From: Brachyspira murdochii DSM 12563
GTDB taxonomy: Bacteria > Spirochaetota > Brachyspiria > Brachyspirales > Brachyspiraceae
Length of the DNA: 64,000 bases
Direction: 5' to 3'
Assembly (NCBI RefSeq): GCF_000092845.1
Contig: NC_014150.1
Span: 2,789,510-2,853,509 of the forward strand
Part shown: positions 1 to 64,000 of the stretch, piece after piece
Layout of the letters: the number at the start of each line of letters is the position of its first letter
How positions within the stretch are numbered: the first letter of the stretch is position 1
The notes under the pieces: generated by a model
Database searches by the model: none
Told to the model about the DNA's origin: nothing
What the model saw: the letters and a program-made list of their open reading frames with translations, nothing else
Made by a program: the position numbers and the translations under genes

Positions 1-2
1 CA

Positions 3-89
3 AAAATTATAAAAAATATTACTTACCCTAAATGTCCTAAATGCAAGGAACATGCTGTTGTGAGTATTGACAATATTATAGAAAAATGA
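3..89 (+). CDS. 3' end of a gene entering from the left; CxxC-containing C-terminus
   Basis: An open frame enters from the left edge and stops with TGA at 87-89, giving 28 residues that end in SIDNIIEK. It contains a CPKC pair followed by a charged tail, suggesting a zinc-ribbon or other metal-binding tail. The start and the rest of the protein lie outside the window, so no family can be named. The same strand carries the next two genes, so it may be the upstream member of that operon. That the fragment is coding is inferred from the open frame and the CxxC motif only. Confidence 0.45.
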   Translation, partial: KIIKNITYPKCPKCKEHAVVSIDNIIEK

Positions 90-161
90 TTTAACTTATG
101 TAATTGACTTTTATTAGTATTTAGATTATCATAAAAAGTAAATATTAGTTTGTTAGTTTTT

Positions 162-1070
162 ATGAAAAGAATAATTATTTTTATATTTTTATTTATTATA
201 ATTATTGTATTTTCTTTTACCTTCATTAAGGTTAAAGAAAGTTATGGTATTAGTTTTGAATATGCAGATGGAAATTATACATCTGGAGAAACTATAACGT
301 CAAAAAAAACTAATGATGTATTTTATTCAGCAGATATTAATTCTCCTAATATATCAGAACCTATATTAGATAATATTATAAAACCCATAGAAAGCAGTAA
401 TTTTATAAGTATTATAATAGATGACAGCGGGAATACTCTTGATTATACAGAGCGATATTTTAAATTAGCTTATGAATACGGCATAACATTTGCGGTGCTT
501 CCAGATTCTCCTCACAGCATTGATTTTTCTTATGCAGCATATAGTAATGATGTTGATGTTATTTTGCATATGCCTATGGAGGGCAGTGATTATTTCGGAG
601 AGAAAACTATAATAAGAACTGGAATGAATAAAGATGAAGTTTTTAATTTACTGGATTATTCATTCTCAAAAGTTCCTTATGCTAATGGAATGAATAATCA
701 TACAGGCTCTCTTGCTTGTAAGGATATTAATATAGTTTCTTATATGATTGACTATGCTAAAAATAACAATAAATATTTTGTTGATTCTTATACTTCTGCA
801 GAAAGTTTGATATATGATTTGGCATTAGAAAATAATGTAAGAACGGCAAAGAGAAATGTATTTTTGGATAATGACAGAGATTATGACAGCATAATGAAGC
901 AGTGGAGAGAGCTAATTAAATTATCAAAAGAGTACGGTATTGCTATTGGTATAGGTCATTATCAAAGTGAAGAGACATTAAAGGTTTTGGAAAATAATAT
1001 GCCTCTTCTTTATGAGTATAATATATTAAGCGTGAATATAACAGAAGTTTTAACTAAAAAACTTGAATAA
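162..1070 (+). CDS. Divergent polysaccharide deacetylase family protein (YibQ/DUF610-like)
   Basis: This is a 302-residue protein from the ATG at 162; a TTG at 150 is a possible earlier start, and neither has a clear ribosome-binding site. Residues about 3-22 form one hydrophobic segment, a signal anchor or signal peptide. From about residue 80 it follows the divergent polysaccharide deacetylase pattern: an IIIDDSG strand, FAVLPDSPHS, ILHMPMEG and GMNNHTGS. Family members adopt the NodB-like barrel fold and are thought to act on envelope glycans, but the substrate is unknown. lysA starts 37 bases downstream on the same strand, so the two probably form an operon. The family call is secure and the function is not. 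Confidence 0.8.
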   Translation: MKRIIIFIFLFIIIIVFSFTFIKVKESYGISFEYADGNYTSGETITSKKTNDVFYSADINSPNISEPILDNIIKPIESSNFISIIIDDSGNTLDYTERYFKLAYEYGITFAVLPDSPHSIDFSYAAYSNDVDVILHMPMEGSDYFGEKTIIRTGMNKDEVFNLLDYSFSKVPYANGMNNHTGSLACKDINIVSYMIDYAKNNNKYFVDSYTSAESLIYDLALENNVRTAKRNVFLDNDRDYDSIMKQWRELIKLSKEYGIAIGIGHYQSEETLKVLENNMPLLYEYNILSVNITEVLTKKLE

Positions 1071-1107
1071 ATTATAAAAAATAATTAATAAAAATAGGAG
1101 CGGTATA

Positions 1108-2346
1108 ATGATAGGCTATAAAAATAATATATTAATGTGCGAGGATATTGATATAAGAGAACTTACAAAAGTTTACGGAAGTCCTTTTTATCTTTATTCA
1201 AAAAATGACATATTACAGAAAATAAGATTTTTGAAAGATATATTTTCATCTTTAGACGATGTATTAATAGCATATGCAGTTAAGGCTGAGAATAATTTGT
1301 CTATATTAAAAATGATGGTAGAAGAAGGAATTGGGGCAGATGTTGTTTCTATAGGGGAGAGTTTAAAATATATAAAAGCTGGAGGAGATGCCCGTAATAT
1401 AGTATTTTCTGGTGTAGCAAAAACGGAAGAAGAGATAAAAAAATCTATTGAGCTTAATATAAAACGTTTTAATATAGAATCAATTCCGGAAGCTGTAAGA
1501 ATTAATAATATAGCTAAAGAACTTAAAAAGAGAGTAAAATGTTCTATAAGAGTTAATCCTAATGTTGATGCCCATACTCATGAAAAGATTACTACTGGTG
1601 TAAATGGAAACAAGTTCGGAGTATGTATTAAAACTATAATAGAAAATTCTAATCTTTTAAAATCATTAGATAATATAGAAATAGAGTCATTATCAATGCA
1701 TATAGGCTCTCAAATGACAGATGCTGAGCCTTTTTACAGAGCAATTTTGGTAATGAGAGATTTGATTAATGAGGTTAATAGCATGGGATTTAATATAACC
1801 GATATCGATATAGGCGGCGGTTATGGGGTAAGGTATAATAAAGATCATTCTGGTTTTGATTTTGATAAGTTCAAAAATGAAAGCATAAATCTATTAAAGG
1901 AAATGAATCTTAAAGTAACAACTGAGCCCGGAAGATATTTTGTAGCAGAATCTGGTGCTTTGATAATGAGAGTAGAATATGTAAAAGAGGAGCTTGGAAG
2001 AAAGTATGTTATATTAGACGGCGGTATGAATGATTATGTAAGGGTAGCTATGTATGATGCTTATAATGAGATATATCCTTTAGTAAAAAGAGAAAGTGTA
2101 TCTAATTATGATTTTGTGGGACCTATATGTGAAAGTTCTGACTTTTTTGCTTATGACAGAGAGTGTTCTGTGGTGGAAGAGGGAGATTATGTTGCATTAC
2201 TTGATGCTGGTGCTTATGGATTTAGTATGTCAAGCAATTATAATTCAAGACCGCTTATAGCTCAGGTTATGGCAGATAAAGATAAGCACTATATTATACG
2301 AAAAAGACAGACTTTTAATGAGATGATAGAAAGTGAAATTATATAA
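1108..2346 (+). CDS. lysA: Diaminopimelate decarboxylase
   Basis: This enzyme decarboxylates meso-diaminopimelate to L-lysine, the last step of lysine synthesis, using pyridoxal phosphate in the cytoplasm. It has 412 residues, the normal family length. The PLP-binding lysine is K59 in YAVKA. HIGSQ lies at 198-202, the glycine-rich phosphate-binding stretch IGGGYG at about 235, EPGRY at 273-277, and CESSD, with the cysteine contributed across the dimer, at 341. A good ribosome-binding site (AGGAG) precedes the ATG by about 7 bases. It follows the deacetylase-like gene by 37 bases and is closed by a strong hairpin terminator. Ornithine or arginine decarboxylases of the same fold are less likely, given the CESSD and EPGR context. 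Confidence 0.95.
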   Translation: MIGYKNNILMCEDIDIRELTKVYGSPFYLYSKNDILQKIRFLKDIFSSLDDVLIAYAVKAENNLSILKMMVEEGIGADVVSIGESLKYIKAGGDARNIVFSGVAKTEEEIKKSIELNIKRFNIESIPEAVRINNIAKELKKRVKCSIRVNPNVDAHTHEKITTGVNGNKFGVCIKTIIENSNLLKSLDNIEIESLSMHIGSQMTDAEPFYRAILVMRDLINEVNSMGFNITDIDIGGGYGVRYNKDHSGFDFDKFKNESINLLKEMNLKVTTEPGRYFVAESGALIMRVEYVKEELGRKYVILDGGMNDYVRVAMYDAYNEIYPLVKRESVSNYDFVGPICESSDFFAYDRECSVVEEGDYVALLDAGAYGFSMSSNYNSRPLIAQVMADKDKHYIIRKRQTFNEMIESEII

Positions 2347-2366
2347 TTAATAAATATAGACTTATT

Positions 2367-2417
2367 CGCTAGAATTATATTTAATTAAAAAATAATTCTA
2401 GCGGATTTTATTTTTTA
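2367..2417 (+). terminator. Intrinsic terminator after lysA
   Basis: A perfect 12-bp stem (CGCTAGAATTAT at 2367-2378 with its complement at 2392-2403) is followed by a T-rich run. It lies between the convergent lysA and DtxR-like genes and could serve both strands. Confidence 0.85.
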
Positions 2418-2475
2418 TAAAATTGTTATTATTATTCAAATATAGTTTAGAACATAAAAATTTTAATATAGGCTA

Positions 2476-2898
2476 TTAGTTTTTATTAGTATTATTAAAT
2501 ATATTTTCTTTTTTGCAGTATCCGCAGAGGAACTCTTTGAATTTATGTACAGTATCTCTGCTCATAGCATGCTCTATTAAGCAGGCTTCTTCATCAGCTA
2601 TTTTTTCATCTACATTTAATACATTTGTAAGGAAGTAATAGAATATAGCATGTCTTTCTGCAATATCTTTTCCAATAGCTCTTCCTGATTCTGTAAGCTC
2701 TATATCGCCGTAATGTTCATGCTTTATATGTCCAAGTTTTGACAGAGTTTTTATAGCAGTATTAACACTTGCTTTAGAGCGTCCAACTACATCAGCTATA
2801 TCTGTTATTCTAATGGCTTCTTTAAAATTTTTTTCTACTTCTAAGTTGTAGATAGTTTCTAAATAATTTTCTAATATAGGTGTTATATCTTGTTTCAT
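2476..2898 (-). CDS. DtxR/MntR-family metal-dependent transcriptional regulator
   Basis: This protein should bind Fe2+ or Mn2+ and repress metal-uptake genes. From the internal ATG at 2898 it has 140 residues and begins MKQDITPILENYLETIYNLE, the usual DtxR/MntR N-terminus; an ATG at 2937 would add 13 atypical residues. The winged helix includes IADVVGRSKASVNTAIKTL. The dimerisation and metal domain has ERHAIF and EEACLIEHAMS, giving Cys-x2-Glu-His, the DtxR-type (iron-like) primary site rather than the Glu of MntR. The residue in the position of DtxR Met10 or MntR Asp8 appears to be Asn, which is unusual. The C-terminus (CGYC) is short and lacks an SH3-like domain. It stands alone, convergent with lysA. 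Confidence 0.85.
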   Translation of the reverse strand: MKQDITPILENYLETIYNLEVEKNFKEAIRITDIADVVGRSKASVNTAIKTLSKLGHIKHEHYGDIELTESGRAIGKDIAERHAIFYYFLTNVLNVDEKIADEEACLIEHAMSRDTVHKFKEFLCGYCKKENIFNNTNKN

Positions 2899-3027
2899 AA
2901 ATATAATTTTAATATTAAAAATATTATAAGTCAACATTTAAATTTAATATTTTTTACTTAATATTATTAATGAAAGTTATTATATTGGATAAAATACAAA
3001 TGATTTTTTTAGCGGCTATAAAAAATT

Positions 3028-3056
3028 TTGACAAAAAATAAATTTTTATTATATTA
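3028..3056 (+). promoter_or_regulatory. Sigma70-type promoter for the two-component operon
   Basis: TTGACA at 3028-3033 is separated by 16-17 bases from a TATATT/ATATTA -10 at 3050-3056, about 85 bases before the response-regulator ATG. It is called from consensus only. Confidence 0.55.
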
Positions 3057-3139
3057 TTATTGTATATAAGCTGTATATTAATAGTATAAAATATACAGAT
3101 TATATAACAAAAAATTATATTATTTTGGTAGTTTAGATT

Positions 3140-3823
3140 ATGAATAAAGAACTTATTTACTCAGTAGAAGATGATGACAACATCAGAGATCTTATTAAGT
3201 ATACTGTTGAGGAAGCAGGATATACTATAGAATGTTTCTCAAACGGTAATGACATGCTTGAGGCATTAAAGAAGCAGACCCCTAATTTGGTACTTCTTGA
3301 TATAATGCTTCCAGACATAGAGGGTACGGAAATATTAAAGATTATTAGAACCGATTATGCCCATCTGCCTATTAAGGTAATAATGCTTACAGCAAAGGCT
3401 AGCGAAATTAATATTGTTACTGGGCTTAATTTGGGTGCTGATGATTATATGCCTAAACCTTTTTCAGTTTTGGAGCTTTTAGCTAGAATTAAGGCTAATT
3501 TAAGAAAAAAAGATGTTAGGCTTGATGCTGAAGAGCTTACTTTTGGTGAAATAAAACTTGTAGTGAAAAAGAGAAGCGTATTTGTAGGAGAAAGGCAGGT
3601 TGTTTTAACACAAAAAGAATTTGATTTGCTTAAACTTTTAATGGAAAATGCCAATAATGTAGTTGATAGGGAAACTATGCTTGAAGAAGTATGGGGAGTA
3701 GATCATTCTATGGAGACAAGAACTATTGATATGCATATAAAATCTATCAGACAAAAACTTGATTTAACTAAAGAAAATATAATAACTGTCAGAGGTATGG
3801 GGTATAAATTGACAGAAGTATAA
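3140..3823 (+). CDS. OmpR/PhoB-family response regulator
   Basis: This is the cytoplasmic DNA-binding output protein of a two-component system, with 227 residues. The receiver domain (about 1-120) has acidic residues EDDD at 10-13, the phosphorylation site D54 in LLDIMLPD, the switch threonine in MLTAKA and lysine in MPKPF. The C-terminal winged helix (about 128-225) carries LTQKEFDLLKLL, TRTIDMHIKSIRQKL and VRGMGYKL, typical of PhoB/OmpR. The sensor kinase starts 7 bases downstream, so the two are surely cotranscribed. The pair resembles PhoB/PhoR or WalRK in layout, but no phosphate or cell-wall genes sit beside it and the stimulus is unknown. Confidence 0.93.
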   Translation: MNKELIYSVEDDDNIRDLIKYTVEEAGYTIECFSNGNDMLEALKKQTPNLVLLDIMLPDIEGTEILKIIRTDYAHLPIKVIMLTAKASEINIVTGLNLGADDYMPKPFSVLELLARIKANLRKKDVRLDAEELTFGEIKLVVKKRSVFVGERQVVLTQKEFDLLKLLMENANNVVDRETMLEEVWGVDHSMETRTIDMHIKSIRQKLDLTKENIITVRGMGYKLTEV

Positions 3824-3830
3824 CAATATT

Positions 3831-5588
3831 ATGATTAGGAATATATTTTATAAATCATTGCTTATTCTTATATTATCAAGTGCATTAATGTTTATAGGAA
3901 TACTGTTTACTGTTCAATATAATAATATTATGTACAGTCAGGTTATGATATTAAACATTATGGATATGCTTGAAAAGGAAATTGATTTATATGATGTACA
4001 GACAGAAGATGCCTTTAGAAAATTTGTGCTTCAATCAGATAAAGAGGAACTTAGAATAAGTATAATATCCACTAATGGAATGGTTGTAGCAGATACTCTT
4101 ACAGATACTTCCAAAAATCCTATGGGAAATCATACTAACAGAAGCGATGTAATAGAGGCTCTTCATAGTATTGAAAATAAACCTGCTTTTTCTATACATA
4201 CCTCTATAAGCCAGAAAACACCTTATATGTATGTGTCAAAAAAGATTAAGGCTGATGATGACAGAGATTATATATTAAGAATTTCAATACCTATAGATTC
4301 AGTTAATAAATATTTAATAAGTTTTCTATTTACGGCCGTTATGGTTATAGGTGTTGTTATTATCATTATGGCATTGGTGCTTCCTTTGATGAGCCGAAAT
4401 ATAATGATTCCTTTTTATATGATAAAAGAAACTCTTGATAATATATACAATAATAAATCAGCAGCCCCCAAGAACCTGACAGGTTATAATGATATTAATA
4501 CTATTCTTTATGATATTAATGAGTTAGCAGTTAGTCTTAATGAAAATATTACAGGCTATCAAACTGAAAAAGAAAAACTTAATTATGTACTTGAAAATAT
4601 AGCACAGGGTATTATAGCTGTTAATAAAAATAAAGAAATATTTTTTATTAATCAGTATGCATTAGACTTGCTTGAAATATCTGACAGCAATATAAAAAAA
4701 TTAAGTGAAATCATAAAAAGCAGTGAAGTAATAGAAAGAATTAATAATGCTATAGAGTTTAATAGATTTTCTAAATTTGATGTAAAAGAACATACTATGG
4801 ATATAGAAATTACTATTATACCTATACGCAATAATGAAAATATATCAGCATTAATAAAATTTGAAGATGTTACAGATATAAGAAAAGTAGAGATAGAAAA
4901 GCAGGACTTCTTTATTAATGCTTCTCATGAATTGAAAACTCCTCTTACTTCTATAATAGGATACTCTGAACTTCTTATTGCTACAGGAGGAGGAAAAAAT
5001 CAGGCAGATTTTATTAAACGTATAAATAATGAGGCTTTGAGAATGAAAGACCTTGTTATAGATATGCTTACATTAAGCAGAATAGAGGCTAATTGGAAAG
5101 AAACTATTGATGAGAAGATAGATATTAAAGATATTATACTTGATGTTTTTGAGAGTAATAAAATAAAGGCAGAACAAAGAGAAATAAATATAGAGCTTGA
5201 TATAGAATCTGCTTTTATAATGGCTAATAAAGAAAAGATTACAGAGGTAGTTAATAATTTGGTTGATAATGCTATAAAATATACTGATGACGGCGGAAGT
5301 GTAAAGGTATTTTTAAAACAAAAAGCTGATAAGGCAGTATTTACTGTTAAAGATACAGGCTGCGGAATAGCTCCTCAGTATTTAAACAGGATATTTGAAA
5401 GATTTTTCAGAGTAAAAAATAATAAATATCTTAAAGTGCATGGTACTGGACTTGGGCTTACAATAGTAAAAAACATATGCAATTACTACAATGCCAACAT
5501 ACATATAAAAAGCGAGGAGAATGTCGGAACAGAGATGAGTGTTGTTTTTAATTTGTATAGAGAAGAAGCAGAAAAAATAAATAAATAA
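3831..5588 (+). CDS. PhoR-like membrane sensor histidine kinase
   Basis: This is the 585-residue partner kinase of the preceding regulator. Transmembrane segments at about 7-29 and 163-188 flank a roughly 130-residue extracytoplasmic sensor region. A HAMP-like linker and a PAS domain (about 245-345, with IAQGIIAVNKNKEIFFIN) follow. The HisKA motif has the phospho-accepting H366 in SHELKTPLTS. The ATPase domain shows NNLVDNAIKYT, DTGCGIAP and GTGLGLTIVKNI. The order TM-sensor-TM-HAMP-PAS-HisKA-HATPase matches PhoR/ResE/WalK kinases. The ATG lies 7 bases after the regulator stop codon, with no strong ribosome-binding site, suggesting translational coupling. The ligand cannot be told from sequence. 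Confidence 0.92.
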   Translation: MIRNIFYKSLLILILSSALMFIGILFTVQYNNIMYSQVMILNIMDMLEKEIDLYDVQTEDAFRKFVLQSDKEELRISIISTNGMVVADTLTDTSKNPMGNHTNRSDVIEALHSIENKPAFSIHTSISQKTPYMYVSKKIKADDDRDYILRISIPIDSVNKYLISFLFTAVMVIGVVIIIMALVLPLMSRNIMIPFYMIKETLDNIYNNKSAAPKNLTGYNDINTILYDINELAVSLNENITGYQTEKEKLNYVLENIAQGIIAVNKNKEIFFINQYALDLLEISDSNIKKLSEIIKSSEVIERINNAIEFNRFSKFDVKEHTMDIEITIIPIRNNENISALIKFEDVTDIRKVEIEKQDFFINASHELKTPLTSIIGYSELLIATGGGKNQADFIKRINNEALRMKDLVIDMLTLSRIEANWKETIDEKIDIKDIILDVFESNKIKAEQREINIELDIESAFIMANKEKITEVVNNLVDNAIKYTDDGGSVKVFLKQKADKAVFTVKDTGCGIAPQYLNRIFERFFRVKNNKYLKVHGTGLGLTIVKNICNYYNANIHIKSEENVGTEMSVVFNLYREEAEKINK

Positions 5589-5604
5589 TATTGTTTTTTT
5601 TGTG

Positions 5605-5633
5605 TTGCAAAATACCCTTATCTAGTATATAAT
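5605..5633 (+). promoter_or_regulatory. Promoter for the metal-binding protein / ruvA pair
   Basis: TTGCAA (5605-5610), a 17-base spacer and a perfect TATAAT (5628-5633) lie about 35 bases before the start codon of the small metal-binding protein. The spacer holds a short ATAC...GTAT inverted repeat that could be an operator. Confidence 0.65.
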
Positions 5634-5669
5634 TTTGTTAGATAATTAAAACAAAGGAGTATTAAAAAA

Positions 5670-5879
5670 ATGAAAAATATAACTATAAAAATAAAAGGAA
5701 TGGGTTGTCAAAACTGTGTTAAAGCTGTTACAGAAGAATTAACTGCTTTAGATGGTGTGAGCAAAGCTGATGTAAGTTTGGAAAAGGCATGTGCTGAAGT
5801 AGAATATGATGAGGCTAAAGTAGGCACTGATAAAATGCTTGAAGTGATAAAAGAATTAGAATACGAGCCTAGTTTATAA
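5670..5879 (+). CDS. Heavy-metal-associated (CopZ/MerP-like) metallochaperone
   Basis: This is a 69-residue stand-alone HMA domain with the metal-binding pair C13 and C16 in GMGCQNC and the ferredoxin-like pattern VKAVTEELTALDGVSKADVS. Such proteins bind Cu(I) or other soft metals in the cytoplasm and hand them to P-type ATPases or regulators. No copper ATPase lies in the window. A strong ribosome-binding site (AAAGGAG) precedes the ATG. Its TAA is directly followed by the ruvA ATG, so the two are translationally linked. GMGCxNC instead of the usual GMTCxxC is a minor variation. The metal specificity is not known. Confidence 0.88.
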   Translation: MKNITIKIKGMGCQNCVKAVTEELTALDGVSKADVSLEKACAEVEYDEAKVGTDKMLEVIKELEYEPSL

Positions 5880-6464
5880 ATGTTTGCTTTTATAGAAGGT
5901 AATGTTCAGATAATATCCGAGGGTGTCATAGCTCTTGTTTGTAATGGTGTTGGGTATGAGATTATAGTATCAAAAAAACTTGAAGTAAAAAATGATGATA
6001 AAATAAGACTTTATACTCAGCTTATACATAAAGAAGATGCTATGATACTTTATGGTTTTTTAACTAGAGAAGAAAAAAAGATGTTTTCTACACTTATAGC
6101 AGCTTCAGGTGTGGGACCTAAACTTGCTATGGAGATACTTTCTACATATTCAATTAATGATCTTATGCATATACTTTTTAATAAGGATATTAATTTATTA
6201 AAAAAAGTTCAGGGTATGGGATTGAAAAAGGCTGAGAAACTTTTATTTGAACTTAGAGATAAAATAGAAAAGATTGATATTAATATTTCTTCTTCATCTG
6301 TTCAAAACTATAATGATAATGAAAGCGATGTTATAAAGGCTTTAATATCATTAGGTTTTTCAAATAATGAGGCTGTTAAGGCTTTGTCTTCAATAGAAAA
6401 TAAAGATAATATGTCGGCAGAAGATTTGATAAGTAATGCTTTAAGAAATTTAAGTTCTATATAA
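5880..6464 (+). CDS. ruvA: Holliday junction branch migration protein RuvA
   Basis: RuvA binds four-way DNA junctions as a tetramer and loads the RuvB motor for branch migration during recombinational repair. The protein has 194 residues, close to the normal length of about 200. The N-terminal OB fold (about 1-62) has LIHKEDAMILYGFLTREEK. Two helix-hairpin-helix motifs follow, at GVGPKLAMEILS and VQGMGLKKAEKLLFELRDKI. The C-terminal RuvB-contacting domain (about 145-194) has VIKALISLGFSNNEAVKAL. ruvB and ruvC are not adjacent. The start abuts the stop of the metal-binding protein (TAAATG) and has no ribosome-binding site of its own, which suggests coupled translation. Confidence 0.95.
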   Translation: MFAFIEGNVQIISEGVIALVCNGVGYEIIVSKKLEVKNDDKIRLYTQLIHKEDAMILYGFLTREEKKMFSTLIAASGVGPKLAMEILSTYSINDLMHILFNKDINLLKKVQGMGLKKAEKLLFELRDKIEKIDINISSSSVQNYNDNESDVIKALISLGFSNNEAVKALSSIENKDNMSAEDLISNALRNLSSI

Positions 6465-6549
6465 AAATCATTTTTAAAAATAATTGAAAATAAATAGTTA
6501 TTAACATATAATAATAGTAATTGATAATTATTATTATTAGGATATTATT

Positions 6550-7053
6550 ATGGATATAGTTGTAAAAAAGGCCGAATTAAAAGATGTTTTTGATATAAGT
6601 AAACTTCATGCCATATGCTGGAAAGATGCTTATAAAAATATTATACCCGATTCTTATTTAAAGAGAATATATTTAGATGATTGGTGTACTGAGTTTGAAG
6701 AGGGTATTAATAATAAAACAAGAGAGGCTCATATTGCCTATATTGATAATAAACCTATAGCAGTTATTTCTCATGGAAAAAGCAGATGCAGTATGGAAGG
6801 CTATGGGGAGATAATATCCTTATATGTACACCCAATATATCAAGGTTCAGGAATAGGTACTTTGCTTCTTGAACATGCTGTAAAGTACATGAAAGATTTG
6901 GGTTATACAAATATATGTCTTTGCGTTTTTGAGAAAAATGAAAAGGCAAAAGAGTTTTACCAAAAAAAAGGATTTAAAGATTCTGGGAATAAAAATAGTC
7001 TAAAAATAGATGATGAAGATATAGAAGAAAGTATTTATGTTTATGATTTGTAA
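6550..7053 (+). CDS. GNAT-family N-acetyltransferase
   Basis: This is a 167-residue acetyl-CoA-dependent transferase of the GNAT superfamily. It shows the N-terminal VKKAELKDVFDISKLH strand-helix, the acetyl-CoA loop YVHPIYQGSGIGTLLL (Q/R-x-x-G-x-G/A type) at about 97-112, and the C-terminal NEKAKEFYQKKGFK motif. The WKDAYKNIIPDSYL stretch resembles GNATs that act on small molecules or protein N-termini, but the substrate is unknown. It is monocistronic, 85 bases after ruvA and followed by a long non-coding stretch. A weak TTAGGA precedes the ATG by about 8 bases. Confidence 0.88.
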   Translation: MDIVVKKAELKDVFDISKLHAICWKDAYKNIIPDSYLKRIYLDDWCTEFEEGINNKTREAHIAYIDNKPIAVISHGKSRCSMEGYGEIISLYVHPIYQGSGIGTLLLEHAVKYMKDLGYTNICLCVFEKNEKAKEFYQKKGFKDSGNKNSLKIDDEDIEESIYVYDL

Positions 7054-7158
7054 TTTATATTTTTTCATTTTTTATTTAATTATAATAATATAAAATATAA
7101 ATCATAGTTAGTTTATCCTGTTTAATAATTTTTATATTGACTTATCATAAAAACTTTG

Positions 7159-7287
7159 TTAAACTAAATATATAGAGCTAGTACGAATGGCAGAAAATTT
7201 GCCGCCCACGCCTGCCGCTTGTGCGATGGATGGGATATGTGTCCTTCCTATTCTAGATTTTTTATCTAATATATTTTTATCTCTTAC
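7159..7287 (-). pseudogene. GC-rich gene fragment with atypical codons
   Basis: On the minus strand 42 codons are open between two stops, with no usable start codon. The core reads RTHIPSIAQAAGVGGKFSAI. The stretch 7175-7245 is visibly GC-rich (CCGCCCACGCCTGCCGC region) against AT-rich surroundings, and it uses codons such as GCG, GGC, ATC and CCC that neighbouring genes avoid. This looks like the tail of a decayed or foreign gene. It could instead be a structured RNA or dispersed repeat. The protein is not recognised. Confidence 0.35.
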
Positions 7288-7341
7288 TTATATTGTAACT
7301 AGTTATTTAATAGTTCTATTTTTCATTGTATAATTCTAAAA

Positions 7342-7461
7342 TCATACTATTATTATTTTATATTCTTCTGTAATATCAGTGTGGCTTGCCTTATTTTTTT
7401 CGATTATATTCTTTTTTAATAATATGGGCTTATCTTCTAAACCTTGTTTTTTCAAAAAAGA
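7342..7461 (-). pseudogene. C-terminal gene remnant (possible phage-type nuclease toxin tail)
   Basis: About 38 codons are open on the minus strand, ending with TGA at 7342-7344; the peptide includes FLKKQGLEDKPILLKKNIIE and then KNKASHTDITEEYKIII. The composition is protein-like. The pattern of a strand, then K-N-x-x-x-H-x-D-I-T and Y, faintly recalls the C-termini of phage-associated Barnase/ColicinE5/RelE-like (PBECR) domains, but that is only a resemblance. There is no start codon and the frame opens right after a stop, so it is a fragment. Confidence 0.3.
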
Positions 7462-7498
7462 TTTATACTATAGTTAGTTTATTAATGAATATTTTTAA

Positions 7499-7716
7499 TT
7501 AATTTTCCTGACTGTCTTCTTGTTCTTTTTCTCTCTTGATTTCTTCTTTTAACTTTTTTATTAACTTCAAGTCTATAACAACATGATCTTCAGGATTTAG
7601 CGGTTTTATTAAGCCCGCATCTATATTTTTTGTCTAATTTTATTTATATCTATATTAGGATAAGGAGCATCATCAAGCCAGTGTTCCCAATATTTTTCAT
7701 CTGTACTTTTAGCCAT
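7499..7716 (-). pseudogene. Frameshifted small gene of unknown function
   Basis: An ATG at 7716 opens MAKSTDEKYWEHWLDDAPYP and continues to a premature stop just after an A6 run. In the next frame the protein resumes as NIDAGLIKPLNPEDHVVIDL, then a lysine/glutamate-rich helix ending EDSQEN and TAA at 7499. The 218-base span is not a multiple of three. Restoring one base in the homopolymer would give about 72 residues. It is probably decayed; a sequencing indel is possible. No family is recognised. Confidence 0.5.
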
Positions 7717-7742
7717 TATCTCTAACCCATTTTATTTTATAG

Positions 7743-8049
7743 TTAAATGTTATAATTATTTTCTGCTTCTTCTTTTATATCTTCTATAATACATTAATAC
7801 ATTTACCATGTGCTAAATGCTCTTCATAATCTATCAAATTACTATAAGGTTTTAAATTAATATCCCTATGTTCACTATCTATTATAAAAGTTGACGTAAT
7901 ATTAGTTTGATTTTCACTTTCGGCAATATTTTCTAATTTATCATTTTATCATATAGTTCATTTTCTAATCTTACATAAATACTTTTAATATTGGTTTAGC
8001 TTTATTTTCAGGGGGCAATTTTTTTTCGTACTGTCCCTTCTCTTGCCAC
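7743..8049 (-). pseudogene. Multiply frameshifted gene, possibly a ribbon-helix-helix-like protein
   Basis: A GTG at 8049, preceded by AAGGAT at good spacing, opens VAREGTVRKK. The protein can then be followed only by switching frames: LPPENKAKP, IYVRLENELYDKM, KLENIAESENQTNITSTFII, DYEEHLAHGKCIN and IIEDIKEEAENNYNI, ending with TAA at 7743. At least three indels are needed, so this is truly degraded. VRLENELYDKMxKLENIAE resembles ribbon-helix-helix antitoxin or accessory proteins, but this is weak. It lies 4 bases after the remnant upstream and 26 before the one downstream, as in an old operon. Confidence 0.45.
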
Positions 8050-8053
8050 AGTA

Positions 8054-8258
8054 TTATCCTTTAATTATGAAAGCTACTGATAAAATTATTACAGATAAAG
8101 ATAATATAATAAAACTAGCAAATCTTATATTGTTAATTATGTACCAACCTTCATTTATACAATTATTTTTGTTTAGATGTTTTTATAATCATAATTAAAT
8201 TTATTATGCTTAAAATTAAAGCTGAAATTGATATTATAATGGTAATAGTTTTTAACAT
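8054..8258 (-). pseudogene. Frameshifted two-transmembrane small protein
   Basis: From the ATG at 8258 (AGGAT ribosome-binding site) a 31-residue hydrophobic peptide, MLKTITIIISISALILSIIN and then a basic end, stops at 8163. In the adjacent frame the reading continues as CINEGWYIINNIRFASFIIL and a second hydrophobic helix, ending with TAA at 8054. Restoring one base in an A5 run would give a two-helix protein of about 68 residues. Alternatively the 31-residue peptide alone could be expressed as a tiny membrane protein. Two broken genes follow it in line, so decay is preferred. Confidence 0.45.
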
Positions 8259-8472
8259 TTTTAATCCTCATATTAGTAATTATTTATATTATATATTATT
8301 TTTTTATAAATCTTAATAGCATATTAAAAAAATTGTATTATGTGTATAAGCATTATTATATATATTAGAATTAATATTCTTTTTCATTAATATTAATTTT
8401 TTGTGTTTTTTTGCAGATAAAAAAATATATTTTGTTATATTTATAAAATAAAGAATAAATTTATAAAAATCA

Positions 8473-8501
8473 TTTACTAAAAAATCATTTTATTGTATAA
8501 T
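8473..8501 (+). promoter_or_regulatory. pckG promoter
   Basis: TTTACT (8473-8478), a 17-base spacer and a perfect TATAAT (8496-8501) lie 33 bases before the pckG start codon, which also has a consensus AAGGAG at 8521-8526. Confidence 0.65.
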
Positions 8502-8534
8502 ACTTGCAACAAATTTTTATAAGGAGTAATATTC

Positions 8535-10328
8535 ATGAAGGTTGAAGATTTAAAACATGAGAAGCTAAAAGCTTGGATTAAAGAAGTAGCAGATATGTGT
8601 CAGCCAAAAGATATATATGTATGTGATGGAACTAAAGAAGAATATGACAGCTGCATGAACGGCTTAGTAGAATTAGGTTTAGCAAAGCCTTTAACTAAAA
8701 GACCTCACAGTCACTCTTTCAGAAGCGATCCTTCTGATGTAGCACGTGTTGAAGATAGAACTTTTATCAGTTATCCAGATAAAGAAGATGCAGGTCCTAC
8801 TAATCACTGGATGGCTCCAGATGAATTAAAAGGTACTATGAAAGAATTATACAAAGGCTGTATGAAAAACAGAACTATGTATGTAATTCCTTTCTCTATG
8901 GGTCCTGTAGGTTCTCCTATTGCTAAAATAGGTGTAGAAATTACTGACAGCCCTTATGTTGTTTGTAACATGCATATAATGACTAGAGTAGGTACTAAAG
9001 TATTAGAAGTATTAGGTTCTGACGGTGAGTTTATACCTTGCTTACACTCTGTGGGAGCTCCTCTTGCTGACGGTGAAAAAGATACTAAATGGCCTTGTGC
9101 TCCAATAGAGAAAAAATATATTTCTCATTTCCCTAATGAAAACTTAATTTGGTCTTATGGTTCTGGTTACGGCGGAAACGCTTTACTTGGTAAAAAATGT
9201 TTTGCTTTACGTATTGCTTCTGCTATGGCTAGAAGAGAAGGCTGGATGGCAGAACACATGCTTATCTTACGTCTTACTAACCCAGAAGGCAAAAGATTCC
9301 ATATAGCTGCTGCATTCCCAAGTGCTTGCGGTAAAACTAACCTTGCAATGTTACAGCCAACAATCCCAGGGTGGAAATGTGAAACTATAGGTGATGATAT
9401 TGCTTGGATGAAAATTAATCCAGATGACGGAAGACTTTATGCTATCAACCCAGAAGCTGGTTTCTTCGGTGTAGCTCCCGGTACTTCTTATGATTCTAAC
9501 CCTATGGCTATGGAATCTATCAAAGAAAACACAATATTTACTAACTGTGTAGAAACAGATGACGGCGATGTATGGTGGGAAGGTATGGGTCCTGCACCTA
9601 AACATGGTATAGACTGGAAAGGTAATGACTGGACTCCAGAAAGCGGAGAAAAAGGTGCTCACCCTAATGCTAGATTTACCGCTCCTGCTAGACAATGTCC
9701 TGTAATTTGTCCAGACTGGGAAGATCCTAAAGGTGTACCTATAGATATATTCATCTTCGGCGGAAGAAGAGCTTCTGTTATGCCTTTGGTACATGAATCT
9801 TATAACTGGGATCATGGTGTATTTATGGGTTCTACTGCTGCTAGTGAAACTACTGCTGCTAATATTGGTGCAGTTGGTGCATTAAGATTTGACCCATTTG
9901 CTATGCTTCCATTTGCTGGATACAATATGGGCGATTATATGAATCACTGGCTTGAAATGGGAGATAAATTAGGCGATAAAGCTCCTAGAATCTTCTATGT
10001 AAACTGGTTCAGAAAAAATGCTGACGGTAAATGGTTATGGCCTGGATTCGGTGATAATTCAAGAGTATTAAAATGGATGTGTGAAAGAGTTGAAGGTAAA
10101 ATTGAGGCTGTTGACACTCCTATAGGTAAAATGCCTAAAGAAGGCGATTTAGACCTTAAAGGTTTAGATATACCAGAAGCTGATTTCAAAGAACTTATGA
10201 GAGTTGATGTTGATGCTTGGAAAGATCAGGCTAATCAAATAGAAGCTCATTATACTAAATTTGGTTCAAGACTTCCAGCTAGACTTAAAAAACAATTAGA
10301 AGAATTAAGAGCTAGATTAAGCAAATAA
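8535..10328 (+). CDS. pckG: Phosphoenolpyruvate carboxykinase, GTP-dependent
   Basis: PEPCK interconverts oxaloacetate plus GTP with phosphoenolpyruvate, CO2 and GDP in the cytoplasm. In fermenters it often runs in the carboxylating direction. The 597 residues match the GTP-type family (about 600) and not the shorter ATP type. The signature [12 protein letters not shown] at 261-272 holds the P-loop and the reactive cysteine C265. GDDIAWMK at 287-294 is the metal and nucleotide motif, and [13 protein letters not shown] at 209-221 is the substrate lysine region. [12 protein letters not shown] near 412 and the C-terminal [20 protein letters not shown] are also conserved. Its codons are the most C-rich of the window (many AAC, TTC, TGC), suggesting high expression. 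It has its own promoter and terminator. Confidence 0.97.
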
Positions 10329-10361
10329 TTTTAGTCAATAGTTTTTCTTAAAAAATATAAG

Positions 10362-10398
10362 CCGATAGTTTAATTAATATTAAGCTGTCGGTTTTTTT
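10362..10398 (+). terminator. Intrinsic terminator after pckG
   Basis: An 11-bp stem (CCGATAGTTTA with TAAGCTGTCGG, two G-U pairs) is followed by a run of seven T residues, 34 bases after the pckG stop. Confidence 0.85.
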
Positions 10399-10504
10399 AT
10401 TGCTGTTTTATATTCAATTATTTTATGATTAATTAAAAAGTTGAAAAAACTCTAAAAATAAATATAATCTATTTCTATAAATTTTATATTATAGTTTTGT
10501 AATT

Positions 10505-11677
10505 ATGAATACTTTTTTTAAAAAATTAAAAATATACCCGCAAAAAAATATTATAATATTAGCATTAATTTTTGTTATGCCTTTTACAATGTATTTATTA
10601 TTTGTTAAAGGCATTTCTATTGATAATTATAAAATAACTCAAATAACATCTTATTTTTTTTCTTTTAAGATTTTTTATTTGTTTTGTTTTAATTTACTGT
10701 TTAATTTGAATAATAAAAAAAATACATTTATAACTTTTTTTATATTTTTGTTTATAGGCATTCTTAGTGTATTTATACCTTCCTCGGATTTTACATTTAA
10801 AGATATAATGTCTGCTAATAATAATTTTATTTTTTTTGTTCATACTATTTTAAATAAAAATCTATTTTTAGATATTATATTTTTTATAATGACTGCGTTA
10901 TCATTTAACGAATATAAAAATTATAAAAATATTTCTGAAGTATTTACTTTCTCTGCAAATATGATTATATATTCTATTTTTTATTCTATATTTTCATCTA
11001 TTATATTTATGATAGTTTTTGTACTTATTATAAATTTATTTAAAGATTTTTTTATCAATACTTTTTCTGATACATTTTTAATTATAAATACATTTGTATT
11101 ATTTATTTTTTATATATTTGCATTTACTCCTTTTATAATTTACAACATATATAAAAAAGATATGAAGCATAAAAATATATCAATATACTTTTCAAGAATA
11201 ATAATGTATATAAGTTTATATAATATAGTTAAATATTTATTTACTATGTATATGCCTTATAATAGTCCTTATGATATTAGAATCAATTTTATACTTTATA
11301 ATGCAGCTCTTGCTATAGGAGCAGTAAATTTATTTTTTGTGCGTATTGATTATAAAGCAAGTATATTAACAAAGATAGTTTATATTATATTTCCTGTCAT
11401 AACATTTATTTTTAATATAATCATTTTTAGCTCTCTTCTATACAGAATAAAAGAATATGGAATAAGCCCAAATAAATTAACTTTGCTTTTTACAAATATA
11501 ATAATGCTTGTTCATTTTCTTTTGATAATCATTGATAATATAAAATCATTAAAAAAATTAGGCAGTATAAAAAATATAAAAAGTATTATACTAACAAATA
11601 ATAGAAGCTGTTATGTATACATTTATGGGATTATAGCTTTTATAGTATGTTTTATAATGCCTTTGTTTTATAGTTAA
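10505..11677 (+). CDS. Polytopic integral membrane protein of unknown function
   Basis: This is a 390-residue, very hydrophobic protein with about nine to ten predicted membrane helices (for example about 17-36, 46-67, 72-90, 107-128, 147-175, 186-213, 262-282, 292-313, 326-346 and 366-388). The short loops are rich in Asn, Lys and Tyr. The middle stretch IVKYLFTMYMPYNSPYDIRI followed by an alanine-rich helix is somewhat like DUF4153-type membrane proteins, but I do not recognise it with certainty. It is monocistronic, between pckG and a convergent ankyrin gene. The Phe content is high because of T-rich codons. No function is proposed. Confidence 0.7.
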   Translation: MNTFFKKLKIYPQKNIIILALIFVMPFTMYLLFVKGISIDNYKITQITSYFFSFKIFYLFCFNLLFNLNNKKNTFITFFIFLFIGILSVFIPSSDFTFKDIMSANNNFIFFVHTILNKNLFLDIIFFIMTALSFNEYKNYKNISEVFTFSANMIIYSIFYSIFSSIIFMIVFVLIINLFKDFFINTFSDTFLIINTFVLFIFYIFAFTPFIIYNIYKKDMKHKNISIYFSRIIMYISLYNIVKYLFTMYMPYNSPYDIRINFILYNAALAIGAVNLFFVRIDYKASILTKIVYIIFPVITFIFNIIIFSSLLYRIKEYGISPNKLTLLFTNIIMLVHFLLIIIDNIKSLKKLGSIKNIKSIILTNNRSCYVYIYGIIAFIVCFIMPLFYS

Positions 11678-11752
11678 TATAAGCAATTATAATTTGTAAA
11701 GAATTAATTTTGATATTTATACTTTTCAAAGTTTCCGTAAATAACATAAAGC

Positions 11753-12928
11753 CTACATTTTTTTCTTATAATATTTTTTTACTATGTCAATCATTTTTTT
11801 ATCTTGAATAGCCTCTGCATATTCCAAAACATTATAACTGTCTTTTATATCATCTCCATAAATATCAGGAGGATTTAATTTTATATTTAAATCCGCACCA
11901 TTTTTTAATAAGTATTCAGCAACTTCATAATTATGTTGGTCTATAGCATGAAATATTGCAGTATAGTTTATATCATTAGGATAATAGTTCACATCAGCCC
12001 CATTTTCAACCAATGCCTTAACTATTTCTAAATTACCCTCACCTGCAGCAATTGCTATAGGAGGATAATAATATAAAAATTTTGTATCTAAATCGGCACC
12101 ATTATCTTTTAAGAGTTTTACCACTTCAGGAGTAGATGCTGCAAGTATAGTAGCAGGAGCAACTCCGCCATCATTTGTAGCATTTACATTGGCACCATTT
12201 TCTATTAAAAGTTTTGAAGCTTCATAAGGATTTTCTCCTGTAACAGCCCAAAGTAATGGAGTATCCCCATTATCATCGGCTTTTCCATTAACATCTATTC
12301 CATTATCTATTAAATATTTCATTATATTAATATTACCTTTTTCAGAAGCATAAATAAGTGCAGATGCTCCCCAAGATGATTTTTCATTTATATCTGCATT
12401 ATTTGCTACTAATAAATTAAACATTTCTTCATTGCCATTTTCACATGCAAGTATAATCATATTTTTGCCGTCTTTATTTTTTATATCTATATCAGAATTA
12501 TTGTTTATTAGTAATTTTGCTATCTCTATATTATCAGTTCTTACAGCTTCCATTAAAGCATTAAATCCATCACTTGCTCTTAAATTAACTAAAGCCCCAT
12601 TATCAATCAATGATTTTGCTATATCATAATGCCCGTATGATGAGGCTATCATTAAAGGAGTTGTATTAGTATAATGTGTAATATTGCCTATGAGAATTTC
12701 ATCTTTTGACTGAGCATTTATACTGCCGTCGTTTATTAATTTAATCATTTCAGCAACGCCTGTTTTATTTTTATTTTTTTCTAATAGCTTTAATAATTCA
12801 TCATTCGGCATTATTATTTCATTTGTCATTGATGTGTTTTTTAACTTTTCATTATTACTTTCATTTATTTGATTTGAATATAGCGATGTAATTACTGTTA
12901 ATAATATAATTATAATGTTCTTTTTCAT
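11753..12928 (-). CDS. Exported ankyrin-repeat protein
   Basis: This 391-residue protein has an N-terminal signal peptide (about 1-19, IIIILLTVITSLYSNQ) and then about eight to nine ankyrin repeats from about residue 60 to 360, each with the pattern TPLxxAxxxGxxxIxxxLIxNGADVN. Clear examples are DGFNALMEAVRTDNIEIAKL, GASALIYASEKGNINIMKYL and YPPIAIAAGEGNLEIVKALV. Ankyrin repeats mediate protein-protein contacts, and exported forms are common in host-associated spirochaetes. A GGAGAG ribosome-binding site precedes the ATG. The gene is alone on its strand and diverges from the fucA-like gene. The partner is unknown; an envelope or host-interaction role is inference. Confidence 0.88.
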   Translation of the reverse strand: MKKNIIIILLTVITSLYSNQINESNNEKLKNTSMTNEIIMPNDELLKLLEKNKNKTGVAEMIKLINDGSINAQSKDEILIGNITHYTNTTPLMIASSYGHYDIAKSLIDNGALVNLRASDGFNALMEAVRTDNIEIAKLLINNNSDIDIKNKDGKNMIILACENGNEEMFNLLVANNADINEKSSWGASALIYASEKGNINIMKYLIDNGIDVNGKADDNGDTPLLWAVTGENPYEASKLLIENGANVNATNDGGVAPATILAASTPEVVKLLKDNGADLDTKFLYYYPPIAIAAGEGNLEIVKALVENGADVNYYPNDINYTAIFHAIDQHNYEVAEYLLKNGADLNIKLNPPDIYGDDIKDSYNVLEYAEAIQDKKMIDIVKKYYKKKM

Positions 12929-13088
12929 ATGACTCTCCGATTATTAATTATTTTTAATATATCATAAATAATAAAAAAAATAAAGTAATGGTATTAACTT
13001 AAAATCAAATTATCATAATAGCACTATTTTTTATAAAATTATAGTTTATAATAAAATAATAATAAATAAAATATTAAGGATAAATACT

Positions 13089-13754
13089 ATGATAAGTCAA
13101 TTAAATGAATATAGAAAATTATTGTCTAATGATATAATAAAAACATGTCTTAGAATGCAAAAAGACGGTATTAATCAAGGTACATCTGGAAATGTAAGTG
13201 TACGTTTTGAAAACGGTATGCTTATTACACCTTCAAGTATGCCTTATGATACTATGAAAGCCGAAAATATAGTTTTTGTTGATGAGAACGGAAAGTCAGA
13301 AGAAGGCAAAAGACCTTCAAGTGAATGGAGATTTCATTTATCAATACTAAAAGATAATCCTGATTTTAACTGTGTTATACATAGTCATTCTATATATTCT
13401 ACAGTAGTATCTATAATGGGAGTTGATTATATACCAGCCATACATTATATGATTGCTGTTGCGGGAGGAAAAATTATACCTTGTGCTGAATATGCTACTT
13501 ACGGTACAGAAGAGCTTTGCAATAATATATCAAAGGCTATGAAAGGGTATAAGGCTTGTATTATGAAAAATCATGGACTTGTGGTTTCTGATTCTACTAT
13601 AGAAAAAGCTTATGGTGTTTTGGTAGAAGTAGAAAATATTTCAAGGGAGTTTGTAGAACTTAGTAAAATTGGTAAGTATAATGTTTTATCAGATGAAGAT
13701 ATGGATATAATACTTAAAAAATTTGGTAATTACGGATTAAATGCCCAGAAATAA
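13089..13754 (+). CDS. Class II aldolase, second L-fuculose-1-phosphate aldolase-like protein
   Basis: This zinc-dependent class II aldolase/adducin-family enzyme has 221 residues. It closely follows FucA, with NQGTSGNVSVRFENGMLITP, the catalytic glutamate E79 in PSSEWRF, zinc ligands H98 and H100 in IHSHSIYS and H162 in KNHGLVV. FucA cleaves L-fuculose-1-phosphate to dihydroxyacetone phosphate and L-lactaldehyde. It is a clear paralogue of the aldolase at 31625-32293 in the fucose operon. Here the residue between the two zinc histidines is Ser, where FucA and the paralogue have Asn. The gene stands alone with an AAGGAT ribosome-binding site. It may act on a related sugar phosphate or be a spare FucA. 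Confidence 0.88.
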   Translation: MISQLNEYRKLLSNDIIKTCLRMQKDGINQGTSGNVSVRFENGMLITPSSMPYDTMKAENIVFVDENGKSEEGKRPSSEWRFHLSILKDNPDFNCVIHSHSIYSTVVSIMGVDYIPAIHYMIAVAGGKIIPCAEYATYGTEELCNNISKAMKGYKACIMKNHGLVVSDSTIEKAYGVLVEVENISREFVELSKIGKYNVLSDEDMDIILKKFGNYGLNAQK

Positions 13755-14101
13755 TATTTTAAAATTAATTTAATAATATATCTTTTTTCTTTTATGAAAT
13801 TAAATATATATATTATTATTTTTTTAATATATCAAACAGTATGTAATTTGTTAAAAATAAACATTGTATGCTGTTTTAATATATGATATTTCAAAATATG
13901 ATTACATAGGCATTCTTTTATAAAGTGCAAATATAAAAATAATACTAAATAGTAATAATTGTGTATTACAAGTATGATAAATTACTGAATTTAGTATTAA
14001 ATATAGAATTTCGCAGTCAAAGTTGGACAAAGATACAAAAAAGTTGGGTATGGTATTACTGTGAAAAACCTAGATATTAAAAATAAAATATGATTTTATT
14101 T

Positions 14102-14130
14102 TTGACAAATTATAATTATTTATGTATATA
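14102..14130 (+). promoter_or_regulatory. Probable carAB promoter
   Basis: TTGACA (14102-14107), a 17-base spacer and TATATA (14125-14130) lie about 370 bases before carA, leaving a long untranslated leader. A weaker TTGTAA/TATAGT pair occurs at 14285-14312. Confidence 0.5.
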
Positions 14131-14376
14131 CTAAATTTTATAATTAAAAAAATATATATAGTATTATTGTTTTATATTAATTTTTATATTTGCCATTTTG
14201 ATTTATTTGACGAAAAAGCCTTAAAATGAAGCTAATAATATATTTACAAAAATATAAAATTATTTTACTTTTTATAAAAAATGATTGTAATATTAATTAT
14301 ATATGTTATAGTGTATAAAATTAAAATATAGAAAAGTAATATGATGAATTATAAGAAATATAAATTAAAAAAAGTT

Positions 14377-14397
14377 CTGCAAACGATGCAGTTTTTT
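14377..14397 (+). terminator. First leader hairpin upstream of carA
   Basis: A CTGCA-AACGA-TGCAG hairpin is followed directly by six T residues. The stem is short (5 bp), so alone it would be a weak terminator; it may pair with a second hairpin 10 bases downstream to form a regulatory leader. Confidence 0.4.
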
Positions 14398-14406
14398 ATA
14401 ATCTTA

Positions 14407-14452
14407 AAAAAGATTGGAGATTGACATTTTGTTGATTTCCAATCTTTTTTTT
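14407..14452 (+). terminator. Terminator/attenuator in the carAB leader
   Basis: AGATTGGAGAT (14411-14421) pairs with ATTTCCAATCT (14435-14445) with one G-U. The stem can be extended by A-T pairs and is followed by eight T residues. It is a textbook intrinsic terminator placed only 50 bases before the carA start, with no gene upstream on this strand for over 600 bases. That position suggests attenuation of carAB, as in other pyrimidine or arginine leaders, but no effector-binding motif was recognised. Confidence 0.6.
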
Positions 14453-14501
14453 ATTTTAATCAAAAATCTAAAAAAAATTTAGAATAATAGGAAGGCTAAA
14501 A

Positions 14502-15581
14502 TTGAAACGTTATTTAATACTTGAAGACGGAAGTCATTATGAAGGCATAGGATTTGGTTCTGATAATTTTAGAATAGGTGAATTGGTTTTTAATACATCT
14601 ATGACAGGATATCAGGAGATACTTTCAGATTTATCATACTGCGGACAAATAACTGTTATGACTTATCCATTGATAGGTAATTACGGTATAAACAGAGATG
14701 ATTTTGAGAGTTTGAATCCAGCTATATTTGGATTTGTAGTTAAAGAGGCTTGTAAAAGTCCTAATAATTTCAGGAGTGCTGAAACTATAGACGAGTTTTT
14801 AAAATTAAAAAATATTCCAGCTATAGAAAATATTGATACAAGAGAGATAACAAAAAAAATAAGAGAAGCAGGCACTCTTAAAGCTGTAATGAGCGATACT
14901 ATAGATAATAAAGATGATATAGTAAAAATGCTTAAAGAGACTTCTTATATGAATGATCATGTAAAAAGAGTTTCTACAAAAAATGCCTTTCCTATACCCA
15001 ACAGAGGGAAGAAAGTTGTACTGATTGATTTCGGAGCAAAACTCGGAATAATAAGAGAGTTAACTAAAAGAGATTGCGATTTGGTAGTAGTACCTTATGA
15101 TACAGATTATAAAACTATAATGAGTTTAAATCCAGACGGTATAATGCTTTCAAACGGACCGGGGGATCCCAAAGATGTAAAAGAATCAATTAATACCATA
15201 AGAGAGCTTATAGGAAAAGTACCAATATTTGGTATATGTTTGGGTCATCAGCTTATAAGTTTGGCATGCGGAGCAAATACGATTAAATTAAAATTTGGGC
15301 ATAGGGGCGGTAATCACCCTGTTAAAGATTTGGAAACTTCAAAAGTGAGCATAACAAGTCAGAATCATAGCTATGCTGTTGAGAAAGAGAGTTTACATAA
15401 TACTAATTTAATTATGACGCATGTATCTTTAAATGATGGAAGTGTAGAGGGAGTTAAACATAAAAAATATCCTGTATTTTCTGTTCAGTATCACCCAGAG
15501 TCTAATCCAGGACCTGAGGATAGTAAATATTTATTTGACAAGTTTATTAATATGATGAATGAAGGGGTAAAAAATGCCTAA
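14502..15581 (+). CDS. carA: Carbamoyl-phosphate synthase small (glutaminase) subunit
   Basis: CarA hydrolyses glutamine and channels ammonia to CarB for carbamoyl phosphate, the precursor of arginine and pyrimidines. The 359 residues match the family. The start is TTG at 14502: it gives [15 protein letters not shown], the typical N-terminus, and has GGAAGG 8 bases upstream; no ATG fits. The N-terminal domain shows [18 protein letters not shown]. The class I amidotransferase domain has LSNGPGDP, the nucleophile C246 in FGICLGHQ, and H331/E333 in QYHPES. The gene overlaps carB by 8 bases. The upstream terminator-like hairpin and the weak TTG start suggest tuned expression. Confidence 0.96.
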
Positions 15582-18500
15582 AAGAAATGATATAAAAAAA
15601 ATATTAGTAATAGGTTCAGGTCCTATAGTGATAGGGCAGGCTGCAGAGTTTGATTATGCAGGTACTCAGGCTTGCCAGTCTTTAAAAGAAGAGGGTTATG
15701 AGGTTATACTTATCAATTCTAATCCTGCTACTATTATGACTGATAGTGCTGTGGCAGATAAAGTGTATATTGAGCCTATTAATTTGAATTTTGCTAAAAG
15801 AATAATTTATAAAGAAAGACCAGATGCGATACTTGGTTCTTTAGGAGGACAAACTGGCCTTAATTTGGTTGTTGAGCTTGCAGAAAGTGGGATATTAGAT
15901 GAATATAATGTTGAAATTTTAGGAACGGATTTAAATGCTATAAACTGTGCTGAAGACAGAGAGCTTTTTAAAAAACTTATGAATGATATTAATGAGCCTG
16001 TACCAGATAGTGTTATAGTGCATAGTGTAGAAGAGGCAGTTGCTTTTGCCAATAAAATAGGTTATCACTTGGTTGTACGTCCTGCTTACACTCTTGGAGG
16101 CACTGGAGGCGGATTTGCACGAAATGAAAAAGAGTTAATCGAAATATGCGAAAGCGGATTAAAAATAAGTCCAGTACATGAATGCTTGGTTGAAAAGAGT
16201 ATTGCAGGATATAAAGAGATAGAATATGAGGTTATGCGTGATAATAATGACAATGCTATAGTAGTATGTAATATGGAAAATGTTGACCCAGTAGGAATAC
16301 ATACTGGAGACAGTATAGTAGTAGCTCCCTGTCAGACGTTAAGCGACAGAGAAAATCAAATGCTTAGAAATGCAAGCCTTAAAATAATAAGAGCTTTGAA
16401 AATTTGCGGAGGATGCAATGTACAGCTTGCACTTGATCCTAAAAGTTTTAATTATTATATAATAGAAGTTAATCCTAGAGTATCGCGTTCCAGTGCTTTG
16501 GCTAGTAAGGCAACAGGTTATCCTATTGCTAAGATAAGTGCAAAAATAGCTGTGGGTATGACTTTAGATGAAATACTTAATCCTATTACAAAAAAAAGCT
16601 ATGCATGTTTTGAGCCTTCTATTGACTATATAGTTACAAAATTTCCAAGACTTCCTTTTGATAAATTTCCTAATGCCGACAGACAGCTTGGCACTCAGAT
16701 GAAAGCTACAGGCGAAGTTATGAGTATAGGACGTAATTTTGAAGAGTCATTTTTAAAAGCTGTGCGTTCTCTTGAAATAAAATGCGATCATATAATGCAC
16801 AATGATGTTTCTAATTATACTACTAAAAAATTATGGGAGCGTATAGAATTAAGAGACGATTTGAGAATATTTATTATAGCAGAACTCTTAAGAAGAGGTG
16901 AGGATATTAATGATATTATATATATTACTCATATAGACAGATTCTTTTTAGAAAAAATAAAAAATATAATTATATTAGAAGAAAAATTAGAAAATAATAA
17001 AATGAATATAGATGTATTAAGAGAATGTAAGGAGAGAGGATTTTCTGACAGCTATATATCAAAAGTTTGGGGCATTGAAGAGATTGATTTATACAAATTA
17101 AGACATGAAAATAATATAGTGCCAGTATACAAAATGGTTGATACTTGTGCTGGAGAGTTTGAAAGTGAGACTCCTTATTTTTATTCTACTTATGAAAAAG
17201 AAAATGAATCTGTAAAAAGCGGCAAAGAAAGTATAATAGTATTAGGTTCTGGACCTATAAGAATAGGGCAGGGTGTTGAATTTGATTATTCTACTGTTCA
17301 CTGTGTTATGACTATAAGAGAGGCTGGATATGAGGCTATAGTGATAAATAATAATCCAGAAACAGTATCAACAGACTTTTCAATATCTGATAAACTTTAT
17401 TTTGAACCTCTTACTATAGAGGACGTTATGCATATAGTGGAATTAGAAAAACCAAGAGGAGTTATAGTACAGTTCGGCGGACAAACTGCTATTAATTTGG
17501 CTGAAAAATTAGTTATGCATGGAGTTAATATATTAGGTACTTCATTAGAAAATATTAATAAAGCAGAAGACAGACATGAATTTGAAGAGATGTTAAAAGC
17601 TCTTGATATACCTCAGCCTAAAGGAAAAACTGCTTTTACAATAGATGAAGCTGTGATAATAGCTAAAGATATAGGTTATCCTGTTTTGGTACGTCCGAGT
17701 TATGTACTTGGAGGGCGTGCTATGGAGATAGTCGATAATGATGTTTCTTTAAAAATATATATGGATACTGCTGTAAAAGAGATAAGCAATAAAGCTCCAA
17801 TATTGATTGATAAATATGTTATAGGTAAAGAAATAGAAATTGATGCTATTGCTGACAGTGAGCATAATGTATTTATTGCGGGTATTATGGAGCATATTGA
17901 AAGAGCTGGTATTCACTCTGGGGATTCTATAAGTGTATATCCTGCACAGACTATTTCAAAAAAAGTAAAAGATACTATTATTGATTATACCAAAAGAATA
18001 GGAGAGGGATTTAATTTTATAGGGCTTTACAATATACAGTTTATAGTTGATAAAAATGATAATGTTTATGTTCTTGAGGTTAATCCTAGAAGCAGCAGAA
18101 CAGTGCCGTTTTTAAGCAAGATAACAAATGTTCAAATGGCTAATGCGGCTACTATGTGTATACTTGGGAAATCATTAAAAGAGCAAGGTTATAATAATAT
18201 ATACAAGGAAGAATCTAAAAATGTATTTGTTAAAGCACCTGTATTTTCTTTTGCCAAATTAAGAAGAGTTGATACTATACTTGGTCCAGAGATGAAAAGT
18301 ACTGGAGAGGCTTTAGGTTTTGATGTTAATTTTGAGAAGGCTCTATATAAGGCATTGATAGCTAGCGGAGTTAAAATACCTCTTCAAGGGAATGTTCTTC
18401 TTACTATATCGGATAATCATAAAGATGAAGTATTAGATTTGGCTAAAAGATTTTCTAATATTGGTTATGGAATATATGCTACAAAAGGTACTGCCAATTT

Positions 18501-18765
18501 TTTAAGAAGAGAAGGTCTTTATGTTAAGGAAGTTTCAAAGATTGATGAAGAAGGTTTTGAAAATATAGTAGATACTATAAGACTTGGAAGGGTTGATTAT
18601 GTTATAAATACAATAGAAACTAATAGTCAGACTCATTCTGATAGTTTGGAATTAAGAAGGGCATCTGCTGAAAATAATATATCATGCATTACATCATTAG
18701 ATACGGCTTATGCTTTGCTTAGAGTAATAGAGTCTATGAACTTTAGTATAATGCCTATTGCCTGA
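15574..18765 (+). CDS. carB: Carbamoyl-phosphate synthase large subunit
   Basis: CarB makes carbamoyl phosphate from bicarbonate, ammonia and two ATP, with CarA. At 1063 residues it is full length. Its two homologous halves each contain an ATP-grasp domain: the first with [16 protein letters not shown] and [20 protein letters not shown], the second with [16 protein letters not shown] and [20 protein letters not shown]. Repeated nucleotide-binding starts are seen at [19 protein letters not shown] and [18 protein letters not shown]. The oligomerisation region lies between, and the C-terminal MGS-like allosteric domain (about 930-1063) has [14 protein letters not shown]. The start lies inside the end of carA with AAGGGG upstream, so translation is coupled. 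A hairpin terminator follows. Confidence 0.97.
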
Positions 18766-18784
18766 TTGTATTATAAATAAATTA

Positions 18785-18826
18785 AAAAAGATGAGCATAT
18801 TTATTTTTTATGTTCATCTTTTTTTA
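18785..18826 (+). terminator. Intrinsic terminator after carAB
   Basis: AAAAAGATGAGCATA (18785-18799) pairs with TATGTTCATCTTTTT (18809-18823) with one G-U, and is followed by further T residues. Confidence 0.85.
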
Positions 18827-18879
18827 TTTATAAAAAGATTTATAATATTTAGTAACATTAATATTTTTATGAGTGTAGT

Positions 18880-19503
18880 ATGTCAAATTTTTCTATAATA
18901 TACAAAATAGTAATAATTATAATCGGAGCTTTTGCTGTACTTAATGGTTTTTTTTATGATAATTTTAAACTTGACATAGAAACCGCATACTACTTCACAT
19001 ATCAAAGCAATATACTTGTGATAATTTATTTTATTTTAGACATTTTCAATATTATAAAGAAAAAAGAAACATTTTATCCAAGATTTAAAGGTGCTGTTAC
19101 TATGTCTATAACAGTTACATTTTTAGTTTATCATTTTTTATTGGGTCCAACTTCGGGTAAATTAGAAGGCATTGATTATATTAGAAATATTATACTTCAT
19201 TATATACTGCCTATTATGACTATTTTTGATTATATAATTTTTGATAAGAAAGGCATTTATGAAATAGTTGATCCTTTGCTTTGGCTTATAATACCGCTTT
19301 TATATTTTGTGTTTGTACTTATAAGGGCTAGAGTTGGAAGTCCTTTTTCAGATGGAAGTTATTATCCTTACTTTTTTGTTGATATAGATAAATACGGATT
19401 TAAAACGGTATTAAGGAATGTATTTTTTATCACTTTGTTTTTTGCTTTTTTGGGTTATATAGAATATTTTATTGACATGTTATTTAGTAAACATTATAAA
19501 TAA
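18880..19503 (+). CDS. Pr6Pr-family integral membrane protein
   Basis: This is a 207-residue protein with six predicted membrane helices (about 7-25, 37-56, 71-88, 104-121, 130-149, 178-199). It fits the Pr6Pr / FAR-17a/AIG1-like pattern: YFTYQSNILVIIYF, FKGAVTMSITVTFLVYHFLL, IILHYILPIMTIFDYIIFDK, PLLWLIIPLLYFVFVLIRA and YPYFFVDIDKYG. Conserved polar residues in the helices (a Thr in the second, a His in the fourth) are in place. In eukaryotic relatives these residues form a threonine hydrolase site for fatty-acid esters of hydroxy fatty acids. In bacteria the role is untested. The gene is monocistronic behind the carAB terminator. Confidence 0.75.
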   Translation: MSNFSIIYKIVIIIIGAFAVLNGFFYDNFKLDIETAYYFTYQSNILVIIYFILDIFNIIKKKETFYPRFKGAVTMSITVTFLVYHFLLGPTSGKLEGIDYIRNIILHYILPIMTIFDYIIFDKKGIYEIVDPLLWLIIPLLYFVFVLIRARVGSPFSDGSYYPYFFVDIDKYGFKTVLRNVFFITLFFAFLGYIEYFIDMLFSKHYK

Positions 19504-19860
19504 TTTTACTTTTATAAATGCTGCAATTAAATTCTAAATAATCTAAAAATGTTTATAATATTTTCATTTTATATATATAATTTAAACTATATTAAATACT
19601 TAAAATTTTTAAGTTTATCAATTTCAAGTTATACAAATCTTTATTATGAACGTTTTGTAAGTATCTTCCAACATGTATTATTTATTCTTATGATATGTTG
19701 CTCAAGATTAAGTTATATATAAAAGTTTGTCTTTGGAAATTTATGGTATACTATTATATAAAATAATTAATTTATTATATATTTAAAATATATTCTATTG
19801 GTTTATAAAAATATTTTATACTATTAATAAACAATAATTACATTCATAAATAACTAAAAT
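19504..19860 (+). other. AT-rich intergenic region, nothing recognised
   Basis: About 360 bases without a coding frame of convincing composition and no clear hairpin terminator. It leads into the obg promoter at 19861. Confidence 0.5.
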
Positions 19861-19889
19861 TTGACAAATTATGATTGTTTAAGTATAAT
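19861..19889 (+). promoter_or_regulatory. Consensus promoter for the obg fusion gene
   Basis: TTGACA (19861-19866), a 17-base spacer and TATAAT (19884-19889) are a perfect sigma70-type match, about 120 bases before the start. Its first 12 bases equal those of the promoter at 14102. Confidence 0.75.
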
Positions 19890-20009
19890 TATTAGTTTAT
19901 AAAGTATTCATTATTAATGTGTATTATTTTTTTTAATTGAAGAATACTTTATAATTTTGATATTTATTTTTATTAAAATGATAATAAATAATAGTAAAGG
20001 AATAGTAAA

Positions 20010-22052
20010 ATGGATCAATTTATAGATGTAGTAAACTTTGAAATAGAGGCAGGACATGGAGGAGCAGGAAGCGTAAGTTTCAGACGTGAGGCACATGTAC
20101 CTATGGGCGGTCCAGACGGAGGCAATGGAGGAGACGGAGGCGATGTTATAGTAAGAGTTGATGCCAGAATAAACAGTTTCGGAAAGATAAAAAGCAGAAA
20201 AAGATTCAGAGCAAGAGACGGAGAGCCCGGAAGAGCAAGACTAAGCGATGGTAAAAAAGGCGATGATGTTGTTATAAGAGTGCCTATAGGAACAGTTATT
20301 TATGATGAAGATACAAATAATATATTAGCTGATTTACTTGAGGACGGACAAAGCTATACTGTTGCAAGAGGAGGCAAAGGCGGAAAAGGAAATAAATTTT
20401 ATGCCACTGCCACAAATCAGGCACCAGATTATGCCCAGCATGGTTTGGACGGTGAAAAACTCAATATAAGACTTGAAGTAAAATTAATTGCTGATATTGG
20501 ACTTGTGGGTATGCCTAATGCTGGAAAATCTAGTTTGCTTGCAAGACTAACAAGAGCAAATCCTAAAATTGCATCATATCCTTTTACTACTTTAACTCCT
20601 AATCTTGGTGTGTGCTATCTGGATTATGAAAGAAGTTTTGTTATTGCTGATATACCGGGTATTATTGAAGGAGCTAGCGAAGGGGCTGGACTTGGTCTTA
20701 CTTTTTTAAGGCATATTGAGAGAACTGGTGCTTTATGTTTTGTTATAGATTTAACCGATGAAGATGTAGCAGATACTTATAAAAAGTTAAGAAATGAATT
20801 AAAACAGTACAGTAAAGAATTAATAAAGAAAAAGTCTATTATTGTACTAAATAAAACTGATATGCTTGAAGAAGATGAGATAAAAGAAAAGGTCAAATCT
20901 ATAGAGAAAGCCGTAAAAAAAGAGTATAAAAATAACAAAGAAACTCATTATGAAGAGCCGGAAATATTTGCTTTGTCTGTATTTAGTTTGGAAGGTGATA
21001 TGCTTGATAAGGTAATAAATGCATTTTATAAAGCCAATGAAGAGAGATACGATAATACAGCCAAACAAACAAAAGAGCCTTTACTTCTTAATCAGAATAA
21101 AGATAAATCAAAACTTAAAACAAAAAGAGTATTCGGACCTGTTATGTCAAAGAGACTTGGTAATTCTTTGGGAATAGATGTTATACCTCATAAAACATGC
21201 AGTTATAACTGTATATACTGTCAATTAGGTTCAGAAGAAAATACTAGAACATCTCTTCACAATTTTTATTCGGTTGATGAGATAATTTATGAATTAAAAG
21301 AGGCTTTGCTTAATAATAAAAATATTGACTATATAACATTTGCAGGTTCTGGAGAGCCTACTTTATATAAAGATTTAAAAAAACTTATTTATGAAATAAA
21401 ACAGATAACTGATATCCCAATATGTATTATAACTAATGGTTCTTTGCTATATAAACAGGAAATGCGTTCTGATTTGCTTATGGCAGATTTGGTAATACCT
21501 TCTCTTGATGCTGGAAATATTGATACTTTTAAGATAATAGATCAGCCTAATAAAGAAATTGATTTTGATAAAATGGTTAATGGTCTTATAGAGTTTAGAA
21601 GAGTTTTTAAAGGAGAGTATTGGCTTGAGGTGTTTTTGCTTAAAGGTATTAACGACAGTAAAGAAGAACTTGATGATATAATAAAAATAGTAAACAAAAT
21701 AAAACCAGATAAAGTTCAGCTTGTTACAGCTACTAGAAGAACTGCCAATGAAAAAGCTAAGGCATTGAATGATGAAGAGTTAGAAAAAGTAAAAAAATAT
21801 TTTAATGCCAAATGCGATATTGAAATAGATGTTCCTAGTGTATCTGACAATGCCAAGGGAAATGTAAAAAAAATTACTGAAGAAGATATAATAAATTTAT
21901 TAATAAGACACCCTGATACCTCTCATATGATAGCAGTAAGTTTCAATGAAGATGAAAATAGAGTGAAGGAATTATTGAAAAATTTAATAGAAAGCGGAAA
22001 GGTGCGTGAAGAGATAGTTAATGGAGTAGTTTCTTACGCTGCTAATATTTGA
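20010..22052 (+). CDS. obg: Obg GTPase fused to a COG0731-type radical SAM protein
   Basis: This is one continuous 680-residue frame. Residues 1-157 are the glycine-rich Obg domain (GHGGAGSVSFRREAHVPMGG). Residues about 158-345 are the GTPase, with G1 GMPNAGKSS at 167-175, G3 ADIPG at 213 and NKTD at 281-284. Obg proteins act in ribosome assembly and stress signalling. Residues about 372-610 match COG0731-type radical SAM enzymes: VFGPVMSKRLGNSLGIDVIP, the cluster cysteines C397, C401 and C404 (CSYNCIYC), and a glycine-rich SAM site FAGSGEPTLY. A winged-helix-like tail (about 620-680) follows, with ITEEDIINLLIRHPDTSHMI. The usual variable Obg C-terminal domain is absent. No start codon with a ribosome-binding site lies at the junction. 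Confidence 0.9.
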   Translation: MDQFIDVVNFEIEAGHGGAGSVSFRREAHVPMGGPDGGNGGDGGDVIVRVDARINSFGKIKSRKRFRARDGEPGRARLSDGKKGDDVVIRVPIGTVIYDEDTNNILADLLEDGQSYTVARGGKGGKGNKFYATATNQAPDYAQHGLDGEKLNIRLEVKLIADIGLVGMPNAGKSSLLARLTRANPKIASYPFTTLTPNLGVCYLDYERSFVIADIPGIIEGASEGAGLGLTFLRHIERTGALCFVIDLTDEDVADTYKKLRNELKQYSKELIKKKSIIVLNKTDMLEEDEIKEKVKSIEKAVKKEYKNNKETHYEEPEIFALSVFSLEGDMLDKVINAFYKANEERYDNTAKQTKEPLLLNQNKDKSKLKTKRVFGPVMSKRLGNSLGIDVIPHKTCSYNCIYCQLGSEENTRTSLHNFYSVDEIIYELKEALLNNKNIDYITFAGSGEPTLYKDLKKLIYEIKQITDIPICIITNGSLLYKQEMRSDLLMADLVIPSLDAGNIDTFKIIDQPNKEIDFDKMVNGLIEFRRVFKGEYWLEVFLLKGINDSKEELDDIIKIVNKIKPDKVQLVTATRRTANEKAKALNDEELEKVKKYFNAKCDIEIDVPSVSDNAKGNVKKITEEDIINLLIRHPDTSHMIAVSFNEDENRVKELLKNLIESGKVREEIVNGVVSYAANI

Positions 22053-22097
22053 TATAATTTTTTAAAATGCTATTGATTAAAAAATACGGATTTTATT

Positions 22098-23717
22098 ATG
22101 AACTTTTATGATAATACTTATACATCTAAACGTAATGTTGTATTTGGAAAGAACATAGTTTCAACAAGCAATATACTAGCTTCAGAGGCTGGAATAGAGA
22201 TTATAAAAAAAGGCGGTAATGCAGTAGATGCAGCAATAGCTTCAGCAGCTGCACTTACAGTTGTTGAACCCACTTCAAATGGACTTGGAGGAGATGCTTT
22301 TGCCATAATAAATTTTGAAAATAAAATGTATGCAATTAATGGAAGCGGATTTTCTCCAAAGAATTTGGATATTGATAAAATACTTTCATGTAATTTTGAT
22401 AAAATACCTTTATACGGAGTTATTCCAGTAACTGTTGGAGGCATTCCATCAGTTTGGGCTCTTCTTATAAAAAAATTTGGTAAGTTAAAACTTATTGATG
22501 TGCTTGAGCCTGCCATTAGATATGCAAAAGAAGGATATGCTATTCAGCCTCAAGCGGCACTTGATTGGAAAGAGGCTTATAATATGTATTTAAATGCTTC
22601 TGATAATTTAAAAAAAGAAGAGTTTAAATATTGGTTTGATACTTTTACTTTTAATGGAAAAACTCCAAATCTTGGGGAGATAGTAAAACTTCCATATCAT
22701 GCTAAAACTTTATATGATATAGGAAAAACAGATGCAGAGTGTATTTATAGAGGAGAATATGCTGAAAAAATAGATGCATTTATGAGAAAATACGGAGGAT
22801 ATTTATATAAAGAGGATTTAAATGAATATTATCCGGAGTTCGTTACTCCTATAACTACTAATTACAGAGGTTATGATATTTATGAAATTCCTCCAAACGG
22901 ACATGGTATTACTGTATTAATGACTTTAAATATTTTATCAAATTTTGATTTTAAAGATTTAAGCGAATTAGAAAAAGTACATTATCAAATAGAGGCTTTG
23001 AAACTAGCTTTTACAGACACAAAAAAATATGTTGCAGATATTAATTATATGAAAACTTCTATTGAAGAAATGCTTTCAAAAGAATATGCTAAAAAAAGAG
23101 CTTCACTCATAAATAAAGACAAAGCATTAGAGCCTATAAATAATATATTCTCATCAGGGGACACTGTTTATTTAGCATCTTCAGACAGTTACGGAAATAT
23201 GGTTTCATATATTCAGAGTAATTATACGGCTTTCGGTTCCGGAATAGTAATTCCAGAAACAGGTATAGCTTTGCAAAACAGAGGTGCTAACTTTTCATTA
23301 GATCCAAATTCTGATAATTTTGTATCAGCACATAAAAAGCCTTATCACACTATAATACCAGCCTTTATACGCAAAGATTCAAAACTTTACGGAGCATTAG
23401 GTGTAATGGGGGCTTTTATGCAGCCTCAGGGACATGTTCAGGTTATAAGTAATTTGATAGATTATGATTTAAATCCGCAGGCAGCATTAGATAAACCTAG
23501 ATGGCAGTGGGTGGGTGATAAAAATATAGAATTAGAATATAATTTTGATAATAATATCTATAAAGAACTTTCATTACTTGGACATAATATAACAAAAAAA
23601 GATTATCTTACATACTTTGGGTATTTCGGACGCGGACAGATTATATTAAAAAATGATAATGGTGTTTATTTTGCCGGCTGCGATGGAAGGACTGATTCAG
23701 CTATAGCCGTTTGCTAG
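22098..23717 (+). CDS. Gamma-glutamyltransferase family protein (YwrD-like, cytoplasmic)
   Basis: This is an N-terminal-nucleophile hydrolase of 539 residues that cleaves or transfers gamma-glutamyl groups, as from glutathione or similar peptides. The large subunit shows GGNAVDAAIASAAALTVVEP and SNGLGGDAFAII. The autoprocessing site is GDT with the nucleophile T356, which becomes the N-terminus of the small subunit. Conserved QNRGANFSL, YHTIIPAF and GAFMQPQGHVQVI follow. No signal peptide is present, unlike the secreted GGT of many bacteria, so it should act in the cytoplasm on imported or internal substrates. It lies 45 bases after the Obg fusion and may share its transcript. Confidence 0.9.
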   Translation: MNFYDNTYTSKRNVVFGKNIVSTSNILASEAGIEIIKKGGNAVDAAIASAAALTVVEPTSNGLGGDAFAIINFENKMYAINGSGFSPKNLDIDKILSCNFDKIPLYGVIPVTVGGIPSVWALLIKKFGKLKLIDVLEPAIRYAKEGYAIQPQAALDWKEAYNMYLNASDNLKKEEFKYWFDTFTFNGKTPNLGEIVKLPYHAKTLYDIGKTDAECIYRGEYAEKIDAFMRKYGGYLYKEDLNEYYPEFVTPITTNYRGYDIYEIPPNGHGITVLMTLNILSNFDFKDLSELEKVHYQIEALKLAFTDTKKYVADINYMKTSIEEMLSKEYAKKRASLINKDKALEPINNIFSSGDTVYLASSDSYGNMVSYIQSNYTAFGSGIVIPETGIALQNRGANFSLDPNSDNFVSAHKKPYHTIIPAFIRKDSKLYGALGVMGAFMQPQGHVQVISNLIDYDLNPQAALDKPRWQWVGDKNIELEYNFDNNIYKELSLLGHNITKKDYLTYFGYFGRGQIILKNDNGVYFAGCDGRTDSAIAVC

Positions 23718-23797
23718 ATTAAATCTAAAAAAGTAAAAAAATAACAAGCCTTTAAATAAATTAAAGACTTGCTAAAAGATTTTATATTTTAGGGACA

Positions 23798-24235
23798 TTA
23801 TTTCTTGTCTGGAAAAATTACACCTTTTTTGAGTATAATATTTGCATATATTTCAAGTTCGCTTGTAGCAGCAATAGCATAAACATTTTTGCATCTGTCA
23901 TAATATGCAAATCTTTCCAGATATTCATAATTTACTTTTTGATGTTTTGCTATTATATCTTTGTATTTAATCCATACATCAGGTTCTCTGCCAAAATCAG
24001 CATTAGGCTGCATTAATACAACAGGGCTTTCTACGAAAGTATCCAATGGAAATAAAGGCATAATAGCTTTCAAAACAGTAGGTATATCTATTCCGTCAAG
24101 TCTTATAATTTTTTTTACATTATAATCATGAGAAGGAAAATTACCGTCAGCAAATAAAATTTCACTGCCATGCCCCATTTCACATAATATTTTTAATAGT
24201 TCTGGTGAAACAACAGGATCTATTCCTTTTAACAT
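23798..24235 (-). CDS. fucU: L-fucose mutarotase
   Basis: FucU interconverts alpha and beta anomers of L-fucose so the isomerase can use both. It is a 145-residue RbsD/FucU-family protein with the signature MLKGIDPVVSPELLKILCEM and GHGSEILFADGNFPSH, including the catalytic-type H22 and D30. The C-terminal sugar-binding end has the FAYYDRCKNVYAIAATSE segment, with an aromatic and an arginine. AAGGAA precedes the ATG. It is the last gene of the leftward fucose operon, 79 bases after fucI. The close family member RbsD acts on ribose, but the context makes fucose clear. Confidence 0.93.
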   Translation of the reverse strand: MLKGIDPVVSPELLKILCEMGHGSEILFADGNFPSHDYNVKKIIRLDGIDIPTVLKAIMPLFPLDTFVESPVVLMQPNADFGREPDVWIKYKDIIAKHQKVNYEYLERFAYYDRCKNVYAIAATSELEIYANIILKKGVIFPDKK

Positions 24236-24314
24236 ATTACTATTCCTTAAAATTATTTTTACAAAAGCCCCATTTAATATTATAGTACTAAATGGGACTT
24301 AAGAAAAATTATTA

Positions 24315-26096
24315 TTACCTAGTTACTTTTCCAAATAAAGGTCCGAAATGTTTGCATGCTCTAAAGTCAGCACCTTCAGTATCTTTTGTACCAAATGCTT
24401 TCCATGCTTTAGGTCTGAATATTCTCTCTTCGCTTACATTATGCATACTTACAGGTATACGAAGCATAGAAGCCAATGTGATTAAATCAGCACCTATATG
24501 ACCATAAGCAGCAGCACAGTGATTAGCCCCCCAATCATTCATAACAGAATAAACATCTTTGAAAGAGTCTTTTCCTGTAAGTATAGGAGCAAACCAAGTA
24601 GTAGGCCAAGTAGAGTCCGTTCTTTTGTTAATAGGGTCAAATATACTGTCGTCAATATTAACAGCATAACCTTCAGCTATTTGAAGTACAGGTCCAAACC
24701 CTTTAACTAAATTAAGCCTTATAATAGTCATAGGCATTTCACCTTTAGTTAAGAAAGTAGAAGAGAATCCGCCTCCTCTGAAGTATTCTCTGTTAGCAGG
24801 TGAGAATTGAGTTGCATCAAGACATTTTTTAGCTTCTTCTTCTGTAATATTCCAGTACTCTTTTAAAGCAGGGTTTCCATTAACTTTCTGTTCTCCAGTC
24901 CAGTCTAATGAAGCAGCACCAGAGTTTATCAAGTGAATTATACCATCTTTAGCTTTTCCAGTAAGCTCTTTACCAGTAACTCTTTTAACAGCTTCAGGAC
25001 TCCAATAAGTTCTAACATCAGCGAATAGTTGAGATCTACTTGTTAATAAATGAGCAAACAACATAGAAAGACCATTCAAAGAGTCATTTTCAGTAGCAAC
25101 AACATAAGGTTCTCTTATACCGTTCCAGTCAAAAGATGAATTAAGAATAGCTTCAGCAAAGTCTCCGTTAGGCATAAAGTCAGTCCAATGCCTTTGTCCT
25201 TGGAAACCACCAACTATAGCATTATGACCTTGAGCTTCTTCTATATATCCCATTTCAGCTAATTTAGGATTTCCTACCATTAAATCACGCATAATCATAG
25301 CCATTTTAATTGAAGTAGCCCATTCTTTTTCTTTTTGTTCATCAGTGGCTTTTACTTTATTGTTGTCAGAGCCGAATTTACATTGTTTAGCCCATTCCCA
25401 TGCTTTTTTGAACTCTTCTTTATCATATATTTCTAGTTCTAATCTTCTTTTGATTTCGCTCATATCTACAAATTCAGTTCTCATTCCTAAATAGTCAAGT
25501 AAGAATTCAGCGTCAACCATAGAACCCATAATACCCATAGCAACGTAGCCCATACTTACATAAGATTGATCTTTCATAGTAGCAACAGCAAGACCAGCTC
25601 TTACAAATCTAAGTATTTTTTCTCTAACATCTTCAGGTATGTTTTCATCTCCTGCATCCTGAACATCTTTACCGTAGATTGAGAAAACAGGAAGTCCTAA
25701 TTGAGTATGTCCGGCATCAGCAGCAGCCAAATAAACAGCACCGGGTCTTTCAGTACCATTGAAGCCCCATATAGCTTTAGGTATTGCTGGGGTCATATCA
25801 ATAGTTTCAGAACCATAACACCAGCAAGGTGTAACAGTAAGAGTTAGTTTCACATTATTTTCATCAAATTTTTTCTGACATCTTGCAGCTTCAGCAACAC
25901 CGCCTATAGTAGTATCAGAGATTACACATTCAACTTTTTCTCCGCTAGGGTGTTTTATATTTTCTTCTATAAGTTTTGCAGCTATTTTTGCCATGTTCAT
26001 AGTGGTATCTTCAAGGGATTCTCTAACCCCATTTCTTCTTCCGTCTATAACAGGTCTTATACCAACTTTTGGTAAATTATTTTGCATTCTAAACAT
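24315..26096 (-). CDS. fucI: L-fucose isomerase
   Basis: FucI converts L-fucose to L-fuculose with Mn2+, the first internal step of the pathway. It has 593 residues (591 in the E. coli enzyme) and aligns throughout. Examples are [20 protein letters not shown] at the N-terminus, [49 protein letters not shown] with a metal-binding aspartate, [18 protein letters not shown] and [20 protein letters not shown] strong GGAGG precedes the ATG by 9 bases. It lies between the ABC importer genes and fucU in one leftward operon. D-arabinose could be a second substrate, as known for this enzyme. Confidence 0.97.
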
Positions 26097-26131
26097 AATT
26101 GTTATAATTCCTCCTTAAATTTTATATAATT

Positions 26132-27154
26132 TTATTCGTATAATAATTTAGCTATTTCAGGATCGTCTATATTAGTTTTATCATACCATTTAGCACCAGT
26201 ATCTATATTAGAAACAGATTCACCTTTAGAAGCTTTATATGCTAAAGTAACAGCCTGGAAACCAATGCTGTAAGGGTCTTGAGTAACAGAACCTTGTATT
26301 ATTCCGTTTCTTATAGCATCTAACTGAGGTTTTCCAGAGTCAAATCCCATAACAACCAAATCTCCGCCGTCTTGAGCATCACCAACTATAGTGTTAGCAG
26401 CACCTGCTTCAGCACTTTTATATACTACTAAGAAACCTCTTGCCATAGCTTCATTAGATAAGTATATTCCTAAAACACTTTTACCTCTTAAAGCATTAAC
26501 TTCATTAGCTATATCAGCTTCATTTTGAGTAGTAGGAACTATAACCTGTAAAGCATATTTTCCTGCAGTAGCAGCGTCTCCGTCAGCTAATTCAGTAAAT
26601 CTTTTTACAAAACCTTCAGCTCTTCCTATACCAGTATCAGAGTTATCTAATTGAAGAACAGCTATTTTAGCTTTATTATCAGAAGTGAATGCAGCTATTC
26701 TTGTTTTTAAAGCTTCAAACATTTTATCAGCAACTATAGCAGCAGCAGCTCTGTTATCAGTAGAAGCAGTAGCAAGTACAGCACCTTGAGCTTGGTCTGG
26801 TAATATACCAGAGTCAAAACCTATTAGAGGTATGTTTTTTTCTTTTATTCTTTTAATCTGTTCAGTAAAATCCCCTGTTACAGCAGCAAAAGCTATAGCA
26901 TCTGGGTTTTTATTAATTTCACTATCTAACAAGTCCTGCTGTATTTTTGAGTCAGATTCTGTTTCAGGACCAACAAAACTTATTTTTACACCATTTTGTT
27001 TAGCAGCAGCTTCGGCACCGTCTCTAACAGTTACCCAAAACTTGTGCTGGAATCCTTTAGATACAACAGCTATATACGGATCTTTGTTTCCGCAGCTTGA
27101 TAACATAACTGTTAATCCTATTAAAGTAGTAGCTAGTAATAAAATTTTTTTCAT
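26132..27154 (-). CDS. Sugar ABC transporter substrate-binding lipoprotein (probable L-fucose)
   Basis: This 340-residue periplasmic-binding protein of the RbsB family (type I fold) captures the sugar for the importer. A lipoprotein signal ends MLSSC with the lipidated cysteine at 21, followed by IAVVSKGFQHKFWVTVRDGA, DALRNG-type IRNGIIQGSVTQDPYSIGFQ and a C-terminal YKAS segment. A GGAGAA ribosome-binding site precedes the ATG. It sits between the permease and fucI in the same operon, so L-fucose is the likely ligand. The length is slightly above RbsB (about 296) because of the lipoprotein leader and loop insertions. Specificity is inferred from context only. Confidence 0.88.
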   Translation of the reverse strand: MKKILLLATTLIGLTVMLSSCGNKDPYIAVVSKGFQHKFWVTVRDGAEAAAKQNGVKISFVGPETESDSKIQQDLLDSEINKNPDAIAFAAVTGDFTEQIKRIKEKNIPLIGFDSGILPDQAQGAVLATASTDNRAAAAIVADKMFEALKTRIAAFTSDNKAKIAVLQLDNSDTGIGRAEGFVKRFTELADGDAATAGKYALQVIVPTTQNEADIANEVNALRGKSVLGIYLSNEAMARGFLVVYKSAEAGAANTIVGDAQDGGDLVVMGFDSGKPQLDAIRNGIIQGSVTQDPYSIGFQAVTLAYKASKGESVSNIDTGAKWYDKTNIDDPEIAKLLYE

Positions 27155-27182
27155 TTTATTCTCCTTGTTTTTTATTTTTTAT

Positions 27183-28400
27183 TTATTTTAATTTTTTCTT
27201 TTCTTCTATTAAACTATTAATTTTAGATTGTACTTCTGATATCTCTTTTGAATAGTCTTTACTATTATCAGATATCATATAATCTATTTTTATTCTAAAA
27301 GATTCTATTTCTTCTTCCAACTGTTCCATTCTCTCTTTTTTTACATCTGCTTTTTTAACTTTATTAGACATTTTTATTCTATAAACATCTATAAGTACAG
27401 CTATAATAACTACTATACCTATAGTAAAGTATTGGAAGAATTGTTCTACGCCTACAGAAGGAAGTCCTACTTTTAGTACAGACATTATATATACACCTAT
27501 TATTGTACCTATTATAGAGCCAACGCCTCCGGAAAGAGATGTACCTCCTATAACTACAGCAGCAATTGCATCAAATTCATAACCTTGTCCAGCTCCCGGA
27601 CTTATACTAGAATAACTAGCAGCAAAAGCCAAACCTCCTATACCGCAGAAGAATCCAGCTATTGTATATGCTATTATTTTCCATTTGTTAGTTTTTATAC
27701 CAGAAAGTCTTGCCGCCTCTTCATTGCTTCCTAAAGCGAATATATATCTTCCAACTATAGTTTTAGTTAATACGATTATAGATATTATAGTAAATATGGC
27801 AAGCATTATAAAACCAGATGGGAAATTAGATTCTGTTGCATTAAATAATACTCTGAACCAGCCATACTGAGGATCTGTTATAGTAGGGTAGTATATAGTC
27901 TGAGATTTTGAAACTATACCTGATAAACCTTTAGTAACCATAAGCATACCCAAAGTAGCAATAAACGGAGGCAAATTAAAATATGAAATTAAAAAACCAT
28001 TTATAAATCCGCCTAAAGTAGCAACAGCTATAACTATAATAAGCACAGCCCACATAGGAGTTTGAAAATTAGTTATCATTACACCGCCTACCATAGCAGC
28101 AAATAATGAAAGTGATCCTATAGACAAATCAATACCGCCAGTAATTATAACAAATGTTACTCCTATAGCTAAAAAACCTATAAAATATGAGTTTCTTAAT
28201 ATCAAAGAAAATGTATCAAAAGTGAAGAAATTTCTTCCAGCTATAACAAAAAATACATACAAAATAAGAAGAGCAACAATTGTTAAAAATTTTTGAAGTC
28301 CATTCTTCTTCAAATAAATTAATATATTTCTTGTCCTTCTTCTCATTTTAGCTTTGAAACATAGCTTTCCAGTAAAAGTATTGTTTTCGATATTGTACAT
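27183..28400 (-). CDS. Sugar ABC transporter permease, RbsC family, with C-terminal coiled coil
   Basis: This is the membrane subunit of the fucose-type importer. The ATG at 28400 is chosen because GGAG lies 8 bases upstream; a GTG at 28409 lacks one. The 405 residues have about nine helices and the family signatures ITGGIDLSIGSLSLFAAMVG and GFINGFLISYFNLPPFIATLG, then GGTSLSGGVGSIIGTIIGVY, which marks the coupling region. RbsC proteins are usually about 320 residues. This one has about 30 extra N-terminal residues and a charged C-terminal tail of about 60 residues (from about 345) predicted to be a coiled coil. That tail would be cytoplasmic, near the ATPase. No other oddity is visible. Confidence 0.9.
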   Translation of the reverse strand: MYNIENNTFTGKLCFKAKMRRRTRNILIYLKKNGLQKFLTIVALLILYVFFVIAGRNFFTFDTFSLILRNSYFIGFLAIGVTFVIITGGIDLSIGSLSLFAAMVGGVMITNFQTPMWAVLIIVIAVATLGGFINGFLISYFNLPPFIATLGMLMVTKGLSGIVSKSQTIYYPTITDPQYGWFRVLFNATESNFPSGFIMLAIFTIISIIVLTKTIVGRYIFALGSNEEAARLSGIKTNKWKIIAYTIAGFFCGIGGLAFAASYSSISPGAGQGYEFDAIAAVVIGGTSLSGGVGSIIGTIIGVYIMSVLKVGLPSVGVEQFFQYFTIGIVVIIAVLIDVYRIKMSNKVKKADVKKERMEQLEEEIESFRIKIDYMISDNSKDYSKEISEVQSKINSLIEEKKKLK

Positions 28401-28443
28401 ATGATTCACTCCATTTTATTTTATTTTTATTATAGTTATTAGT

Positions 28444-29940
28444 CTATCTCATAGTTGCATATTTCATAATATCATCTTGAGTAGTTCCATTTATATCTAA
28501 TTCTCCTGTTTTTTTACCTTCAGACATAACAAGTATTCTGTCGCTCATTCTAAGTATTTCAACTAAGTCAGATGAGATCATTATTATAGATTTACCCATA
28601 GATACTAATTGTTCCATAAGATTGTATATTTCACTTCTAGCTCCTACATCTATTCCTCTAGTGGGTTCATCAAATATTAATATTTTACATTCTTTTATGA
28701 GCCAATTTGCTATTACTACTTTCTGCTGATTACCTCCAGATAAGTTTTTTACTAATTGATTAATAGAAGGTGTTTTTATATTTAATGATTTTACTTCCTG
28801 CTCTGAAATATCTCTTACTTTTGAATTTTGTACCATAAGCATATTAGAAAACTTATCATAATTTCCCATCATAATATTTTCAAATACTGGAAGCCCTAAT
28901 GCCAAACCGTATCTTTTTCTGTCTTCTGAAAGATAACCTATACCGCTTTTTATAGCATCTACAGGGGATTTTATTGATACCTCTTTTCCTTCGACAAATA
29001 TTTTTCCGCTTTCAAATTTATCAGCACCAAAAATAGCCCTTGCTGTTTCTGTTCTTCCGGCACCCATAAGACCTGCAAAACCTAAAATTTCACCTTGTTT
29101 TAGAGAAAAACTTACATTCTTAACTACACCCGGTACAACTAAGTTCTCTACCCTTAATATTTCTTTTGCATCTTTTGATACTTTGCTTTCTGTTTTAGGT
29201 GTTTCATATATAACACGTCCGACCATCAAATTTACTATTTCATCTTTATTCGTATCCTTTGTAATTTTGGTGTCTATATATTCTCCGTCTCTTATAACTG
29301 TTATTCTGTCAGATAATATAAATAATTCATCTAATCTATGAGATATGTATACTATAGAAACACCGGAAACTTGTAAATCTTTTATAATTCTAAAAAGTTC
29401 TTTAGTTTCAGATTCTGTCAAAGCGGCAGTAGGTTCATCAAGTATTAATATCTTTGAGTTGTGAGTTAATGCTTTAGCTATTTCAACAAGCTGCTGCTTT
29501 CCTACTGTTAAAGAACCTATTTTGGCAGCTGGATTTATATCTACATTCATTCCTTTAAATATTTTATCCGATCTTTTTATCATTAATTTATCATCTATGA
29601 GTCCGAATTTATTCAATGGTTCATGACCTATAAAAATATTTTGTGCTGCAGTTAAATGATTCATTAAATTTAGTTCCTGATGTACTATTGATATCCCATT
29701 TTCTTCTGCTTCTTTAGGTCCTGATACTTCTAAAGGCTTGCCAAAATATTCTATACTGCCGGCATCTTTTTTATATATTCCAGATAAAATTTTCATAAGA
29801 GTAGATTTTCCAGCACCATTTTCACCTATTAAAGCCAATATCTCGCCTTGAATCAAAGAGAAATTAAAGTTTTTTAATGCATATACACCTTTAAATCTCT
29901 TTTCTATTCCAGTCATTTTTAAAATTATGTTATCACTCAT
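28444..29940 (-). CDS. Sugar ABC transporter ATP-binding protein, RbsA/MglA family
   Basis: This 498-residue protein carries two nucleotide-binding domains and powers the importer. The first domain has Walker A GENGAGKST at about 37-45, signature LTVGKQQLVEIAKAL and Walker B ILILDEPTAAL. The second has a degenerate Walker A GLMGAGRTE, signature LSGGNQQKVVIANWL and ILIFDEPTRGIDVGARSEIY. A degenerate second Walker A is normal in this family. AAGGAT precedes the ATG. It is the first gene of the leftward operon, divergent from the kinase gene. Assignment to L-fucose rests on the operon with fucI and fucU. Confidence 0.93.
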   Translation of the reverse strand: MSDNIILKMTGIEKRFKGVYALKNFNFSLIQGEILALIGENGAGKSTLMKILSGIYKKDAGSIEYFGKPLEVSGPKEAEENGISIVHQELNLMNHLTAAQNIFIGHEPLNKFGLIDDKLMIKRSDKIFKGMNVDINPAAKIGSLTVGKQQLVEIAKALTHNSKILILDEPTAALTESETKELFRIIKDLQVSGVSIVYISHRLDELFILSDRITVIRDGEYIDTKITKDTNKDEIVNLMVGRVIYETPKTESKVSKDAKEILRVENLVVPGVVKNVSFSLKQGEILGFAGLMGAGRTETARAIFGADKFESGKIFVEGKEVSIKSPVDAIKSGIGYLSEDRKRYGLALGLPVFENIMMGNYDKFSNMLMVQNSKVRDISEQEVKSLNIKTPSINQLVKNLSGGNQQKVVIANWLIKECKILIFDEPTRGIDVGARSEIYNLMEQLVSMGKSIIMISSDLVEILRMSDRILVMSEGKKTGELDINGTTQDDIMKYATMR

Positions 29941-30083
29941 AGAATAATTTAATCCTTAAGTTAAAATTTTTCATATGATTATATTCTAGTAAAAAAAAAT
30001 AGCATAATCAATATTGAAATGTTTTTTTATATAAAAAAATTATTTTATTTTTATTTTTTTTAAATTTTTATTTTTTTGTTTAG

Positions 30084-30118
30084 AAAAATGTTTTATTTTT
30101 TAAAAAATAAACATTTTT
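30084..30118. promoter_or_regulatory. Inverted repeat in the divergent fucose control region
   Basis: AAAAATGTTTtATTTTTT at 30084-30101 and its near-complement ending AAACATTTTT at 30118 form a 17-bp inverted repeat with one extra T. It lies between the two divergent fucose operons, just upstream of the kinase promoter, and is a candidate operator. It is so AT-rich that chance symmetry is possible. Confidence 0.4.
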
Positions 30119-30121
30119 TTA

Positions 30122-30150
30122 TTGAATATGAAACAAAAATATATTATATT
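30122..30150 (+). promoter_or_regulatory. Promoter of the fucose kinase-aldolase-reductase operon
   Basis: TTGAAT (30122-30127), a 17-base spacer and TATATT (30145-30150) lie 32 bases before the kinase start codon, with the inverted repeat immediately upstream. Confidence 0.55.
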
Positions 30151-30181
30151 ATAAATATATTAATATAAATGGTGCAGTTAT

Positions 30182-31594
30182 ATGACTAATAACAAATTTT
30201 ACTCTATAGCCTGTGATTTTGGATCATCAGGAGGAAAAATTTTCCTTTCAAAATTTGAAAATGATAAAATGACACTGGAAGAAGTGCATAGATTCTCACT
30301 TACACCTATAAGAATTAATAATTATTATTATACAGATTTTATATATATGTATAATGAGCTTTTAAAAGGCATAAAGAAAGTTGCTGATATGGGAGTGCAG
30401 CCTTCATCTTTGGGGATAAACTCTTGGGGTGTAGATTATGCATATATAAATAAAAATGGAGAGCTTTTATCAAATCCTATAAATTATAGAGATACAAGAA
30501 CTATCAATACAATAAAAAAACTTGAAAAAATAGGTTTGAATGCTAAAAAATTATATGGTATAACAGGTATATCATGCATGCCTTTTAACAGCATAATGCA
30601 GATATATGAAGACATAGAAAAAAGGGCTGATATAGTTAATAATGCAGAAAAATTATTATTTACTCCAGATTTGTTCTGTTATTTTTTGACTGGAAATATT
30701 TCTTCCGAATATACAATATCCTCTACTTCACAGCTTATAGATATTAATAAAAAGAATTGGTCTTCAGAAATTTTAGAAGCAATTAATTTTGACATTAATA
30801 AATTGCCTGTTTTAATTGAAGCTGGAACTAAAAAAGGTTTATTAAAACAAGAAATAGCGGATTATTTGGGATTAAAGCCTTTTGATATTATTGCAGCAGC
30901 CTCACATGATACGGCATCTGCAGTATTATCAGCACCAATTTTTAATGATACTTCTGCTTATTTGTCTTCAGGCTCATGGTCTCTTCTTGGGGTAGAATTA
31001 AAAGAACCTATACTTACAGATGAGGCTCTTGAAAATGGTTTTACAAATGAAATGGGCTACAATAATACTATAAGATTTTTAGAAAATATTAATGGGCTTT
31101 GGACTATACAGCTTTTGCAAAAAAAATATCAAATTTCTTTTAATGATATGGAAAAACTTGCAAGAGATAATATTAAAGATGAGCATAGAATAGATATTAC
31201 AGACAATAGATTTTATAATCCAAAAGATATAGAAGATGAAATACTCAATTACTATAAAGATACTAATCAGTCAGATGTTTCCAAAGATTCAAAAGGTATT
31301 ATTATAGCTTCTGTATATAATTCTTTGGCTGATAGTTATGCTAAATATATTGACAGTCTTAAAAAAATATTAAATAAAAATATTGATACTTTATGTATTG
31401 TAGGAGGCGGTACAAGAGATAAATTGATATGCGAGCTTACTAAAGAAAAAACTAATTTAAATGTTTATGTTGGTCCTATAGAATGTACTGCTGCTGGAAA
31501 TATATTAGCTCAGTTTAAATCTTTAGGAATATTAAAAGATACTGAAGAGATGAGAAAATTAGTTGTAAATAGTTTTGAGATAAAAAAAATATAA
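30182..31594 (+). CDS. FGGY sugar kinase, rhamnulokinase-like; probable L-fuculokinase
   Basis: This 470-residue FGGY kinase should phosphorylate L-fuculose at C1 with ATP. Sequence features follow RhaB more closely than E. coli FucK: ACDFGSSGGKIFL at the start, LGINSWGVDYAYI, YRDTRT, LLFTPDLFCYFLTG, ASHDTASAVLSAP with the catalytic aspartate, YLSSGSWSLLG and CIVGGGTRDKL for the adenine site. Context decides the substrate, because it is followed at once by the fuculose-1-phosphate aldolase and lactaldehyde reductase, with no rhamnose isomerase nearby. RhaB and FucK substrates are both ketoses made from 6-deoxy sugars, so recruitment is plausible. A dual role on rhamnulose cannot be excluded. 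Confidence 0.88.
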   Translation: MTNNKFYSIACDFGSSGGKIFLSKFENDKMTLEEVHRFSLTPIRINNYYYTDFIYMYNELLKGIKKVADMGVQPSSLGINSWGVDYAYINKNGELLSNPINYRDTRTINTIKKLEKIGLNAKKLYGITGISCMPFNSIMQIYEDIEKRADIVNNAEKLLFTPDLFCYFLTGNISSEYTISSTSQLIDINKKNWSSEILEAINFDINKLPVLIEAGTKKGLLKQEIADYLGLKPFDIIAAASHDTASAVLSAPIFNDTSAYLSSGSWSLLGVELKEPILTDEALENGFTNEMGYNNTIRFLENINGLWTIQLLQKKYQISFNDMEKLARDNIKDEHRIDITDNRFYNPKDIEDEILNYYKDTNQSDVSKDSKGIIIASVYNSLADSYAKYIDSLKKILNKNIDTLCIVGGGTRDKLICELTKEKTNLNVYVGPIECTAAGNILAQFKSLGILKDTEEMRKLVVNSFEIKKI

Positions 31595-31624
31595 TAATAT
31601 TATTTTAATTTTTAAGGAGAAAAA

Positions 31625-32293
31625 ATGTCTAGTTCTGATAGAAAAGATTTATCTAAAAAGATAATAGATGCTTGTTTGAGCATGAGAATAGACGGAGTTA
31701 ATCAGGGTACTGCTGGAAATATAAGTATAAGATTTGAAAATGGAATGCTTATTACTCCATCTGGAATGCCTTATGAGATTATGACTCCAGAGGATATTGT
31801 TTTTGTTGATGAGAATGGAAAAGCTGAAGATGACAAAATTCCTTCAAGCGAATGGAGATTTCATTTATCAATTCTTAAAGATAATCCTAATTTCAATGCT
31901 GTAATACACAATCATGCTATATATTCATCTACAGTTTCAATTTTAAATGTAGATTATATACCTGCAATTCATTATATGGTTGGAGTTGCAGGCGGAAATA
32001 AAATACCTTGTGCTAAATATGCTACTTATGGTACTCAGGAGCTATGTGATAATATATCTGAAGCTATGAAAGGTTATAAGGCTTGTATATTAAAAAATCA
32101 TGGTTTGGTAGCTAGTGATGAAACTTTGGAGAAGGCATATCATGTTATGATGGAAGTTGAAAACTTAGCTAGATTATATATTGGAGTAAGAGGCATAGGT
32201 GATTTTTCTATTTTGCCGGATAGTGAAATGGAAGTTGTTTTAGAAAAATTTAAAAATTACGGACTTAATGTAAAACATAAAAATAAAAAGTAA
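31625..32293 (+). CDS. fucA: L-fuculose-1-phosphate aldolase
   Basis: FucA splits L-fuculose-1-phosphate into dihydroxyacetone phosphate and L-lactaldehyde. It has 222 residues and near-textbook motifs: NQGTAGNISIRFENGMLITP, the acid/base glutamate E76 in SSEWRFH, zinc histidines H95 and H97 in IHNHAIY and H159 in KNHGLVA, and the C-terminal EKFKNYGLNV. AAGGAG lies 6 bases upstream of the ATG. It follows the kinase by 30 bases and precedes the reductase by 73. A paralogue with Ser in the HSH motif lies at 13089-13754; this copy is the better FucA candidate. Confidence 0.96.
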   Translation: MSSSDRKDLSKKIIDACLSMRIDGVNQGTAGNISIRFENGMLITPSGMPYEIMTPEDIVFVDENGKAEDDKIPSSEWRFHLSILKDNPNFNAVIHNHAIYSSTVSILNVDYIPAIHYMVGVAGGNKIPCAKYATYGTQELCDNISEAMKGYKACILKNHGLVASDETLEKAYHVMMEVENLARLYIGVRGIGDFSILPDSEMEVVLEKFKNYGLNVKHKNKK

Positions 32294-32366
32294 ATTTAAT
32301 CTTCTTAATTATTAAAAATAAAAAAGAAGAATAATTATAAAAAATAAAAAATAATAGGAGAGTGTT

Positions 32367-33515
32367 ATGGCTAGATATATTTTAAATGAAACAAGTTATT
32401 TTGGCATAGGCATAAGAAGCGAACTTGCTAATGAAATTAAAGCAAGAGGATTTAAAAAGGCACTTTTAGTTAGTGATAAAGTTTTAGATTCCTGCGGTGT
32501 TCTTAAAAAAGTAAAAGATGTTTTAGATGCCGCTAATATTTCTTATGATGTATTTTTAGATATTAAACAAAATCCTACTATAAAAAACTGTAAAGATGGT
32601 TTAGCAAAATTTAATGAATCAGGAGCTGACTTTTTAATTGCTGTTGGAGGCGGTTCAGTAATGGACGTTGCTAAAGCTATAGGTATTACTAAAAATAATC
32701 CTGATTTTGCTGATGTTAAATCTCTTGAAGGAGCGGCAGCTACAAAAAATAAAAGCGTACCTATTATGGCTCTTCCTACTACTTGCGGTACTGCTGCCGA
32801 AGTTACTATTAACTATGTAATCATCAATGAAGAAGAAAATAGAAAAATGGTTTGTGTTGACCCTAAAGATATACCTATAGCTGCTTTTGTAGATGCTGAG
32901 CTTATGGCTTCTATGCCTAACAGTCTTGTTGCTGCTACTGGTATGGATGCTTTAACTCATGCTATTGAAGGTTATATTACTAAAGCAGCTCATACTATTT
33001 CAGATATGTTTGAATATAAGGCTATGCAGCTTATATCAAAACATTTAAGAGGGGCTGTTAAAGATAAAAATATGACTGATATGGACGGTATGAGTATTGC
33101 TCAGTATGTTGCTGGTATGGGATTCAGCAATGTTGGTCTTGGTATTGTTCACTCTATGGCTCACCCGCTTGGAGCTATATTTGATATACCTCATGGTGTT
33201 GCTAATGCTGTACTTCTTCCAATAGTTATGGAATTCAATATGCCTGTTTGTATAGATAAATATGTTGATATAGCCGTTGCAATGGGGGAAAAAGTTGATG
33301 GATTAAGCAAAGAAGAAGCTGCTAAACTTGCTGTTGAATCTGTTAGAAAACTTTCTAAAGATGTTAATATTCCTGCTAATTTAAGAGAGTTAAATATTAA
33401 AGAAGAAGATTTGCCTAGACTTGCAAAAGATGCTTTGGCTGATGTATGTACAGGCGGAAATCCTAGAGATGTAACATTAGATGATATACTAGCTTTATAT
33501 AAGAAAGCTTATTAA
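32367..33515 (+). CDS. fucO: Lactaldehyde reductase (iron-containing alcohol dehydrogenase)
   Basis: FucO reduces L-lactaldehyde to L-1,2-propanediol with NADH, disposing of the aldehyde and of reducing power under anoxia. It has 382 residues, as in E. coli. NAD-binding shows GGGSVMDVAKAIG and LPTTCGTAAEVT. The iron site is D194 and H198 (GMDALTHAIEG), H262 (GIVHSMAHPLG) and H276 (DIPHGVAN). VDPKDIP and DVCTGGNPRDVTLDDI are typical of FucO. GGAGAG precedes the ATG. It is the last gene of the rightward fucose operon and is followed by a strong terminator. Propanediol is then probably excreted, since no microcompartment genes are in view. Confidence 0.96.
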   Translation: MARYILNETSYFGIGIRSELANEIKARGFKKALLVSDKVLDSCGVLKKVKDVLDAANISYDVFLDIKQNPTIKNCKDGLAKFNESGADFLIAVGGGSVMDVAKAIGITKNNPDFADVKSLEGAAATKNKSVPIMALPTTCGTAAEVTINYVIINEEENRKMVCVDPKDIPIAAFVDAELMASMPNSLVAATGMDALTHAIEGYITKAAHTISDMFEYKAMQLISKHLRGAVKDKNMTDMDGMSIAQYVAGMGFSNVGLGIVHSMAHPLGAIFDIPHGVANAVLLPIVMEFNMPVCIDKYVDIAVAMGEKVDGLSKEEAAKLAVESVRKLSKDVNIPANLRELNIKEEDLPRLAKDALADVCTGGNPRDVTLDDILALYKKAY

Positions 33516-33546
33516 TAATTAATTATATATTCTTAATATTATTTAG

Positions 33547-33585
33547 GGCTGAAGCTTTTATATAAGTTTCAGCCTTTTATATTTT
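33547..33585 (+). terminator. Terminator between the fucose operon and the MBL hydrolase gene
   Basis: GGCTGAAGCTT (33547-33557) pairs with AAGTTTCAGCC (33564-33574) through 11 bp with one G-U and is followed by a T-rich run. The two flanking genes are convergent. Confidence 0.85.
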
Positions 33586-33588
33586 TTA

Positions 33589-34347
33589 TTAAATTTCTAT
33601 TTTAAGTCCGTCATAGGCAGGATGCATATTTGAAGGGAGCTCTCTTTCTAAATGTCTATGCAAAACATCATGCGTCATATGAGTAAAATATGCTTTTTTT
33701 ACTCCGAGTTTATCTGCTATATTTACAGATTCCTGAAGTGATAAATGAGTATGATGAGGTCTGTATCTTAAGCCATTTAACACTAGAATTTCTGTTCCTT
33801 CTATTAGCTTTAAACTTTCATCGCTTATACTACTAGCGTCAGTTATATAAGTAAAATTATTAAATCTATATCCTAATATATTTAAAATTCCATGTTTTAC
33901 AGCAATTGGAGTAACTTTTATATCGTCAAAAAACATTTCATTTTCTATATGATGAAATACTACTTGAGGAAGCCCGCCTCCAATTTGAACTGGATTAAAA
34001 AAATAGTCGTACTTTTCTCTAAGTGTATCCATAGTATCTTTATTGCCGTAGCAGTCTATAGAAGTATGCATTATAAAGTTTAATGATCTTAAATCTACTA
34101 TTCCAGAAGTATGGTCAGCATGTGCATGAGTATAGAATACTGCATTGAGACTTCCTATATTTTCTCTCAGCATTTGCTGTCTGAAATCTGCTGAAGTATC
34201 AACTATATAGTTTTTATTATTATGCTGAATAAGTATAGATGAACGTGTTCTTTTATCTCTCTTATCTCTGCTTTTACATACTTTGCATTTGCAGCCTATC
34301 ATTGGTACGCCGTCAGAAGTGCCAGTGCCCAAGAACGTTATTAACAT
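33589..34347 (-). CDS. MBL-fold metallo-hydrolase, PhnP-like
   Basis: This 252-residue metallo-beta-lactamase-fold phosphodiesterase has the start LITFLGTGTSDGVPMIGC. Cys19, Cys21 and Cys24 probably form the structural zinc site seen in PhnP. The active-site motif is HAHADH at 74-79, with further ligands in VKHG, ITDAS and HTHLS. PhnP opens cyclic ribose phosphates; related enzymes act on other cyclic phosphodiesters. No phosphonate-lyase genes are present, so the natural substrate is uncertain. It is a single gene, convergent with fucO. Confidence 0.88.
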   Translation of the reverse strand: MLITFLGTGTSDGVPMIGCKCKVCKSRDKRDKRTRSSILIQHNNKNYIVDTSADFRQQMLRENIGSLNAVFYTHAHADHTSGIVDLRSLNFIMHTSIDCYGNKDTMDTLREKYDYFFNPVQIGGGLPQVVFHHIENEMFFDDIKVTPIAVKHGILNILGYRFNNFTYITDASSISDESLKLIEGTEILVLNGLRYRPHHTHLSLQESVNIADKLGVKKAYFTHMTHDVLHRHLERELPSNMHPAYDGLKIEI

Positions 34348-34557
34348 AAATTTGCACCTCCATTTATTATTATATATTTATATTATATAGTTTTTATTCT
34401 TAATATCAAGTTATTATTTTTTAATAAGCGGATATGATTTATATATATGACTTATGCATTTTATTAAAAATTATTAATTTTTATATTGTATTTACTGACA
34501 ATTTTTTTTATTTTTGATTTATTATAAATAATAAGTATTTTTAAGGAGAGAAATAAA

Positions 34558-35081
34558 ATGAAAAAGAAAATTGATGTTTTGGATTATGCTAATTATATTT
34601 TAAAAGAAATGAGAAGAGGAATTCTCATAACAACCAAGTCAAATGGAAAAGTAAATAGTGGGAAACTTTGGGAGTAGAGTGGAATAAAAATATATTTATA
34701 ATTCTTATAAGAGAGAACAGATTTACAAGAACTATGCTTGATGAAAATCCAGAGTTTACAGTTAATATTGCTATGGATAAATCTGATAGAAATATTATAA
34801 AAGTATGCGGTACAAAATCTGGAAGAGATACCAATAAAGTAAAAGAACTCAATTTAACTTTAGAAGATTCAAATATTATTTCGGTTCCAGCAATAAAAGA
34901 ACTTCCTTTAACTCTTGAATGCAAAGTTGTTTATAAACAGATACAGGATTCAAATAAAATACCAGAAGAGATAAGAAAGAAATTTTATCCTCAAGATGTT
35001 GAAATCAGTGCATCAGGAGCAAATAAAGATTTTCATATAGCATATTACGGAGAGATAGTTAACAGCTATATTATAGAGTAA
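34558..35081 (+). pseudogene. Flavin reductase-like (FMN-binding split barrel) gene with a frameshifting deletion
   Basis: From the ATG at 34558 (AAGGAG at 34543) the protein reads MKKKIDVLDYANYILKEMRR then GILITTKSNGKVN and stops at TAG after 39 codons. The reading continues at once in another frame with GVEWNKNIFIILIRENRFTR, FTVNIAMDKSDRN, VCGTKSGRDTNK and a C-terminal FHIAYYGEIVNSYII. Flavin reductase-like domains normally have Asn-x-Met-x-Ile-x-Trp here. The Met-Thr-Ile segment is missing, so a deletion of about 14 bases is likely. The 524-base span is two short of a multiple of three. The 137-residue downstream frame would lack the flavin loop. Probably inactive. Confidence 0.75.
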
Positions 35082-35088
35082 TTATAGT

Positions 35089-35634
35089 TTAATTTCTTAA
35101 GTATATATTAAAAAGTTCCGTATAATTTACGAAATCACTTGAATATAATGTTATTGAATTAGCTTTGAATGATAATTTACTAAAATATGAATTATTAATT
35201 TCTTCAATTTTTTCTTTTAATTTTTCATTGTTGTATACTCTTTTTACTCTTGCCAATGTTATATGAGATTTAAAATCTTTTTTGTCATATTCAAGATTTT
35301 CTATATTGTTTAAATTGTATCTCAATACTTTTACATATTTTTCTAATTCTTCACTTACCGCTTTTACAAATATAACACTTATATCTTTGAATTTATTTGT
35401 AAAGTATGAAATATTTTCAAATTTTATATTAAATGGAGTAGGGTAGGAGCTTATAACTTCTTTTTTTATTAATTCTATTTGAACCTCTTTTATATTATCA
35501 AAGAATGCTAATGTTATATGCATTTTATCTTTCGATACTTTTTTTAATTCTGCTATTTTTTCATCTATTTTTAAAATATTGGAATATTTGTTTTTTATCT
35601 CTTCATTTAAGTTTAATGCTAAAAATGCTCTCAT
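35089..35634 (-). CDS. thpR: RNA 2',3'-cyclic phosphodiesterase (LigT/ThpR family)
   Basis: This 181-residue protein of the 2H phosphoesterase superfamily has the two catalytic HxT motifs: H39-I-T41 in MHITLAFF and H124-I-T126 in SHITLARV. MRAFLALNLNEEI is the usual start. ThpR opens 2',3'-cyclic phosphates on RNA ends; the cellular role in bacteria is unclear. It is convergent with the broken flavin reductase (7 bases apart) and 35 bases downstream of the next minus-strand gene, so it may be transcribed with it. Confidence 0.9.
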   Translation of the reverse strand: MRAFLALNLNEEIKNKYSNILKIDEKIAELKKVSKDKMHITLAFFDNIKEVQIELIKKEVISSYPTPFNIKFENISYFTNKFKDISVIFVKAVSEELEKYVKVLRYNLNNIENLEYDKKDFKSHITLARVKRVYNNEKLKEKIEEINNSYFSKLSFKANSITLYSSDFVNYTELFNIYLRN

Positions 35635-35669
35635 ACTATTACAACTCTATATATTTGTTTCATTTATTT

Positions 35670-36266
35670 TTATATATCAAGGCTTAATAGTTTAATTATC
35701 ATATCCATTGTAACATCTTTATATAAAATTTTATTAGGTACTACATTTCCATTAACCTGCTTAGCATTTGTTTTTGCTTCATTAGTGTTTGCAGCAGCAC
35801 TATTATCAATAAGTTCCATAATCATACTAGCTTTGTCCAAATATATTTTTTTATCATCGCTATATTTGAATGTTATATACATTTTTAAATTTAACGTAAT
35901 ATTATGTTCTATAGTGAAGAAATTATCTTTATAAACTATATTTCCTATAAGTCCTTCTATATTTAGATTAGAGCTTATAAAAGCTATAGTTCCAATATAA
36001 TTGTACTTATTATTTTGTTCTATTTGAAACAGACTATAATAATACCAACTATTATTTTTTAATATTATCATCTCATAAGATGAGTTGTCAGTAAATCTAA
36101 TCTTTCTTATAGCATAAACTGATAAATCTTTATTGTTTTTTAAATTTCCATCATCAGTAAAGTAATTTTTATTTATTTTCATTGGTTTATCATCAATATT
36201 TTGAGAATAAAGATTAAAAGAAAATATAATAACAGATATTAATACTAATCTTAGCATAGTTAGCAT
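35670..36266 (-). CDS. Exported hypothetical protein
   Basis: This is a 198-residue protein with a signal peptide (about 1-21, VLISVIIFSFNLYSQ) and no recognised domain. The mature part is rich in beta-prone stretches (YAIRKIRFTDNSSYEMIILK, WYYYSLFQIEQNNKYNYIGT), which suggests a small periplasmic or outer-membrane-associated beta protein. A GGAG sits 10 bases before the ATG. It is followed by thpR on the same strand. Its function is unknown. Confidence 0.65.
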   Translation of the reverse strand: MLTMLRLVLISVIIFSFNLYSQNIDDKPMKINKNYFTDDGNLKNNKDLSVYAIRKIRFTDNSSYEMIILKNNSWYYYSLFQIEQNNKYNYIGTIAFISSNLNIEGLIGNIVYKDNFFTIEHNITLNLKMYITFKYSDDKKIYLDKASMIMELIDNSAAANTNEAKTNAKQVNGNVVPNKILYKDVTMDMIIKLLSLDI

Positions 36267-36349
36267 AGATAAAAAACTCCAAATTGTAATAAATGAAGTT
36301 ATACCCTATAACCCTTTATTTGTCAATATTTAAATTAATGAACTTAAAA

Positions 36350-36382
36350 TAAAAAAACCGTTCCTAAAATATTTAGAAACGG
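36350..36382 (-). terminator. Terminator after the FlbB-like gene
   Basis: On the minus strand, CCGTTTCTAAA pairs with TTTAGGAACGG (11 positions, one mismatch), followed by seven T residues. It separates the FlbB-like gene from the exported hypothetical. Confidence 0.8.
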
Positions 36383-36407
36383 CTTATTATTTTTTAGTAT
36401 ATAATTT

Positions 36408-37127
36408 TTATGCTCCCATATCCATTATACCGTCATTAAGCATAGCATCATTATTGTCCGGCATATATGATGGGAAGTCATTAGGTGAAGAAGGTACTGT
36501 ATTATTACCCGGATTGGATCTTGCTTCATATTTCTCTAATATTCTAGCAGCAACAGCAGCATCCATCAAACTTAAAAGATATGAAGTAGTACTGTTTCTT
36601 CCTTCAGCAGCAGCCATAGAATCCATTTCAAGAAGTACATCTATTACCAAATCATCAGAACCGTTTGCAGCTAGCTGATTAAGTAAAGCTACAGAGTTTT
36701 GAGGAGGCATACTGTTTATTTTGTTTGCTAAATCTGAAAGTACCAACTGATACTGTGAAGATTCGTCCATTGTTGCCTGATAATTAGACCAAGCATTTAA
36801 TAAATTTTGTCTGTCTTGTTCTATCAATTCAGACTGAGTATTTAATTCTAATGCTCTGCTTGCTATTAATGATTCCTGAGCCTGTAAATCTTTTTCTCTT
36901 AAGTTAAAAGATTCTCTCATTTTATTTAGATCATCTCTTGCAAGTAGGGACATATCTTCCACTCTTTGCTTTTGAGTAAATCTGTTTAAAAATCCCGGTA
37001 CATTAGGAGCTATTTTATTACGCATTAATGTGTAGTAATTCACAACTCCGAAGATATCAAACATATAGAGTAATGCTATAAATGCTATTAAATTGACTAT
37101 AGTTAAAATTGCTATTTTAAATTTCAT
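36408..37127 (-). CDS. FlbB-like periplasmic-flagellar collar protein (MotE/MgtE_N-like)
   Basis: This 239-residue protein has one N-terminal membrane helix (about 4-24), a long coiled coil (about 55-130, RDDLNKMRESFNLREKDLQA and onward) and a helical repeat domain (about 140-205) with LANKINSMPPQNSVALLNQL and MDAAVAARILEKYEA. That helical domain recalls the MotE/MgtE N-terminal fold. This order is the architecture of spirochaete FlbB, the base protein of the flagellar collar that surrounds the motor. The C-terminal tail is Pro/Asn/Asp-rich and disordered. The gene stands alone, not in a flagellar operon. FlbB is the best match by architecture; a general MotE-like chaperone is the alternative. 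Confidence 0.6.
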   Translation of the reverse strand: MKFKIAILTIVNLIAFIALLYMFDIFGVVNYYTLMRNKIAPNVPGFLNRFTQKQRVEDMSLLARDDLNKMRESFNLREKDLQAQESLIASRALELNTQSELIEQDRQNLLNAWSNYQATMDESSQYQLVLSDLANKINSMPPQNSVALLNQLAANGSDDLVIDVLLEMDSMAAAEGRNSTTSYLLSLMDAAVAARILEKYEARSNPGNNTVPSSPNDFPSYMPDNNDAMLNDGIMDMGA

Positions 37128-37271
37128 AACCCTTAATCACCTTATAATATTATTACAACATAATATAGATAAAACAATAATATGTCAACTAGATTTTGTT
37201 ATCATAATTATTATCGTAATAATAAAATATTTAGTTATCATATTTTTTTGTTTTGTATAAATAAAAATAAT

Positions 37272-37303
37272 AAAAAAGAGACTGTGTATTAACAGCCTCT
37301 TTT
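37272..37303 (-). terminator. Terminator after the SatP-like gene
   Basis: Read on the minus strand, AAAAGAGGCTGT pairs with ACAGTCTCTTTT (one mismatch) and is followed by T-rich sequence, 22 bases after the stop of the transporter gene. Confidence 0.8.
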
Positions 37304-37324
37304 ATATATGCCCTAATTTTTATG

Positions 37325-37936
37325 TTATTTTTTAAATATGCCTAGAGGTTTTCCAACAGGAAGTACAACTCTGCCTAAATTTTTGTTTAATACTCCAGCA
37401 GCAGCACCATAGAAACCTAATAATCCAGCAGCAAGTTCAGATATGCCAGCTATAATTTGAGTTTCTTTAACTGCTATTCCTAAGTAATTTAATGCCATAG
37501 CTATTAAAAGTACATCTACAGCAACAAATATTAAAAATAATACCTTATGAGCTTCAGCCGCACCAAAAGTTAAAGGTCCTACAAGAAATAAATAACCTAT
37601 ACATACTACTCCAAATTGTCTGAAGTCAATAGTACTTTTCATTTCTTCTCCGAATACTCCTAAAGTAGTGAGCCAAATAAAAGCTACAGCCATCCAGAAT
37701 AATCCGAAAGCACCAAATACTGTTGCCCCAAATACATTTTCTTTTTTGAAGTCAATAATAGCAGCAACAAATTGTGTTATACAGCCAAGAAATATAGCCC
37801 AAGGAATAAGACCTGAAAATCCTGATGTAAGTCCCAATTTTTGTGTCGAAGCTACGAATGTTATTACTGCAAGCCCGAATAAACCGAATGGTGCTGGATC
37901 TGCAAGTGTTTGTGTTACTTTTACTTCATTGTTCAT
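37325..37936 (-). CDS. satP: Acetate/succinate transporter family protein (GPR1/FUN34/YaaH)
   Basis: This 203-residue inner-membrane protein has six predicted helices and the family signature DPAPFGLFGLAVITFVAS (an N-P-A-P-like motif) near residue 12. Further family features are GLIPWAIFLGCITQFVAAII and FGAFGLFWMAVAFIW. SatP-type proteins move acetate and succinate with protons, or form acetate channels. It fits a fermenter that excretes or takes up acetate. The ATG has AGGAG upstream and a clear promoter. The substrate range is inferred from the family. Confidence 0.9.
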   Translation of the reverse strand: MNNEVKVTQTLADPAPFGLFGLAVITFVASTQKLGLTSGFSGLIPWAIFLGCITQFVAAIIDFKKENVFGATVFGAFGLFWMAVAFIWLTTLGVFGEEMKSTIDFRQFGVVCIGYLFLVGPLTFGAAEAHKVLFLIFVAVDVLLIAMALNYLGIAVKETQIIAGISELAAGLLGFYGAAAGVLNKNLGRVVLPVGKPLGIFKK

Positions 37937-37968
37937 ATATGAATACTCCTATATCCTATTTATTACCT

Positions 37969-37996
37969 AGTATAGAAAAAAAAAAGGCTATGTCAA
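37969..37996 (-). promoter_or_regulatory. Promoter of the SatP-like gene
   Basis: On the minus strand TTGACA (37996-37991), a 16-base spacer and TATACT (37974-37969) lie about 33 bases before the start codon. Confidence 0.65.
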
Positions 37997-38645
37997 ATTT
38001 TACGCACATAAAATGATAAAAAATTTACAAAAAATATTAATTTATGTGATTTTTTTAGTTTTTTATTATATATTAATTCTAGTATAATTAATAGCAAGTA
38101 AATATTTAATAATATATATGTTTATATTTATATATATTTTATTTTATATTGAATTCACATGTAACTATAAAAAATGTAAACGGTTACTTTTTATTTGTGA
38201 ATATATATGCTCATTTTGAAATTTATTGAGATATAATTTTGTAAGTTTATCATTTTATGACAATAAATATAATATTGATTATTTTATGTATATAAAATAG
38301 GCAGATAGTTTAGTTTGAACAAATTAAAAATTGTAAATATAAATTGATTAATTATATACTAAAATTTAATGATATATCTATACAGCTATAATTGATTAAG
38401 AATGAATTTTTTAAATTTAGAATATTTTTTTGCATTGTAACTTTAGAGGCATTAGTAATTTTAAATAAACTCAGTAAAAAAGCTGATAATACATTTATAA
38501 AAGCATATAAATTGGTAAAATATATTTGTTTATATAATAATAAAAAATATTTATGTAATAATCAATATTATTGTGTAAAATATTAAATTTGTTAAAATTA
38601 TATATCAATAGTTTTTGAAACAATTATAATTATAAATTCAAAATG
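37997..38645 (+). other. AT-rich intergenic region without a supported gene
   Basis: About 650 bases. The only long frame (about 38392-38586, TTG start, no ribosome-binding site) has unconvincing composition. It holds a LacI-like palindrome at 38175 and a 24-base sequence at 38479-38502 that recurs at 46909-46932. Confidence 0.5.
38175..38188. promoter_or_regulatory. LacI-family-like operator candidate
   Basis: TGTAAACGGTTACT is a near-palindrome with the central CG typical of LacI/GalR-family operators, and resembles catabolite-responsive elements. It is about 240 bases upstream of the SatP-like gene. No such regulator is in the window. Confidence 0.3.
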
Positions 38646-39800
38646 CTATTCAGTTCTTCTTAGCATTATCATACTTATATCATCAGATAATATGTTATCT
38701 GAGAAAGATTTTAATTCTTTTATTATACAATCTTTTATTACATTAACATCTTTATGCGAATGTTTTATAAATGTGCTTTTTAAAAGTTCATCTCCAAACA
38801 TTTTGCCGTCTTTATCAAATATTTCATAAGCTCCGTCTGTAAATATAAATATGATATCATTATGATTTAGCTGTATTTCAGTTTCAGTATATTCTGTATC
38901 CTCCATCATACCAATTAGAGGTCCTCCTACATCGATTTCAATTATTTCATCTTTAGATTTGCATATGGGCTTTGGAGATCCTGCAGAGGAGCATATTAAT
39001 TTTCCTGTTTCATTATTATATATTGCATAAAACACAGATGCAAATAAATTTTTGTCAAAATTTTCTCCTATAAAGAAATTATTCATCTGCCTTAAAAATT
39101 CAGCAGGCTGAGTATTTTTAGAATCCATAATAACATGTGAATCAAAAAAAGATTTTATCAGTATAGTGAGCATACTAGCTGCCACTCCATGACCTGATAC
39201 ATCGGCAAGAAGTATAGCATACCAGCCGTCATTAATAGATTTTATGCCGCTGTAATCTCCTGAAACTTCATTAGGGGCATAATGGAATATTGATATATCA
39301 TTTTTTGGTATAGAAGTGTTTCCGTAGGAGAGAATAGATTTCTGAAGTTTTGAAGCATATTCAATATCCTGCTTTAATATGTTCATATACATAAGGTTAG
39401 ATTCTATAGCCTTTTTTAGTCTTATATATGCTTTCATTTTTGCTAGTAATATATCAGTATCCATAGATTTAAGAAAAAAGCCGTCAGCTCCGCATTCATA
39501 AGATTTTAGGCATTCACTTTTATTGTCAGTTGCAGTTAAAAATAAAACGGCTATATTTTTGAGTATGTTATCATTTTTTATATGTTCAGACAGTCTTGAA
39601 GCACCTGAATTTGGAAGCATATAATCTACAAGTATGCAGTCTGGTATTTTATCATAAGCCATATTCATAGCATCTTCATATGATAATGCTATATAAGATA
39701 AATATCCGGATTCTTTTAAAAACTTCTGCAGAAAGCTTGCATAATCTATATTAGAATCTACTATTAAAACTTTTTCTGTTAAAATATTACTATTTTTCAT
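38646..39800 (-). CDS. Response regulator with PP2C (SpoIIE-type) phosphatase output
   Basis: This 384-residue signalling protein has a receiver domain (about 8-128) with phosphorylation site D59 in ILVDYMLP and the conserved lysine in FFLKSMD. A helical linker follows, and then a SpoIIE/RsbU-type PP2C Ser/Thr phosphatase domain (about 170-383) with DVSGHGVAASMLT, CSSAGSPKPI, GGPLIGMMEDTEYTE, IIFIFTDGAYEI and DDISMIMLRR, the metal-binding aspartates included. Such proteins dephosphorylate anti-sigma-factor antagonists in partner-switching pathways. It lies 20 bases downstream of rodA on the same strand, so it is probably in the mrdA-rodA operon. Confidence 0.92.
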   Translation of the reverse strand: MKNSNILTEKVLIVDSNIDYASFLQKFLKESGYLSYIALSYEDAMNMAYDKIPDCILVDYMLPNSGASRLSEHIKNDNILKNIAVLFLTATDNKSECLKSYECGADGFFLKSMDTDILLAKMKAYIRLKKAIESNLMYMNILKQDIEYASKLQKSILSYGNTSIPKNDISIFHYAPNEVSGDYSGIKSINDGWYAILLADVSGHGVAASMLTILIKSFFDSHVIMDSKNTQPAEFLRQMNNFFIGENFDKNLFASVFYAIYNNETGKLICSSAGSPKPICKSKDEIIEIDVGGPLIGMMEDTEYTETEIQLNHNDIIFIFTDGAYEIFDKDGKMFGDELLKSTFIKHSHKDVNVIKDCIIKELKSFSDNILSDDISMIMLRRTE

Positions 39801-39820
39801 ATTAACTGCTTCTCAATATT

Positions 39821-41137
39821 TTAATGAACATATCTTCTAGCTTCTACATTAAATATCAAACCTATAGAAATAGAAAAAGTCCATATTGATGAACCTCCGC
39901 TGCTTATAAAAGGCAATGTTAATCCAGTAATAGGCATCATACCTACAACCATACCAATATTAATTATAACATGGCATAAAAACATGGCAATAACCCCAGA
40001 TACTATTAATGCACCTAATCTATCTTTGGCAAAATATGCTGCCATAGTTCCGCGTATAAATATAACTGAATAGGCAAGTACTACTAAAGCACTTCCAACA
40101 AATCCCCATTCTTCGCATATATTTGAAAATATAAAGTCATTTACCTGCTGCGGTATGAAATTTAATTGCGATTGACTTCCGCTTAAAAATCCTTCTCCGA
40201 ATAATCCTCCGCTTCCTACAGCTATGAGAGATTGTATAATATTATATCCTGAACTTAATCTAGTTAATTGAGGATTCATAAATACCAATAATCTTTGTTT
40301 TTGATACTCTTTTAAACCTATATCAAATATTAAGGCAGCACCCATACATAAAAATAATACAAAAAATGTAAATGATAGAAGACCCACATATTTACTGTTC
40401 ATATAAAAATTAAGCGTAAGTAAAAGAGCAGATACAAAAAGGAATATTCCAGCCAAATATCCTATATATATTCTTTGAGATAAGAAGTTAAAAAGCAAAT
40501 TATCTATATCATCAGACATTCTTTTATATTCCAAAAACATAGGTATTGAAAGCCCAACAACACCTATACTTATTAATGCTATAATATATCTGGTAGGAAC
40601 TCCTCCCACAAAAAGCATTATAAATACTATAAAACAATATACTAATACAGTACCCAAGTCTGGCTGAAGCAGTACCAAACCTATAGGTATAGCAATAAAA
40701 ACACCAGCCAAAGCAAAATACTTTATCTCTTTTATTTTGTCTCCTATTTGATCCAAATATCCTGCTAAAAATATTATAACTACAATTTTGCCGAACTCAG
40801 AAGGCTGCATACCAAATAACCAGCTGCTGCTGCCGTTTACAGTAGTTCCAACCCCCGGTATTAACACAAGTATAAGCACTCCAAGCATTGGTATATATAA
40901 AGACATTCTGTGTTCTGCTAATTTTGTATAGTTAATAAACATACTTATAAATATGAGTACAATTCCAGTAGCACAGAAGAATATAAATTTCAAAAACATC
41001 CAGCTAGTTTTACCAGATTCAGGAGAATATGTAGAAGAATATACAGCTATGGCACCTGCTGTCATTAAAAATATAACAGCTGCTAATATTTTCCAATCGA
41101 AGACAAATAATTTTTTTAATTCTTTTTTATCATTCAT
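39821..41137 (-). CDS. rodA: Rod shape-determining peptidoglycan polymerase RodA
   Basis: RodA is the SEDS-family glycosyltransferase that polymerises lipid II during cell elongation, working with PBP2. It has 438 residues and about ten membrane helices. Family motifs include GTTVNGSSSWLFGMQPSEFG near 100-120, LLQPDLGTVLVY, VNDFIFSNICEEWGFVGS and the C-terminal ITGLTLPFISSGGSS. AAGGAT precedes the ATG, and the gene overlaps the upstream mrdA by 8 bases, so translation is coupled. FtsW is the paralogous alternative, but pairing with a PBP2-type gene argues for RodA. Confidence 0.93.
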   Translation of the reverse strand: MNDKKELKKLFVFDWKILAAVIFLMTAGAIAVYSSTYSPESGKTSWMFLKFIFFCATGIVLIFISMFINYTKLAEHRMSLYIPMLGVLILVLIPGVGTTVNGSSSWLFGMQPSEFGKIVVIIFLAGYLDQIGDKIKEIKYFALAGVFIAIPIGLVLLQPDLGTVLVYCFIVFIMLFVGGVPTRYIIALISIGVVGLSIPMFLEYKRMSDDIDNLLFNFLSQRIYIGYLAGIFLFVSALLLTLNFYMNSKYVGLLSFTFFVLFLCMGAALIFDIGLKEYQKQRLLVFMNPQLTRLSSGYNIIQSLIAVGSGGLFGEGFLSGSQSQLNFIPQQVNDFIFSNICEEWGFVGSALVVLAYSVIFIRGTMAAYFAKDRLGALIVSGVIAMFLCHVIINIGMVVGMMPITGLTLPFISSGGSSIWTFSISIGLIFNVEARRYVH

Positions 41138-43139
41138 ATTTTATCCTTTCATCTTCATTTGCATCTTTTTTATCTTCTTCTTTTTGCTGTTCACCATCAA
41201 TATTTTCTGGATTTTCACCATTTTCCTGTTCTTCTTTCATTTTTTCTCTTGCTAATCTTATCTGCTGATAAATATACTGCATTCTAGCATATATAACGTT
41301 TCTAGCCTCAACAGCATTTTCTCCTCCTAATATAGAGCGAAGCATTGCAGTAGCAATAGGTCCTGCAGTAGCACCTCCGCCGCCGCCGCTATGCTCTAAC
41401 ATCACTGTAACAGCTACCATATCATCAGTAGGTCTAGGATTATAAGGTCCGAATATTGTTACCCAAGTATGGTCTTTACCTTGAGCATTCTGAGCAGTAC
41501 CTGTTTTTGCTGCCAATTTTATATGAGGAGACCAAGCACCGTTTCTTGCTGTACCGCCAGATACCGCCATTCTCATACCTTCTTTTACTACTGTAAATAT
41601 GTTCTTATCTATATCTAGCTTTTTGATTATAATTTTATCATTATTGTATATAACCTCATCAGTCTGAGAACTTCTTATTTCTTTAACAACATGAGGTCTG
41701 TACATAACTCCGTCATTAATTATAGCTGAAGTAGACATATGTACAGCTATAGGGGTAGCAGACATGTATCCCTGACCTATAACATACTGAATAGTGTCTC
41801 CGTCCCACCAATATTCGCCAATTTTTCTTCTTTTCCAATCGGCACTAGGAACGACTCCAACTTTTTCACCAGGTAAGTCTATACCTGTAATGTCTCCGAA
41901 ACCTAGCATTTCAGCGTATCTTTTTATAAAGTTAGGACCAAGCTCATATGCCAAGTTGTAGAAATATGTATTGCATGAGAACTGAATGGCCCTGTACATA
42001 TTTACATAACCATGCTGACCAGTACATCTGTAGAACCTATTTTCAAGAAGCATACCGCCTCCGCAGTATCTTGTAGTATTTACTCCTATTCTTTTTTCAG
42101 CTAAGGCTCCTACAGCTGTAACTAGTTTGAATGTTGAAGCTGGTGGGTATCTTCCTCTTATAGCTTTGTTCCAGAATGGATTTGCAGGGTTGTTAATAAG
42201 TTCTGCATACTTTTGTCTGTCTATTTTACCTATAAATATATTAGGATCATACCAAGGAGAGCTTACCATTGCTAATATTTCGCCTGTAGTAGGTTTTGAT
42301 ACTATTACAGTTCCTACTTGTCCTCTTATTAGGTCTTCAGCATCCTTTTGTATTTTAGAATCTATGCTTAATATAAGTTTTTTTCCCGGTATAGGCTTTC
42401 CTATTGCAGGACTTATAGTCTCTTTTACTCTGTTTCTTGAGTCTACTATCCACTGAACATAACCGTCTATTCCTCTAAGTTCTTTATCATAAAATTGTTC
42501 AACACCTTCTTTACCTATTACGCTGTTTCTTCTGTATCCCTCTGCCTGTTTGCTTTCAAACTCTTCCTGTGATATGTTTCCTATATATCCAAGTACATGC
42601 GTCATAGTTTCGCCAAGAGGGTAGTGTCTTACCGATTTGCTGCCGTAATAAACCCCTGGATATTCTTCAGATCTCTCCGCTAAATAACTCATTTGTGCCA
42701 TGCTTATATTTTCTGATATCTCTACTGATTCATAGCTGTTTTTTGATACTTTCTCTAAACTTGATTTTATATGTCCTAAATCTATATTAAATACTTTTGA
42801 AACTCTGTATAATAATTCCTCTCTCTCAAAATAATTTTTTGGAAGATAAACTGGTATCATATACATTGTGTATGTTTTTATATTTTCAGCTACTATAATA
42901 CCGTTTCTGTCATAAATTTCACCTCTGTATGCATCTATAGGTATTATCTGTTCTTTATTATTTCTTGCCAAACTGTCATAATGTTCATTTTGTATTATCT
43001 GAAGATAAAATAATCTTAATAACAGCAATGTTGTTACAAGTACTGATATTATAAATACAACTATTAATCTTTTTCTATATTTGAAGTCTTCGCTTATAAT
43101 TTTTTTGTCTTTATTTAATTCTATTTCTAAAAAATTCAT
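41130..43139 (-). CDS. mrdA: Penicillin-binding protein 2 (elongation transpeptidase)
   Basis: This is the class B PBP that cross-links peptidoglycan in the elongasome with RodA. The 669 residues comprise a short cytoplasmic tail, one membrane helix (about 24-48), a pedestal domain (about 60-240, with RGEIYDRNGIIVAENIK) and the transpeptidase domain. Catalytic motifs are S335-x-x-K338 in YPPASTFKLV, S388-C-N390, and K545-T-G-T in AAKTGTAQN. The C-terminal tail (about 645-669) is unusually acidic and Glu/Asp/Lys-rich. AGAAGG lies upstream of the ATG. It is first in the mrdA-rodA-phosphatase operon. Confidence 0.95.
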   Translation of the reverse strand: MNFLEIELNKDKKIISEDFKYRKRLIVVFIISVLVTTLLLLRLFYLQIIQNEHYDSLARNNKEQIIPIDAYRGEIYDRNGIIVAENIKTYTMYMIPVYLPKNYFEREELLYRVSKVFNIDLGHIKSSLEKVSKNSYESVEISENISMAQMSYLAERSEEYPGVYYGSKSVRHYPLGETMTHVLGYIGNISQEEFESKQAEGYRRNSVIGKEGVEQFYDKELRGIDGYVQWIVDSRNRVKETISPAIGKPIPGKKLILSIDSKIQKDAEDLIRGQVGTVIVSKPTTGEILAMVSSPWYDPNIFIGKIDRQKYAELINNPANPFWNKAIRGRYPPASTFKLVTAVGALAEKRIGVNTTRYCGGGMLLENRFYRCTGQHGYVNMYRAIQFSCNTYFYNLAYELGPNFIKRYAEMLGFGDITGIDLPGEKVGVVPSADWKRRKIGEYWWDGDTIQYVIGQGYMSATPIAVHMSTSAIINDGVMYRPHVVKEIRSSQTDEVIYNNDKIIIKKLDIDKNIFTVVKEGMRMAVSGGTARNGAWSPHIKLAAKTGTAQNAQGKDHTWVTIFGPYNPRPTDDMVAVTVMLEHSGGGGGATAGPIATAMLRSILGGENAVEARNVIYARMQYIYQQIRLAREKMKEEQENGENPENIDGEQQKEEDKKDANEDERIKYE

Positions 43140-43289
43140 GCATAAACCTTCTTAATAATTATTAATTAATATAAGTAATATTATACTAACAAAAAATTTT
43201 TATCAATACTATAAGTAACGGTATTTTTTACTGTATTATTAATATTATTAGTTTATTTATATAATTTATATAATTTATATAATAATAGA

Positions 43290-43334
43290 ATGTTTCAGCA
43301 TTAAAAATAATTAATATTTAAAATGCTGAAACAT
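43290..43334. repeat. Perfect 13-bp inverted repeat downstream of the redox island
   Basis: ATGTTTCAGCATT (43290-43302) and AATGCTGAAACAT (43322-43334) can form a long hairpin with a 19-base AT-rich loop. It lies 56 bases beyond the stop of the minus-strand flavoprotein gene and may be its terminator, although the following T run is interrupted. Confidence 0.6.
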
Positions 43335-43389
43335 ATAATTTTATAATAAAAAATATTATAAAAAGTGATATTGATTAAGTATTCTTATA

Positions 43390-43893
43390 TTAATTTTGCT
43401 GCAAATACTTATGATATTCATTTAAATCCAAATTATCAGTATTAGCATGATATATACATAATGGATTTTCTGCTTTCAAACCTAAATATTTAAAACTTGT
43501 TGTTATAGGAGATAGTATAGTATTAATACCAAACTCCAAAGAATCATAAAAAGATTTCTCTCCTCCTGCAGTAGTAATTATTTGAAAAGTTTTTCCTTCT
43601 AAACATTTGCTTTCGCTGCCATAAAGTATATCAGTTAAAACAGTATCCTCCCATTCTTTTAATAGGCTCGGAGTGCTGAACCAAAACAATGGAAACTGAA
43701 ATATTATTTTATCATGTTCTTTTAATAAAGATATTTCTGACTTCACATTGTCTTTACTTATTTTATTATCTTTATATATTTCATTTAAATTATGAATTGT
43801 AATGTCTTTAAAATCTTTTATTGATTCTAATAGTTTACGATTGACTTTAGAATCATTCCAATAGGTATGTGAAAAAATTATAAGTGTTTTCAT
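43390..43893 (-). CDS. NAD(P)H:quinone oxidoreductase-like flavoprotein (KefF/YwrO family)
   Basis: This 167-residue cytoplasmic protein has the flavodoxin-like fold of the NQO family: IIFSHTYWNDSKVNRKLLES for the FMN phosphate loop, then IIFQFPLFWFSTPSLLKEWE and ITTAGGEKSFYD. These enzymes reduce quinones or other electrophiles by two electrons with NAD(P)H. It has no signal peptide, in contrast to the three exported flavodoxins nearby. AAGGAG precedes the ATG. It is the last gene of the minus-strand redox cluster. The substrate is unknown. Confidence 0.85.
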   Translation of the reverse strand: MKTLIIFSHTYWNDSKVNRKLLESIKDFKDITIHNLNEIYKDNKISKDNVKSEISLLKEHDKIIFQFPLFWFSTPSLLKEWEDTVLTDILYGSESKCLEGKTFQIITTAGGEKSFYDSLEFGINTILSPITTSFKYLGLKAENPLCIYHANTDNLDLNEYHKYLQQN

Positions 43894-43937
43894 TTTATTT
43901 TTCTCCTTTGATGTATTAATTTTTATTTTATTATTTT

Positions 43938-44597
43938 TTAAATATTATTATTTTTTCTAATTTTTATTTTTGGTAAATAGTAGCTTATAAATATAAATAA
44001 ACCCATTATAGATAAATAATCCATAAAGAAAAGTATTACAGGCTCTTCATAATTAAAAAAAGCAAACTCTACAAGCAAAAACATTTTATTGTATAATTCT
44101 CTTTTTATAAATGAAATAATACCATATACAGCAATTAATGAAGCTATTATTAACGCTATTTGTTTTTTTATATTGATAAACTTTTTACTCATATTGATAA
44201 ACATACCCCAATGCATTCCTAAATGTGCCGACATAAATATAAATCCCCAAGAGCTTGAAATCATATGAAGACGTCTTGTAAACATTCCGCTGTTATGAAT
44301 ATTCAAAAATCCAAGCACCCTTTGAGAAAATAGTATTCCGCTTATCATTAATCCTATCATACATAAAAAAAGCATAGTATTAATAAATGTACTTAAAACC
44401 CTATTAAAATTATATTTTCCTTTAGGCAAGTTTTTGTACCAATTAAAATTAAGTATATGATGAAGTATAAAAAATATAAAAAGAAGAAAACCCAAATATT
44501 CATGTACGGCATCTCCAGTAAAATGATATGCCATCAAAATAAAAAATAGTAAAGTCATTATTATGTCTACAGTTGTTTTTATTATTTTTTTAGTCAT
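43938..44597 (-). CDS. DUF4405 membrane protein, b-type-cytochrome-like
   Basis: This 219-residue protein has about five membrane helices (about 9-27, 35-50, 70-92, 112-132, 143-165, and a further one near 190-208). Histidines fall at helix positions that could ligate haem: H25, H32, H46, H47, H111, H125 and H129 (YHFTGDAVHEYLGF, HHILNF, RLHMIS, SAHLGMHWGMF). This matches the DUF4405 / cytochrome b561-like architecture, which passes electrons across the membrane. It lies 39 bases after a flavodoxin lipoprotein gene on the same strand, so electron transfer to exported flavodoxins is a reasonable hypothesis. Haem binding is inferred only. Confidence 0.72.
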   Translation of the reverse strand: MTKKIIKTTVDIIMTLLFFILMAYHFTGDAVHEYLGFLLFIFFILHHILNFNWYKNLPKGKYNFNRVLSTFINTMLFLCMIGLMISGILFSQRVLGFLNIHNSGMFTRRLHMISSSWGFIFMSAHLGMHWGMFINMSKKFINIKKQIALIIASLIAVYGIISFIKRELYNKMFLLVEFAFFNYEEPVILFFMDYLSIMGLFIFISYYLPKIKIRKNNNI

Positions 44598-44636
44598 TAT
44601 GTATTTTACTCCTTTTTATATTATTATATTAATTCT

Positions 44637-45323
44637 TTAATAATCCAACTTTCTAAGCCAATCTAAAACTTTATTTTTTGATGTTTTTACTTCTGGTCTG
44701 TATATTCCTATAGGCTCTAATATTTTGCAGTCATCTGGAAGTAAGTTTCTCAAATCTCTTATAGTTCTTGAAAGCCCTCCTGTTCCATGAGTACAAAATG
44801 GTATTATGGTTTTTCCAGATAGATCATAGCTTTCAACAAATGTGAAAATAGCCATAGGGCAAGTATACCACCAATTAGGAAAACCCAAAAATATAACATC
44901 ATAATCATCTATATTATTAACTCTTTGAGTAAGTCTTGGTCTTTCGTTATTATCCCTTTCTTTTCTAGCTTGATTAAGACATTCATCATAATCGCTTGAG
45001 TATTTATTTTCTGTTTTTATACTAAATAAATCGCCTCCTGTTTCCTCTTGTATCCATCCTGCAATTAATGCAGCATTGCCCGGAGAAAGTACGCTTGCAG
45101 ATGTTTCAGCATCTGGGTCTATAGATGAAGGATTTTCAACTACAGTATTATCTGCCCAAGTAAAATATGCTATTAATATTTTTGAATTGCTTTGAGTATA
45201 ATTAATATTAACATAATTATTTTGAGTATTATAATTATTATCACTTTCTATATTAGAAGTATTGTTATTTTTGCATGATATAACTATTGATAAAAGTAAA
45301 AAAATTAAGATTAAATTTTTCAT
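44637..45323 (-). CDS. Flavodoxin-family lipoprotein
   Basis: This 228-residue protein starts with a lipoprotein signal ending IVISC (Cys17), then an Asn-rich linker and a flavodoxin domain from about residue 48: ILIAYFTWADNTV at the FMN loop, VIFLGFPNWWYTCPMAIFTF with aromatic flavin contacts, and IPFCTHGTGGLSRTIRDLRN. It would be anchored in the envelope. It lies between the SDR gene (88 bases upstream) and the DUF4405 gene downstream. AGGAGG precedes the ATG. The electron donor and substrate are unknown. Similar exported flavodoxins occur in clusters of gut bacteria. Confidence 0.85.
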   Translation of the reverse strand: MKNLILIFLLLSIVISCKNNNTSNIESDNNYNTQNNYVNINYTQSNSKILIAYFTWADNTVVENPSSIDPDAETSASVLSPGNAALIAGWIQEETGGDLFSIKTENKYSSDYDECLNQARKERDNNERPRLTQRVNNIDDYDVIFLGFPNWWYTCPMAIFTFVESYDLSGKTIIPFCTHGTGGLSRTIRDLRNLLPDDCKILEPIGIYRPEVKTSKNKVLDWLRKLDY

Positions 45324-45411
45324 ATAACCTCCTATTATTTTTTAATAGTACGCCTATTATTTATTTTTTTATGACATGTGGAAGCAAAAAATTATTAACA
45401 AGCTTAAAATA

Positions 45412-46245
45412 TTATTTATTATTTGATAATTCTCCATACCACCAAGAAGCTGTTACGCCTCCGTCCATAAGAAAATCACTTCCGGAAATAAAAGAGCCTC
45501 TATCACTCATTAAAAGCTCAGCCACATTTGCTACATCATCTGGAGTTCCTGCTCTTTTTGAAGGGCAAAGTTCAAGCATTTTTCTGTAGCTTTCTCCTCT
45601 TGGTCCGTTTAATTCATCATTGGCTAAAGGTGTAATTATTATACCGGGACTTATTGAATTTAACCTTGCTCCTCTTTTACCCCAATTTCCAGATTCATAC
45701 ATTACCCTTAAACAATTGCATCTTTTTGATAATTGATATGCCTTTAAAGTGTCTGTTGCTTTATCAAGTATAGGCAAAGATAATAATTTTTCAGTAGGAG
45801 TAGTTGCAAGTATTTTATTTTCTTCATCTGTCAAAGAACCTAAACGGTAGCCAGATTGTGAAGATATTGTTATACCGCTTCCTCCTTCTTCTATCACTTT
45901 ACCAAACTCTTCAAGAAGTACAGATGTTCCATATAAATCAACTTTTAAAATATCTTTAATAGATGCTTGAGACGGCGAAACTCCTGCAGCATTAACAAAA
46001 TATTTTATTTTTCCAAAACTTTTTGCAAAATCAATAAGTTTTAATATAGATTCTCTTGAAGAAATATCTGTTTCATATACAGAAGTTTGAAACCCAGCAT
46101 TATATAATATTTGAGATTCTCTTTCAGCATTTTTTATGTTTAAATCTGCAAGTACTATATGTTTTCCTATTCCCATTCTTCTGGCTATTGCAATTCCTAT
46201 AGAACCAGAGCCTGTTAAAACAAATACATCTTTTTTATTGTTCAT
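45412..46245 (-). CDS. Short-chain dehydrogenase/reductase
   Basis: This 277-residue NAD(P)-dependent oxidoreductase has the Rossmann motif TGSGSIGIAIARRMG (TGxxxIG type) near 12, an aspartate in VLADLN favouring NAD(H), NAAG near 88, ITISSQSGYR with the catalytic serine, and YQLSKRCN as the YxxxK pair. The C-terminal GSDFLMDGG is typical. SDRs act on alcohols, ketones or sugars; the substrate is unknown. A GGAGAA ribosome-binding site precedes the ATG. It lies 11 bases after a flavodoxin gene, so it belongs to the redox operon, and it is cytoplasmic. Confidence 0.9.
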   Translation of the reverse strand: MNNKKDVFVLTGSGSIGIAIARRMGIGKHIVLADLNIKNAERESQILYNAGFQTSVYETDISSRESILKLIDFAKSFGKIKYFVNAAGVSPSQASIKDILKVDLYGTSVLLEEFGKVIEEGGSGITISSQSGYRLGSLTDEENKILATTPTEKLLSLPILDKATDTLKAYQLSKRCNCLRVMYESGNWGKRGARLNSISPGIIITPLANDELNGPRGESYRKMLELCPSKRAGTPDDVANVAELLMSDRGSFISGSDFLMDGGVTASWWYGELSNNK

Positions 46246-46256
46246 TTTTATTCTCC

Positions 46257-46874
46257 TTAATAATTATTTATTTTTAAATTTCTTATCCAAGACTTTATTC
46301 TGCCGTCCTCGTATTGTATATTAGAGGAGTCTAATGCCAAGCCATTTAATATATTGGCATTTTTTATCATGTTTCTAATAGTATTATATGATCTTCCAGC
46401 ACCGTATCCGTCATGAGTACAAAATGGTACTATAGTTTTTGATGACAAATTATAATCTCTTATAAATGAACGCACTGCCATTGGTACATCATTAGCCCAT
46501 ACTGGATATCCTATAAAAACAGTATTATATTTGTTTATATCAATATTTAGCGGCTTTATTTTTGGAAAATAATTATTACGCATTTCTTCATGATTTTTAT
46601 CAACTAAATCGTCGAAGTTATCAGTGTATTTATCAACTGTTTCTATTAATCTAATATCAGCATTTAATTCGTTTTTTATTATATTAGCAGCATATTCTGT
46701 AGTACCCACTCTGTTATTATTTGCTATAATGCTTGCTGAAGTTGATGCGTCTATATTATCTTTAAATAAAGTATTTCCTACTCTTGAAAAATAAACAATC
46801 AAAATTTTTGAATTCTGTGCATATCCTATGTATGTAAACACTATAGAAAATATTATAATAATATATTTTTTCAT
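46257..46874 (-). CDS. Exported flavodoxin-like protein
   Basis: The ATG at 46874 is chosen because GGAG lies 5 bases upstream; an in-frame GTG 6 bases earlier overlaps that site. The 205-residue product has a signal peptide (about 1-18, IIIIFSIVFTYIGYAQ) and a flavodoxin domain: ILIVYFSRVGNT at the FMN loop, TVFIGYPVWANDVPMAVRSF and IVPFCTHDGYGAGRSYNTIR. It should act in the periplasm. It is translationally close to the downstream SDR (11 bases). A gap of about 300 bases with gene scraps separates it from the next flavodoxin gene. Confidence 0.85.
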   Translation of the reverse strand: MKKYIIIIFSIVFTYIGYAQNSKILIVYFSRVGNTLFKDNIDASTSASIIANNNRVGTTEYAANIIKNELNADIRLIETVDKYTDNFDDLVDKNHEEMRNNYFPKIKPLNIDINKYNTVFIGYPVWANDVPMAVRSFIRDYNLSSKTIVPFCTHDGYGAGRSYNTIRNMIKNANILNGLALDSSNIQYEDGRIKSWIRNLKINNY

Positions 46875-46896
46875 GTACACTCCTTTTATGATAAAA

Positions 46897-46955
46897 TTAA
46901 TTTCTATATTTTATAAATGTATTGTCAGCTTTCGCAGAGCGAAGGCGGGAAAAAA
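46897..46955 (-). pseudogene. Short GC-rich gene scrap
   Basis: A minus-strand frame reads RLRSAKADNTFIKYRN and stops at 46897. The part around 46930-46945 is GC-rich (GCTTTCGCAGAGCGAAGGCG), which itself can form a small hairpin. The KADNTFIK portion recurs at 38479-38502 with one silent-type change. This is a remnant or dispersed repeat, not a working gene. Confidence 0.3.
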
Positions 46956-46985
46956 ATAACAAAAAATTTACAAACTTAAAAATTG

Positions 46986-47096
46986 TCAGTATAAACTAAA
47001 AGTTATATTTGCTCTTCTTTCTCCGTTGTTATATAAATCATGAAAAATACTTAAATCTGATGTAACTTTTACCTCCTATAGTAAGATTGGGATTAG
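46986..47096 (-). pseudogene. C-terminal remnant of a probable beta-strand-rich exported protein
   Basis: Two overlapping minus-strand frames read TNPNLTIGGK and then VKVTSDLSIFHDLYNNGERR followed by ANITFSLY and TGA at 46986. Alternating residues and the final aromatic-rich strand resemble the end of a beta-barrel or surface protein. No start is present and the frame changes within GGT-AAA. It is a decayed tail. Confidence 0.3.
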
Positions 47097-47176
47097 TTTA
47101 TTGTTTTATTATTTTGTATTTGCTTTCAGTTAAAAAATATTTATTAATTTATATACTGAAAGCAAGTTTATAATTT

Positions 47177-47734
47177 TTATAGTATGTTTATATTTTGAAG
47201 CCATGTTCTTATATTATTTTCTGAGCTATTAACACTTCTTCCAGATATACTTAGATGGTTTAATATATCAGAGTTAGGGCATAAAGTTTTTATATCATTT
47301 AAACTTCTTCCCATACCGCCTCCGCCATGTGTGCATAAAGGAGCTATTTTTTTACCGCTGAAATTATGAGTTTGTAATAATTGTTTTACTGCCTGAGGAA
47401 TAGTGCCCCACCAATTAGGGTAACATAATATTATAGTGTCATAGTTAGCTAGATTATCTATATTAGCACTTAATCTCGGTAAAACATTATTATTTAATTC
47501 ATCTCTTGCCTGATTTATAGTATCATTATAATCAGTAGGGTAGCTTTCTGCAGTTTTTACTTCAAACATATCAGCATGCGTCATGTTCTTTATCATATTG
47601 GCAGCTGTTTTCGTGTTTCCGCCCCAAGAGAAATACACTATTAAAGTTTTTGAGCTTTGAGCGTATAAGCCTCCTATTAATAATGTGCTTGAAAGAAGTA
47701 ATGATACTAATATTGTTTTGATAATTTTTCTCAT
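47177..47734 (-). CDS. Exported flavodoxin-like protein
   Basis: This 185-residue protein has a signal peptide (about 1-25, ILVSLLLSSTLLIGGLYAQS) and a complete flavodoxin domain: TLIVYFSWGGNTKTAANMIK for FMN phosphate binding, TIILCYPNWWGTIPQAVKQL and APLCTHGGGGMGRSLNDIK. It is a close relative of the two other exported flavodoxins of the island, pointing to tandem duplication. AAAGGAGAG precedes the ATG. It lies 119 bases after the CMD lipoprotein gene. A periplasmic electron-transfer or quinone-reductase role is inferred. Confidence 0.87.
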   Translation of the reverse strand: MRKIIKTILVSLLLSSTLLIGGLYAQSSKTLIVYFSWGGNTKTAANMIKNMTHADMFEVKTAESYPTDYNDTINQARDELNNNVLPRLSANIDNLANYDTIILCYPNWWGTIPQAVKQLLQTHNFSGKKIAPLCTHGGGGMGRSLNDIKTLCPNSDILNHLSISGRSVNSSENNIRTWLQNINIL

Positions 47735-47853
47735 ATTTAAACTCTCCTTTTATAAAATTTTTTTATTAACTTTTATAAAAAATGTATAGCTATTTTGCAT
47801 TTTTTATTTATGTTATTATCAATAGATATAATAAGTATTATTCTTGTTTATTA

Positions 47854-48699
47854 TTATTGTATATTGTTAATTACAGTTATAGCGTTTAATGTTCTTGGGT
47901 ATCCTATATAAGGAAGGCATTGAGTTACAGCTTCTATCATCATATCTTTTGTGTTTCCCATTGCTATATTAGCATTTGCATGTGCTGTAGCCTGAGGTTC
48001 AGCTCCTCCTAAAGATATTATCATTATGAATGTTAAAAGCTCTCTTGTTTTTAAATCCAAACCTGTTCTAGTATAGAAATCTCCGAAACAGTTAGCTGAT
48101 AAATAGTTCTGAATATGTTTTTGATTTGGGGCAGCATTTGAATGAGCAGTAAGTATTGCATTTCCAAATATGCTTACCTGAGTTTCTAATCCCTTATCAA
48201 ATCTTGTTTCCTCTGTAACAGTTGATTGACTTTCTATAGGAAGTGATATATTTTTTGCTTTAAAAACTTCATTTGCTTTTTCTAAAGCTGCAAATACTCT
48301 TGGAAAACCTACATAAGGAGAACATTGATATAATGCCTCTTTTATCTCTATAGGTGTAACTCCAACATTCAAAGCTATTTCTACATGATCTTTTATAAAG
48401 TCAGTGCCTTGTGAAGCTGTTAGAGAAACTAATGTTACAAGTTCTCTTAATTTTGCATCTAATGAACCATGATTATAAACTTCGCCGTATAAAAAGTTAT
48501 TGAATATACTTTCTAATTCTTCATCATTTGGTTTTGATGATTTAGCCTCTCTTTTGAATAATTCATTATATTTACTATTTGCTTTTTCTGTCATAGTTAG
48601 ATTTCCTCCGCTATTATTAGTATTATTGTTATTTGCCTGACAAGATAATATTGTCATTAATAAAAATATTGATAAACTTAATTTTAATATTTTTTTCAT
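47854..48699 (-). CDS. Lipoprotein with two carboxymuconolactone-decarboxylase-like domains
   Basis: This 281-residue lipoprotein has lipobox TILSC (Cys20). Two CMD-fold repeats follow: about 60-140 (LRELVTLVSLTASQGTDFIK, HVEIALNVGVTPIEIKEALY) and about 180-275 (RTGLDLKTRELLTFIMIISL, MIEAVTQCLPYIGYPRTLNA). Neither repeat has the Cys-x-x-Cys of AhpD peroxidases, so thiol peroxidase activity is not expected; it resembles the gamma-CMD group. It lies 19 bases after the aldo/keto reductase gene, clearly one operon, downstream of the MerR-type promoter at 49604. Its substrate is unknown. Confidence 0.88.
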   Translation of the reverse strand: MKKILKLSLSIFLLMTILSCQANNNNTNNSGGNLTMTEKANSKYNELFKREAKSSKPNDEELESIFNNFLYGEVYNHGSLDAKLRELVTLVSLTASQGTDFIKDHVEIALNVGVTPIEIKEALYQCSPYVGFPRVFAALEKANEVFKAKNISLPIESQSTVTEETRFDKGLETQVSIFGNAILTAHSNAAPNQKHIQNYLSANCFGDFYTRTGLDLKTRELLTFIMIISLGGAEPQATAHANANIAMGNTKDMMIEAVTQCLPYIGYPRTLNAITVINNIQ

Positions 48700-48718
48700 T
48701 TAATAATCTCCTTATATT

Positions 48719-49564
48719 TTAATATTTCATATTTAATAATTTTTTTATAAACTTTTCATCTTCATTAAGAAATATAATATTTTTATTATTGTCTAAAGTT
48801 TTTATAATATTCATATCATTATCATCTAATATAAAATCAAATATTTTAGAGTTTTCTATTATCCTCTCTTTATTAACACTTTTGGGTATAATAGGTATAT
48901 TTCTTTGAGTTAGCCATCTTAAAATAACTTGAGCTATAGTTTTATTATATTTTTTTCCTATACTTTTTAATATTTCATTATTGAAAATATTATTACTGCC
49001 TTCTGCTAAAGGAGCCCAAGATTCTAATGTGATATTATACTCTTTCATTAATTCTTGGTCTTCCCATCTTTGAAAGAATGGATGAGTTTCTATTTGATTA
49101 ATAGCCGGTATTATTTTATGATTATGTACAAAATCAATTAATCTATCTTTATAGAAGTTGCAAACTCCTATAGCTTTTATATGTCCAGCTTCGTATAATT
49201 CTTCAATTGCTTTCCAAGCAGAATAATAATTACCAAAAGGCATATGGATCAAATATAAATCTAAATAATCTAATCCCAATTTTTCCATAGATATTTGAAA
49301 TGCTTTTTTTGCCTTATCATAATCTGCATCTTGTATCCATAATTTTGTGGTTATAAACATCTCTTTTCTATTTATACCGCTTTCTTTTATAGCATCTCCT
49401 ACCGCTTTTTCATTCATATATATAGATGCTGTGTCTATATGTCTGTAGCCTGCTTCAATAGCATAAATACATGCTTTTTTGCATTCTTCGTAATTATCTA
49501 TTTGGTATACTCCAAATCCAAGAATAGGCATTTCAACACCATTATTTAGTTTTATATTATTCAT
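48719..49564 (-). CDS. Aldo/keto reductase
   Basis: This 281-residue NADPH-dependent reductase of the AKR superfamily has the catalytic tetrad as D and Y in HIDTASIYMNEKAVG, K in TTKLW and H in LIHMPFG. The cofactor site includes IPKSVNKERIIENSKIFDF. It reduces aldehydes or ketones in the cytoplasm. It is the first gene after a MerR-type promoter and is followed by the CMD lipoprotein, a pairing that suggests an inducible electrophile-detoxification operon. GGAGAG lies 4 bases before the ATG. A paralogue sits at 60420-61241 without this promoter. Confidence 0.93.
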   Translation of the reverse strand: MNNIKLNNGVEMPILGFGVYQIDNYEECKKACIYAIEAGYRHIDTASIYMNEKAVGDAIKESGINRKEMFITTKLWIQDADYDKAKKAFQISMEKLGLDYLDLYLIHMPFGNYYSAWKAIEELYEAGHIKAIGVCNFYKDRLIDFVHNHKIIPAINQIETHPFFQRWEDQELMKEYNITLESWAPLAEGSNNIFNNEILKSIGKKYNKTIAQVILRWLTQRNIPIIPKSVNKERIIENSKIFDFILDDNDMNIIKTLDNNKNIIFLNEDEKFIKKLLNMKY

Positions 49565-49603
49565 AATCTCTCCATTTTTTTATTATACCTATTTTATTTT
49601 TTT

Positions 49604-49634
49604 ATTTTAGCATTAGAGTTTACTCCAATGTCAA
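49604..49634 (-). promoter_or_regulatory. MerR-type promoter/operator of the aldo/keto reductase operon
   Basis: On the minus strand TTGACA (49634-49629) and TAAAAT (49609-49604) are 19 bases apart instead of 17. The spacer, together with the end of the -35, forms the inverted repeat CATTGGAGT-AA-ACTCTAATG. Over-long spacers with such a dyad are the mark of MerR-family activators. The same arrangement is found at 50708-50738. Confidence 0.8.
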
Positions 49635-49680
49635 TAGCAAAATTGTAATTTTTTTATTTAATTTTATAAATTAGCAATTT

Positions 49681-50109
49681 TTAATTTGCTTTCTCTATAC
49701 GAATTTCAAAATATCCTTTTATATTTGAAAGTTTTGATATATCAGAAATATTTTCAAATCTTCCCAAATAAATTAAATTATTCGAATATCTGAAATTTTT
49801 ATAAAATATAGCCAAATTACCCCAAGGAGCATAATAAGTTATATCACCTGCTTTTGGAGTTATGCCGTCTGGTTCATTTTGAGTATTTAATTTTTTACTC
49901 AAATATGATATTTTCTCTGTACCATTAAAATCTTCAATCTTCAAATTCATAGGCAGAAGCGATAAAAAATCATTTCCAGCATTTGAATTTGTTATTAAAG
50001 CATAAACTTCATTATCATTAAATATTAATTTTACTTTTGTACTTTGTGTAAAAGCATTCATTGTAAATATACTCGATATAAGTAATATAAAAGCAATAGT
50101 ATTTTTCAT
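49681..50109 (-). CDS. Exported cyclophilin-like fold protein
   Basis: This 142-residue protein has a signal peptide (about 1-21, FILLISSIFTMNAFTQ). The mature domain fits the small cyclophilin-like family: VKLIFNDNEVYALITNSNAG, DFLSLLPMNLKIEDFNGTEK, AGDITYYAPWGNLAIFYKNF and LIYLGRFENI. This family has the cyclophilin barrel but usually no proven prolyl isomerase activity, and it often accompanies flavodoxin, CMD and cupin genes, as here. It lies 42 bases after the cupin gene, so it should share the MerR-type promoter at 50708. Its biochemical role is unknown. Confidence 0.82.
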   Translation of the reverse strand: MKNTIAFILLISSIFTMNAFTQSTKVKLIFNDNEVYALITNSNAGNDFLSLLPMNLKIEDFNGTEKISYLSKKLNTQNEPDGITPKAGDITYYAPWGNLAIFYKNFRYSNNLIYLGRFENISDISKLSNIKGYFEIRIEKAN

Positions 50110-50151
50110 AAATAAATCTCTAGTAAAAGTATTTAATCATTTATTTTTATA

Positions 50152-50676
50152 TTATTGATTAGTATAGCTGTAATATTCTTCATCAGTAACATGTTCCATC
50201 CAAGTAACATTGTTTCCGTTTGAATCACCTGTTATAGCAACATGTTTCATATAAGAATTTGGAGAAGCTCCATGCCAATGTTTAACATTTGAAGGGCAGT
50301 ATAAAATATCTCCTGCTCTAAACTCCTGAATGGGTTTTCCTTCTTCTTGAGTAAGTCCTACACCTTCAACAACTATTAAATGCTGTCCTGCTGGGTGTGT
50401 ATGCCATGCACTTCTTGCTCCCGGCTGAAATGTAACATAGGCTACTGAGAATTTAGATGTTTCATTAGGTGCTGTTATACTTTCAACTTCAACATCGCCT
50501 GTAAAATAGTCTGCTGAACCTTTAGATTTTTGACCATCGCCTTTTTTTATCAATACTGTTTCTTCTGGCGATTTTGCATATTCATAACCATTTGAAGCCT
50601 CTTTACTTCCTGCATTACATGATACAGCAGTAAATATTATTGATAAAGTAAAAGTAATTAGTAAATATTTTTTCAT
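50152..50676 (-). CDS. Cupin-domain lipoprotein
   Basis: The ATG at 50676 is chosen because AAGGAGAG precedes it and it starts a clean lipoprotein signal (MKKYLLITF...TAVSC, Cys20); the longer frame to 50727 would run through the promoter. The 174-residue protein has a single cupin barrel with metal ligands in WHTHPAGQHLIVVEG (His, His, Gln/His) and VKHWHG. Such small cupins resemble manganese-dependent hydroxynitrile-lyase-like proteins often found with CMD proteins. It is the first gene after the MerR-type promoter. The substrate is unknown. Confidence 0.88.
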   Translation of the reverse strand: MKKYLLITFTLSIIFTAVSCNAGSKEASNGYEYAKSPEETVLIKKGDGQKSKGSADYFTGDVEVESITAPNETSKFSVAYVTFQPGARSAWHTHPAGQHLIVVEGVGLTQEEGKPIQEFRAGDILYCPSNVKHWHGASPNSYMKHVAITGDSNGNNVTWMEHVTDEEYYSYTNQ

Positions 50677-50707
50677 TTTCTCTCCTTTTTGTAAAAAATC
50701 TTTTATG

Positions 50708-50738
50708 ATTATAGCATTAGAGTTCACTCCAATGTCAA
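50708..50738 (-). promoter_or_regulatory. MerR-type promoter/operator of the cupin operon
   Basis: On the minus strand TTGACA (50738-50733) and a perfect TATAAT (50713-50708) are separated by 19 bases. The spacer region holds CATTGGAGT-GA-ACTCTAATG, a 9-2-9 dyad with one mismatched pair. The start codon is 32 bases downstream of the -10. It differs from the element at 49604 by one base in the dyad centre and one in the -10. Confidence 0.85.
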
Positions 50739-50797
50739 TATATAATTATGAGAAATTGAAAAAAAATAATTGAATTTTTTGTTATTGTGTTTGATTA

Positions 50798-52393
50798 TTA
50801 AGAAGTTTTTTTATCAGTATTAATTTTGTTTATTTTTATTCTTAGAATTATTCCTATCAATGCTATTATGAATGTGATAAATAAAGCATGATACAAATTT
50901 AGTTTTATATCATATTTTAGAAAACTTATGTTGCTGAACTTTTTTGCTAAATCTATTAAAAGTGAAGAACAAAACTCTACTGTTAAAGCAGGATAAACTG
51001 ATATAGGACTAAATATCACATATGAAACTATAGTTATTATCGATGATGAAAGTATTATAAATGATAAAGGCACTGCAAATATATTTGCTATTATAGAGGT
51101 TAGATTTAATATTGAAAAATGATATATGCTAAGTGGAAGAACTATGATAAGGGCAAATACATTGATAGATAAAAACGATAAAGATTTTATTATGATACTT
51201 TTTGTTATTTCTAAGACTTTATTATTAGTATTAATATTTTTTATATTTTTTATTACATAGAAATTAATAATAGGATAGTAAAGAATTATTCCCAAAGTTG
51301 CTAAAAATGAAAATTGGAAGCTAATATCTTTTATAGAATTAGGATTAAGCAGAAGTATTATTAAAGCAGATAAAAATAATGCATTAACAGAGTTTCTATT
51401 TCTATCAAAATAGTATGATATAGTAAAACATACTGCCATTATACTTGCTCTTATTATAGAAACAGAAAATAAAGTAATAGGCGGATATATTATTACTGTT
51501 ATGATTGCTGATATTAATATTCTTTTGTAAAAGTTTAGATGGAAAAATGATAATATTAAATACAAAATTGAAAGTATCATTGAAATATGAAGACCTGATA
51601 TAGAAAGTATATGAGATATTCCAGAATCTATAAAATATTTTCTTATATGATAAGGAATAATATTTTTATCGCCTATCATAATACCTTGTGCTATAGTATA
51701 TGGTATTGCATCAATATTTTCTCCAAGCGACTTTTTTATAATGTTTCTTATTTTTAGAGCATATGCATTTATATAGTTTATAATAGAAAAGCCTTCTTTT
51801 TGAACAACAAAATTATTATACGGATATATGCTTGCTGCTCCATAAAGCATTTTCTCAGAAAGTACTTTTATTATAGTTTTTGAATCGTAAATATCATCAT
51901 TGGTTAATATATTTTTATATAGATTTAATTTTGAAGATACAGTTATTTCATCATTAATGTATATTGGTTTTAGTGAACTATTATAAAGTCTTATATTTCC
52001 AGCATAATTATACCAATTAGTACCATCATAAACTTTATCTACATAGGCAATATATCTGTCTCTAAAACCTACAACTCCGTCATATGATAATATTTTTGCA
52101 TTGTATGCTTTTATTGGCTTATCAAAAGTATTAAGAGGATTTTTAAATATGTCATAATATCTTGTAATAGTGTAGCTGTATCCTATAAATAAAGATGATA
52201 GTATAAGTATTATTAAAGAAATATAATAATACTTTTTTAATGCTAGTATTATTGATATAATAATTAATGTAAATGCTAATGTCAATGAAATATAAATAAA
52301 TGTTTGATTTACAAATGCTAAAGAAATACCTACTGCAAAAAATAAAGTTATGTATATAATGTATGTAAGCGGATATATAAAAATATTTTTCAT
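50798..52393 (-). CDS. comEC: ComEC/Rec2-family DNA-uptake membrane protein
   Basis: ComEC forms the channel that takes single-stranded DNA across the inner membrane during transformation. The 531 residues include N-terminal helices with an OB-like DUF4131 region (about 60-200) and the Competence domain (about 225-520) with GIMIGDKNIIPYHIRKYFID, SGISHILSISGLHISMILSI, SIIRASIMAVCFTISYYFDR and NPNSIKDISFQFSFLATLGI. The C-terminal metallo-beta-lactamase domain of longer ComEC proteins is absent, as in some other bacteria. It lies 11 bases after a TetR gene on the same strand, with only a weak ribosome-binding site. Confidence 0.9.
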   Translation of the reverse strand: MKNIFIYPLTYIIYITLFFAVGISLAFVNQTFIYISLTLAFTLIIISIILALKKYYYISLIILILSSLFIGYSYTITRYYDIFKNPLNTFDKPIKAYNAKILSYDGVVGFRDRYIAYVDKVYDGTNWYNYAGNIRLYNSSLKPIYINDEITVSSKLNLYKNILTNDDIYDSKTIIKVLSEKMLYGAASIYPYNNFVVQKEGFSIINYINAYALKIRNIIKKSLGENIDAIPYTIAQGIMIGDKNIIPYHIRKYFIDSGISHILSISGLHISMILSILYLILSFFHLNFYKRILISAIITVIIYPPITLFSVSIIRASIMAVCFTISYYFDRNRNSVNALFLSALIILLLNPNSIKDISFQFSFLATLGIILYYPIINFYVIKNIKNINTNNKVLEITKSIIIKSLSFLSINVFALIIVLPLSIYHFSILNLTSIIANIFAVPLSFIILSSSIITIVSYVIFSPISVYPALTVEFCSSLLIDLAKKFSNISFLKYDIKLNLYHALFITFIIALIGIILRIKINKINTDKKTS

Positions 52394-52404
52394 TATATTA
52401 ATAT

Positions 52405-52971
52405 TTATCTTTTGACAATTCCGTAGAATATGATATTTATAATGATATCCAAATCCTTTTCATAGTCTTCTGAACTTTTATTTTTTACCCATTCAATTTC
52501 AAAGCCTTTTATAATAGCCAAAACAGCCTCAGTAGCAAGTCTTAAATCTATATTAAATAACCCTTTTTTTACTCCGCTTCTTAATATCATTTTTATAGTG
52601 TTGTACTCTTCTTTATGATATTGTGCTCTCATATGTTCTATAAGAGTAAAGTCTTCAAATATTTCACTATGCAATGCTTCATAAAGATTTGCTAATTTTA
52701 TATAACCTTTCTGTCTTGTGAGAATATATGCTCTTAATTTTGCTTCTGCTGTATCCTCTTTTTTTATAGCCTCATACAATTCTTTTTTTAAGTCATTAGC
52801 TTCATTTTCAGCTATGGCAAAAAATATTTCCTCTTTACTTTTAAAATAATGATAAATACTGCTTTTAGATTTATGTACCATTAGAGCTATATCGCTCATA
52901 GAAGCTTTTTTAAATCCGTACTTTTTGAATAGTCTTTTTCCTGCATTTACTATTTGTTCACGAGGCGTCAT
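52405..52971 (-). CDS. TetR/AcrR-family transcriptional regulator
   Basis: This 188-residue regulator has an N-terminal helix-turn-helix (about 5-50): REQIVNAGKRLFKKYGFKKA, SMSDIALMVHKSKSSIYHYF and KSKEEIF. The C-terminal ligand-binding and dimer domain is helical, with LIEHMRAQYHKEEYNTIKMI, and its effector is unknown. AGAAGG precedes the ATG and a consensus promoter lies 40 bases upstream. comEC follows at 11 bases, so the two are cotranscribed; whether the regulator controls competence is untested. Confidence 0.92.
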   Translation of the reverse strand: MTPREQIVNAGKRLFKKYGFKKASMSDIALMVHKSKSSIYHYFKSKEEIFFAIAENEANDLKKELYEAIKKEDTAEAKLRAYILTRQKGYIKLANLYEALHSEIFEDFTLIEHMRAQYHKEEYNTIKMILRSGVKKGLFNIDLRLATEAVLAIIKGFEIEWVKNKSSEDYEKDLDIIINIIFYGIVKR

Positions 52972-53007
52972 CTGTATTTACCTTCTGCTGCTTATTTGAT
53001 TATAATT

Positions 53008-53035
53008 ATTATATACTCTATTTTTTATTTGTCAA
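53008..53035 (-). promoter_or_regulatory. Promoter of the tetR-comEC operon
   Basis: On the minus strand TTGACA (53035-53030), a 16-base spacer and TATAAT (53013-53008) lie 36 bases before the TetR start codon. Confidence 0.75.
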
Positions 53036-53053
53036 AGATGTATAATATTATAA

Positions 53054-53812
53054 TTATTTTGTCTCATTGGTGATAATAAAAGTAGTTCTGTTTTCGTTAG
53101 TATTTCCAACATAATCTATAGATGCAGTATTAATTTCGCCTGTGGTTTGATTATTATATTTTTCATAATAATTTTTTACATCAGCCATATTTGATACTTC
53201 AGGTATTATTGTTTCTACATAAGGCATAGAAGTTACTTCAATCATATTATTTGTAAACTCTTCATTGAGTTCTATATTTTTTGTTGATAGTTTATTAGAA
53301 TTGTCAATATTAACTTCTGTAAACGGTTCAACTTTAGTTCCATTAACTTCGCCTTCTCCATATAAGAATTGAGCTTTTGTGTTTCCATTGGTATATGATA
53401 TTGCAGCGGCTCCTGATACTTTGATACTTGCATTAGAAGTTAATACGATGATAGAGTCTGCTTTAGCATTTGATGAAGCGGCAATTAAAAAATCTCCATT
53501 ATCTAAAGTTAATTTTGTATTTCCTGTTCTATCATAGGATTCATCTATATTTAGTGAGGAGTTTTCTTTAACTTTGAATATATTATTACTTTCTAAATAT
53601 GAAGTTAGAGAAGAATTATTTTCTGTGGATATATTATCTTTGGTGAATAATAAATCTCCATTTCTTGCAGGTTTTACTATAGCCTTTTGAGAAGATATTT
53701 TTACTTTTCCTTTAACATCAACTACTTTCATATACTGATTTGTTTTATATGCTGACTGCAGTGTTAAAGCTATAGAAAGCATTAATAATATAGAAATAAT
53801 TTTCTTATTCAT
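53054..53812 (-). CDS. Exported FecR-domain protein
   Basis: This 252-residue protein has a signal peptide (about 1-20, ISILLMLSIALTLQSAY) and a FecR-like domain at about 28-175. That region contains VVDVKGKVKIS, ARNGDLLFTKDNISTENNSS, SLNIDESYDRTGNTKLTLDN and IKVSGAAAISYTNGN. FecR domains in exported proteins form beta-rich modules linked to surface sensing or scaffolding. No sigma factor or TonB receptor is nearby, so a signalling role like E. coli FecR is unlikely. It follows the PBP1C gene by 74 bases on the same strand. GGAG precedes the ATG. Confidence 0.8.
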   Translation of the reverse strand: MNKKIISILLMLSIALTLQSAYKTNQYMKVVDVKGKVKISSQKAIVKPARNGDLLFTKDNISTENNSSLTSYLESNNIFKVKENSSLNIDESYDRTGNTKLTLDNGDFLIAASSNAKADSIIVLTSNASIKVSGAAAISYTNGNTKAQFLYGEGEVNGTKVEPFTEVNIDNSNKLSTKNIELNEEFTNNMIEVTSMPYVETIIPEVSNMADVKNYYEKYNNQTTGEINTASIDYVGNTNENRTTFIITNETK

Positions 53813-53886
53813 AGATAAACTCCGTAAAATACATATTACACTATTAATATTATCGGCATTAAAAAAATTATCAATACAGTTTTTTT

Positions 53887-56460
53887 TTACTGTACGTATA
53901 TTTTTACAGTAGAGCTTCTTATAATTTCTCCATCATCAGTTTTTGCTTCTATATAAAAAGTATAATCACCTTGTTTTAATGTCCATTTTACATAATCTTT
54001 TTTTAAGTCATTAATATTCGCAATTACTTCTTTGTTACAGTATAAATCGGCTGACACTATATTTTTTGGTATGTATGATGATATAAAAATATTTTGATAT
54101 TCTATAGGCAGAGTGGAGTCTATTTTGTATACAGAGTTATCAGTAGGTTCTTTTATTGAAAGCCTTTCTCTTATATTATTTATTTGGTTATTATTTTTTA
54201 TTTCAGATGAAGAATTATAAGTATTTATATTATTTAGATTCATTTGAACTCTGTTAGTTGAAACATAATCAATATTACTTTCTAAATTATTGCTTTGATT
54301 ATTATTTTTCATTCTATTATATGCATATATATTATTAATTTTTGTCCATTCTGAAGTAGGGCGTTCTATTTGCTGCTCTCTTATCCAGCCATTATATTCA
54401 TTAGGAAGATTAATAAAAACTTTTTCTGTAAGAGATCCGTCAGAATTTGTTTTTATATATAAGTTGTGAACATCGCATTCTTCTTTTGGAACATTTATAT
54501 GAGAGAACTCTTCAACTCTTGTTTCTTTGCAGAACTCTCCTCTAAGTTTTCCGCTTATAAGACATATTTCTCTTTTTACTATAGTATCTGGTTTGTCCCA
54601 TTTAGTTTCTTTCTGACTTTTATTAAGCATAGTAAATATATCATAAAGTATAGGCACAGCACCATTTCCTCCAGTTATATTAATCATCTCACTTCCTGCA
54701 AAGTCTCCAAGCCAAATACCTACTATATAATCTTTAGTATAACCTACAGCCCATGCATCTCTTGATCCTTTTGATGTGCCTGTTTTTATTGCTATAGAAA
54801 ATGGATATACTATTCCCTTATAACTTCTAAAAGAACCCATTCTTGCATTTCTGTCAGAGAGTATGCTTGTTATTAAATATGCACTCTCTTCTGATATAAC
54901 TTTTCTAGTTGTTTTTTTAGGGAGAGTTATAATTTCTCCGTTTGCTTTTTTTAATGAAGTGATTGAGTAATGATTTATAAATGTACCAGAGTTTGGAAAT
55001 ATACTGTATGCCGAAGCTAAATCTATCAAACGCACTTCAGCACTTCCAAGCACCAAAGAATATCCGTAATAGTCTGGATTTTTATCTATAGAACTTAATC
55101 CAGATTTTAAAAGTATATTTTGAAAATCTCTTATACTATATCTTGCGAGCCATTTAACTGCAGGTATATTAAGTGAATTAGCTAATGCATCTCTTATGGT
55201 AACTGGACCTCTATATTTATGATCAAAGTTTTCTGGTATATAATCTCCCCCCGGGGAATTAATATAAGTTTTAATATCGGCTATAACAGAAGCAGGTGAT
55301 TCTCTCTTATCAAATATATAGGCATACATAAAAGGCTTTAAAGTACTTCCAGCCTGTCTTAATGCTGTTGCTCCATTTACTGCTCCATGTGTTTCTGCAT
55401 CAAAATAGTCCATAGAGCCTATCATTGAAAGCACTTCTCCTGTTTTGGCATTAAGTATTACGCATGAAATATTACGTACATTAAAGGTATGAAGAGACTG
55501 ACTTGAATTGCTTATAACCAAAACTGCCTCCTTTTGCATATTGTAGTCTAATGTAGTTCTTAATTCTGTTACGCCTGTATATTTTAATTGTTCTAATGAT
55601 TCTCTTGCATACATTGTAAAGTGAGGTGCTTTGAAAGTATATTTATCTTTATCATTATAAATATTTAATTTTTCATTAATACTTTTATTATAATCTTCTT
55701 CTGTGATGAAATTATTGTTTTTCATTTCTCCTAATACATATATTGTTCTTGATTTTAATCTCTCTTCATATTTATAAGGATTAAACTTTGTACCAGACTT
55801 TATTATAGAAGCAAGCATTGCAGATTCATTATTATTTAAATCATTAACTTTTTTATGAAAGTACAAATCGCTTGCTGCACCAACTCCGTAGCAGTTATTT
55901 CCAAAGAATACTCTATTTAAATATTCAGTGAGTATTTCTTCTTTTTTGAGATTTTTTTCTAGTCTTATTGCATCAAGTGCTTCATAGAATTTATTAATAT
56001 ATGTTCTTTCACGAGGAATTATACTTTTAGCTAGCTGCTGAGTAATTGTACTTCCTCCAGAAACTACTTTTCCGCTTATTAAGTTTGATAAAAATGCTCT
56101 TATTATAGCTTTATAGTCTATACCATTGTGATTAAAGAAGTTTTTATCCTCTGCACTCACTACGGCATTAATCAAATTTGTTGATAAATCTTTATATTTT
56201 ACCTCTTCAAAAAATCCGCCATGCTTTGGAAATATAGTTGATATTAGTATTGAGTTTCTGTCATATATTTTTAAAGCTCTATCTTCATTAATATTTAATT
56301 CATTTTTTGAAAAAGGATTACTTATATATTCTTTGCAATGTTTATAAAAATTGTAGCCTTTTGGTATAAATATAATTGATAGTATTATTAAAGATAATAA
56401 TATAGAGTATATTATAGTTAGTGCTGTTCTTCTTATTGTTTTTTCCATACTTATTTTCAT
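53887..56460 (-). CDS. pbpC: Penicillin-binding protein 1C (bifunctional class A PBP)
   Basis: This protein polymerises and cross-links peptidoglycan. The ATG at 56460 is preferred (AGGA 7 bases upstream) over 56478, giving 857 residues. A membrane anchor (about 15-34) is followed by a GT51 transglycosylase domain (about 70-240) with the catalytic glutamate in SAEDKNFFNHNGIDY and GGSTITQQLAK. The transpeptidase domain (about 325-600) has SxxK in RQAGSTLKPF, SLN in ANSLNIPAVKW, and KTGTSKGSRDAW. C-terminal regions include CLISGKLRGEFC and a PBP1C-type terminal domain. An Asn-rich linker (about 700-770) is unusual. The fecR-domain gene follows. Confidence 0.93.
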   Translation of the reverse strand: MKISMEKTIRRTALTIIYSILLSLIILSIIFIPKGYNFYKHCKEYISNPFSKNELNINEDRALKIYDRNSILISTIFPKHGGFFEEVKYKDLSTNLINAVVSAEDKNFFNHNGIDYKAIIRAFLSNLISGKVVSGGSTITQQLAKSIIPRERTYINKFYEALDAIRLEKNLKKEEILTEYLNRVFFGNNCYGVGAASDLYFHKKVNDLNNNESAMLASIIKSGTKFNPYKYEERLKSRTIYVLGEMKNNNFITEEDYNKSINEKLNIYNDKDKYTFKAPHFTMYARESLEQLKYTGVTELRTTLDYNMQKEAVLVISNSSQSLHTFNVRNISCVILNAKTGEVLSMIGSMDYFDAETHGAVNGATALRQAGSTLKPFMYAYIFDKRESPASVIADIKTYINSPGGDYIPENFDHKYRGPVTIRDALANSLNIPAVKWLARYSIRDFQNILLKSGLSSIDKNPDYYGYSLVLGSAEVRLIDLASAYSIFPNSGTFINHYSITSLKKANGEIITLPKKTTRKVISEESAYLITSILSDRNARMGSFRSYKGIVYPFSIAIKTGTSKGSRDAWAVGYTKDYIVGIWLGDFAGSEMINITGGNGAVPILYDIFTMLNKSQKETKWDKPDTIVKREICLISGKLRGEFCKETRVEEFSHINVPKEECDVHNLYIKTNSDGSLTEKVFINLPNEYNGWIREQQIERPTSEWTKINNIYAYNRMKNNNQSNNLESNIDYVSTNRVQMNLNNINTYNSSSEIKNNNQINNIRERLSIKEPTDNSVYKIDSTLPIEYQNIFISSYIPKNIVSADLYCNKEVIANINDLKKDYVKWTLKQGDYTFYIEAKTDDGEIIRSSTVKIYVQ

Positions 56461-56638
56461 GATTTTTCCTATTGGCATTATTTTATATAAAAGAAAAAAA
56501 TAGTCAAATTATTTGTAATTTTCTGCAAAATAGAATTTGTTTATTTACTGCTGTTTTTCTAGTACATCAGTAAGTATATTTATTATAGTGCATTATATAT
56601 AATCTGAAACGTAATTTTGTAAAATTATTTTAAAATTA

Positions 56639-56667
56639 TTGACAATAGTAATTTTTTTGATTATACT
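56639..56667 (+). promoter_or_regulatory. Promoter of the chemoreceptor gene
   Basis: TTGACA (56639-56644), a 17-base spacer and TATACT (56662-56667) lie about 50 bases before the start codon. No sigma28-type (flagellar) motif is seen here. Confidence 0.65.
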
Positions 56668-56718
56668 TAGCTTATACCCTAATAGTGTTTATATGATATT
56701 ATCATATTTGGAGTTATT

Positions 56719-58560
56719 ATGAGCAAATTTTGCAGTTTATCATTCAAATTACCATTTATTATTATTCTTATGGCTGTATTGATGCTCGGATTTTTGTTAA
56801 GTAGTTCAATTTATTTTGCAAATAAAGGTATAACTCAAAGTACATATACAGGATTTCAGAATACTGCTGAAGGATATGCTAATTTGTTTGATTCTATATT
56901 AGATGCTCAGATTATGGTTTCAGTAGCATATGCAAGCAGTTCAAATATAAGAAATTTTTTAATATATAAAGATGATGCTTACAGAAGATCCGGTTTAGTA
57001 GACTTGGATTTATTTGTAAAAAGAAATGAATATATAGAAAATATTTACATACTTGATACTAACGGAACTATTGTTTTAGACAGAAATAATACCCTATACG
57101 GACAAAGTATAACGCAGTATAGACCAAATTTATGGGAAAATTTGAGAATGGGAGAAGAGTATGCTTTTTCTAAAAATTTAAGACTATCGCCTACAACAGG
57201 TGAGCTTACTCTAGCTTTGGGTATAGAAGTTCTCGATTTTGAAAATAGGCTAATAGGTTATTTGATAATGGTCATACAAGGTGCTGTTATACATCAGAAA
57301 TATTTTGCTCATGTTCAGCTTGGTAAAACAGGAAGAATAATAACTGTCAACGATAATTCTATAGTTACTATGGATACAGACCCTGCTGAGATAAGTAAAG
57401 AAGCTCCTTCAGAATATACTAGAATAATACAAAGCGGATCTTTAGAAGGACAGTTTAGATATGAATTTAATAATCATATAAGAGCAGGATATTATCAGAA
57501 AATGACAGTTCAGCCTTGGATAGTAGCATATGCGATGGACGAGGATGAGATTTATGAAATTAATAAATCAATAGTGGCAACAAGTATAATTATAGGTATA
57601 ATATCTGTTGTTTTTATGGCATTGGTGGTATTTTTATTTACTAGAAGTATTATAAAGCCTTTAAAAATTATAGTTGAAGAAGCTAAGGAGATAGAAAACG
57701 GCAATCTTATTATGCACAGAAGAAAACTAAACAGAAAAGATGAACTTGGAGAATTATCGCATTCTTTTCATAATATGAAATATAAGTTAATAGAAGTAAT
57801 AGAAACTACACTTAATAATGCAGATAAAATGTCTCAGGCTGCTAATAGTCTGGCTGCTGGCAATAAAGATTTGGCACATAAGGCAGAGAATACAGCTGCT
57901 AATCTTGAAGAAACTGCTTCTTCTATGCAGGAAATAGCTTCAGCAATAACTATGGCTACGAATAATTCTGTAAAAGGTAATGAGATGATGAATGACTGTA
58001 AAATAGCTATAGAAAATGCAGCTGCAACTGTATCAAATACTGTAAAAAGTATGAATGAAGTTAATAATGACAGTGAAAAAATTAAAGATATAATAAAAGT
58101 TATAGAAGGTATAGCTTTTCAGACTAATATATTAGCTCTTAATGCAGCAGTTGAAGCAGCACGTGCTGGGGATCAGGGTAAAGGTTTTGCTGTTGTAGCA
58201 AGCGAAGTTAGAAGTTTGGCACAAAATAGTCAGACTTCTGCTAAAGATATTACAGAATTAATTAATCTGGTATATGAAAAAATAAATAAAGCTAATGAAA
58301 TCGTAGAAAGTCAGGAACAATTATTTGTAGGAATAAGAGAACAAATAGAAGAGACGGCAAATATTATAAAAGATATAAGTTCAGCTGCTTTAGAACAGCA
58401 GTCTGGTGTAGATCAGGTTAATAAAGCAGTTATGGAAATGGACTCTATTACTCAGGAAAATGCTGCTTTGGTAGAAGAATCAACTGCTTCCTCAATATCT
58501 CTTTATAATGATGCTAGAGAACTTCAAAATATTGTTGGATTCTTTAAGATAGAAAAGTAA
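56719..58560 (+). CDS. Methyl-accepting chemotaxis protein
   Basis: This 613-residue transmembrane chemoreceptor has helices at about 10-33 and 283-307 that bracket a periplasmic dCache-like sensor domain (about 35-280, IYILDTNGTIVLDRNN, GIEVLDFENRLIGYLIMVIQ). A HAMP domain (about 308-360) and the signalling coiled coil follow. The tip that binds CheA/CheW is at about 464-514 (TNILALNAAVEAARAGDQGK, GFAVVASEVRSLAQNS), near-identical to the consensus. Glutamine and glutamate pairs on both sides are methylation sites. GGAG precedes the ATG. The ligand is unknown. No C-terminal CheB/CheR tether pentapeptide is present. Confidence 0.95.
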   Translation: MSKFCSLSFKLPFIIILMAVLMLGFLLSSSIYFANKGITQSTYTGFQNTAEGYANLFDSILDAQIMVSVAYASSSNIRNFLIYKDDAYRRSGLVDLDLFVKRNEYIENIYILDTNGTIVLDRNNTLYGQSITQYRPNLWENLRMGEEYAFSKNLRLSPTTGELTLALGIEVLDFENRLIGYLIMVIQGAVIHQKYFAHVQLGKTGRIITVNDNSIVTMDTDPAEISKEAPSEYTRIIQSGSLEGQFRYEFNNHIRAGYYQKMTVQPWIVAYAMDEDEIYEINKSIVATSIIIGIISVVFMALVVFLFTRSIIKPLKIIVEEAKEIENGNLIMHRRKLNRKDELGELSHSFHNMKYKLIEVIETTLNNADKMSQAANSLAAGNKDLAHKAENTAANLEETASSMQEIASAITMATNNSVKGNEMMNDCKIAIENAAATVSNTVKSMNEVNNDSEKIKDIIKVIEGIAFQTNILALNAAVEAARAGDQGKGFAVVASEVRSLAQNSQTSAKDITELINLVYEKINKANEIVESQEQLFVGIREQIEETANIIKDISSAALEQQSGVDQVNKAVMEMDSITQENAALVEESTASSISLYNDARELQNIVGFFKIEK

Positions 58561-58910
58561 AATATTATTAGATATATATTGGAACAATTTTATTTTGTCA
58601 ACTGATGCACTTTATACGTAATTATCAATTTTTGCTGAAGATTCGTCAAAGTTGCTGCCATTGTGGGGGAGAGCATCGGTAAAATAACTGCAGCATAGCT
58701 GTGAAGCTATGAAAATATTTAAAATTTAAAAAATTAATTTTTATAAACTATATATTTTTTACTATACTGGTAAAGTATTTTGAAATTTGTTATTTTATAT
58801 AAAGATGAATAATATATGTTTAATATAAAAAAATTCAGCAGACTAATTGAATAAAGAACTAATTAATAATAATAAAATATTTATCAGAAAAATAATGGAC
58901 TTATTTTTTA
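58561..58910 (+). other. Intergenic region with a possible gene scrap
   Basis: About 350 bases between the chemoreceptor and the terminator of the minus-strand genes. It holds the GC-rich scrap at 58590-58709 and otherwise AT-rich sequence with no recognised feature. Confidence 0.5.
58590..58709 (-). pseudogene. GC-rich open fragment with atypical codons
   Basis: The minus strand is open for 36 codons between stops, reading SYAAVILPMLSPTMAATLTN and then LQQKLIITYKVHQLTK. The part at 58650-58680 is GC-rich against its surroundings and uses rare codons (CCC, ACG, CTC). There is no ribosome-binding site. It resembles in style the fragment at 7159-7287, as if both were remains of foreign or repeated DNA. 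No identity is recognised. Confidence 0.3.
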
Positions 58911-58943
58911 TAAAAAAGAGATACTTAAATAAAAGTACCTCTT
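58911..58943 (-). terminator. Terminator after the fliS / glycogen-binding lipoprotein genes
   Basis: On the minus strand AAGAGGTACTT pairs with AAGTATCTCTT (G-U included) and is followed by TTTTTTAT, 26 bases after the stop of the lipoprotein gene. Confidence 0.8.
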
Positions 58944-58968
58944 CATTATTATAATAACTTTATTAAAA

Positions 58969-59715
58969 TCAATATTTTATAGCATTGGTTTGATTATAAT
59001 TTATCAAAATATATGAATGAAGTCTTCCGTCACTTCCTTTATAAACATTCATATTAAGCGGGTCAACTTCCCATATTCTATCAACTACAAAATTATAATA
59101 ATAATTTCCAGATTCTGGTCTTAAAGTTATAACCCATAAATTATTAGAATATGTCATAGGATATCTTAAACTATCAAAACCTAATTTATCTGAAGTAAAC
59201 ATAACTTCCTTAGCGGTATTGTTGCTGTAGAAGAAAGTAACTGTTCCGTCAGAGTTATAAATAGGATTTTTTTCATAAAAACCTATATCATTAGTTAAAA
59301 CAAAGTAACTTACAGACTGATTATTATTGTCGTATTCTGTATATGGATTTACCGGATCGTTAATCCATACCCCATTAACTCTGTAACGGTATGAATATTT
59401 ACCTGCTTTTAATGGTGTCTGCCAAAGATAATAATAAACTCCATATGAACTTTTAATAAGAGGTATGCTGTCTTCCCAATTATTAAAATCACCCGATACT
59501 TCTACAGAATCATAATTTTCAGCAAAAGTAAATAATACGCCGTCAGTTACTATACGAGGTGCCATAACATCTTGTATATTATAATATTTTAAAAACTCAA
59601 GGCTGTTCATTCTAGCTTCGTATTGTTCTATACTTTCATAATCTTTATCTTTACAAGAAATAAAAACTATAGAAAAAATTATAATTGCTGATATTAATGC
59701 AGATATTTTTTTCAT
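58969..59715 (-). CDS. Lipoprotein with glycogen-binding (CBM48/AMPK-beta-like) E-set domains
   Basis: This 248-residue lipoprotein has lipobox VFISC (Cys21). The domain at about 58-140 matches the glycogen-binding E-set fold: GVLFTFAENYDSVEVSGDFN and NWEDSIPLIK, then YYYLWQTPLKAGKYSYRYRV and NGVWINDPVNPYTEYD. A second, more diverged copy spans about 160-245 (TVTFFYSNNTAKEVMFTSDK, YYYNFVVDRIWEVDPLNMNV). Such domains bind alpha-glucans or act as structural modules. It lies 7 bases after fliS, so it is cotranscribed with it, an association that suggests an envelope or flagellar role. Carbohydrate binding is not proven. Confidence 0.85.
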   Translation of the reverse strand: MKKISALISAIIIFSIVFISCKDKDYESIEQYEARMNSLEFLKYYNIQDVMAPRIVTDGVLFTFAENYDSVEVSGDFNNWEDSIPLIKSSYGVYYYLWQTPLKAGKYSYRYRVNGVWINDPVNPYTEYDNNNQSVSYFVLTNDIGFYEKNPIYNSDGTVTFFYSNNTAKEVMFTSDKLGFDSLRYPMTYSNNLWVITLRPESGNYYYNFVVDRIWEVDPLNMNVYKGSDGRLHSYILINYNQTNAIKY

Positions 59716-59722
59716 TGTTATT

Positions 59723-60172
59723 TCAACCTGTTATATTTAATTTACTTTCGCCTTCATCTTTTTTGGTGCTGGAAGATTTATTCTCAGTGTTTCCTTTAGC
59801 AATCTGTTCTTCAACACCTTCCCAAGCCATTTTTAGTTCTTTAAGATATCTTATTACTTCAAGCAGAGGAGGTTTAGTTTTAGATATATTGCCTTCTGTG
59901 AGTTTTTGATTCATATAAGTATATATAGAAGCAAGTCTGTTAGCTATATCGCCTGCTTCATAATTTAGAGAAGACAAAAGTTCATAAATAATTTCCTGAG
60001 CTTTTAATATATTATTATGGGCTTCTTCAGTGCCATGTTTTTTATCCATAGCTGCACAAGCTGTTTCTAAAAACTTTATAGCACCGTCATAAAGCATAAT
60101 AATTAATCTGTTTTGAGAAGCTGTGCTTACATCAACCTTTTTATATTTTTCGTAACCGTTATTACTAGCCAA
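59723..60172 (-). CDS. fliS: Flagellin chaperone FliS
   Basis: FliS binds the flagellin C-terminus in the cytoplasm, preventing early polymerisation and guiding export. It has 149 residues. The start is TTG at 60172 with GGGGG 6 bases upstream, giving MASNNGYEKYKKVDVSTASQ. Family signatures are NRLIIMLYDGAIKFLETACA, NILKAQEIIYELLSSLNYEA and the C-terminal EVIRYLKELKMAWEGV. The last 22 residues are charged and probably disordered. It heads a two-gene transcript with the glycogen-binding lipoprotein. No flagellin gene is adjacent. Confidence 0.92.
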   Translation of the reverse strand: MASNNGYEKYKKVDVSTASQNRLIIMLYDGAIKFLETACAAMDKKHGTEEAHNNILKAQEIIYELLSSLNYEAGDIANRLASIYTYMNQKLTEGNISKTKPPLLEVIRYLKELKMAWEGVEEQIAKGNTENKSSSTKKDEGESKLNITG

Positions 60173-60195
60173 TTGAATCCCCCAAATATATTATT

Positions 60196-60260
60196 ATGTT
60201 AATTGTTTAATATTATCGGAAAATCATAAAAACCATAAGATATTTTTTAACAATTAACAT
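60196..60260. promoter_or_regulatory. Perfect 12-bp inverted repeat upstream of fliS
   Basis: ATGTTAATTGTT (60196-60207) recurs inverted as AACAATTAACAT (60249-60260), 41 bases apart. Between them, on the minus strand, is CCGATAA (60219-60213), which matches the -10 core of flagellar sigma28 promoters, though no clear TAAA -35 sits at the right distance. A regulator or looping site is possible. Confidence 0.4.
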
Positions 60261-60419
60261 CTTATAAAAAATTTGCTGTAATAATATCTATTATAGCATA
60301 TAATTATATCTTATAACAGATTTATTTGAAAATTATTGATAATTTAATAAATATTATACACTATTTTTATATTTTCAATAAGTATTATAATTAATAAAAA
60401 CCATCAATAGGAAATAATT

Positions 60420-61241
60420 ATGATTAATCTAAAATTAAATAACTCTATAGAAATGCCTATATTAGGGCTTGGAGTATATAAAATAACTGATAAAAAAGAA
60501 TTAGAAAATGCTGTAAGATTTGCAATAGAAGCAGGATACAGAAAATTTGATACTGCACAATTTTATAATAATGAAAAGGAACTCGGAGAGGCTATAAGAA
60601 AGACTGGAATAAAAAGAGAAGAAGTATTTATAACTACAAAAATATGGAACACCAAACAAGGGTATAATTCTACAAGGAAATCATTTGAAGAGAGTTTGGA
60701 AAAACTTAATATGGACTATGTAGATTTACTTCTTATTCATTGGCCTGGTCAGAATAAAGATAGATATTTGGATACTTACAGGGCTTTAGAAAATATATGT
60801 CAAAGTAAGAAGGCTAAATCAATAGGGTTGAGCAATTTTGAAATAAAGCATTTAAAAGATATATTTGCTCATTGCAATATAGCTCCTACTGTTAATCAAA
60901 TAGAAAGACATCCAAATTTGCCTAGAAATGAATTAGTTGATTTCTGTAAAAAACATAATATGGCTGTAGAGGCTTGGTCGCCTTTAGGAAGAGGAAAGCT
61001 GCTTGATAATGAAGTTATTATTGATATAGCAAAAAAATATAATAAAACACCTGCTCAAATAATATTAAGATGGAATATAGAAAGCGGTATTTCTGTTATA
61101 CCTAAATCTGTAAATAAAAACAGAATAGAAGAAAATATTGATGTATTTGATTTTAATTTAGATAAAAACGATATGGAAAGGATTAATTCTTTAGAAAATG
61201 GGGATAGAATAGGGGCTGATCCTTTAGTTTTTGATTTTTGA
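60420..61241 (+). CDS. Aldo/keto reductase
   Basis: This 273-residue AKR-superfamily reductase has the tetrad as D and Y in FDTAQFYNNEKELG, K in TTKIW and H in LIHWPG. The C-terminal cofactor motif is VIPKSVNKNRIEENIDVFDF. It resembles the 2,5-diketo-gluconate-reductase-like group and is paralogous to the enzyme at 48719-49564. It has a weak ribosome-binding site (AGGAAA) and stands alone. The substrate is unknown. Nothing suggests MerR-type control of this copy. Confidence 0.92.
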   Translation: MINLKLNNSIEMPILGLGVYKITDKKELENAVRFAIEAGYRKFDTAQFYNNEKELGEAIRKTGIKREEVFITTKIWNTKQGYNSTRKSFEESLEKLNMDYVDLLLIHWPGQNKDRYLDTYRALENICQSKKAKSIGLSNFEIKHLKDIFAHCNIAPTVNQIERHPNLPRNELVDFCKKHNMAVEAWSPLGRGKLLDNEVIIDIAKKYNKTPAQIILRWNIESGISVIPKSVNKNRIEENIDVFDFNLDKNDMERINSLENGDRIGADPLVFDF

Positions 61242-61380
61242 GATGTTTATTTTTCTTACTATGCAATAAAATTAATTATTTGAAATAATAATAATTAGTA
61301 TTTACAAAGTTTCAAAAAAATGTATACTATTTATTAATTTTTTATTATTTGAATATAAAGATAAAGGTTAAATATAAAAA

Positions 61381-62817
61381 ATGTTAGTTAAATTTTCAGT
61401 AGAAAATTATAAATCTATTTATGATAAAATAGAATTAGATTTTAGAATAAATCCAGAAAATTATGATAATAAAGAAAGTATTGATAATAATCCTTTTGTG
61501 TTAAAAATAAATGATGATTATATTTCAAAATTATGCTTATTTTATGGGCATAATGGTTCAGGTAAAACCAATATATTTGAGGCTATATTAGATATATGCT
61601 TATCTAATGTTGATAATGATTTTTTAGATGATATATATAAACCTAATATTATTTATGGTGAAAATGAAGAATCTAAATTTGAAATAGAATTTTATTCTAA
61701 TGTTTTGAATGAAAATAAAAATGAGTATTCATTATTTAATTATAAATTAAATGTAAAAAATAAAGAAATAGATGATAAATATAAGAAAAGCATACAAATT
61801 ACAAAAGAAATTCTTACAGAAAATGGTAATGTAGTTTTTGAAAGAATTAATAATGATTTGATAAAAAATACAATAGCAAGTGATAAAAAAAGTAGAATAC
61901 GTTCTGATGAAACATTTATATTGTTTTTAATGAATATATATACAGCAAAAAAAGAAAAAGAATTTGATACTATAATGAAATATCGAAAACTTATGATTTC
62001 TATATTATCTACTAATTTAGGAATAAATTATTTAGAAACTCCTAATTTTACTAATACTCTTTTTAATGAAATATATAATGATTTAGATGAAGTTAATTTA
62101 TTGGAATTTTATATAAGTTTAATAAAAATAGCTGATTTGGGTATAGATGATATTTCCTTTGAATTAGATGAAGAATATGAAAAAATTGAACATCTTACAA
62201 AAGATATGAAAAAAAATTATGAGGAAAATAAAAGTAAATTAAGAGAAAATAAAGATTTTTTAGAGAAAGAAAAATATATTGATAACATAATTTCTTTGAT
62301 TGAAAATTTAGAGGCATTGAATAATAAGAATGATAATGCTATAAAAAAACGTAAAAAAGTCATTTCATACAGAAATGGTAAAAAAGCTCCATTTGATGAG
62401 ATAGAATCTGACGGAACTAAAATATATGCTTTTCATATGTATAACATCGTAAAGTCTTTAAAAAACGGTTCTCTATCGTTACATGATGAATTTTACGGAG
62501 TTCAGCCTGATTTGATAAAAACTGCATTTTTGCTATTTAAAAAAAATAGATATAAAGAGATTGAACAAACTTCTCAGTTATTTATGACAACACATGATAT
62601 AATGCTCATGGATTTTAAATATTTGATTTTGGAGCAAGTTAAATTTGTTGTAAAAGAAAATAACAAAACTTATGTTTATTCTGCTTCTGATATAAAAGGA
62701 TTAAAAAAAGAAAATTTAATTGAAAATTATAAAAATAATAAATTAGGTGCAAAATATTTTCCTAGAGCTTATGATTTACCTATAAAAATGTATCTTAATA
62801 ATAATAGTGAGTTATAA
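61381..62817 (+). CDS. AAA-family (RloA-like, AAA_15) ATPase
   Basis: This 478-residue ABC/SMC-like ATPase starts MLVKFSVENYKSI, the usual N-terminus of this class. Walker A GHNGSGKT is at 56-63. A helical middle (about 130-330) is rich in Lys/Glu/Asn. The C-terminal half has ESDGTKIYAFH (signature-like) from about 342, Walker B-like LSLHDEF with D369/E370, and MTTHD at 402-406 (switch histidine). Members pair with a nuclease or RloB partner in antiphage systems. The next gene begins directly after its stop (TAAATG). The pair uses more A/T-ending codons than neighbours, as expected for transferred DNA. A role in defence is inferred from family and pairing. Confidence 0.85.
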   Translation: MLVKFSVENYKSIYDKIELDFRINPENYDNKESIDNNPFVLKINDDYISKLCLFYGHNGSGKTNIFEAILDICLSNVDNDFLDDIYKPNIIYGENEESKFEIEFYSNVLNENKNEYSLFNYKLNVKNKEIDDKYKKSIQITKEILTENGNVVFERINNDLIKNTIASDKKSRIRSDETFILFLMNIYTAKKEKEFDTIMKYRKLMISILSTNLGINYLETPNFTNTLFNEIYNDLDEVNLLEFYISLIKIADLGIDDISFELDEEYEKIEHLTKDMKKNYEENKSKLRENKDFLEKEKYIDNIISLIENLEALNNKNDNAIKKRKKVISYRNGKKAPFDEIESDGTKIYAFHMYNIVKSLKNGSLSLHDEFYGVQPDLIKTAFLLFKKNRYKEIEQTSQLFMTTHDIMLMDFKYLILEQVKFVVKENNKTYVYSASDIKGLKKENLIENYKNNKLGAKYFPRAYDLPIKMYLNNNSEL

Positions 62818-63531
62818 ATGAGTTTTACTATACCTAATCTTTTAAAAGAAAGTAAAAAGAATAAACTAATATGTCTTTCAACTGGTATTTATGAGAAGAA
62901 ATATTTATATTTTTTATTAGAGAATTATAGAGAAATAATAGATTATATTTGTAATCCTAGTGAATTAGAATTAATAGATAATATAAGAAAATATCCTAAT
63001 TTTAATAAAGATTTTAATCAAATAGATGATCGTTATAAAAATGCATATGAGGCTTATAAAGCAATAAATGAAATATTAGAAATTGTAAAATTAAAACTTG
63101 AAGATCAATTTGCATTAGTAAATGATAATTCCAATTATATATTAGTTATGGTAACAGATTGTGATAAGGGACCTTTAGATGCTTTTGTTAAATTAAAAAA
63201 TGATGTAATGGAAATTATAAATAGTAATAATTATAGAATTGATTATTATTTTATATTTTCTTATAGAGGCTTTGAAGATTGGATGAAATTTTATCTTAAT
63301 GATGAAAAAATTAATTCTAAATTAAAATATATAAAAAAAGAAATTGAATCACTTATAAAAGAAAAAAATGCTACTATTTTTAATAGGCATAGAGATGCTA
63401 TAAATAAATACAAACAATTTACAAATTATGATTTACCATTAAATAATTATGAAAGTATAAGTAATTATCCGTATTCTGACTTTCCGTACTTTTTAGAATA
63501 TTTAGAACAAAAATATCATGTACATATATAA
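62818..63531 (+). CDS. RloB-like protein, partner of the AAA ATPase
   Basis: This 237-residue protein follows the RloB pattern: a first strand then glutamate (LICLSTGIYEKKYLYF, E26), an acidic TDCDKG at 113-118 (D114, D116), and FSYRGFEDWMKFYL (S/x/FE-x-W) with F152-E153-x-W155. This E...DxD arrangement recalls TOPRIM-like nucleases, and RloB proteins are found with RloA ATPases near restriction loci. The start codon abuts the ATPase stop, so the two are translated together. The usual GxTE loop is changed to GIYE. It is probably the effector of a defence pair, but no activity is shown. Function is inferred. Confidence 0.7.
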   Translation: MSFTIPNLLKESKKNKLICLSTGIYEKKYLYFLLENYREIIDYICNPSELELIDNIRKYPNFNKDFNQIDDRYKNAYEAYKAINEILEIVKLKLEDQFALVNDNSNYILVMVTDCDKGPLDAFVKLKNDVMEIINSNNYRIDYYFIFSYRGFEDWMKFYLNDEKINSKLKYIKKEIESLIKEKNATIFNRHRDAINKYKQFTNYDLPLNNYESISNYPYSDFPYFLEYLEQKYHVHI

Positions 63532-63633
63532 TTTTAATATAAAAAAATAAAAAAATAAAAAAATGTTAAAGCAGTTTTTTAATAAACCGAGAATAATTGT
63601 AAGTATTATTTTATTATTTAGGATTAAAAAACT

Positions 63634-64000
63634 ATGAATATGTTTGCTGATACAACTTATGCTAAAACTATGACAGTGGCTAAAAAGCTTTTAAATGTTT
63701 ACGGGCTTAGAGCGGAAGTTATAGCGGATAATATAGCAAATGTATCTACTCCGAATTTTAAAAGAAGCGATGTAACTTTTGAATATCAGCTTGCAAGAGC
63801 TTTAGACAGTGAGAAATATGACGGTATGGAAGCTAAAAGAACAGATTCCAGACATTTTCCTTTTCATATGCCTATGAATTATCAGGACGTTGCACCTACT
63901 CTTACAGTAGATTATGATACTAGCTATAGAAATGATAAAAATAATGTTGATATAGATAAAGAAATGGCAGAAGAAGCTAAAAATACTTTGCGTTATCAAA
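63634..64000 (+). CDS. flgB: Flagellar basal-body rod protein FlgB (5' part)
   Basis: FlgB is the innermost rod protein of the flagellar motor. The frame opens at ATG 63634 (TTTAGGAT upstream; an ATG at 63640 is possible) and runs off the window. It is 122 residues so far and full-length FlgB is about 130-140. The N-terminus shows AEVIADNIANVSTPNFKRSD, the bacterial rod-protein motif, then FEYQLARAL, and later NNVDIDKEMAEEAKNTLRYQ, matching the conserved DxxxEMxxxxxNxxxY tail. It probably begins a flgB-flgC-fliE operon beyond the edge. Confidence 0.93.
   Translation, partial: MNMFADTTYAKTMTVAKKLLNVYGLRAEVIADNIANVSTPNFKRSDVTFEYQLARALDSEKYDGMEAKRTDSRHFPFHMPMNYQDVAPTLTVDYDTSYRNDKNNVDIDKEMAEEAKNTLRYQ

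Follow-up and report, generated by a model that had tools for sequence, protein, structure and literature searches.

The two promoters described here lie in the window, the whole stretch of 64,000 nucleotides that was analysed, and very probably both are operator-promoters of a single NmlR/AdhR-like MerR regulon, run by a regulator, here called MerR1, that would distort their spacers on binding its inducer. This reading builds on promoter anatomy, co-occurrence of regulator and operator, autoregulatory placement, conservation and family affinity, all of which were observed here. Regulons of this kind are already known; two features of this one, both at the level of the genus, are unusual. Brachyspira are aerotolerant gut anaerobes, and for the regulation of their aldehyde/redox defence a candidate regulator, its sites and its putative targets are now named. 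Judged by the open papers searched, in which no description of a MerR regulon in this genus was found, an NmlR-like MerR regulon is new for Brachyspira; a search of the literature on this gene combination returned nothing.

Two promoters of common design in the window

Both promoters follow the design TTGACA-19 bp-TAWAAT and carry in the spacer the dyad CATTGGAGT-NN-ACTCTAATG, a 9-2-9 arrangement with one mismatched pair. The promoter of the cupin gene (50708..50738, minus strand) reads TTGACA-TTGGAGTGAACTCTAATGC-TATAAT from 50738 to 50708, with the -35 box TTGACA at 50733-50738 and the -10 box TATAAT at 50708-50713, 19 bp apart. The promoter of the aldo/keto reductase (AKR) gene (49604..49634, minus strand) reads TTGACA-TTGGAGTAAACTCTAATGC-TAAAAT from 49634 to 49604, with the -35 box TTGACA at 49629-49634, a 19-bp spacer and the -10 box TAAAAT at 49604-49609. 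The predicted operator dyads, CATTGGAGTGAACTCTAATG in the cupin promoter (50715..50734; 9-2-9, one mismatched pair) and CATTGGAGTAAACTCTAATG in the AKR promoter (49611..49630), neither of them assigned to a strand, are both centred 8 bp from the -35 box and 11 bp from the -10 box. A preliminary description of this DNA had reported the two promoters with their TTGACA boxes, 19-base spacing and common dyad, and its coordinates, spacing and dyad all proved exact; Pfam likewise confirms the genes that it had placed behind them, a cupin-cyclophilin pair and a pair of an aldo/keto reductase and a carboxymuconolactone decarboxylase-like protein (CMD).

The first gene behind the 50708-50738 promoter encodes a lipoprotein-like cupin (50152..50676, minus strand; Pfam cupin). 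Its likely true start is the ATG at 50676, 31 bp past the -10 box, the listed GTG start falling within the promoter, and its product scores 171.2 bits against the NCBIfam model of (R)-mandelonitrile lyase (cupin-type), above the cut-off of 140. The gene of a cyclophilin-like fold protein (PF18050 in Pfam; 49681..50109, minus strand) follows 42 bp downstream and is probably part of the same transcript. The 49604-49634 promoter has as its first gene, 39 bp past the -10 box, the aldo/keto reductase (PF00248 in Pfam, DkgA-like; 48719..49564, minus strand), followed 19 bp downstream by the CMD gene (47854..48699, minus strand), in which Pfam finds two CMD stretches; these two genes, too, probably share a transcript. 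A flavodoxin_4 gene (47177..47734, minus strand), located 119 bp downstream of the CMD gene, is a possible read-through member of the AKR-CMD unit, and the promoter-pattern search of the genome found no operator of its own. By eye, N-termini resembling lipoprotein signal sequences that end in Cys were recognized in the cupin (50152-50676), in the CMD protein (47854-48699) and in two Zn-ADHs encoded elsewhere in the genome (L020:6334-7563 and L035:226-1464); they are unexpected for NAD(P)H-dependent dehydrogenases.

Predicted targets and regulators in the genome and the genus

The window alone is indecisive, because the short dyad, with up to two mismatches allowed, occurs twice in these 64 kb against an expectation of 1.16 and is thus not rare. 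The full 31-bp promoter pattern TTGACATTNNAGTNNACTNNAATGNTANNNT, searched across the entire genome, a single contig of 3,241,804 bp, has six exact occurrences and one with a single mismatch in 3.24 Mb, while base composition predicts ~3e-5 exact matches and a reversed-pattern control over the whole genome, with up to two mismatches allowed, gave none. These genome-wide counts, together with the genus-wide ones given below, reject a chance origin of the promoter pair. A site at 2022122, with one mismatch in the dyad, was discarded, as no promoter boxes surround it.

Two of the seven strong promoters are those of the window operons. Of the remaining five, two precede MerR1 itself (545539-545569) and a second AKR gene, AKR_m, which lie in a cluster at 545-553 kb; two precede Zn-ADH genes, one encoding an enzyme without signal sequence (1290970) and the other a lipoprotein-like enzyme (1764594); and the last precedes a MATE exporter gene (440605). 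A genome-wide search for the dyad in 19-base promoters and for a merR-like gene nearby had been suggested in the preliminary description, and the genome indeed holds these seven promoters, one of them driving MerR1; the small regulon of at least four genes that it had proposed is supported as a regulon, and its extent is larger than the four genes. Two weaker sites with decayed -35 boxes lie before a further Zn-ADH (TTGCCT; L035, G000:C1:2335720), where sister species keep TTGACT as the -35 box, and before an MFS exporter (TTGCCC; L036, G000:C1:3224058). The Zn-ADHs behind the two strong sites have as their closest model the aldehyde reductase Ahr (below its cut-off) and not class III formaldehyde dehydrogenase. 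Genus-wide, the predicted targets comprise MerR1, AKRs, Zn-ADHs, cupin, cyclophilin-like protein, MATE, MFS, FMN reductase and hexapeptide acetyltransferases. The window cluster (43938-50676) and the MerR1 cluster (L019 8001-15606), 2.3 Mb apart, contain paralogous AKR, cupin, cyclophilin-like, flavodoxin and DUF4405 genes.

The genome holds three matches to the MerR_1 domain and the window none, as anticipated in the preliminary description, which had placed the regulator elsewhere in the genome. Its claim of a MerR-type regulator, which a genome devoid of MerR-family genes would contradict, survived, in that a MerR gene starts 28 bp downstream of the operator-promoter of the same design at 545539-545569. 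This gene, MerR1 (G000:C1:545598-545984, 129 aa), is the best-scoring MerR_1 match of the genome and is found 2.3 Mb from the window. Its closest relatives in the PDB are NmlR-like MerR proteins, namely Listeria 3gp4 and the NmlR of Haemophilus influenzae (5e01/5d8c); its best NCBIfam model is NmlR (NF041849), and since its score of 148.7 bits is under the cut-off of 175, we term it NmlR-like and do not file it as NmlR. Judged from its sequence, MerR1 is closest to the NmlR/AdhR subfamily of carbonyl/redox regulators, an assignment that goes beyond the preliminary description, in which no subfamily was named. The operator stands 24-67 bp upstream of the MerR1 gene in 17 of the 18 copies examined. 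The second match, MerR2 (G000:C1:554653-554985; L019:16654-17004), is a paralogue 59% identical to MerR1, with which it shares many residues of the DNA-binding part (invariant columns). The third (G000:C1:1357201; L018:1369-2052, 227 aa) was rejected as the regulator, being divergent and weak, with no operator nearby.

Across the genus, a MerR1/MerR2 gene and the operator-promoter co-occur in the same 24 of 26 Brachyspira genomes, and the other two (G017 and G019) have neither; such exact agreement would arise by chance once in 325 if the genomes were independent, a figure that is optimistic because they are related. In G019, which lacks the regulator, the Zn-ADH is kept at 79% identity; its gene has no operator and comes immediately after what looks like an acetyltransferase gene. 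Orthologous and paralogous copies of the 31-bp site share 87-98% identity, part of which comes from selection because the sites were collected by pattern, whereas the 40-bp upstream flanks mostly reach ~45-57%, apart from 77% in the AKR_w set, which is small and made up of close relatives. In true orthologues this contrast is free of pattern selection, as for the Zn-ADH site (identity 0.96 against 0.55 for its flank). Two MerR1 copies are damaged, either by real decay or by sequencing error: that of G001 (G001:C1:2282491; L051) has an in-frame stop in a genome that keeps six operators, and that of G011 (G011:C74:9846-10204; L060) is broken, with one operator left, its own.

Proposed mechanism and alternative explanations

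In the MerR family, a long spacer blocks promoter opening until the regulator distorts the DNA (PMC9909328). The preliminary description had recognized in the 19-base spacer with its central dyad the design of MerR activators, and this finds support in the match to that published design, in an operator that tracks the MerR gene across 26 genomes and in a site that is conserved while its flanks are not. For MerR1 we infer DNA binding, distortion, activation, transcription and the inducer as follows. A MerR1 dimer would sit on the dyad within the over-long 19-bp spacer and, as long as the inducer is missing, the -35 and -10 boxes would be out of phase for RNA polymerase, leaving the genes nearly silent. 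An inducer would then modify or bind MerR1; the most likely one is a reactive aldehyde, quinone or oxidant that acts through Cys52, and the reasons for proposing a reactive carbonyl, quinone or oxidant are the predicted target genes and the subfamily. The induced protein would kink and untwist the spacer, allowing the polymerase to open the promoter, and the output would consist of enzymes for carbonyl/redox detoxification (AKRs, Zn-dependent dehydrogenases, CMD, cupin and cyclophilin-like protein), the MATE exporter and more MerR1.

The position of MerR2 raises the question of which paralogue acts in the window. It seems unlikely that MerR2, which carries Ser52, regulates both window promoters, with control by MerR1 confined to the cluster around its own gene and to the dehydrogenases. 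In favour of this, 10 of the 16 MerR2 copies examined are followed, at a distance of 19-62 bp, by an operator that serves the gene behind it, and in three genomes (G004, G005 and G006) that operator is the orthologue of the window cupin promoter. In the present genome, however, the MerR2 gene is not adjacent to the window promoters; none of the 16 copies has an operator in its own promoter, and the dyad of the window sites is also that of the MerR1 and AKR_m sites. Moreover, G015 has no MerR2 match and retains both window-type promoters intact; therefore, MerR1 suffices in G015. Nevertheless, MerR2 could share or own some sites. An extension of the preferred reading, not exclusive of it, is that MerR1 and MerR2 bind all of the sites, the former as an inducible activator and the latter as a non-inducible competitor or a sensor of a second signal; we regard this as possible, given the DNA-binding residues common to the two proteins, the Ser52 found in 16 of 16 MerR2 copies and the presence of both genes in most genomes, even if a Ser52 protein could also sense something else or bind other sites.

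The paralogy of the window and 545-kb clusters would fit repeated promoters that are mere remnants of duplicated gene clusters, which is nonetheless highly improbable, as the flanks have diverged to ~45% identity with the site still at 87%, and the site also stands before unrelated genes (MATE, Zn-ADH). It is likewise highly improbable that these are ordinary sigma-70 promoters whose dyad belongs to a regulator of another family, such as LysR or the TetR encoded at 52405-52971. The TetR gene is 1.7 kb upstream on the same strand, but a spacer of 19 bp with the dyad at its centre is the design of MerR promoters (PMC9909328), and operator and MerR gene go together throughout the genus and lie side by side in Firmicutes; regulation by the neighbouring TetR gene was rejected, no link to it being found.

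Operator register, Cys52 and known systems

The position of the operator within the spacer sets Brachyspira apart. In a comparison set of 80 loci with related MerR genes, mostly from Firmicutes, promoters of this design (dyad TTGGAGT-N2-ACTCCAA) were found in 44 loci, two of which are Brachyspira loci with the genus form, L149 being a third; the spacer is of 19 bp in 57 of 60 pattern matches in the related loci, and the reversed control gave one match. When the -35 box was allowed to stand at offsets between 4 and 13 bp, its distance to the dyad centre was 7 bp in each of the 48 sites outside Brachyspira and 8 bp in each of the 104 Brachyspira sites, with a 19-bp spacer throughout; the count of 104 is inflated, since a register-8 pattern had been used to retrieve the Brachyspira loci, and a few loci overlap. 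A separate search of 26 Brachyspira genomes for register-7 operators found none that was convincing, with one weak match in G004; register 7 is present in two other spirochaetes (G199 and G060). In a survey of heavy-metal MerR subfamilies the distance from dyad to -35 box is fixed within a subfamily (PMC5045206), which makes a shift of 1 bp notable. The MerR1 and MerR2 proteins of Brachyspira group together as a single clade (99/84), and one slide in the ancestor of the genus is therefore the simplest reading.

The Cys of the NmlR clade has been called absolutely conserved, and AdhR with C52A is unable to induce (reviewed in PMC4776306). Cys52 is present in 76 of 76 non-Brachyspira relatives and in MerR1 of this genome and of most Brachyspira species, whereas MerR1 has Tyr52 in one clade (G007, G009, G014, G022 and G025; L053-L057), in which its copies show strong purifying selection (dN/dS around 0.02, with values of about 0.00-0.05) and the operators are intact. 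The thiol step is thus perhaps not general, as Cys52 is not found in every Brachyspira MerR1. We tentatively propose that in the ancestor of Brachyspira an NmlR-type operator slid by one base in the fixed 19-bp spacer at every target, that the regulator may also be inducible without Cys52, as in the Tyr52 clade, and that MerR1 and the Ser52 MerR2 may represent a pair with changed protein-DNA-polymerase geometry and different sensing chemistry. The genus-wide slide is a natural experiment in how strictly the -35 and -10 boxes constrain the placement of a MerR protein, and the clade lacking Cys52 a direct test of whether this residue is the sensor in the NmlR/AdhR subfamily.

Among characterized systems, the NmlR of H. 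influenzae and Neisseria, which responds to formaldehyde, resembles MerR1 in its MerR subfamily, in providing the best NCBIfam model, in the Cys at the equivalent position in the MerR1 of this genome and in the Zn-ADH of its regulon; it differs in that MerR1 scores under the NmlR equivalog cut-off, in controlling one adhC-estD operon beside the regulator where Brachyspira has several scattered operons, and in the operator register, shifted in Brachyspira by 1 bp with respect to the sampled NmlR-type relatives. NmlR/AdhR regulons include Zn-ADH and, in Bacillus subtilis, a CMD gene; there a Zn-ADH gene and a CMD-family gene are under the control of AdhR (YraB), which responds to carbonyl electrophiles and needs Cys52 (PMC4776306). 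Zn-ADH and CMD-family genes are also among the predicted Brachyspira targets; unlike B. subtilis, Brachyspira adds AKRs, cupin, cyclophilin-like protein and MATE, lacks Cys52 in part of the genus and possesses a Ser52 paralogue. The NmlR-like MerR loci of Clostridia, Paenibacillus and Elusimicrobia (L098-L175) have in common with Brachyspira the half-site of TTGGAGT-N2-ACTCCAA and the 19-bp spacer, and their nearby genes include AKR (30 of 78), flavodoxin (15) and cupin (13); in contrast to Brachyspira, their dyad centre is 7 and not 8 bp from the -35 box and all of them have Cys52. Finally, SoxR, CueR and BmrR share the 19-20 bp spacer, the central dyad and activation by DNA distortion (PMC9909328), the latter being predicted for Brachyspira, and they differ in having other ligand-binding parts and in being less similar to MerR1 than the NmlR-like proteins are.
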